Positions 1-35,865 of a stretch of DNA of 35,865 nucleotides are shown here, piece after piece (within the stretch, counting starts at the first letter, position 1; the number at the start of each line of letters is the position of its first letter). Both the position numbers and the translations under genes were made by a program. Under the pieces are notes generated by a model, which worked only from the letters and a program-made list of their open reading frames with translations, searched no databases and had not been told where the DNA came from. The stretch is from Gammaproteobacteria bacterium (lineage in GTDB: Bacteria > Pseudomonadota > Gammaproteobacteria > Steroidobacterales > Steroidobacteraceae), in the NCBI GenBank assembly GCA_009926865.1, contig RFOD01000023.1, forward strand, positions 1-35,865, read 5' to 3'.

Positions 1-1606
1 CCGGTCACGTCATAGACGACGCGGCTGATACCCTTCACCTCGTTGACGATGCGACGCGAGCAGACATCGAGCAATTCATAGGGTAGATGCGCCCAGCGGG
101 CGGTCATGAAATCAATGGTTTCGACCGCCCGAAGCGCAATCACCGGCTCGTGACGACGCCCGTCGCCCGTGACGCCGACACTTTTGACGGGCAAGAAAAC
201 CGCAAAAGCCTGACTCGTTTTGTCGTACCACCCAGCCTTACGCAGCTCTTCAATGAAAATATGATCAGCTAAGCGCAAAGTATCGGCTACCTCACGCGTC
301 ACTTCACCCAAGATTCGTACACCGAGCCCGGGTCCCGGAAAGGGATGGCGATAGACCATTTCAGCGGGGAGCCCTAGCTCAACCCCTACGCGCCGCACTT
401 CATCTTTAAACAGCTCGCGCAGCGGCTCAACGAGCTTCAGCTGCATGTGATCTGGCAGACCGCCCACGTTGTGGTGACTTTTAATGACATGGGCTTTGCC
501 GGTCTTGCTACCAGCCGACTCGATCACATCCGGATAAATCGTGCCCTGCGCCAAAAACTCGACACGGTCAGCACTTCCCTCACCCGCGAGTTTCTTTGCC
601 TCTTCGTCGAACACTTCGATAAAGAGTCGCCCGATAATCTTGCGCTTAGCTTCCGGATCCGAGACGCTCTTCAACTCTGCGAAGAAGCGATCAGCCGCAT
701 TCACGCGGATGACCTTGACCCCAAGATTACGAGCAAAGATATCCATCACGGCATCACCCTCGCGGTGCCGTAACAAACCGTGATCGACGAAGACACACAC
801 TAACTGATCACCGATAGCCTTGTGCAGTAACGCAGCGACGACCGAGGAGTCGACACCGCCCGAAAGACCAAGCAACACCCGACCCTTACCCACTTGGGCG
901 CGTACTCGCGCTATCGCATCTTCAATGATATTGCCGGGGTTCCAACTCGCTGAGCAGCCGCAGATCTCCTGCAAAAATCGCTGATAAATGCGATTACCTT
1001 GGCGAGTGTGAGTCACCTCAGGGTGAAACTGCAGGGCATAAAACCCACGCGACTCATCGGCCATCCCCGCGATAGGTACATCCGAGGTCGACGCAATGAC
1101 CTTGAAGCCTTCGGGCAAGGAGACGACCTGATCGCCATGACTCATCCACACATCGAGCAAACCATGGCCTTGATCGTTAACGCGATCTTCGATGTCCCGT
1201 AACAGCGCCGAGTGACCGCGCGCACGAATTTCTGCATAACCAAACTCATGTACCGCGCCCGGAGCGACCTTGCCTCCTAGCTGCGCAGCGAGCGTCTGCA
1301 TGCCATAGCAGATCCCGAGCACGGGCACGCCGAGATCAAAGACCGCAGACGGTGCCGCGGGAGCATCATCGACCGTAACGGACTCTGGACCGCCAGAGAG
1401 GATGATGCCCTTCGCGCCAAAGGCACGAACCTCAGACTCGCTCACATCCCATGGATGAATTTCGCAATAGACACCGAGCTCGCGAACGCGACGGGCAATC
1501 AGCTGAGTATATTGCGAGCCAAAATCAAGGATCAGGATTCAAGGATCAGGATCCGATCCGTATGGATATCATTGATCGCACCGCGATCGCGCTCCGTTTC
1601 ACTCAT
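1..1606 (-). CDS. guaA: GMP synthase (glutamine-hydrolysing), frame interrupted, 3' end outside window
   Basis: GMP synthase converts XMP to GMP using ATP and ammonia from glutamine. The ATG at 1606 overlaps the guaB stop (ATGA), so the two genes are coupled. Reading from this ATG gives 24 codons and then TGA (1534-1532), because a 14-bp unit at 1525-1538 is perfectly repeated at 1539-1552. Removing one copy restores [12 protein letters not shown], the usual GuaA N-terminus, and the frame then stays open to base 1. The glutaminase nucleophile (GICYGMQ), the HPEVTHT His/Glu pair and the ATP-pyrophosphatase loop SGGVDSS are all present. The last visible residues are VVYDVTG, so only about 10 C-terminal codons lie outside the window. 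No ATG restart lies between the duplication and GICYGMQ, and a GTG restart there would remove the first strand of the glutaminase domain. Identity is certain; whether the break is real or an assembly error is not. Confidence 0.95.
1525..1552. repeat. Perfect 14-bp tandem duplication in guaA
   Basis: The unit TCAAGGATCAGGAT (plus strand) occurs at 1525-1538 and again at 1539-1552 with no mismatch. Each unit is itself two near-identical 7-mers (TCAAGGA/TCAGGAT), a layout prone to replication slippage. Fourteen is not a multiple of three, so the duplication shifts the guaA frame. Confidence 0.97.
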
Positions 1607-3074
1607 GATACGCGGTAGTTGGGCGCTTCTTTGGTGATCGTGACATCGTGCACATGCGATTCACGCACACCTGCGGCGGTGATACGCACGAAAGATGGAC
1701 GGGTTCTCATCTGCTCAATATTTTGGCTACCGGTGTACCCCATCGCGGCGCGTAAACCGCCTGCAAGTTGATGCAAGATCGTGAGAATGCTGCCCTTGTA
1801 TGGCACTCGACCTTCGATACCTTCTGGGACCAACTTTTCCAGTTCGGTAGTCGTATCCTGAAAGTAGCGATCACTTGAACCATGTCGCTCGGACATCGCA
1901 CCCAGCGAACCCATCCCGCGATAGCTCTTATAGCTCGCGCCCTGGTACAACTCGACATCACCTGGTGATTCTTCGGTACCCGCGAAGAGCCCACCGATCA
2001 TCACTGCGTGCGCCCCTGCGACGAGTGCCTTAGCGATATCACCTGAATAACGAATGCCGCCGTCCGCGATCAACGGGATGCCGGTGCCTTCGAGGGCAGC
2101 GGCGACGTTGGCGACCGCCGAAATTTGCGGCACGCCGACCCCCGCAACGATACGCGTCGTACAAATCGACCCGGGGCCGATCCCAACCTTCACAGCATCC
2201 GCGCCGGCTGCAGCCAGCGCCTTGGCAGCTTCTGCGGTCACGATGTTGCCAGCGATGATATTTTGATCGGACCACTGCGCTTTGATGCGTTCCACCATTT
2301 GGATCACACCACGCGAGTGGCCGTGCGAGGTATCGACCACCACCACGTCCACCCCTGCTTCGCGCAGCGCAGCGACGCGATCGAGCGTATCGGGCGACGT
2401 CCCCACAGCAGCGCCGCAACGCAAGCGGCCATTACCGTCTTTACAAGCGCGCGGCCGGTCCGTCGCTTTCTGGATATCTTTGACGGTAATCAAGCCACGC
2501 AGATCAAATTGATCGCCGACCACGATCACCTTTTCGATGCGATGCTTATGAAACAAGCTCAATACTTGCTCGCGCGGCGTATCTTCTTTGACGGTAACCA
2601 AGCGTGCCTGTGGCGTCATCACACTCGAAACGGGCGCATCCAATTGCGTCTCAAAACGCAGGTCGCGACTGGTGACGATACCGACGACCTTACTGCCCTC
2701 CACCACCGGCATACCCGAGATACCATGCGCGCGGGTGAGCTCAAGCACTTGTCGGATGGTGGCATCTGGCGCGACGGTGATGGGCTTGAGCACCACACCG
2801 CTCTCAAATTTTTTGACGCGTGCGACTTCAAGCGCCTGCGCATCGACCGTCATGCTCTTGTGTACGATGCCGATTCCACCCTCTTGGGCGATCGCGATCG
2901 CGAGCCTGGCCTCAGTAACGGTATCCATCGCCGCGGCGACCACCGGCAGGTTCAGCCGAATATGGCGGGTCAGTTGAGTCGAGAGATCAACCTCACCTCG
3001 CGCGGCAGGACCTCGGAATACGCCGGGACCAGCAGCACGTCGTCAAACGTCAGTGCCTCTTGAAGGATGCGCAT
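1603..3074 (-). CDS. guaB: Inosine-5'-monophosphate dehydrogenase, frame interrupted near the N-terminus
   Basis: IMP dehydrogenase makes XMP from IMP with NAD+, the first committed step to GMP. From the ATG at 3074 the protein begins [19 protein letters not shown], the standard IMPDH start, but runs into TGA at 2972-2970 after 34 codons. A 5-bp tandem duplication (ACCTC twice, 2990-2999) is responsible. Deleting one copy restores a 488-residue protein, the usual length, and joins to the long open frame covering the rest of the gene. That part contains [12 protein letters not shown], two CBS domains (about residues 95-205) and the catalytic loop GPGSICTTR with Cys303. The stop overlaps the guaA ATG. 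An internal GTG at 2943 could start a 446-residue product, but that product would lack the first strands of the barrel. Family is certain; the cause of the break is open. Confidence 0.95.
2990..2999. repeat. 5-bp tandem duplication in guaB
   Basis: ACCTC is directly repeated at 2990-2994 and 2995-2999 (plus strand). On the coding strand this reads GAGGTGAGGT where GAGGT followed by TGATCTC is expected (Glu-Val-Asp-Leu-Ser). The extra 5 bases shift the frame and create the TGA at 2972-2970. Confidence 0.9.
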
Positions 3075-3080
3075 GGGGAA

Positions 3081-3102
3081 CCGTCCAGAACTCTTCGGAC
3101 GG
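3081..3102. promoter_or_regulatory. Inverted repeat in the guaB-xseA divergent region
   Basis: CCGTCC (3081-3086) and GGACGG (3097-3102) form a perfect 6-bp inverted repeat around 10 bases. It lies just downstream of the proposed guaB -10 box, over the expected transcription start and leader. It could be an operator or an mRNA hairpin. There is no T-tract, so a terminator is unlikely. Confidence 0.4.
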
Positions 3103-3105
3103 CGC

Positions 3106-3134
3106 ATTCTACGCACCCAAGCAAAGCCGGTAAA
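3106..3134 (-). promoter_or_regulatory. Putative guaBA promoter
   Basis: On the minus strand TTTACC (3134-3129, 4 of 6 consensus bases) is followed after exactly 17 bases by TAGAAT (3111-3106, 5 of 6). A start near 3099 would give a leader of about 25 bases before the guaB ATG. This is a sequence match only. Confidence 0.45.
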
Positions 3135-3137
3135 CTT

Positions 3138-4439
3138 ATGCGAATGGCTGCGCCAAGACGACCGACTACCCACCCCGCCCCACGCGCGGCAACGACCGAC
3201 GCAGACGGCACTCTGTTGCAGCGCGATGTGTACTCCGTTTCGCGCCTGAATCGCGAGGTTAGCCAGTTACTGGAGCATGGAATGCCCACGATTTGGCTCG
3301 AGGGGGAGCTCTCCAACTTCGCCCGACCGGCCTCGGGACACTGGTATTTCTCGCTGAAAGATCGCGATGCACAGGTCCGCTGTGCCATGTTCCGCCAGCG
3401 CAACGCCCGTATTCCCCTCGTCCCCAAAGAAGGCCAGCGAGTCCTCGTGCGAGCCCAGGTCAGCCTGTATCAGCCTCGGGGGGACTTTCAGTTGCTGATC
3501 GAGCATCTGGAGGAAGCCGGTATTGGTGACTTACGTCGCGAGTTCGAGTTACTCAAGAGCCGGCTGGCGGCAGAGGGCCTGTTTGATGAGGCTTTAAAAC
3601 GCCCATTGCCTGAAATCCCCCGCCGAATCGGCGTCGTGACCTCACCGACCGGGGCGGCGCTGCGCGATATTTTGCATATTCTGCGGCGTCGTTTTCCGCT
3701 CGCAGAGGTCGTGATCTACCCGAGCGCGGTCCAGGGCCGGGCGGCCGTCCCAGAGCTACTACGTGCCTTACAGCAAGCCGCTACCCGCGCCGAGTGCGAC
3801 GTCTTGATCATTGCCCGCGGGGGCGGGTCGATTGAAGATCTTTGGGCCTTCAACGATGAGACGCTCGCGAGGCGTCTACGCGAGATGCCGATGCCCGTCG
3901 TCTCAGGGGTCGGCCACGAAATTGATTTCACTATCGCGGATTTTGTCGCTGATGTCCGCGCACCGACGCCCTCGGGTGCCGCGGAGCTCGTGAGCCCAGA
4001 TACCGCGGTGTGGCAATCGAGCTTCGAACGTCTCGAGCGACGTCTACGCCACGGGTGGCAGCAGCGACTCCTCAGCCGTCAACGCGAACTGCAGCATCTT
4101 CGCCAGCGGCTCGCACTTCGGCATCCAGGCCAGCAGTTACGTCAGAACGCGCAACGCCTAGATGATCTTGAGCAACGACTACGTCAATATTGGCACCACG
4201 CGAGCCGCGCGCGGCGTCAACGATTTGATGCGGCACGCCGAACGCTACATGCCGTAAGTCCACTTGCGACCTTGGACCGAGGCTATGCGATTATCACTCG
4301 CGATCATGAGCAGGTTGTTCGCGCGGTGAATGAGTTGCAGGCGGGCGAAGTGATCGAAGCGAGGGTTGCACGCGGGCGCTTTACCGCTCAGGTGCTGGCC
4401 ATCTGCGCTCCCGAGGATGAATCAAAGGAGAATCCGTGA
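3138..4439 (+). CDS. xseA: Exodeoxyribonuclease VII large subunit
   Basis: The large subunit of exonuclease VII degrades single-stranded DNA together with XseB, which is not in this window. From the ATG at 3138 the product is 433 residues. An OB-fold domain comes first ([15 protein letters not shown], then [10 protein letters not shown] and GHWYFSLKD), followed by the catalytic domain ([62 protein letters not shown]), an Arg/Gln-rich coiled-coil stretch, and the C-terminal LDRGYAI segment. The frame stays open upstream to a TTG at 3060, but that would overlap the divergent guaB start, so 3138 (or the ATG at 3144) is preferred. No strong ribosome-binding site is visible. The TGA overlaps the next gene's ATG by one base. 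Confidence 0.95.
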
Positions 4440-5287
4440 TGAGTATCAAAGATATTGCAAAGCATCTTGCGGTGGTCTGCATCCTGAGCGTACTCAGCAC
4501 GACGATCTCACGTGCCAACGGCCTTGAACTACCCCAAGCACTTGCCGTACCGGGTGGCGTGGTCATCCTCCCGGTTTCGGGTGATGCTGAGCGTGCTCCA
4601 GCCGTCACCTTTGAAGGTAAGCGGGTCATGGTCTTGCCCGGTGCGGATAGCTGGCTCGCCGTGGTCGGAATCCCTTTGTCTCAAACACCCGGGACTGTCG
4701 AAATTGACGTGCGTCGGGGGGGCTCGTCCGAACGCATCGAATTTTTAGTGGAGGGTAAAAGCTACTCCACGCAACGGTTGAGCGTGGCGCCCGGTAAGGT
4801 CAATCTGTCTGAGCCCGATGCGGCGCGGGTGGCCAAAGAAACTCCGCATATCCGTGGGGTGATGTCGACATTCACTGATCAGCCACCTGCGAGCTTGCGC
4901 TTCATCTCACCCGTTAAAGGCCCGAAGTCGAGCTCGTTTGGACTGCGGCGTGTCTTCAATAATCAACCTCGTAACCCGCACTCAGGCATGGATATCGCCG
5001 CCCCGACGGGCACGCCGATCGTCGCTCCAGCACCCGGTGTCGTACTCGATACAGGCGATTATTTCTTCAATGGGAAATCGGTTTTTATTGACCATGGCAG
5101 TGGTCTCATCACGCTCTACTGCCACTTGAGCGAAATAGAGGTGACGGCCGGTCAAACGGTCAACACCGGCGATCGACTGGGCCAAGTTGGCGCGACCGGT
5201 CGAGTGACCGGTCCGCATCTGCACTGGGGGGTGTCACTCAACCGCGCTTACGTGGACCCGGCGCTCTTCCTCGAGCCTTCGACTTAA
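4439..5287 (+). CDS. Exported M23-family metallopeptidase (LytM/peptidoglycan endopeptidase type)
   Basis: This 282-residue protein is predicted to be exported. Residues about 8-26 are hydrophobic and followed by a plausible signal-peptidase site (SRANG). The N-terminal half resembles the domain that precedes M23 domains in related periplasmic proteins. The C-terminal half is the zinc peptidase, with HSGMDIAAP (His181 and Asp185) and HLHWGV (His260 and His262), all metal or catalytic positions intact, so it is probably an active cell-wall endopeptidase. GGAG at 4427-4430 lies 8 bases before the ATG at 4439, favouring that start over the GTG at 4436. It overlaps the xseA stop (TGATG), implying co-transcription. 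Its last 50 bases overlap the end of der on the other strand. Confidence 0.88.
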   Translation: MSIKDIAKHLAVVCILSVLSTTISRANGLELPQALAVPGGVVILPVSGDAERAPAVTFEGKRVMVLPGADSWLAVVGIPLSQTPGTVEIDVRRGGSSERIEFLVEGKSYSTQRLSVAPGKVNLSEPDAARVAKETPHIRGVMSTFTDQPPASLRFISPVKGPKSSSFGLRRVFNNQPRNPHSGMDIAAPTGTPIVAPAPGVVLDTGDYFFNGKSVFIDHGSGLITLYCHLSEIEVTAGQTVNTGDRLGQVGATGRVTGPHLHWGVSLNRAYVDPALFLEPST

Positions 5288-6647
5288 CGATCGCACGCGT
5301 TTTGACCACGGACGGACGCTGATCCGCTCGCGAGTAAGGGTTACTCGAAGTGCGATACTCAATTGCCACGGGCGAAGCAAATAGTTCGAATTCTTTGCGA
5401 AACACGTTTGCCAAATAGCGCGTGTAAGCGTCCGGTACTTGAGACGTTTGATTACCATGAATAATGATCCGCGGCGGATTGCGCCCGCCCTGGTGGGCGT
5501 AGCGTAATTTAATACGCCGACCCCGAATCAGCGGCGGCTGATGACGTGACATCGCCCACTCTAAGGTTTGAGTGAGCCGCGCGGTCGGAATCTCTGTCAT
5601 CGCCGCATCGTAAGCGTGGATTGTCGCAGCGACGAGCTCGCCGACGCCCGTGCCATGCCGAGCCGAAATAAAATGTACGGGTGCATAGGGCACGAAATCG
5701 AGTTTCACCTCGAGTTGTCGACGAATCTCATCGCGCTGCTCGCTCGGAATGCCGTCCCATTTGTTGACGGTAATGAGTAACGCGCGGCCACGCTGCAGAG
5801 CAAGACCCAAGACGCTCGCGTCCTGCTCACCGATACTGTCATGGGCATCCACCACAAAAATAACGACATGCGCGGTATCGATCGCCTGCAAGGTGCGCGA
5901 GACACTCGCCCGCTCAATGGCATCGACGACCTTACCTCGACGCCGAACGCCCGCGGTGTCGATCAAAGTAAACTCACGATCATCGCGCTCAAAGGGCACA
6001 AACACGCTGTCGCGGGTGGTGCCGGGTAGATCGCTCGCGATTACCCGCTCTTCACCAATGAGTCGATTAACTAAAGTGGACTTACCGACATTGGGGCGAC
6101 CGATCACCGCGATTCGGATACGACCATCGTCCGGCGTGTCGGCCGCAACCTCGTCGGAGTCGTAGGCGCTGAGCGCTTGCTCCATGAGCTCGCGACAGCC
6201 TTCGCCATGGGCCGCTGCAATCGCTAAGGGATCGCCCAAGCCCAAAGAATGAAAGTCCGCTGTCGCCGTGGAAGGATCCAAACCTTCGGCTTTATTGATC
6301 GCGAGCCACACGGGCTTACCGGAGCGGCGTAACTCGCGCGCGACCCAGTGATCCTGCGGGGTTAAACCACTGCGAGCATCCGCCAAAAAAATGAGCACAT
6401 CGGCTTCGGCAACGGCTCTTTCGGTCTGCAAGCGCATGGGGGATTCGATCCCCGCGGGCTGCTCCACGAGCCCACCGGTGTCCACCACCACGTAGGGCAC
6501 AGGCCCCATACGGCCATAGCCGTATTGGCGATCACGCGTGACCCCGGGTAAATCCGCGACGATGGCATCCTGTGTGCCTGTCAGGCGATTGAATAAGGTT
6601 GATTTGCCCACATTGGGCCGACCGACCAACACCACCACGGGCAACAC
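5238..6647 (-). CDS. der: Ribosome-assembly GTPase Der (EngA)
   Basis: Der is a tandem-GTPase factor for maturation of the 50S ribosomal subunit. Two G domains are visible, each with GRPNVGKST; the first also has DLPGVTRDR and DTGGL, and the second DLPGTTRDS, DTAGVRRRG and NKWD. A C-terminal KH-like domain follows (RLTQTLEWAM, PPRIIIHGNQ), ending in a basic tail. I chose the GTG at 6647, which gives VLPVVVLVGRPNVG and 469 residues with GAGG about 10 bases upstream. A longer reading to 6743 would overlap bamB and adds non-family residues. It is the last gene of the trmJ-to-der string. Confidence 0.94.
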   Translation of the reverse strand: MLPVVVLVGRPNVGKSTLFNRLTGTQDAIVADLPGVTRDRQYGYGRMGPVPYVVVDTGGLVEQPAGIESPMRLQTERAVAEADVLIFLADARSGLTPQDHWVARELRRSGKPVWLAINKAEGLDPSTATADFHSLGLGDPLAIAAAHGEGCRELMEQALSAYDSDEVAADTPDDGRIRIAVIGRPNVGKSTLVNRLIGEERVIASDLPGTTRDSVFVPFERDDREFTLIDTAGVRRRGKVVDAIERASVSRTLQAIDTAHVVIFVVDAHDSIGEQDASVLGLALQRGRALLITVNKWDGIPSEQRDEIRRQLEVKLDFVPYAPVHFISARHGTGVGELVAATIHAYDAAMTEIPTARLTQTLEWAMSRHQPPLIRGRRIKLRYAHQGGRNPPRIIIHGNQTSQVPDAYTRYLANVFRKEFELFASPVAIEYRTSSNPYSRADQRPSVVKTRAIVKSKARGRAPGPRKRG

Positions 6648-6681
6648 GGCTATGAATCCTCGAGCGGTAACGGAGTGATGA

Positions 6682-7833
6682 TCAGGAGCGCGGTCGGAAA
6701 GCCGACACGCGTCCCTGGTCATCCTGCACGATGACGGTCCCACCCACCACCAACGGTGGGTTACTCAAGCGATCGCCCGCGCGGACGCGCGCTGCAAATC
6801 GACCATCTGTCACGTCGAGCCAGTGCAGGTAACCCTCAAAGTCACCGACGACGACATGGCTCCCAATGACCGCCGGCGCCGACAAACGACGTAGTCGCAA
6901 GCCTTCTTGTCGCCACAGCTCCGTGCCCGAGCGACGCGCCAAGGCGATCACGGCACCCTCTGCGCCTGCAACGAACATGCGATCTTCATCCAGATCCAGA
7001 CCACGATGGCTCGAAATATCGCGCGACCACCAAGCCTGCCCGGTATCGAGCGCTAACATCGCCGCCTTACCTTGGAAACTGACCACAAATAAATCAGCGC
7101 CCGAGATTTTGATGGCCGAATCAATATCGACCAAACGCTCAAGCTCAGTCCGACCTCTCGCAGGCGCGACCAACTGATCCCAAAGAATATCGCCGCTGCG
7201 TAAATCAACCGCCACCACACGTCCATTATCAAAACCACAGACGACAGTGCTATCGACAATGAGTGGCGCACCCGTGCCACGCAAGGTCAAGCGCGGGATT
7301 TGTTGATCCTCACGCCACAATTGACGTCCATCAGCGGTCGAAAGACCGAGCAATACCCCCGCGACGGTACGCACAGCGACCACTTCAGCCGAGATCGCAG
7401 GCGCTGCCAGCACCTCACCCCCGACCGGAACTTGCCATTTGCGCTCACCGGTTTGAGCATCGAGCAGGATGACATCTCCATTGGTCGTACCTAAGGCGAC
7501 CGCACCTGCCCCGGCGCCAGGTCCACCCGCGAGTTGCGCGCGGGTCCGCGAACGCCATAAGACACTTCCCGAATTGGGATCAATCGCCACCACATCACCG
7601 TCGCGCGATGCGGCGTACACGCGCTCGCCATCACTGGCAGGTGAAAGACCGACCCGCAACTCTGGCTCACCACCACCCAAGGATACATTCCAAACGCGAT
7701 CGACCTGCAGGGTTGCTGGGAAATCCACTAACTCAGCAGGCGGCTCGATATCTTTGTCCTTAGAACAGGCTACGAGCAACAAAGATAAGGCGAGTGTGCC
7801 CCATACCTTTGGCCTAGAGATCAAAGAGTTCAT
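6682..7833 (-). CDS. bamB: Outer-membrane protein assembly lipoprotein BamB
   Basis: BamB is the beta-propeller lipoprotein of the BAM complex, which inserts beta-barrel proteins into the outer membrane. The 383-residue protein starts with a lipoprotein signal ending in LLVAC (lipidated Cys23). PQQ-like propeller repeats follow, seen as recurring patterns such as VVAIDPNSGSVLW, VILLDAQTGERKW, VVAVDLRSGDILW and AMLALDTGQAWW. Its ATG overlaps the yfgM stop (ATGA, 7830-7833). The bamB-der adjacency is conserved in gammaproteobacteria. Confidence 0.94.
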   Translation of the reverse strand: MNSLISRPKVWGTLALSLLLVACSKDKDIEPPAELVDFPATLQVDRVWNVSLGGGEPELRVGLSPASDGERVYAASRDGDVVAIDPNSGSVLWRSRTRAQLAGGPGAGAGAVALGTTNGDVILLDAQTGERKWQVPVGGEVLAAPAISAEVVAVRTVAGVLLGLSTADGRQLWREDQQIPRLTLRGTGAPLIVDSTVVCGFDNGRVVAVDLRSGDILWDQLVAPARGRTELERLVDIDSAIKISGADLFVVSFQGKAAMLALDTGQAWWSRDISSHRGLDLDEDRMFVAGAEGAVIALARRSGTELWRQEGLRLRRLSAPAVIGSHVVVGDFEGYLHWLDVTDGRFAARVRAGDRLSNPPLVVGGTVIVQDDQGRVSAFRPRS

Positions 7834-8570
7834 TCGGCATTCTCCGTGGCAACCGCTTCGGACTCGCGGGTAGCCGGCTCAGCGACTGACTCATCGGCCG
7901 CGGGCTCGACGACCTCTTGGACGCCGTTAGCGACGAGGTCCGCGATCTTAAGGCGCAGGCCCGCATAATCGACGGTCGGTGCCCCACCAAAGGCTGTTCC
8001 ACCCGCTTCAGCCTCACGCCATGCAGACAGCGCAGCGGGCAAATCCCCCTTGGCATAGAGCGCATCGCCCCTGACTTCGGCAAAGCGGGCGGCAAATGCA
8101 CCGGGCTCCGCCGCGGCGAGTGTCGCCAAGGCGGCATCGGCATTGCCCTGAGCGATCTGTACCCGCGCCAAGCGCTGGCGCGCGATCAGTTGCAATTGAG
8201 GATCTGAGGCGGCTCCCATCACTCGCTCAAGGCGTGTCAACGCCTCACCCAGATTGCCTCGATCGACTTCGATCCGAGCCGCTAGCAGATCAGCTTGCTG
8301 CGCGTAGGCGGAGCCTGCGTGCTCGCTGCGTAGGGCATCTGCGGCTGCGATGGCCACATCGAGTTCATTACTCTCCAAGCTTGTGATAATGCCTTGGTAC
8401 GCTTCGCTCGCTGCCACAGCTTGGCCTTGAACGCGCGCCTCCCACCAACGCCAACCATAGAGACCTGCCAGTCCAATCAGGACTCCCGCGACGAGCCACG
8501 GACCATTTTCCCGCAACCAACGTTTGACACGTTGCCACTGCTCTTCTTCGTTATAGAAGTCATCAATCAC
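7830..8570 (-). CDS. yfgM: YfgM-type tetratricopeptide membrane protein (ancillary SecYEG translocon subunit)
   Basis: YfgM is an inner-membrane protein associated with SecYEG and periplasmic chaperones. The sequence shows the family start (MIDDFYNEEEQWQRVKRWLRENG), one transmembrane helix at about residues 24-42, and a periplasmic TPR-like region rich in Ala/Leu helices (ARQRLARVQIAQGNADAAL). At 246 residues it is longer than the roughly 206 of the enteric protein. The excess is a C-terminal acidic tail of Glu, Ala, Val and Thr. It sits between hisS and bamB as expected. Confidence 0.9.
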   Translation of the reverse strand: MIDDFYNEEEQWQRVKRWLRENGPWLVAGVLIGLAGLYGWRWWEARVQGQAVAASEAYQGIITSLESNELDVAIAAADALRSEHAGSAYAQQADLLAARIEVDRGNLGEALTRLERVMGAASDPQLQLIARQRLARVQIAQGNADAALATLAAAEPGAFAARFAEVRGDALYAKGDLPAALSAWREAEAGGTAFGGAPTVDYAGLRLKIADLVANGVQEVVEPAADESVAEPATRESEAVATENAE

Positions 8571-8603
8571 GCTGCTGTCTCCTTAGAAATCCTGATGCTC
8601 TGA

Positions 8604-9890
8604 TCATGACTGACCGGAGTTCTTAAACCATTGTGCGACGCTGGCCGCTGCCGTGGCGAGTGTTTGCTCGCAAGTCTCCCCGGCGCCCTCTCTGAGGGGC
8701 TTGATCTGCACCACGCCTCGAGAGAGCTCATCTTCACCGATGACGACCGCCAATGCGGCTCCGCTCCGATCCGCGCGACGAAATTGTGCTTTGAAATTAC
8801 CGCCCCCTAAATTGAGTTCGATCCGTCGGCCGGGCGAATGCTCGCGGATCGATTCAGCCAATACTAGCGCGGCGCGCTGCGCCGCCTCGCCTTGGGCGAT
8901 CAAGTACACATCGGCTGCCGGGCCATCGGCCTCAGCCGTTTGTTGCTCGAGCAACGCCACCACTCGCTCAACGCCCATGGCAAAGCCGATCGCCGGGGTT
9001 GCCTCACCACCGAGTTGGCTGATGAGACCGTCATAACGCCCCCCAGAACACACGGCATCTTGTGCGCCCAGCGCATCGGTGACCCACTCAAAAACCGTAC
9101 GCGAGTAATAATCGAGCCCGCGCACTAAGCGCGGATTGATCTCGTAGGAAATATCGAGCGCCTGCAGCCGATCACAGAGGCCCGCAAAGTGGTCTCGAGA
9201 TTCCTCATCCAGATAATCTGGCAACGAAGGCGCCGATACGATCAAAGATTGTAGCTCGGGGTTCTTACTATCCAAGATACGTAGCGGATTACCCTCCAAG
9301 CGTCGTCGGCTATCCTCATCAAGCACGTCGTAATGCGCGCGGAAGTACTCCGTCAACTGCGCTCGGTATTCGCGTCGTGATTCCGCAGTTCCCAAAGAAT
9401 TAATTTGCAGTCGCACACGATCAATGTTGAGCCGGCGCCAAAAGGATGCCGATAAGGCGATCAACTCCGCATCAATATCTGGCCCTGCAAAACCGATGGC
9501 CTCGACGTCAATCTGATGAAACTGCCGAAACCGGCCTTTCTGGGGTTTCTCGTGTCGAAACATCGGCCCGACGCACCACAATTTATGACGGGCACCGCGC
9601 AACATCCCGTTAGAAATCACTGCTCGTACTAACCCAGCGGTCGCTTCAGGGCGCAGCGTCAGACGTTCGCCGCCCTTATCCTCGAAGCTGTACATTTCTT
9701 TTTCGACGACATCGGTGTATTCACCGATCGCGCGTTTAAAAAGATCGGTCTGCTCCACGATCGGCACGCGCATCTCGTCATAACCGTACGCGTGCAGAAG
9801 CTCGCGCGCGACGGACTCCAACCGTTGCCAACGCGCAATCTCGTTCGGCAGCACGTCGTTCATGCCGCGTATGGGAGCAATCATCTGCAT
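8604..9890 (-). CDS. hisS: Histidyl-tRNA synthetase
   Basis: This class II synthetase charges tRNA-His. The 428 residues show motif 1 near [14 protein letters not shown], motif 2 around [15 protein letters not shown] and [16 protein letters not shown], the histidine-binding segments [15 protein letters not shown], and motif 3 [12 protein letters not shown], followed by the anticodon-binding domain. Motif 2 has RPEATAG where the enteric enzyme has RPEGTAG. ATG at 9890 (another ATG two codons later) follows the rodZ stop by one base. In Pseudomonas and E. coli ispG lies directly upstream of hisS; here rodZ does. Confidence 0.96.
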
Positions 9891-9891
9891 A

Positions 9892-10866
9892 TTAGGTTCC
9901 GGAAGCGCGTGTCTCGCTGGGCGATCGCGTGGTGGGTGGGGGACGGTAGCGCGTAAATCGCCCGTCTGCCGACAGCGTGAAATGCGCCAAAGATTCTCGA
10001 ATCAACTCAGCGGGCACAGGCATACGCCGACCCAAAAATTCCAAAGTTACGGCGGGCGCTAAACCGAGCCGCACGCGCACGGGTGCGGAGCCCGACACCT
10101 GGATACGACGCTCTGGCTGCGCCATATCATAAAAAAGCGCATTACCATCCTTATCGTAAATCTCAATCCAGCAGGCCTCATCGACGCTTACTGCCAAAGA
10201 AAAACCGCCACGTTGCGAGATCACTGTCGGTCGTGCAGGCCAGCGCGAATCGGTCGTTGTCTCAGCGATTACAGCCGCCGTGGCAGTTGACGTGACGTCC
10301 TCAGATACGGAAGGCGTGGGCACGGGCGCAAGTTCCGTCGCGCTCGGCGAGGCGACCGGGGTCGATGACGCGGTGCCTGGCGATGCGGGTGTTGGCGATA
10401 CCGCAGTCGAGGCCGTCGTTACGCTCGACGGATCGTCCGCCGATGGGGTGCGGGTCAGCACCAGCCAAATCGCTAGCGCAAATACCGCCACCGCGGCGGC
10501 GCCTACTGCCGCGGGCCTTAAAGCACGCCAATCCATGGGCTGCGACTCGACACGTGGTACTTTCGTGAGATCGGGTAACGGCGGCTCGCCCGTTTCCTGA
10601 CGCGCCAAATGCGCGAGCATGTCATCGACCGACAAACCCAAGAGCTCCGCGTAACGACGCAAATGACCGCGAGAAAACACCGGCGCGCCGAGGTCAGCAA
10701 AGCGATCCGCCTCTAAGGCCTCGATCAAATCGCGGCCGCAATGCAGGCGCTGGGCAACCTGCGCCACGGTCAAGCCAGAGGCGCTACGCGCTGCGACCAA
10801 ACGTGCGCCCACCGAGATCTCGGTGGTCTCCGTTGAACCTTCTAATCCGCCCTCTTCGGTGCTCAT
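9892..10866 (-). CDS. rodZ: Cytoskeleton protein RodZ
   Basis: RodZ anchors MreB filaments to the inner membrane and supports rod shape. The 324 residues divide into a cytoplasmic helix-turn-helix domain (about 18-90, with [16 protein letters not shown] and [15 protein letters not shown]), a transmembrane helix (about 118-137), a periplasmic linker of about 65 residues made almost only of Ser, Thr, Pro, Ala and Val, and a C-terminal beta domain (about 215-305, with [18 protein letters not shown]). It lies between rlmN and hisS; pilF, which is often between rlmN and rodZ, is absent. Confidence 0.92.
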
Positions 10867-10893
10867 GCGCCTGCCCCCTCGAGGATGTGCCTG

Positions 10894-12042
10894 TTACCGA
10901 CTGGCTCGTGGCTCAGGCGTGACCGGTGCAACAGCCACGGCCTGGGCCAACTTATGACCTAATCGTATGCGAGTCCGATCGTTGACGCGACCAGCCAGCT
11001 GGCCACAGGCCGCATCAATGTCATCACCCCGGGTACGACGAATGGTGGCCATCAAGCCGCCTCGTAATAATTCGTCGCGAAAAGCCTGTACCACCGCCTG
11101 AGGCGAACGCTGATAGCGCGTGCCGGGGAAAGGATTGAAGGGAATGAGATTCAGTTTGGCCGGTCGACCCTTCAAAAGGCGAACGAGCTCGCGCGCATGG
11201 GCGCGCTGATCATTGACACCGTCCAACATGACGTATTCAAAGGTCACGCTGCGCCCGTTCTGCTCATCAATGTAATGCCAGCAGGCCTCGAGTAACTCGG
11301 CGATGGGGTGCAGACGATTGATAGGCACTAACTCATCGCGCAGCGCATCATTCGGTGCGTGCAAAGAAACCGCCAAAGCGCAATTGACCTCCTCGGCTAA
11401 TTTATACATCTGAGGCACCAAGCCTGAAGTCGACAGGGTGACTCGACGTCGCGAAATATCAAAGCCGAGATCGTCCATCAAAATCCGGATGGCCGGTACG
11501 ACTTGGCGAAAGTTCGCGAGTGGTTCACCCATGCCCATAAAAACGACATTGGTGATCGGGCGCTCACCACCTGGCGTAAAGCCCAGCTCACGTTGCGCAA
11601 GCCAGACCTGACCAATGATTTCGGCAGCGGTAAGATTGCGATTAAAACCCTGTTGTGCCGTCGAGCAAAATGCACAATCGAGCGCACAACCGACTTGCGA
11701 AGAAATGCAAAGCGTTCCCCGCTCCGTCTCTGGGATGAACACCATCTCAAAGGCTTGCGATGCGTCCGCGCGCAAGAGCCACTTACGCGTACCGTCAGCG
11801 GAGTCGTGCCGACTTAACACCTCCGGCAAACGCACATCCGCCGTCGTCAAAAGTTGCGCACGAAAATCGCGCGCAAGATCCGTCATCGCGTTGAAGTCGC
11901 CCTCGCCACGCTTGTACAACCAGTGCATTAATTGGCGCGCGCGAAAGGGCTTGTTGCCCTGCGCCACGACAAACGCTTCCAACTCCGGCCGCTCGAGCCC
12001 GAGAAGATTGGTACGCGCGTCAGTCGAGGCGGGGGCCGTCAT
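10894..12042 (-). CDS. rlmN: Dual-specificity 23S rRNA/tRNA adenine-C2 methyltransferase RlmN
   Basis: RlmN is a radical-SAM enzyme that methylates A2503 of 23S rRNA and A37 of some tRNAs. The 4Fe-4S motif CALDCAFC supplies Cys119, Cys123 and Cys126. The two mechanistic cysteines are present at Cys112 (GTLCISSQVGC) and Cys346 (DDIDAACGQLAG), as is the GMGEPLAN motif. Length is 382 residues, normal for the family. ndk ends three bases upstream. Confidence 0.95.
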   Translation of the reverse strand: MTAPASTDARTNLLGLERPELEAFVVAQGNKPFRARQLMHWLYKRGEGDFNAMTDLARDFRAQLLTTADVRLPEVLSRHDSADGTRKWLLRADASQAFEMVFIPETERGTLCISSQVGCALDCAFCSTAQQGFNRNLTAAEIIGQVWLAQRELGFTPGGERPITNVVFMGMGEPLANFRQVVPAIRILMDDLGFDISRRRVTLSTSGLVPQMYKLAEEVNCALAVSLHAPNDALRDELVPINRLHPIAELLEACWHYIDEQNGRSVTFEYVMLDGVNDQRAHARELVRLLKGRPAKLNLIPFNPFPGTRYQRSPQAVVQAFRDELLRGGLMATIRRTRGDDIDAACGQLAGRVNDRTRIRLGHKLAQAVAVAPVTPEPRASR

Positions 12043-12045
12043 GCC

Positions 12046-12480
12046 TCATGCGTCGCTGCGTGGGCAGATCTCGATGCCACGGAAGAAATACGCGATCTCG
12101 GCGGCCGCCGTCTCGGGACCATCCGAACCGTGCACGGTGTTCGCTTCGATGCTCTCGGCGAGATCCGCACGAATCGTACCCGGATCGGCTTTCTTAGGAT
12201 CGGTTGCGCCCATGATCTCGCGATTTTTGGCGATGGCGTTGTCGCCCTCGAGCACTTGCAACATCACGGGACCCGAGGTCATGTACGTCACGAGGTCGTT
12301 GAAGAACGGACGCTCACGATGCACCGCGTAGAAGCCCTCGGCTTCGGCTTTAGACAGGTGAACCATCCGGGCAGCCACAATACGTAGGCCGGCTTGCTCA
12401 AAGCGACGGTACACCTCGCCAATCAAATTACGGGCCACACCATCAGGCTTAACAATTGAAAAAGTGCGCTCGAGCGCCAT
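12046..12480 (-). CDS. ndk: Nucleoside diphosphate kinase
   Basis: Ndk balances NTP and dNTP pools by phosphate transfer through an active-site histidine, here His117 in [12 protein letters not shown]. Family motifs [12 protein letters not shown] and [14 protein letters not shown] are present and the length is 144 residues. The ATG at 12480 is preferred because GGAAGG lies about 9 bases upstream. An ATG at 12489, three codons earlier, would abut that ribosome-binding site. Confidence 0.96.
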
Positions 12481-12521
12481 GGCAGTCATCCTTCCGTTGG
12501 GTGAATAAAGTAAAGCCCGCT

Positions 12522-12551
12522 ATTGTAACGAGCCGGATAGGCCCCGGGCAA
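12522..12551 (-). promoter_or_regulatory. Putative ndk promoter
   Basis: In the 88-base gap between iscA and ndk, the minus strand carries TTGCCC (12551-12546) and TACAAT (12527-12522), 18 bases apart. This could give ndk and the genes after it their own transcript, separate from trmJ-iscA. Match only, no experimental support. Confidence 0.4.
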
Positions 12552-12568
12552 AAACTCAGGCGGTGGAG

Positions 12569-12904
12569 TCAGGCAGTGGGGTCGACCGTGAAACTCTCGC
12601 CACAGCCGCATTCGCCTGTGACATTCGGATTACGGAACTTGAACGCCTCGTTGAGGCCCTGCTTGATGAAATCCACCTCGGTGCCGTCAATCAGGGTCAG
12701 ACTGTCCGGATCGACAAACACCTTGACCCCACGATCCTCAAACACCTGATCGTCCGCTCTGGCCTCATCGGCGTAGTCGATCACGTAGGCAAACCCCGAG
12801 CAACCGGTCTTACGGACCCCCAGCCGCAAGCCCTCGCCATGACCACGGTCCTGCAGGTGACTGCGGACTCGGGCGGCGGCACTATCGGTCAGGGAAATGG
12901 CCAT
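12569..12904 (-). CDS. iscA: A-type iron-sulfur carrier IscA
   Basis: IscA receives and delivers Fe-S clusters. The 111-residue protein has all three ligand cysteines at the standard positions: Cys35 in KTGCSGFAY, and Cys99 and Cys101 in ECGCGESF. It resembles IscA more than ErpA in overall sequence ([24 protein letters not shown]). It follows the fused cysteine desulfurase by 49 bases. iscU, hscB, hscA and fdx, its usual neighbours, are absent. Confidence 0.93.
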
Positions 12905-12953
12905 CGGCTGTCTCTCAACTCCTTAGCGGTAACGGACGAAGAATACAGCAAGA

Positions 12954-14420
12954 TCAAGCTTGCTTGCAGGCCTGACGCAACGCATCTTCCACCCGCAATA
13001 GCCGCCCAAGCTTCTCGGCGGAGATATGGTGGCGTTCGGCCCAGTCGGCAGGCGTGCCCACTTTGAGCGACTCGACCCATTGACCCGGTAAGACCTCGGC
13101 GAGCTCATCGAGCACACGCTGCACGTCGGGACATACGAAGGCGCGAAATTCGATCGCGTGGACTTTCCCCGCTACATCGCGCTGGACGTAGCAGCGCACA
13201 CGACAGCCCTCGCGGATAGAACCGGCCTCGCCCACCTGCCATGGGATGGATCCGCGCGCCGGAGGCTCGCCTGGCTGGTCACGCTTGCGCAGACGGGGCA
13301 CCACCTCACTGATTGCGCGAGCGGCCTCGAGCGCCTCCTCACGGGTGTTACCGCGACCAAAACTCACTCTCAAGGTCGATTGCGCCCACTCCGGGGCGAT
13401 GCCCTGCGCCCGCAAGACATAGGACGGCTCACCGCTCGTCGAATCGCAGGCCGCTCCCGTGCTGAGCGCAAGCTGCGGTAAGGCGGCCAGTAAGCTCTCT
13501 CCCTGTACGCCCTCTACAGTCAAAGACACTAAGCCTGGTAGCGCGTATAGGGGATGATCATTGAACTGTAAGCCCGCGAGTGCGGCTAAGGCTTGCTTGA
13601 ATTCTTTGACGAGCGTCTTGAGATGCGCAGTATCGGTCTCACGCAAGGATCTCGCTCGGCGCGCCGCCACCCCCAGCCCGACAATCTGCGCGGTGGGTAG
13701 CGTGCCGGGGCGTAGTCCACGCTCTTGACTACCACCGCGCATGAGCGGAACGAGCCAGGGCCGAACTCGCTCAGACACATAGAGCGCACCGATTCCTTTG
13801 GGACCGTAAAACTTGTGCGCCGAGATCGATAATAAATCGACCCCCCATTTCCCCGCCTCGATCGGGATCTTGCCGACCGACTGGGCGGCATCACAATGAA
13901 AAAAAATGTCGCGCTCGCGACAGAGCGTCGCGAATTGCGCAATATCCTGCACTACGCCTGTCTCGTTGTTGGCATGCATGATCGACACCCACTGGGTATC
14001 GGCTCGCAAACGCGACACAAGATCCATGGAACTGATCCGTCCATCGCGCTGCGGCTCAATCCAACTGATGGTATGCCCCTGCTTACTCAAAGATTGCAAG
14101 ACTTCAAGCACCGCTTTGTGTTCGGTGCGCGAACTGATGCCATGGCGACCAAAATCCGCTCTGCCGCGCGCAAGGCCCTGCAAGGCGAGGTTATTCGCCT
14201 CAGTCGCACCAGAGGTAAAAATGATGCCTTGTGGATCCACCCCAATGAGCGCTGCCAGTTCAACCCTCGCCTCCTCAATCGCCTCGGCCGCTGCGCGCCC
14301 ATACGCATGCGTCACCGCCGAAGGATTGCCGATGCCCGCTGGACTCGCCCAACAGGCTTGCATTGCGGTGATGACCTCAGGGTCCAGCGGCGTGCTCGCC
14401 GCATGATCAAGATAAATCAT
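12954..14420 (-). CDS. IscS-type cysteine desulfurase fused to a C-terminal IscU-like domain
   Basis: Residues 1-380 are a group I (IscS/NifS) cysteine desulfurase, which takes sulfur from cysteine as an enzyme-bound persulfide. The PLP lysine is Lys203 (SAHKFYGPKG), the PLP-stacking His is His101 (TEHKAV), and the catalytic Cys325 sits in the loop GAACDSTSGEPSYVLRA. Residues about 390-488 replace the normal IscS tail, the part that binds IscU, with a domain that aligns by eye to IscU/NifU-N: a GKVHAIEFRAFVCPDVQ strand-turn with one Cys (430), then PGQWVESLKV, then EKLGRLLRVEDALRQA. Only Cys430 clearly matches an IscU ligand; Cys406 is offset by one, and the His-Cys pair and LPPVK motif are replaced. 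Its ATG overlaps the trmJ stop. The desulfurase is secure; the IscU-like assignment is inference. Confidence 0.85.
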   Translation of the reverse strand: MIYLDHAASTPLDPEVITAMQACWASPAGIGNPSAVTHAYGRAAAEAIEEARVELAALIGVDPQGIIFTSGATEANNLALQGLARGRADFGRHGISSRTEHKAVLEVLQSLSKQGHTISWIEPQRDGRISSMDLVSRLRADTQWVSIMHANNETGVVQDIAQFATLCRERDIFFHCDAAQSVGKIPIEAGKWGVDLLSISAHKFYGPKGIGALYVSERVRPWLVPLMRGGSQERGLRPGTLPTAQIVGLGVAARRARSLRETDTAHLKTLVKEFKQALAALAGLQFNDHPLYALPGLVSLTVEGVQGESLLAALPQLALSTGAACDSTSGEPSYVLRAQGIAPEWAQSTLRVSFGRGNTREEALEAARAISEVVPRLRKRDQPGEPPARGSIPWQVGEAGSIREGCRVRCYVQRDVAGKVHAIEFRAFVCPDVQRVLDELAEVLPGQWVESLKVGTPADWAERHHISAEKLGRLLRVEDALRQACKQA

Positions 14421-15208
14421 GATGGATCATCCTGTGCTCGGCCGGTCTCGGTCGCGCGTTGGCCGGCCATCCGTCGTTTTTGCTGCACCGCCGTCAAGAA
14501 GCCACGCAAAATATTGACCTCGTTTTGATCCATATCCGTGCGACCAAAGAGCCGACGCAATCGCGTCATGAGACTGGTGCCGCCTTGCGTGCGATCACGA
14601 AAGCCCACGTCGTTCATGACTTCTTGCAGATGCGCATAGAACTGTTCGATCTGCTCGGCTGTCGCCGGCGGAACAACCGTAGGCGCAGCGGAAATCTTAG
14701 TGCCTCGCGCACGCAAGATTTCGTAGCTCACGATCTGTACTGCCATCGCTAAATTCAAGGACGCGTATTCCTCGCTGGTAGGAATACGCAATAACGCGTT
14801 CGCCTGAGCCAACTCCTCGTTGGATAACCCCGCGCGTTCGTTACCAAACAAAAAAGCCACGGGACTTTGACGCCCCACATCGTGGGCTCGTTCCGCAGCC
14901 TCCTTGACGTCCCAGACGCGGAAATTATGTTCACGCTCGCGCGAGGTCGTCCCGATCACCAAGGCACAATCGGCGATCGCGGCCTCGACTGAATCAACCA
15001 CCCGGGCGCTGGTCAGCAGATCCGTCGCACCCGAAGCCCGCGCGCTCGCCTCACTGTGCGGAAAGCTTTTCGGTCGGACTAGGACCAAATCCCGCAGCCC
15101 CATATTCTTCATCGCACGCGCCACCGCGCCGATGTTGCCGGGGTGAGAGGTTTCCACCAACACGATGCGAATCTGCGCGGGGGGATGAATGTCAGTGGGT
15201 GCGGTCAT
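14417..15208 (-). CDS. trmJ: tRNA (cytidine/uridine-2'-O-)-methyltransferase TrmJ
   Basis: TrmJ is a SPOUT methyltransferase acting on position 32 of several tRNAs. SPOUT motifs are visible: IRIVLVETSHPGNIGAVARAM at the N-terminus, LFGNERAGLSNEEL in the middle, and the knot YASLNLAMAVQIVSYEI. The ATG at 15208 gives 263 residues starting MTAPTDIHPPAQ. The frame stays open a further 178 codons upstream, but that stretch is antisense to suhB and has no family similarity. It is divergent from suhB (45-base gap), as in other gammaproteobacteria, and starts the isc-ndk-der gene string. Confidence 0.94.
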   Translation of the reverse strand: MTAPTDIHPPAQIRIVLVETSHPGNIGAVARAMKNMGLRDLVLVRPKSFPHSEASARASGATDLLTSARVVDSVEAAIADCALVIGTTSREREHNFRVWDVKEAAERAHDVGRQSPVAFLFGNERAGLSNEELAQANALLRIPTSEEYASLNLAMAVQIVSYEILRARGTKISAAPTVVPPATAEQIEQFYAHLQEVMNDVGFRDRTQGGTSLMTRLRRLFGRTDMDQNEVNILRGFLTAVQQKRRMAGQRATETGRAQDDPS

Positions 15209-15253
15209 GGCGCGTGATATTCTAGCCCTCTTTCGGTTTCGCTCTTTGACAGC

Positions 15254-16051
15254 ATGCAAGCACTTCTCAATATCGCCGTGCGCGCCGCACGACGCGCCGC
15301 AGACGTTATCGTTCGCAGCCTCAATCGCCTCGACTCCTTGGAAGTCACAAGTAAGGGTCGTAATGACTTTGTGACCGAAATCGATCGAACGGCCGAAGCC
15401 GAGATCATCCAAATCATTCGTCGGGCCTATCCTGATCACGCCTTCCTCGGTGAGGAAAGCGGCGCCATCGGCGACAGCCCTTTTCAGTGGATCATTGATC
15501 CACTCGATGGCACCACCAACTTTCTGCACGGGTTTCCGCAGTTTTCGGTCTCGATTGCCTGCAGTATCCGCGGGCGGATCGAGCATGGCGTGATCTATGA
15601 CCCCATGCGACAAGAAGTGTTCACAGCCTCCCGGGGCGAGGGGGCGCAACTCGAAAATCGACGTATCCGTGTCACCCAACAGCGAGGATTGGAGGGTGCG
15701 TTGATCGGCACAGGTTTCCCCTATCGCGCCAACACCGATCACATTGATGCTTACATGGCGATGCTACGAGATGTCATGCTGAGCACTGCGGGCGTCCGTC
15801 GCCCAGGCTCTGCCGCGCTGGATTTGGCCTATGTAGCCGCTGGCCGCACGGATGGTTTCTTTGAGATCGGACTGGGGCCTTGGGACACGGCCGCGGGATC
15901 ACTCCTGATCGAAGAAGCCGGTGGGATTGTGAGCACGCTCGCGGGCGACGACTATAAACAAGGTGGCAATATCATCGCCGGCACGCCGCGAGTACATACT
16001 GCGCTCGTGCAATTATTGGCGCCGCATCTTACCCCTGCACTGAGGGACTGA
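15254..16051 (+). CDS. suhB: Inositol-1-monophosphatase family protein SuhB
   Basis: SuhB is an inositol monophosphatase homologue that in E. coli also works in rRNA transcription antitermination. The Mg-binding motifs are intact: GEESG (Glu67-Glu68), IDPLDGTTNF (Asp82, Asp85) and GPWDTAAGSLLIEEAGG. Length is 265 residues, normal. Its final 23 bases overlap the end of the convergent symporter gene. Confidence 0.95.
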   Translation: MQALLNIAVRAARRAADVIVRSLNRLDSLEVTSKGRNDFVTEIDRTAEAEIIQIIRRAYPDHAFLGEESGAIGDSPFQWIIDPLDGTTNFLHGFPQFSVSIACSIRGRIEHGVIYDPMRQEVFTASRGEGAQLENRRIRVTQQRGLEGALIGTGFPYRANTDHIDAYMAMLRDVMLSTAGVRRPGSAALDLAYVAAGRTDGFFEIGLGPWDTAAGSLLIEEAGGIVSTLAGDDYKQGGNIIAGTPRVHTALVQLLAPHLTPALRD

Positions 16052-17348
16052 CTCGCTCGTCTTGATCGACGACCGTACAGATCGCTAGATCCGCACCGAC
16101 ATTCACCATCGTGCGCGTCATATCGAGTAATCGATCTGCACCGAGCACGATACCGATCCCTTCAGCGGGCACACCAAAGGTGATCAGCAGGCCGGCAATG
16201 ATGGGCAAAGAGCCGCCCGGAATACTGGCGACCGCAACCGCGCCGAGCACGGCCAAGACCAGCAACGTCAGCTGTTGAAATAAATCGAGCGGCACGCCAA
16301 ATACTTGAGCCACAAAGAGTACGACACAACCCTCATAGAGCGCGGTCCCAGCCATGTTCATGGTGGCCCCGAGCGGCAAGACAAACCCCGCTGTCGGTGC
16401 GCTCACCCCCAATCCCATCCGCGCAGCCGCCAAAGACGTGGGCAAGGTGGCGCTACTGGAGCTCGTTGAGAACGCGGTGATCATCGCCGGTCGTATCGCC
16501 TGCCAAAAATCCTTGACCGATACCTTAGAGAACAGCTTCACCCAAAGACTCATGACACCAAAGAGATGTAGCAGCATGACGGTAATGCAGCCTACGACGA
16601 ACACACCGAGGGCAATCAAAATATCCCAACCGATCTTGACCACCACGCTGAAAATCATGGCGGGCACCGCATAGGGCGCAAGCTTCAGAGCAAAGCGTAC
16701 GATGCCGGTCATGAGCTCGGAGATGACCTCCAGTCCATCGTGCAGACGAGCGCGTCGGGTATCGGTCAGGCGCAGCGCCGCCGCCCCCACCAAAATCGAA
16801 AATAGAATCAGCGGCAAGACCTCACCGAGTCCGCCTCGATCGAAGCCGGCTACAGCCCCGAGCAAATTACGCGGCATGAACATGTCGACCAAGGTCTGCA
16901 AATTCATGTCGGGTTGCTGCGCCTGACGCTCGATGTGCCCGGCCGAGAGCCCACCATACTCTTCGATCAAACGATCTTTGGTCCCCGTATCCAGTGTGGC
17001 GCCCGGCTGGACCACGTTCATCATGACAAGACCGAGCGCGACGCCGATCGACATGTTGATCGCAAAGAGACCAAAGGTCTTACCCGCGAGGGGTCCGAGT
17101 CGGGATAGGTCACTGAGCTGCGCGACGCCTAAGGCCAGCGAGGCAAAAACCAAAGGCATGACCACGAAGAAGAGCAAGCGCAAAAAGACCTGGCCGAGTG
17201 GATCGAGCACCTGCACCGAAAGCCAGCGGGCGGCATCGAGCACCTGGGGAGCGGCCGCACCCACCAATAAGACGAGCGCACCGGCGACTGCGCCGAACAC
17301 TAGACCCCAAAGAATTCGATTCGCAAGCCTAGGATCAAAATCGGCCAT
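16029..17348 (-). CDS. Dicarboxylate/amino acid:cation symporter (DAACS family)
   Basis: This is a multi-pass inner-membrane secondary transporter for C4-dicarboxylates or acidic amino acids, coupled to Na+ or H+. The 439 residues contain the family's serine-rich re-entrant loop (AFSTSSSSATLPTSL), the GFVLPLGATMNMAGTALYEG segment and the C-terminal IVLGADRLLDMTRTMVNV region with the substrate-contacting Asp and Asn. The exact substrate (aspartate, glutamate, succinate) cannot be read from sequence. It begins 15 bases after secF, so it may be co-transcribed with the Sec genes, an unusual partner. It converges on and overlaps suhB. Confidence 0.9.
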   Translation of the reverse strand: MADFDPRLANRILWGLVFGAVAGALVLLVGAAAPQVLDAARWLSVQVLDPLGQVFLRLLFFVVMPLVFASLALGVAQLSDLSRLGPLAGKTFGLFAINMSIGVALGLVMMNVVQPGATLDTGTKDRLIEEYGGLSAGHIERQAQQPDMNLQTLVDMFMPRNLLGAVAGFDRGGLGEVLPLILFSILVGAAALRLTDTRRARLHDGLEVISELMTGIVRFALKLAPYAVPAMIFSVVVKIGWDILIALGVFVVGCITVMLLHLFGVMSLWVKLFSKVSVKDFWQAIRPAMITAFSTSSSSATLPTSLAAARMGLGVSAPTAGFVLPLGATMNMAGTALYEGCVVLFVAQVFGVPLDLFQQLTLLVLAVLGAVAVASIPGGSLPIIAGLLITFGVPAEGIGIVLGADRLLDMTRTMVNVGADLAICTVVDQDERVSPSVQG

Positions 17349-17363
17349 GAGTGAACGCCCCCT

Positions 17364-18299
17364 TTAGGGTAAGTCGTCGATCGCGAGTTTCTTACGTGGC
17401 GGAAATAGGCTCTCTGCGGTCAGACCTGCATCGAGCGCCGACGCACTCGCAATGTAGATAGACGAATAGGTACCGACCAAAATACCGACGACCAACGCGA
17501 TCGAGAAGCCTTGTAATGCAGGGCCGCCAATCAACAGTAGCGTTAACACCACGATCAACGTCGTGCCGCTCGTCATGATGGTGCGCGAGAGTGTCTGATT
17601 AACCGACTGATCGAGCACCTCGGTGGGTGCGAGACGCTTGTTCGCGTCAAAGCGTTCACGAATACGATCAAACACCACCACAGTATCATTCAGCGAATAG
17701 CCGATGACCGCCAAGGTCGCGGCAATGACCGACAAATCAAACACCACACCGGTCAGAGCAAAAAAACCAATCACGATGATGGGATCGTGGATTGCCGCCA
17801 TGATGGCTCCCATCGAGAGCTGCCAGGCGTGAAAACGGATGAAAACGTAAATGAAGATCAGCACCAGTGTGCTCGCAAGCGCCACGATCGCAGAATTGCG
17901 CAGCTCCGCGCCGACCTGTGGCCCTACGACATCCACCCGACTGATCACGACCGCCGAATCTTCGCTGCGCAGTACGGCTTCTACTTTGGCTCGAATTTCA
18001 TCCGCTGTTTGGGTCTCTGGCGGAGGCAGGCGGATCGCCACATCGCGCGAGGAACCAAAGTTTTGGACCTGTACATCCGTAAAGCCATCAGCGGCCATAT
18101 CGCGCCGCAACCGATCGAGATCCGCCTCAGTCGAAAACTTTGCTTCGATCGTCACCCCACCGGTGAAATCCACGCCGAGGTTCAAGCCTTTAAAAATAAT
18201 GGCTCCCAAGGAAATCACAAATAGCGCAACCGACAACACGTAAGCACCCTTACGTACGCGCATGAAACCGATTCGACTTTGAGTTTTGAAAAATTCCAT
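17364..18299 (-). CDS. secF: Protein translocase subunit SecF
   Basis: SecF pairs with SecD to pull exported proteins through SecYEG using the proton gradient. The 311 residues show the N-terminal helix, GLNLGVDFTGGVTIEAKF at the start of the periplasmic domain, and the C-terminal helices with VIGYSLNDTVVVFDRIRERF and SRTIMTSGTTLIVV. secF follows secD by 35 bases. Confidence 0.96.
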   Translation of the reverse strand: MEFFKTQSRIGFMRVRKGAYVLSVALFVISLGAIIFKGLNLGVDFTGGVTIEAKFSTEADLDRLRRDMAADGFTDVQVQNFGSSRDVAIRLPPPETQTADEIRAKVEAVLRSEDSAVVISRVDVVGPQVGAELRNSAIVALASTLVLIFIYVFIRFHAWQLSMGAIMAAIHDPIIVIGFFALTGVVFDLSVIAATLAVIGYSLNDTVVVFDRIRERFDANKRLAPTEVLDQSVNQTLSRTIMTSGTTLIVVLTLLLIGGPALQGFSIALVVGILVGTYSSIYIASASALDAGLTAESLFPPRKKLAIDDLP

Positions 18300-18334
18300 C
18301 GTGTGTTCCTGCTCGGTGTAACCCTAGCCGATAC

Positions 18335-20203
18335 TCAGATCGCCAGCCGCTCTGGTCGACGGGTTCCGCCATACATGGCCGTCAAGATGGCGCGTCCACC
18401 CAGCACCGCCGTAAACATGGAGGTAAGGATGCCAAGTGAGAGCACCACCGCGAAGCCTCGAATGGGTCCTGTACCAAACGCCCACAACACAATGCCCGCG
18501 ATCAAGGTGGTGATATTCGCATCGGCAATGGCTGAAAAAGCCTTATCAAAACCCTTGGCGATCGCCGTCTGCGGCGTCACCCCGTTTCGCAGCTCTTCGC
18601 GAATACGTTCATAGATCAGCACGTTGGCATCGACCGCCATACCGACCGTCAAAATCATACCGGCAATACCCGGCAACGAAAGGGATGCCTTAAATAGCGT
18701 CAATAACGCTGCGAGCAGCATGATATTGGCCAACAAAATCACATTCGCGACGACGCCAAAGATCCGGTAATACGTCATCATGAAAACGAACAATAAGGCC
18801 ATACCGATAGTCAGCGCGGTGATACCCATACGGATATTCTCTTTACCCAACGCCGGGCCGATGACGCGCTCTTCGATTACAAAAATGGGCGCCGCCAAGG
18901 CACCCGCGCGTAGCAGCAAAGCCAGATCACGCGCTTCGTTCACACCGAGTCCGGTGATCTGAAACTTATTGGAAAATACGCCTTGAATGGTGGCCGTATT
19001 GATGACCACTTCCTCTTTGATGTCGCGCAAGACCTTCTCGCCCGCCACCTCAATCTCTTCGCGTCGTTGCTCGATGAACACGACCCCCATGGGCTTGCCG
19101 AGATTACTGCGAGTGGTTCGCAGCATTTCCTCACCCCCGGCGGCATCCAACGTGACCGAGACGCCTGGCCCTTGCTCGGTCGCTGTGGTGACTGCATCAA
19201 TCAACTGGTCACCAGTCACGATGATGTCGCGCTTGAGTAGCGTCGGCTGTCCCTCACGGGTTTCATATAACTTTGAGCCAAGGGGCGCTCGACCCCGCTG
19301 TACCGCCTCGCTAATGCTGTTTTGTGTATCGACGAGTCGGAATTCCAGGGTCGCAACTTTGCCTAAAATATCTTTGACTTCGGCTGAGTTTTGCACACCC
19401 GGCAGCTGCACCACGATCCGATCAAGACCCTGGCGTTGGACCACCGGCTCAGCCACACCCAATTCATTGACGCGATTGCGCAAGGTCGTGAGGTTTTGCT
19501 GAATAGCATAGTCTTGACGCTCGCGAATAAGCGCGGGCGGCAGAACGACCTGCAACGCACTGCCCGATCCGGTTTCAAGCATCGACACAGTGAGATCCGG
19601 CAGAATGCGTCGTACCACATCGCGCGCCGCATCCGCATCGCTCTGCGCCGGCAGGGCAATCCGTAACCCGTTATTGATGACGCTCTCATCGGCAATCACC
19701 GCGACATCACCGAACACCACGTTGGCTTGGGTCAGCGCACGACGTAGATCTTGCTCGTAGACCTCAAGAATTTGGTTGACGGCACCGTTGATATCGACTT
19801 GGTAGAGCAGATACAAGCCACCACGCAAATCAAGCCCAAGCGGCATCGGACGCAAGCCCAGATTACGGATGATATCCGGCGCGCGCGATGCAAAGGACAA
19901 CGCGGTGAGATAATCACGCCCTAAGTTTTCATTGACGATATCGCGCGCCTTGAGCTGCTCGGGTACCGCATCAAAGTGCACCATCAAACGCCCTTCGTCC
20001 ACATAGGCTCGTGAGTACGCAACCTCCTCACCGCGCAGTAGATCGAGTACGGCACGCTCGCCATCCTCAGTCATGACGGAGCGGTCTTTGCGAACCACCT
20101 GCAGTGCGGCATCCTCACCGAAGACATTCGGTAACGCGAGAATGGCGCCCGCCACCAGCACCACAGCCACCAACCAATATTTCCAGCGTGCGAACTCGAG
20201 CAT
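18335..20203 (-). CDS. secD: Protein translocase subunit SecD
   Basis: SecD is the large subunit of the SecDF export motor. The 622 residues start with one transmembrane helix (about 8-25). The large periplasmic head carries LGLDLRGGLYLLYQVD and ELGVAEPVVQRQGLDRIVVQLPG, and five C-terminal helices follow, including GMILTVGMAVDANVLIYERI and FDKAFSAIADANITTLIAG. Length and motif order match the proteobacterial long form. yajC ends three bases upstream. Confidence 0.97.
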   Translation of the reverse strand: MLEFARWKYWLVAVVLVAGAILALPNVFGEDAALQVVRKDRSVMTEDGERAVLDLLRGEEVAYSRAYVDEGRLMVHFDAVPEQLKARDIVNENLGRDYLTALSFASRAPDIIRNLGLRPMPLGLDLRGGLYLLYQVDINGAVNQILEVYEQDLRRALTQANVVFGDVAVIADESVINNGLRIALPAQSDADAARDVVRRILPDLTVSMLETGSGSALQVVLPPALIRERQDYAIQQNLTTLRNRVNELGVAEPVVQRQGLDRIVVQLPGVQNSAEVKDILGKVATLEFRLVDTQNSISEAVQRGRAPLGSKLYETREGQPTLLKRDIIVTGDQLIDAVTTATEQGPGVSVTLDAAGGEEMLRTTRSNLGKPMGVVFIEQRREEIEVAGEKVLRDIKEEVVINTATIQGVFSNKFQITGLGVNEARDLALLLRAGALAAPIFVIEERVIGPALGKENIRMGITALTIGMALLFVFMMTYYRIFGVVANVILLANIMLLAALLTLFKASLSLPGIAGMILTVGMAVDANVLIYERIREELRNGVTPQTAIAKGFDKAFSAIADANITTLIAGIVLWAFGTGPIRGFAVVLSLGILTSMFTAVLGGRAILTAMYGGTRRPERLAI

Positions 20204-20206
20204 GGA

Positions 20207-20533
20207 TCAACCTTTGAGCGTACCCTTCGGAACGAGCGAGCTCACCTGAAATTTTTGAACTTTGACACGCACATTTTCCGCGATCTCAAGCGTGACAAAG
20301 CCTTCGGAGATGTCGACCACCTTGCCGACGAGTCCACCGGCTGTCAGGACTTCATCGCCATTGGAAAGGTTGCCGAGCATGGCCTGATGCTCTTTGGCTT
20401 TTTTCTGCTGAGGACGAATCAGCAGAAAATAAAAAATCACGATAAAGAGCACCATCATCAACAGCGGCGCCAGCTGCCCGCCGGGAGCGGCTCCACCCGC
20501 CTGTGCATAGGCCTCGGGAATCAATCCGTTCAT
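20207..20533 (-). CDS. yajC: Preprotein translocase subunit YajC
   Basis: YajC is a small membrane protein associated with SecDF. The 108 residues hold one hydrophobic helix ending in FYFLLIRPQQKKAKEHQ, followed by the conserved NGDEVLTAGGLVGKVVDI domain and VPKGTLKG end. I chose the ATG at 20533 because GGAG lies 8 bases upstream; a GTG at 20560 would add nine residues but has no ribosome-binding site. Confidence 0.94.
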   Translation of the reverse strand: MNGLIPEAYAQAGGAAPGGQLAPLLMMVLFIVIFYFLLIRPQQKKAKEHQAMLGNLSNGDEVLTAGGLVGKVVDISEGFVTLEIAENVRVKVQKFQVSSLVPKGTLKG

Positions 20534-20577
20534 CAGCTCATCTCCAAGGGAAAAGTCCACGGGAAAAAGGTGCGCAA

Positions 20578-22772
<2,195 letters not shown>

Positions 22773-22783
22773 GGACGCGCATG

Positions 22784-22812
22784 TTAGAACCTATCCCGAT
22801 ATCACGTATACT
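22784..22812 (+). promoter_or_regulatory. Putative tRNA-Leu promoter
   Basis: TATACT (22807-22812, 5 of 6) lies about 30 bases before the tRNA and is followed by a GC-rich discriminator (TACGGCC), typical of stable-RNA promoters. The 17-base-upstream -35 position holds only TTAGAA (weak). Confidence 0.4.
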
Positions 22813-22841
22813 TACGGCCTTAGCAGTCTCGATAGACACCG

Positions 22842-22928
22842 GCCGGGATGGCGGAACTGGTAGACGCGCCGGACTCAAAATCCGGTTCTGGCGACAGAGT
22901 GTGGGTTCGATTCCCTCTCCCGGCACCA
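22842..22928 (+). tRNA. tRNA-Leu (anticodon CAA)
   Basis: The 87 bases fold as a class II tRNA. The acceptor stem is GCCGGGA with TCCCGGC, then discriminator A and an encoded CCA (22926-22928). The anticodon stem is CCGGA/TCCGG around the loop CTCAAAA, with CAA at 22876-22878 reading UUG. A long variable arm precedes the T arm (GGGTTCGATTCCC). The Nudix gene starts 13 bases after the CCA. Confidence 0.97.
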
Positions 22929-22941
22929 ATGATCTATACGC

Positions 22942-23490
22942 ATGAAATATTGCAGTGAATGTGGCAGCAGTGTGGTGCTGCGCGTGCCGGAAGGCGAACA
23001 TCTGCCTCGGCACGTGTGTCCCGCCTGCCATACGGTCCATTACCAAAATCCCAAGATCGTAGTGGGCTGCGTTCCTGTCGACGAGCAAGGCAAAATATTG
23101 ATCTGCAAACGCGCGATCGAGCCGCGCCACGGGTTTTGGACCATTCCCGCAGGCTTCATGGAAAACAACGAAAGTCTAGAGCAAGGTGCGGCACGCGAAT
23201 GCTACGAAGAAGCGCTTGCAGAAGTGGAAATGGGTTCGCTGCTCGCGATCGTCAATATTCTGCACGCGCAGCAGGTACACGTCTTTTTTCGGGCGCGCCT
23301 TCTAAATAATCGCTACGGCGCCGGCCCCGAAAGCTTGGAGGTCAAGCTCGTCGACGAAGAGCAGATCCCTTGGGATGAGGTGGCATTTGCCAGCACCGAA
23401 TATGCCCTACGGGTTTTTCTGGCAGACCGACATGCGGGCCAAGAGACGTATCATATGACGAGCTATGAGCGCCGAGGCTGGCGATCATAA
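22942..23490 (+). CDS. Nudix hydrolase with N-terminal zinc ribbon
   Basis: The 182-residue protein has a zinc ribbon with Cys4, Cys7, Cys26 and Cys29, followed by a Nudix box: Gly71, Glu77, Arg85-Glu86 and Glu89-Glu90 in GFMENNESLEQGAARECYEE. The combination is seen in NudC-like and ADP-ribose/FAD pyrophosphatase-like proteins. It is shorter than NudC, and the exact substrate cannot be decided here. It begins 13 bases after the tRNA-Leu 3' end with no clear ribosome-binding site, so it may be read from a leader made by tRNA processing. Confidence 0.88.
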   Translation: MKYCSECGSSVVLRVPEGEHLPRHVCPACHTVHYQNPKIVVGCVPVDEQGKILICKRAIEPRHGFWTIPAGFMENNESLEQGAARECYEEALAEVEMGSLLAIVNILHAQQVHVFFRARLLNNRYGAGPESLEVKLVDEEQIPWDEVAFASTEYALRVFLADRHAGQETYHMTSYERRGWRS

Positions 23491-23535
23491 GCGCAGCGCG
23501 CTAGAGTCGGCGGGAACTTCATCACGGGGAAGCGC

Positions 23536-23859
23536 ATGACGTTCGTCGTCACTGAAAACTGCATCAAGTGCAAATACATGGATTGTGTGGAAGTGTGTCC
23601 GGTCGACTGCTTCCACGAGGGCCCTAATTTTCTGGTCATTGATCCGGATGAGTGCATCGATTGCACGCTTTGCGAGCCGGAGTGCCCAGCTGAGGCCATT
23701 TATTCCGAAGACGAGCTGCCGCCAGGCCAAGAAGACTTCAAAGCCCTTAATGCGGAACTGTCGCGTCAATGGCCGGTGCTGACAGAAAAGCGCGAATCAC
23801 CCGCCGACGCCAAAGATTGGGACGGCAAACCAGGTAAGCGCGAGCTGCTAGAGCGTTAA
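23536..23859 (+). CDS. fdxA: 7Fe ferredoxin (one 3Fe-4S and one 4Fe-4S cluster)
   Basis: This is a small cytoplasmic electron carrier of the Azotobacter FdI type. The 107 residues contain nine cysteines: 9, 12, 17, 21, 25, 40, 43, 46 and 50. By the FdI pattern, Cys9, Cys17 and Cys50 would bind the 3Fe-4S cluster and Cys21, Cys40, Cys43 and Cys46 the 4Fe-4S cluster. A GGGGAAG sequence lies shortly before the ATG. Its redox partner is not evident from the neighbours. Confidence 0.95.
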
Positions 23860-23898
23860 CCCGACCGCGAGGCCAGAACGCCCGTCACGACGGACGCG

Positions 23899-24672
23899 CT
23901 AGCGATCGAGGTTATCGAGACGCTGCGCCAACATCGCCGGAGGCAAGTATCCGCCGAGCAACTCCCCGTCTGGCAGGATAATTGCTGGGGTGCCACGCAG
24001 GCCCATTTGCTGGCCGATCTCAAAATCACGCGGCACCTTAGAGGCGCATTTGCGCTTGTCAATGATTTCGCCGCGTTTGGCGCGATCTAGCGCTGCATTA
24101 CGATTGGGCGAACAGGCGACTGAAACCGCCTTCTCCCAGCCTTCGCTATCGGGGCCCATCCGCGGATACAAGAGATACCGCACCCGAATACCGCGAGCGT
24201 TGTAGTCTTTCATCTCCGAATGAAGCTTTCGGCAATAAGTGCAATCGACATCAGTAAAGACTGTGACGGTGTGCTTCGCCTTGCTAGGCCCATAGATCAG
24301 CATGTCTTTTTCGGGGATGCTTGCGAGTATCGCCAAACGCTGCTCGCGCCGGCGTGCGTCGGTCACATTGCGCTCGCCCTCCAGATCGTAGAGATCGCCA
24401 TCAAAGGCATAGCGCCCATCGGCTGTCACGTAAATGATGTCGGCGCCCTGCGTATACTCAAAGATTCCAGGCATCGGAGTCGGCTTAAAATCTTTGGCGG
24501 TGCTGCCCGGCCAACGTTCCAGTAAGGCAGTCGAGACCCCCACCGCCGACCCGGACGCGGACTTGGCTGGCGACTTCGAATCCTCGCCACCAGTTTGCGC
24601 CTGCACATAATTAAAAAGCGCAAACAGCACGAACAGCACGACAAATCCATGCAATCGATAACGATTTTTCAT
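23899..24672 (-). CDS. dsbC: Thiol:disulfide interchange protein DsbC
   Basis: DsbC is a periplasmic disulfide isomerase. The 257 residues have a signal peptide (hydrophobic about 8-24, cleavage near VQAQ), an N-terminal dimerisation domain, and a thioredoxin domain with active-site CTYC (Cys144 and Cys147) and cis-proline GTP (Pro229). A second pair, Cys187 and Cys209, probably forms the structural disulfide. The stretch between signal and first domain is a low-complexity Ser/Lys/Gly/Ala linker of about 20 residues. It follows xerD by 23 bases, the same pairing as in E. coli. Confidence 0.95.
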   Translation of the reverse strand: MKNRYRLHGFVVLFVLFALFNYVQAQTGGEDSKSPAKSASGSAVGVSTALLERWPGSTAKDFKPTPMPGIFEYTQGADIIYVTADGRYAFDGDLYDLEGERNVTDARRREQRLAILASIPEKDMLIYGPSKAKHTVTVFTDVDCTYCRKLHSEMKDYNARGIRVRYLLYPRMGPDSEGWEKAVSVACSPNRNAALDRAKRGEIIDKRKCASKVPRDFEIGQQMGLRGTPAIILPDGELLGGYLPPAMLAQRLDNLDR

Positions 24673-24695
24673 GGGGTAGATGGTAGCAGAGCGAA

Positions 24696-25601
24696 TCAGC
24701 CGCGCGGGTGATGTGCCGCATGCAAGCTCTTTAGTCGCTCCCGCGCCACATGCGTATAAATCTGGGTGGTGGATAAATCGCTATGCCCCAAGAGCATCTG
24801 CACCACCCGTAAATCCGCGCCATGATTGAGCAAATGGGTGGCGAAGGCGTGTCGTAGAGTGTGGGGAGAGAGTGACTTCGTGATCCCCACCTGTCGTGCA
24901 TAACGCTTAATCAGATGCCAAAAAGCCTGTCGGGTCATATGTGCGCCGCGCTGGGTGGGAAACAATTCATCGCAGCGCCGAGGACCCAGAATCTCCCCCC
25001 GAGCAGTCTGCAAGAAACGCTGCAAAGACTCGATCGCCGCGGCTCCCAAGGGAACTAATCTTTGTCGATTCCCCTTACCGGTCACGCGCAGGACCCCCTG
25101 ATTAAGATTGATCTCAGTAAACCGCAGCGTCACAAGCTCCGAGACTCGCACGCCCGTCGCGTATAACACCTCGAGCATCGCTCGATCGCGCAAACCGAGC
25201 GGGGTATCGCGCGAAGGGGCTGCGAGCAAACGCTCCACTTCTTCCTCGGTTAAGGACTTCGGCAACCCCCGACCGATGCGAGGGGTCGCAATGTCCACGC
25301 TCGGATCGTCCTGACGAGTGCCGTCCCGATGGAGTTGCCGATAAAAACGCCTCAAAGACGACAATTGACGCGCCGTAGAGCGCGGTTTTGCCCCCTGCGC
25401 GACACGCTCGGCCATGAACGCCAGCACATCGGCGCGCGTTGCATCCTGTAGGCTTTTCTTCTGGGAGGCCAGCCACCGTTGCAAGAGCAGGAGATCTGCG
25501 CGGTAGGCCGCCAGCGTGTGCGCCGATAAGCCGCGCTCCATCCACAGCACGTCGAGAAAACGACTGATCAGCGGATCGATATCAGGTGGCGCGGCGGTCA
25601 T
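24696..25601 (-). CDS. xerD: Site-specific tyrosine recombinase XerD
   Basis: XerD acts with XerC at dif to resolve chromosome dimers. The 301 residues include the N-terminal SAM-like domain and the catalytic residues Arg152, Lys176, His247, Arg250, His273 and Tyr282 (ATGVRVSEL, GKGNRQRLVP, SPHTLRHAFATHLL, LLGHSDLSTTQIYTHV). The pairing with dsbC favours XerD over XerC. No att or integron-like sequence is nearby, so this is the housekeeping copy. Confidence 0.95.
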   Translation of the reverse strand: MTAAPPDIDPLISRFLDVLWMERGLSAHTLAAYRADLLLLQRWLASQKKSLQDATRADVLAFMAERVAQGAKPRSTARQLSSLRRFYRQLHRDGTRQDDPSVDIATPRIGRGLPKSLTEEEVERLLAAPSRDTPLGLRDRAMLEVLYATGVRVSELVTLRFTEINLNQGVLRVTGKGNRQRLVPLGAAAIESLQRFLQTARGEILGPRRCDELFPTQRGAHMTRQAFWHLIKRYARQVGITKSLSPHTLRHAFATHLLNHGADLRVVQMLLGHSDLSTTQIYTHVARERLKSLHAAHHPRG

Positions 25602-25674
25602 GATGAAGGGCTGGCGACAATGTCGGTCGGTGATTGACTTTCATAGTAGGGACTACAAGGATACCGCGCTCAAG

Positions 25675-26448
25675 ATGTCGCAGAAGATGCCACCGCTTAG
25701 CCACCACTCCGCTGGTGAAGACCCGCTGGGCCTGCTGAAGAGAGTGGTCTACGGCAGCTATGCCTGGGCGGTATTCACGATCGTTGCGTTGTGGACGCTA
25801 CTGGGCTTGATCCTGATCCCTGGGATGCATCGACGTCGTCGACTGGCCGCGGTCGCCTCACGTGGCATTTTGCGGATGCTCGGCATGCCCTTGCAGATCG
25901 TTGGTCGCGAGCATCTGCCTAATCGTCAATGTGTCGTGGCGGCTAACCATGCGAGCTACATCGATGCGCTGGTGATCAAAGCTGTGTTGCCCGAACAATT
26001 CGCCTATGTAGTCAAACGCGAGATGGCCGAGGTGCCGCTCGCAGGCTTGCTACTGCGTCGACTCGGTACGCAGTTCGTCGAGCGCTTTAATCGCCACCGC
26101 GGAGCCTTGGATACCCGTCGCGTACTACGTACCGCCTCGAACGGGGAATCGCTGCTGTTTTTTCCAGAAGGGACCTTTGAAGCAGAACCCGGACTCCTGC
26201 GCTTTCATACGGGTGCGTTTAAAAGCGCGGTACACGCTCGCTGCCCCGTGGTTCCTTGCATCATCCGAGGCACTCGGGACATCCTGCCCACTCCGCGTTT
26301 CTTCCCACAGCCGGGTCGAATCGAGGTCATACTGCTTGAGCCCGTGACCATTGAGGCCGGTAAGGAGGAAGAAAACTCGGCCAGAGCACTGCGCGATATC
26401 ACGCGCCAGCGCATCCTTGAGCATCTCGGAGAGCCCGACCGAGCGTGA
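25675..26448 (+). CDS. 1-acyl-sn-glycerol-3-phosphate acyltransferase (PlsC-type)
   Basis: This is an inner-membrane enzyme that probably acylates lysophosphatidate to phosphatidate. From the ATG at 25675 it has 257 residues, with a hydrophobic segment at about 30-50, the catalytic NHASYID (His92, Asp97), the acceptor motif FFPEGTF (163-167) and VPCIIRG. The frame is open upstream to 25516, but that would overlap xerD and adds no family sequence. No convincing ribosome-binding site fixes the start, and the ATG at 25687 is also possible. Confidence 0.87.
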   Translation: MSQKMPPLSHHSAGEDPLGLLKRVVYGSYAWAVFTIVALWTLLGLILIPGMHRRRRLAAVASRGILRMLGMPLQIVGREHLPNRQCVVAANHASYIDALVIKAVLPEQFAYVVKREMAEVPLAGLLLRRLGTQFVERFNRHRGALDTRRVLRTASNGESLLFFPEGTFEAEPGLLRFHTGAFKSAVHARCPVVPCIIRGTRDILPTPRFFPQPGRIEVILLEPVTIEAGKEEENSARALRDITRQRILEHLGEPDRA

Positions 26449-26553
26449 CGAAAACCGGCCTAAAGAAAACCCGCGCTTAAGGATGCGAGGTGGCAGGGCC
26501 TTGGCTACACTTCGAAGTTCCTGTGACGATGTTGTGATCCAAGGACCCTCCCC

Positions 26554-27732
26554 ATGAGCGAATCTGTAGTTCTCCTCTCGGCACGTCGAACCCCGATCGG
26601 TGCATTCCAAGGCGCGCTGTCATCGGTGAGTGCGACGGCCCTTGGCAGCGCGGCGATTGCCGCTGCGATTGAATCGGCGAAGCTCACGCCGAGCGATATC
26701 GATGAAGTCATCATGGGTTGCGTGTTGCCCGCGGGGCTCGGACAAGCGCCGGCTCGACAAGCGGCGATCGGCGCAGGTATTCCGACGGCCACCCCCTCAA
26801 CGACGATCAATAAAATGTGTGGCTCGGGTCTGAAAGCCATCATGATGGCCGCGGATCAGCTGCGTGCCGGTGATACCGACGTTGCGGTAGCGGGTGGACT
26901 GGAGTCCATGAGCAACGCGCCCTACCTTCTTTTGAAAGCGCGCAGCGGCTATCGCATGGGCCACGGCGAAGTTCTGGATCACATGTTTTACGATGGTCTG
27001 CAGAGCCCTTGGGATGGGCAACTCATGGGTTGCTTTGCCGAAAACACGGCGGATCGCTACCAATTTAGCCGCCAATCCCAAGACGAATTTGCCACCGAGT
27101 CAGTACGTCGGGCTCTGGCTGCTGTGGAATCCGGTGCGTTCACCCAAGAAATCGTGCCGGTCACGATCAAAACTCGTAAAGGCGAGAGTGTGCTTGAGCG
27201 GGATGAGACACCCTTTACCTGCAACATTGAAAAAATCCCACAACTGAAAGCGGCGTTCCGCAAAGACGGCACGGTCACCGCAGCAAGCTCATCCTCAATT
27301 TCCGATGGTGCGGCGGCAGTGGTCTTAGCCCGTGAGTCGGTGGCGGCGAGCCGTGGCTTGCAGCCACTCGCCCGTATCGTCGCCTATGCCAGCCACTCGC
27401 AAGAACCCGAGTGGTTCACCATTGCACCCGTGGGCGCGATTCAAAAAGTACTCGAGAAAAGCGGTTGGTCAGCGGCAGAGGTTGATCTCTTTGAAGTCAA
27501 TGAAGCCTTTGCCACGGTCGCGATGGCCGCTGCGCATGATATCGGTATCCCACGCGACAAGCTGAACGTGAACGGCGGTGCATGCGCTCTGGGTCATCCG
27601 GTCGGTGCCACGGGCGCACGTATTGTTGCGACCCTCGCTCACGCCCTGAAAGCGCGCGGTTTGCGTCGGGGGATTGCAGCGCTCTGTATCGGCGGAGGCG
27701 AAGCGACGGCCATCGCCCTTGAGATGCTGTGA
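26554..27732 (+). CDS. Acetyl-CoA acetyltransferase (thiolase)
   Basis: Thiolase II-type enzyme that condenses two acetyl-CoA to acetoacetyl-CoA or runs the reverse cleavage. The 392 residues show the nucleophile Cys89 (NKMCGSGLKA), His348 (GHPVGATGAR) and Cys378 (ALCIGGGEA), plus NEAFA. AAGGA lies 8 bases before the ATG. The adjacent ETF-ubiquinone oxidoreductase and acetoacetyl-CoA synthetase suggest a role in acetoacetate, fatty-acid or amino-acid breakdown; atoB versus phaA cannot be decided. Confidence 0.94.
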   Translation: MSESVVLLSARRTPIGAFQGALSSVSATALGSAAIAAAIESAKLTPSDIDEVIMGCVLPAGLGQAPARQAAIGAGIPTATPSTTINKMCGSGLKAIMMAADQLRAGDTDVAVAGGLESMSNAPYLLLKARSGYRMGHGEVLDHMFYDGLQSPWDGQLMGCFAENTADRYQFSRQSQDEFATESVRRALAAVESGAFTQEIVPVTIKTRKGESVLERDETPFTCNIEKIPQLKAAFRKDGTVTAASSSSISDGAAAVVLARESVAASRGLQPLARIVAYASHSQEPEWFTIAPVGAIQKVLEKSGWSAAEVDLFEVNEAFATVAMAAAHDIGIPRDKLNVNGGACALGHPVGATGARIVATLAHALKARGLRRGIAALCIGGGEATAIALEML

Positions 27733-27797
27733 GAGGCTCTAAGCCGTCTCATACAGCCATTGTGATCTGCAATCGATAACGATAAGGGGAAGAGCGA

Positions 27798-29408
27798 ATG
27801 TCGAGCGACATTGAGCGCGATGTCATGGAATACGACGTGGTGATTGTGGGGGGTGGCCCTGGGGGTCTCGCCTGCGCCATCCGTCTCAAACAAATCAATG
27901 CCGACCTCAATGTCTGCGTATTGGAGAAAGCCTCGGAAATCGGTGCGCACTCTCTCTCCGGTGCAGTCCTTGAGCCCGGGCCGCTTGACACCCTCATGCC
28001 CACCTGGCGCGAACGCGCGCCAGCGATCTGCGTACCTGCCAAGCGCGATGAGTTTGCGCTACTGACTGCCACCGGCCAATGGCGTCTACCCGTACCGCCG
28101 CAGCAGCATAATCACGGCAATCTCATCGTATCGCTCGGTCAATTGATGCCGCTGCTCGCCCAAGAGGCCGAGTCCTTAGGGGTCGATGTATTCGCTGGAT
28201 TTGCAGCTGCCAAGCCGCTACTCGGCGAGGATGGCGCTGTGATCGGCGTACAGATTGGCGACATGGGAATCGAAAAATCAGGCGAACCCGGCCCTAATTT
28301 CGCACCAGGTCCGCAGGTGTTAGCCAAAACGACCATCCTCGCTGAAGGCTGCCGCGGCAGCGTCTCGAAGCAGCTGATCAAAGAATTTTCACTAGATGCC
28401 GATTGCGATCCGCAAACATACGGTCTCGGATTCAAAGAATTGTGGCAGCTACCCCCAGGGCGTACGGAGCCGGGCCTCATTCAGCACAGTATTGGCTGGC
28501 CTCTTGATACCCATACTTACGGCGGGAGCTTTCTTTATCATCTGAATGACGATCGGGTGTATGTCGGCTATGTGGTGGGCCTTGACTACCAAGACCCCCG
28601 ATTGAAGCCGTTCGAGGCTTTCCAACAATTTAAGCATCATCCGAGTATCAAACGTCTGCTGGAAGGCGGCGAGATCGTCGCGGCTGGAGCGCGCACCATC
28701 GCCGCCGGTGGCTGGCAATCGCTACCGAAGATGGAGATGCCGGGTGCGATGTTGATTGGGGACTCCGCAGGTACGCTCAATGTCGCCAAAATCAAAGGCA
28801 TCCACCAAGCGATACGCTCTGGCATGCTCGCGGCTGAGCACCTTGTCGAAACGGGTTCTCCGGTTGGCTTTGATGCGAAATGGCGTGCCTCGGCAGGCGG
28901 TCAGGAACTCAAAGCGGTGCGCAATATCAAACCTGGCTTCAAGCGAGGTCTGTGGTTTGCCCTATTGAATGGCGCACTGGAGACGGCGCTACGCGGGCGT
29001 ACCCCATGGACTCTGCGTAATCGTGCGGCCTATGCAGAAACTCGCCAACTCAAAGAATTCGAATCACCAGACCGTCAGTGGATAGAACGCGAATTACCGC
29101 CGCGCGATCGACTGGCATCGGTTTTTTACGCCAACAATTCCCATGAGGAAAATCAACCCATACACCTCAAGGTACGCGAACCCGATCTATGCGCGACTCG
29201 CTGCGCTGAGGAATATGGCAATCCCTGTCAAAATTTCTGCCCTGCCAATGTGTATGAAATGGTAGAGGATGGTGTGGGCGGCAAACGGCTACAGATTAAT
29301 TCTGCGAACTGCGTGCACTGTAAAGCCTGTGATATCAAAGACCCCTACCAGGTGATTGACTGGACGACTCCCGAAGGTGGTTCGGGGCCGATTTACCAAT
29401 CGCTCTAA
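27798..29408 (+). CDS. Electron-transfer flavoprotein-ubiquinone oxidoreductase
   Basis: ETF-QO passes electrons from reduced ETF (acyl-CoA dehydrogenases) to ubiquinone at the inner membrane. The 536 residues start with the FAD loop VVIVGGGPGGLACA (18-23 region). Also visible are SLSGAVLEP, the quinone-side region, and a C-terminal 4Fe-4S domain with CPANVYE and NCVHCKACDIKDPYQVIDW. AAGGGGA lies 7 bases before the ATG. The genes for ETF itself (etfAB) are not in the window. Confidence 0.95.
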   Translation: MSSDIERDVMEYDVVIVGGGPGGLACAIRLKQINADLNVCVLEKASEIGAHSLSGAVLEPGPLDTLMPTWRERAPAICVPAKRDEFALLTATGQWRLPVPPQQHNHGNLIVSLGQLMPLLAQEAESLGVDVFAGFAAAKPLLGEDGAVIGVQIGDMGIEKSGEPGPNFAPGPQVLAKTTILAEGCRGSVSKQLIKEFSLDADCDPQTYGLGFKELWQLPPGRTEPGLIQHSIGWPLDTHTYGGSFLYHLNDDRVYVGYVVGLDYQDPRLKPFEAFQQFKHHPSIKRLLEGGEIVAAGARTIAAGGWQSLPKMEMPGAMLIGDSAGTLNVAKIKGIHQAIRSGMLAAEHLVETGSPVGFDAKWRASAGGQELKAVRNIKPGFKRGLWFALLNGALETALRGRTPWTLRNRAAYAETRQLKEFESPDRQWIERELPPRDRLASVFYANNSHEENQPIHLKVREPDLCATRCAEEYGNPCQNFCPANVYEMVEDGVGGKRLQINSANCVHCKACDIKDPYQVIDWTTPEGGSGPIYQSL

Positions 29409-29441
29409 GCGCACTCGACGGTCGCGTAACCCATCATCGCT

Positions 29442-31434
29442 ATGGCAGCTGAGCACTCACCCGAGCAGCCTCTCTGGCAGCCAAGCGCTGAGCGCCAAGC
29501 GCGCAGCCACCTGTATCGATTTATGGAGTGTCTGCGAGCCCGGCAAGGTCGTGAATTCAAAGATTATGCCGAGTTGCATCGATGGTCGATCGACGAGCCG
29601 GATCGGTTCTGGTTCGAAGTCGCGCACTTCACTCACGTGCTTGCTGATTGGGCGGATGCACCCGTGCTACAGCACGGAGAGCGCCTACCAGGCGCCAAAT
29701 GGTTTCCGGGCGCGCGGCTCAATTACGCTGAGAATTTGCTCAGGCACGATGACGATCACCCAGCCCTAATCGCCTGCGATGAACAAGGCCATGAGCGCAC
29801 GCTCTCACATCGACAATTGCGCCAAGAAGTCGCGCGTATCGCTGCGGGTATGCGTGCTGCAGGACTCCAGCCCGGCGATCGGGTCGCCGCTTTTCTACCG
29901 AACCTCGCCGAGACGGTGGTGGCCATGTTAGCTGCGAGCAGTATCGGCGCCATTTGGTCATCCTGCTCCCCTGACTTCGGCTTGCGCGGCGTCATCGATC
30001 GGTTTGGTCAGATTGAGCCAACGATGTTGCTGGCCGTGGATGGCTATCGTTATGCCGGCAAACGGATTGACTCACGTGCCGCGGTCGAGAATATGTTGAC
30101 GCAACTGCCCTCAGTGCGTCAGGTGCTGATCATCCCCTTGCTCGACCCCACCGCTGAGCTCGACCCCTGGATCGAGAGTCTCTCAAACGACGGACGACAG
30201 AGTATCCCTTGGCAAAACTTTGGTAACGCACAAGCCAAGCTCGAATTTAATCGCCTGCCCTTTGATCATCCGCTCTTCATTCTGTATTCCTCAGGCACCA
30301 CCGGAGTACCAAAATGTATCGTGCACGCCGCAGGCGGCGCGCTACTTATGCATCTCAAAGAACATCAGTTGCACGCGGATCTGCAGCGCGATGACCGATT
30401 TGTTCTATTTCACCACCTGTGGTTGGATGATGTGGAATTGGTTGGTGAGTGCTCTGGCGAGTGGAGCGGCGCTCGTGCTCTTTGACGGCTCGCCCTTCCA
30501 TCCAGATGAGGGGGTGCTTTGGCGCATGGCAGAATCTTTAGGCGTCACGCATTTCGGCACGAGCCCCAAGTACCTGGCAAGCTTGGAGAAAGCGGGTTTC
30601 CACCCTGCTCAAGAAGTCGCCCTACCCGCCTTGAGAATGCTGCTCAGCACAGGCTCTCCGCTGCCCGCTTCGAGCTTTCATTTCGTCTATGAATCGATTA
30701 AGCGCGATGTCCATCTGGCCTCGATATCAGGCGGAACCGATTTACTCGGCTGCTTTATCATCGGCGATCCGCTCGCGCCCGTGTACGCCGGCGAACTACA
30801 GTGCGCCGCCCTCGGCATGGCGGTGGATGTAGTGGATGCAGACGGTCAATCTTTGCCTCCAGGTGAGAAAGGCGAACTGGTCTGCCGACAAAGCTTTCCC
30901 TCCGTCCCCCTTGGATTTTGGAATGATACGGACGGAACCCGTCTTCACCGCGCTTACTTTGCACACTATCCGGGGCTCTGGCATCACGGCGATTACGCCG
31001 AGCGCACGGTGCATGGGGGCTACCTCATTCATGGCCGTTCGGATGCGGTCTTGAACCCAGGTGGTGTGCGAATCGGTACGGCGGAAATCTATCGAGTGGT
31101 CGATACGCTCCCAGAAATATTGGAGTCGGTCTGTGTCGGGCAGCGCTGGCAAGATGATGTTCGGGTGGTGCTGTTTGTCAAACTACGACCTGGTCTTGCG
31201 CTCAATGATTCGCTGCAAGCGACGATCCGTCAAAGTATCCGCGAACAAACGAGCCCACGACACGTACCTTCCAAGATATTAGCGGTCAATGACATCCCAC
31301 GAACCTTGAGCGGAAAAATTGTGGAACTCGCAGTGAGCGATGTCATTCATGGTCGAGTTGTCGCGCGCACGGATGCCCTTGCGAACCCCGCTGCGCTCGA
31401 AGAATTTCGTAACCGCCCAGAACTCGCCTCTTAA
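29442..31434 (+). CDS. Acetoacetyl-CoA synthetase (acetoacetate-CoA ligase), one-base frameshift
   Basis: This enzyme activates acetoacetate with ATP and CoA. Two overlapping open frames (29442-30485 and 30220-31434) together make one family-length protein of about 663 residues. The first covers the N-terminus through the AMP-binding loop [14 protein letters not shown]. The second picks up at [23 protein letters not shown] and ends with [10 protein letters not shown], containing the C-terminal catalytic lysine. Dropping one T from the TTT at 30399-30401 gives Asp-Arg-Leu-Phe-Tyr-Phe, the family sequence at this point. A single-base homopolymer error or a recent loss-of-function mutation would both explain it. 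It starts 33 bases after the ETF-QO gene, without a clear ribosome-binding site. Confidence 0.9.
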
Positions 31435-31438
31435 CACC

Positions 31439-31483
31439 CGCACCCACCGTGACCGCACCCACCGTCTCCGCATCCACCGCGCA
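31439..31483. repeat. Three imperfect 15-bp tandem repeats across the zapE start
   Basis: CGCACCCACCGTGAC (31439-31453), CGCACCCACCGTCTC (31454-31468) and CGCATCCACCGCGCA (31469-31483) are adjacent. The zapE GTG lies inside the first unit. Copies two and three encode an in-frame Ala-Pro/Ser-Thr pattern. Confidence 0.8.
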
Positions 31484-32585
31484 CGCGATCACGCTCCCTG
31501 AGCGCTATGCTGCCGCGCTCACGGGTAACCATACCGCTGACCCTCATCAAAGCCTCGCGCTCGACTCACTCGAACGCCTACGCCGCGAGCTCACTGAACA
31601 GCGAGACTCAGCAAGCCGCGTTAACTGGCTGCGCACTTTGCTCACACGTCGACGGCGTCATCGATCCCCACTTCAAGGCGTCTATCTTTGGGGAGGTGTC
31701 GGTCGCGGAAAAACCTGGTTGATGGATTTGTTTTTTGACTCTCTGCAAGAAACACCGAAAATTCGTGCGCATTTCCATCGCTTTATGCAGAGTGTCCACG
31801 CCGAGCTTAAGACACAGCAACAGCAAGCCGACCCCTTAGCCATCGTCGCGGAATCGCTGGCTCGTCGGGCCGATGTCATCTGTCTGGATGAGCTCTATGT
31901 TAGCGATATCGCCGATGCGATGCTGCTAGGCGGTCTCTTTGAACATCTATTAGCCTGCGGAACTGCATTGGTCTTTACATCCAATTTACCGCCCGCCAGT
32001 CTTTATCGCGACGGCTTGCAACGACAACGATTTTTACCGGCGATCGCCCTGCTCGAGCAGCATTGTCAGGTGGTCTGCGTCGACGGTCCGATCGACTATC
32101 GCTTACGCCATCTCATTCGACGACCGGTGTATCTTTTGGGTACCGGATCCGACTGCGATGAGCCCCTACGCGCTTTTTTTAATGACCTCAGCGATGGTGA
32201 CGGTCGATACGATGTCGCCGTGCAGGTCGAAGGTCGCAGTATCCCCTGTCGCGCACTCGCCGATACCGTGGCTTGGTTTAATTTTTCTGCACTCTGCGAG
32301 GGCCCTCGTAGCCAGAACGACTATGTGAGCCTCGCGAAAGAATTCCAAACGATTCTGTTATCGGATGTACCGGTCATGAGCATGCAGGATGAGAATGCTG
32401 CTCGACGATTCATCGCACTGGTGGATGAATTTTATGATCGACGCGTCAATCTGATCCTCTCGGCGGCAGCCGAGCCGAGTCAACTTTACCGAGGCGAACG
32501 TTTGAAGTTTGAATTTGAACGGACCGCAAGCCGTCTAATCGAAATGCAAAGCGAAAGTTATCTCGCTAGCGAACACCTGGCGTAA
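31449..32585 (+). CDS. zapE: Cell division protein ZapE (AFG1-like ATPase)
   Basis: ZapE is a P-loop ATPase that associates with the Z-ring in E. coli. The 378 residues show Walker A GGVGRGKTWLMDLFF, the following HFHRFM, Walker B CLDELYVSDIADAMLLGGLF, the sensor TSNLPP, and the C-terminal ARRFIALVDEFYDRR and EFERTASRLIEMQS. The start is a GTG 14 bases after the acetoacetyl-CoA synthetase stop, with no good ribosome-binding site, so translational coupling is possible and the exact start is uncertain. Confidence 0.93.
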   Translation: MTAPTVSASTAHAITLPERYAAALTGNHTADPHQSLALDSLERLRRELTEQRDSASRVNWLRTLLTRRRRHRSPLQGVYLWGGVGRGKTWLMDLFFDSLQETPKIRAHFHRFMQSVHAELKTQQQQADPLAIVAESLARRADVICLDELYVSDIADAMLLGGLFEHLLACGTALVFTSNLPPASLYRDGLQRQRFLPAIALLEQHCQVVCVDGPIDYRLRHLIRRPVYLLGTGSDCDEPLRAFFNDLSDGDGRYDVAVQVEGRSIPCRALADTVAWFNFSALCEGPRSQNDYVSLAKEFQTILLSDVPVMSMQDENAARRFIALVDEFYDRRVNLILSAAAEPSQLYRGERLKFEFERTASRLIEMQSESYLASEHLA

Positions 32586-32595
32586 TCAAAAAAAC

Positions 32596-33486
32596 TCAAT
32601 TAACGACCGTCGATCCCGGCGGCATATCGAGAGCGGGCGCAAAGATTTGCTCGACATCGACGGGGTCAAAGTGCCACGGCCGATGACAGAATTCACAGGT
32701 AATATCGATACCCCCACGCTCCGCCAGTAAATCACGGCACTCGGCCTCACCCAATACTTTCAGCATGCCTTGCACTCGTTCGAGACTACATCGGCATTGG
32801 AAGCTCACAGCCTGCGCATCAAATAGACGAAGATCTACGCCCACGACCGCGCGCTGCAAAATATCGGGGACTCGCCGGGCCAGCAATTCATCGGCACCAA
32901 TACTCGCCATACTCACGCGGGCAGCCGCTAGTCTCGCCGTCGGATCGTTGGTTACCTCACGGGTCAACGGCAGCCGTTGCACCAGTAAGCCCGCTGTGCC
33001 CATCTCATCCGCTGTCAAACGCACGGCAGTCTGCAGTTGTTCGGATGAATCAAAATAATGCTCTAGGGACTCTGCTAATGTCTGCCCGGTCAGCGCGACA
33101 ATGCCCTGATAGGTGGGCGTACGCGCGGATTCAATAGACACCACAATTCGACCATCACCTGCCAACTCTCGAAAGCCGTGTTCGGACTCGACCCGCTCAG
33201 CCTTGAAGCGTGCCACGGCACGTAACCGAAAATCGTGGGTACATTGCGCCACTAATAGGCTGACCGGCCCGTCTCCCTGCAGCTGTAAGGTGAGCTCACC
33301 CTCAAATTTCAAGCTGGCTGCCAACAGCACCGCGGCGGTAGCCACTTCGCCCAAGAGCTGCCGTACCGGTGGCGGGTAATCCGCATATTCACGCAGTGCG
33401 AGCCACGCAGGACCCAGGCGCACAAACTCGCCTCGCAAGGCCTCGCCCTCGACGGTAAATCGACGGACGCAGTCAACTTCAAACAT
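32596..33486 (-). CDS. hslO: 33 kDa redox-regulated chaperone Hsp33
   Basis: Hsp33 is a holdase switched on by oxidation and unfolding of its zinc-binding region. The 296 residues end with the zinc motif: Cys231 and Cys233 (QCRCSLERV), then Cys264 and Cys267 (CEFCHRPWHF), all four present. Its ATG overlaps the gatB stop by one base (TGATG), so it is probably co-transcribed with gatAB, and it converges on zapE. Confidence 0.95.
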   Translation of the reverse strand: MFEVDCVRRFTVEGEALRGEFVRLGPAWLALREYADYPPPVRQLLGEVATAAVLLAASLKFEGELTLQLQGDGPVSLLVAQCTHDFRLRAVARFKAERVESEHGFRELAGDGRIVVSIESARTPTYQGIVALTGQTLAESLEHYFDSSEQLQTAVRLTADEMGTAGLLVQRLPLTREVTNDPTARLAAARVSMASIGADELLARRVPDILQRAVVGVDLRLFDAQAVSFQCRCSLERVQGMLKVLGEAECRDLLAERGGIDITCEFCHRPWHFDPVDVEQIFAPALDMPPGSTVVN

Positions 33487-34922
33487 CAGCCCGCAAGCTT
33501 TTTCTTGAGGAGTTCGTTGAGCTGAGCTGGATTGGCTTTACCTTGTGTGGCCTTCATGACTTGACCCACAAAGAAACCAAAAAGCTTATCTTTGCCGCTG
33601 CGATAATCGGCCAGCTGCTGAGGGTTGCGATTCATCACGTCGTCTATGGCTGCTTCGATTGCCGACGTATCGGTGATCTGACGTAACCCGCGCTGCTCAA
33701 TAATGGCATCGGCGCTATCGCCGGATTGCCACATCGCCTCAAAGACTTCTTTCGCGATCTTGCCCGAAATGGTCGCATCAACGATGCGACGAATGAGTCC
33801 CGCTAACGCCGCCGTATCGACCCGCGTATGCTCGATGTCCAACCCGTCCTTGTTGAGGAAGCCCGACAGATCGCCCATGACCCAGTTGGCGCACAACTTC
33901 GGCTCGCTGCCGACTTCGCGGACCACCTGCTCATAGAATTCTGCGAGCTCACGACTGGCGGTCAGCACGCCTGCGTCATACTCCGACAAACCATAATCGC
34001 GCACAAAACGCGCAGCTTTATCGTCGGGCAATTCTGGTAAAGCCGCTCGCACTGCCTCGATATAGTCCGACTCGAGCACCACGGGTAACAAGTCTGGGTC
34101 CGGAAAATAGCGGTAATCGTTCGCTTCTTCTTTGGAGCGCATCGAACGCGTCTCACCCTTATCCGGGTCATAGAGTCGCGTTTCCTGGACCACCTTCCCG
34201 CCACCTTCGATCACATCAATCTGGCGAGCGATCTCATAGTTGATGGCTTTTTCAACGTAACGAAACGAATTGAGGTTCTTGATTTCGGCTCGCGTACCAA
34301 AGCGATCACTGCCCTTGGGGCGGATCGATACGTTGGCATCACACCGGAACGAACCCTCTTGCATGTTGCCATCACAGATATCGAGATAACGCACCAGCGT
34401 GTGAACCTTTTTCATGTACGCCACCGCTTCTTTCGCGGAGCGCAAATCCGGCTCACTAACGATCTCGATTAGGGGGGTGCCTGCGCGATTCAGATCAATC
34501 CCCGTCAATCCTGGCAGCCCCTCATGTAAGGACTTACCCGCGTCTTCTTCGAGATGTGCGCGCGTAATCCCGACTCGCTTGTGTGTGCCGTCGTCCAACA
34601 AAATATCGAGCGTCCCTTCGGCCACGATCGGCAACTCGTACTGGCTGATCTGATACCCCTTGGGCAGATCCGGGTAGAAGTAATTTTTTCGCGCAAACAC
34701 AGAATACGGGGCAATCTTTGCGCCGATCGCCAAACCAAATCGCACCGCCATCCGGACCGCTTCGCCATTGAGCACCGGCAGCACACCGGGATAACCCAAA
34801 TCCACGAGGTTGGCTTGCGTATTCGGCTCGGCGCCGTAGGCCGTCGCCGAACCCGAGAATATCTTTGAGCGCGTGGCCAACTGCGCGTGGATCTCAAGGC
34901 CAATGACCGTTTCCCACTCCAT
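33486..34922 (-). CDS. gatB: Aspartyl/glutamyl-tRNA(Asn/Gln) amidotransferase subunit B
   Basis: GatB is the kinase-transamidase subunit of GatCAB, which converts misacylated Glu-tRNA-Gln or Asp-tRNA-Asn. Motifs visible are [46 protein letters not shown] and [13 protein letters not shown], plus a C-terminal helical tail domain. The ATG at 34922 (478 residues) is preferred because TGAGG, overlapping the gatA stop, lies 8 bases upstream. An ATG at 34958 would overlap gatA and adds 12 unrelated residues. Confidence 0.95.
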
Positions 34923-34932
34923 GACAGCGACC

Positions 34933-35865
34933 TCAGGCGAATGCCGCAGGGCGTTCAAGATGCCATGCGGTCTCTTGCTGGTAGCGATGAGCGATATTCA
35001 GCATGCGGGCCTCTGAAAAATGAGGCCCGATCAATTGCAAGCCCACGGGCAAACCCTCGGCAAAGCCACACGGTAAAGACATAGCGGGTAAACCAGCCAA
35101 ATTGGCACCAATGGTGTAGATGTCGTTCAAGTACATCGTGATCGGATCGTCGCTCTTAGCGCCCAACCCAAACGCCGTGGTGGGCGCGGTGGGCCCGATC
35201 AGCATATCGACCTCTGAGAACGCGCGAGCGAAATCCGCACTAATGAGTTGACGAACTTGTTGTGCCTTGAGGTAGTACGCATCGTAGTAACCGGCCGAGA
35301 GTACGTAGGTCCCGGTCATGATACGGCGCTTAACCTCTGCGCCAAAACCTTCACCGCGCGAACGGCGATAAAGATCTGCGAGATTTTTTGGATTCTCGCA
35401 ACGGTGCCCAAAGCGAACCCCGTCAAACCGCGCGAGATTTGACGAGCACTCCGCTGGCGCGACGACATAATAGGTCGGCACGGAGAGCGGCAGATTGGGG
35501 CAGCTGATCTCTTTAACTTTGGCGCCTAATTTCTGATAAACGGCGATTGCTTCGCGCACCCGCGCTTCGCACCCCGTATCGAGACCTTTATCAAAGAATT
35601 CGGTGACGACTCCGAGTGTTAAGCCCTCAAGAGAGTCATTCAGAGTCGCGGTGTAATCGGGGACAGGCTGATCAACGCTGGTCGAATCTCGAGGATCAAA
35701 GCCTGACATCGGCCCGAGCAATAAGGCGGCATCCTCCGCGCTGACGGTAATCAGCCCTGCCTGATCAAGACTCGAAGCAAAAGCAATCATGCCGTAGCGA
35801 CTCGCTCGCCCATAAGTGGGCTTGACCCCAGTCACGCCGCAGAGTGCCGCCGGCTGACGGATCGA
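34933..35865 (-). CDS. gatA: Aspartyl/glutamyl-tRNA(Asn/Gln) amidotransferase subunit A (5' end outside window)
   Basis: GatA is the glutaminase subunit, a member of the amidase signature family. The frame is open to the window edge, starting in [20 protein letters not shown]. The first visible codon is therefore the serine of the GGSIRQP signature motif, which I take to be the catalytic nucleophile. The catalytic lysine and cis-serine would lie outside. About 310 C-terminal residues are present, including [17 protein letters not shown]-like sequence (here [17 protein letters not shown]) and the end [19 protein letters not shown]. It is ten bases upstream of the gatB ATG. Confidence 0.95.

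Follow-up and report, generated by a model that had tools for sequence, protein, structure and literature searches.

Analysis of the 35,865-nucleotide stretch of DNA considered here (the window) identified an ORF, P0001, in which an IscS-type cysteine desulfurase is fused to a C-terminal region that is almost certainly a degenerate IscU. The explanation we favour, with evenly balanced confidence, is that this IscU no longer binds metal and now takes sulfur, through one cysteine, from the desulfurase to which it is joined, in a persulfide relay resembling that of SufE. The features concerned are as follows.

12954-14420, minus strand: desulfurase-IscU fusion ORF (P0001), 488 aa
13287..14420, minus strand: IscS-type cysteine desulfurase domain, residues 1-378 (Pfam/NCBIfam and structure matches)
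13812-13814, minus strand: Lys203 codon
13446-13448, minus strand: Cys325 codon
13239..13286, minus strand: linker, residues 379-394 (AlphaFold2 model); canonical IscS C-terminus missing
12957..13238, minus strand: degenerate IscU domain, residues 395-488 (AlphaFold2 model, PDB matches and profiles)
13131..13133, minus strand: Cys430 codon, equivalent to E. coli IscU Cys63 and human ISCU2 Cys95; putative acceptor of the persulfide
13002..13013, minus strand: Lys470-Leu-Gly-Arg473 codons, equivalent to IscU K103, I104, H105 and C106
12569..12904, minus strand: iscA, next downstream, 49 bases past the fusion stop codon
12046..12489, minus strand: ndk, after iscA
14417..15742, minus strand: trmJ, upstream, its 3' end overlapping the desulfurase start by 4 bases

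The fused gene and its C-terminal domain

The local gene row is trmJ, the desulfurase-IscU fusion, iscA, ndk and rlmN, and no hscB, hscA or fdx was found at the locus between the fusion gene and ndk. The first ~160 residues of the listed trmJ frame overlap an inositol monophosphatase-type gene on the opposite strand (15254-16051), and the true trmJ start probably lies downstream of the listed one, the listed frame being too long at its 5' end. The inositol monophosphatase gene also overlaps, tail to tail and by 23 bases, a sodium:dicarboxylate symporter gene (16029-17348, minus strand) located between it and secF.

A preliminary description of this DNA had proposed a complete IscS with Lys203 and Cys325, and both residues, the PLP lysine and loop cysteine of the Aminotran_5 fold, are present in P0001 and invariant in 38 aligned fused proteins. 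Pfam Aminotran_5 matched the domain at 6.2e-75 and the NCBIfam IscS model at 1.2e-120, yet the latter score remained under the model cut-off (403.3 vs 643.2 bits) and the equivalog threshold was not reached. Human NFS1, E. coli IscS and a Legionella enzyme were the best structure matches of the desulfurase, and Foldseek and VIA with the full-length model as query returned chiefly desulfurases; Cys325 falls within the sole stretch of the model with pLDDT <50 (residues 324-328). Replacement of the usual IscS tail was likewise borne out, as the canonical C-terminal segment SPLW...G.DL, which serves in IscU docking, is absent from P0001. The linker stands in place of the canonical C-terminal helix that touches IscU (docking role from PMC2854127, in excerpt). 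By pattern, the segment was found in 15/15 canonical IscS, in 0/52 readable genomes of the host's order and in 2/9 genomes outside the order that carry a degenerate IscU.

Neither Pfam (E up to 0.1) nor NCBIfam (E up to 0.01) reported a match in the tail. When only canonical IscU (20 sequences) went into a profile, the P0001 tail was not matched significantly (E 0.075 among 52 tails); the same profile recovered 37/52 tails at E<1e-3. A profile built from 26 separate relatives, with fused rows excluded, matched the P0001 tail at E 4.4e-22, 20/20 canonical IscU at 4.9e-26 to 7e-30 and 26/26 fused tails, these E-values being computed on small sets (52 tails and 20 canonical IscU). Because the separate-relative profile detects both the tail and canonical IscU, the earlier alignment by eye is right beyond chance. 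Structure prediction, put forward beforehand as a check that could overturn the assignment, yielded an IscU fold of three strands and three helices (AlphaFold2 tail model, pLDDT 94.3, pTM 0.85), and 28/28 PDB matches at E<=0.001 were IscU, ISCU or Isu1. By homology and by modelled fold, the tail is an IscU domain.

Chance resemblance of the tail to IscU was ruled out by the profiles and fold matches together. Derivation from a SufU copy was also rejected, since an intact SufU with CGD, GKGC and VKC motifs sits elsewhere in the window's genome. SufE did not occur among the 50 tail structure matches listed, nor was PF02657 (SufE) matched in the Pfam scan of P0001; a likeness to SufE may still exist.

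Retention and loss of IscU residues

A desulfurase match was found in 60/60 genomes of the order that were searched, a few being only partial or SufS-like, and the stretch following the desulfurase was readable in 52 genomes, 26 with a fused form and 26 with a separate ORF. The degenerate IscU is therefore not peculiar to the fusion, as half of these genomes encode it by a gene of its own downstream of iscS. Residue counts omit 8/60 relatives (G005, G008, G012, G021, G030, G038, G053 and G054), where the locus was truncated, incomplete or could not be located. An assembly artefact of one genome was excluded as the source of the fusion, 18/19 other readable genus members being fused (G017 not). 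Pfam NifU_N scored above cut-off in 4/4 separate ORFs tested, and separate copies may thus be annotated as ordinary Fe-S scaffolds, misleading pathway reconstruction. Across the order NifU_N matched in 191/196 genomes, many of them with two matches including the iscS-adjacent gene (for example G051 and G045), and in the score-sorted list only two matches among the 196 genomes exceeded 113 bits. These two (G096:C115:3339-3710 and G103:C28:92923-93294, loci L183 and L184) are IscU of canonical score (174-179 bits; next listed match 112), and no match to IscS, HscB, HscA or Fdx was found near them in the 9 kb read.

A collection of named loci was gathered with two patterns, of which the first includes the Cys and the second both the Lys and the Arg. 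Of 89 confirmed loci 80 were retained, the titles being those of Steroidobacteraceae, Nevskiaceae and, in most cases, Gammaproteobacteria or Proteobacteria without further assignment. Frames of >440 aa, counted as fused, made up 49/80, and at least three of the shorter frames (L092, L099 and L143) look like cut fused copies. One public record carrying the fused gene (L149) is titled as a Klebsiella pneumoniae MAG, very likely a mislabelled bin. Invariance in alignments A3 (37/49 named fused proteins and the window protein) and A4 (51/80 named loci and the window) is partly the product of selection, because the loci were found with the Cys and Lys/Arg patterns. The Cys430 count within the order is free of pattern selection, since there the desulfurase served to locate the loci. 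A further alignment, A1, comprised 33 of the 50 tails then available and omitted the two Cys-less tails then known.

Homologues, which had been named as the second check on the tail, showed it to be conserved, above all at the Cys430 position. Cys430 is equivalent to C63, as the preliminary description had recognized, and this position holds Cys in 49/52 in-order tails, with Pro following in 52/52. The K103 equivalent is Lys in 48/52 and Arg in 2, and E111 and D112 each occur in 50/52. C37 and D39 occur in 0/52, H105 in 1/52 and C106 in 2/52 (still present in L035 and L059), with Arg at the C106 place in 37. P0001 itself has kept C63 alone among the ligands C37, D39, C63, H105 and C106; it retains K103 as Lys470, its His-Cys pair reads Gly472-Arg473 as first described, and a SufU-type Cys/Asp metal site was not found in its tail. 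Cys406, previously placed one residue off a ligand position, in fact lies at the D39 place and occurs in 1/18 aligned genus members, and Cys410, present in 16/18, lies at non-ligand position 43. Both were discarded as ligands on these grounds.

Loci beyond the order were sought with the A1 profile, which matched in 170/274 genomes of the class at E<=1e-5. Among the 30 best-scoring loci, 28 lay outside the order, comprising 19 canonical IscU and nine degenerate copies beside iscS in genomes of other families of the class; 9/28 is no estimate of frequency because the loci are the best-scoring ones. The Cys430 equivalent is lost from 3/52 in-order tails (L047 Asn, L049 Pro and L063 Gly) and from 3/9 outside copies (L159 Asp, L165 Asn and L167 Gly). 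What the cysteine does could be gauged against these Cys-less copies as naturally occurring controls.

An altered scaffold, in which the tail would still bind metal or a cluster through other ligands, could draw on the retained fold, on Cys406 and Cys410 as extra thiols in this species, and on copies with more ligands: besides the two in-order copies with C106, the iscS-adjacent L161 (G449) has lost C37 and D39 and kept C63, H105 and C106, and L165 has kept D39 and C106. It is nevertheless very unlikely in view of the near-complete ligand losses across the order and the poor placement of both extra cysteines. The N-terminal Tyr described as driving dimer and cluster formation (PMC8617193, in excerpt) also counts against it, being absent in 26/26 fused forms and kept in 21/26 separate ones.

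Reconstruction by a quick method on a 76-row IscS tree placed a single change between the desulfurases with canonical IscU and those with degenerate IscU (SH-aLRT 93). The fused label requires five changes, of which well-supported branches force three; losses may be among these changes. Faster evolution of the tail (median dN/dS 0.43, vs 0.24 for the desulfurase, from 234 usable of 276 pairs) and the lost ligands are what would be expected of a decaying, functionless remnant carried by the reading frame. This last interpretation is highly improbable, as tail dN/dS lies below 0.5 in all seven closest pairs (0.07-0.48), eight residues are invariant across 52 aligned rows whose selection was partly pattern-based, and a separate open frame occurs in 26/52 genomes, these frames being open by the way they were sought.

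Iron-sulfur and tRNA sulfur machinery

The hallmarks of an IscU scaffold that works with HscA and HscB were not found: the LPPVK motif reads ISAEK in P0001, as had been stated and as holds for this species, and HscB occurred in 0/60 in-order genomes. Outside the order HscB was present in 1/9 genomes with degenerate IscU vs 13/14 with canonical IscU (Fisher p 0.0002, kinship not corrected; 14 of the 19 canonical genomes were used for HscB and TusA). The sole degenerate-outside genome with HscB, G469, has a second profile match beside HscB on contig C11. Based on these counts, loss of HscB goes with the change in IscU. Frataxin was found in 0/24 genomes, and the missing HscB and frataxin argue further against an altered scaffold.

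The window's genome carries a gene row of Rrf2, SufB-type, ABC ATPase, SufD-type, SufS-type, SufU and FeS_assembly_P genes, and SUF is a separate system that can build clusters there. SufE occurred in 9/60 in-order genomes and was not found in the window's genome (no PF02657 match).

Genes for tRNA sulfur transfer were surveyed in 24 genomes (G000-G015 and G037-G044), where MnmA gave a strong match (E<1e-20) in 21 and a weak one in three, TusA was found in 1/24 (0/16 in the genus) and DsrC/TusE in 0/24. This distribution could reflect a relay dedicated to tRNA s2U34, running from IscS through Cys430 to MnmA in place of TusABCDE, which would be a special case nested within the relay that we favour. 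Such a dedicated role is unlikely, given that degenerate IscU and TusA occur together in 7/9 outside genomes and that B. subtilis YrvO feeds MnmA without a relay (PMC5372745, in excerpt). Over the wider set, TusA exceeded the cut-off in 2/41 in-order and 14/14 canonical genomes, with weak matches in three more (G031, G036 and G259). Loss of TusA therefore goes with the order and not with the change in IscU, as shown by the outside genomes that have both.

A proposed sulfur relay and known systems

According to the relay proposed here, the cluster-building site would have been dismantled and IscU would now be a dedicated sulfur partner, fused in this species and encoded by an adjacent gene in relatives. 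A persulfide on the Cys325 loop would be handed to Cys430 of either the same or the partner subunit, Arg473, which replaces C106, could steady the thiolate or persulfide, and sulfur would then move from Cys430 to a client, MnmA (tRNA s2U34) being one candidate. The tail would act like SufE or SufU and not as a scaffold. Transfer from Cys325 to Cys430 is suggested by the retained C63 and K103 equivalents, by Arg at the C106 place and by the parallel with the Cys/Arg of SufE. The genome evidence would accommodate the putative roles first put forward for this protein, whether in sulfur transfer by the protein alone, in thiolation of tRNA or in supply of another acceptor.

Published work on IscU bears on this relay in both directions. 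In the available text of PMC2854127, the docking site of IscU is close to the C-terminus of IscS, and the subunit that IscU docks on should also be its sulfur donor. The contacts with IscS given there include Lys59-Gly64 and Lys103, C63 lies about 4 A from C106, and disulfides are cited that involve C63 and IscS Cys328 in E. coli and C37 in Azotobacter. The same text ranks Cys37 ahead of Cys63 as the first acceptor in E. coli, which counts against the relay. So does human ISCU2, where the acceptor is Cys138 (the equivalent of the lost C106) and a C138S variant had no sulfur on Cys95; iron binding by Cys95 is the authors' possible reason (PMC11021402, in excerpt), and it can be argued that this reason would not apply to a metal-free tail. 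The absence of the Cys from 6/61 copies also weighs against the relay.

Sulfur uptake by ISCU2 on the lost cysteine and loss of Cys430 in some lineages make a non-catalytic adaptor a real rival, though a somewhat less probable one. The degenerate IscU would here occupy or reshape the IscU-docking face of IscS, stabilising or regulating IscS or choosing its partners, and Cys430 would be a structural remnant. This would accord with persistence of the domain where the Cys is lost, with retention of the contact residue Lys103, with disappearance of the IscS docking segment in the same lineages and with human C95 taking no sulfur (PMC11021402, in excerpt). It sits poorly with the Cys being one of the domain's best-conserved residues despite the loss of its metal partners.

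The wide conservation of IscU reflects the part that its ligands play in building the cluster. Many lineages here keep a ligand-less IscU beside the desulfurase, the degree of loss varying by lineage, and as natural mutants these can inform the dispute as to which cysteine of IscU accepts sulfur from IscS. More tentatively, and somewhat short of an even balance, we propose that a large clade of the class handed cluster building over to SUF and that IscU there became a metal-free single-cysteine transpersulfurase of IscS and was then fused to it, apparently several times. If true, the SufE/SufU function would have arisen once more, this time out of the ISC system and serving an IscS-type desulfurase, and a scaffold would have taken on a different role after a pathway switch to SUF. 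Among the titles and abstract openings listed from open-licence full text, neither a ligand-less IscU in these bacteria nor such an IscS-IscU fusion was described.

Comparison with IscU/ISCU2 (Pfam NifU_N, PF01592) shows a shared fold, place after iscS, C63 equivalent, Lys103 and E111-D112-A113, whereas the tail lacks C37, D39, H105 and C106, has a changed LPPVK and is fused to a desulfurase, the N-terminal Tyr is absent in fused forms, and HscB and frataxin were not found in the in-order genomes searched. SufU differs as a zinc-dependent transpersulfurase in which zinc is bound with the acceptor Cys (PMC11408855, in excerpt), and the window's genome has SufU too. SufE/CsdE are alike in having one acceptor Cys, a conserved basic residue (Arg) and a desulfurase partner (PMC11408855, in excerpt), but belong to another sequence family, and SufE serves type II desulfurases, whereas P0001 is IscS-like. 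The CD-Rhd protein of Pseudorhodoferax is also a natural fusion of desulfurase and sulfur acceptor, bifunctional in that case, although its acceptor is a rhodanese and not IscU (PMC8931425, in excerpt). The degenerated A-type domain of NfuA, while from other protein families, has similarly lost a ligand cysteine and is still needed in vivo (PMC8593673, in excerpt).
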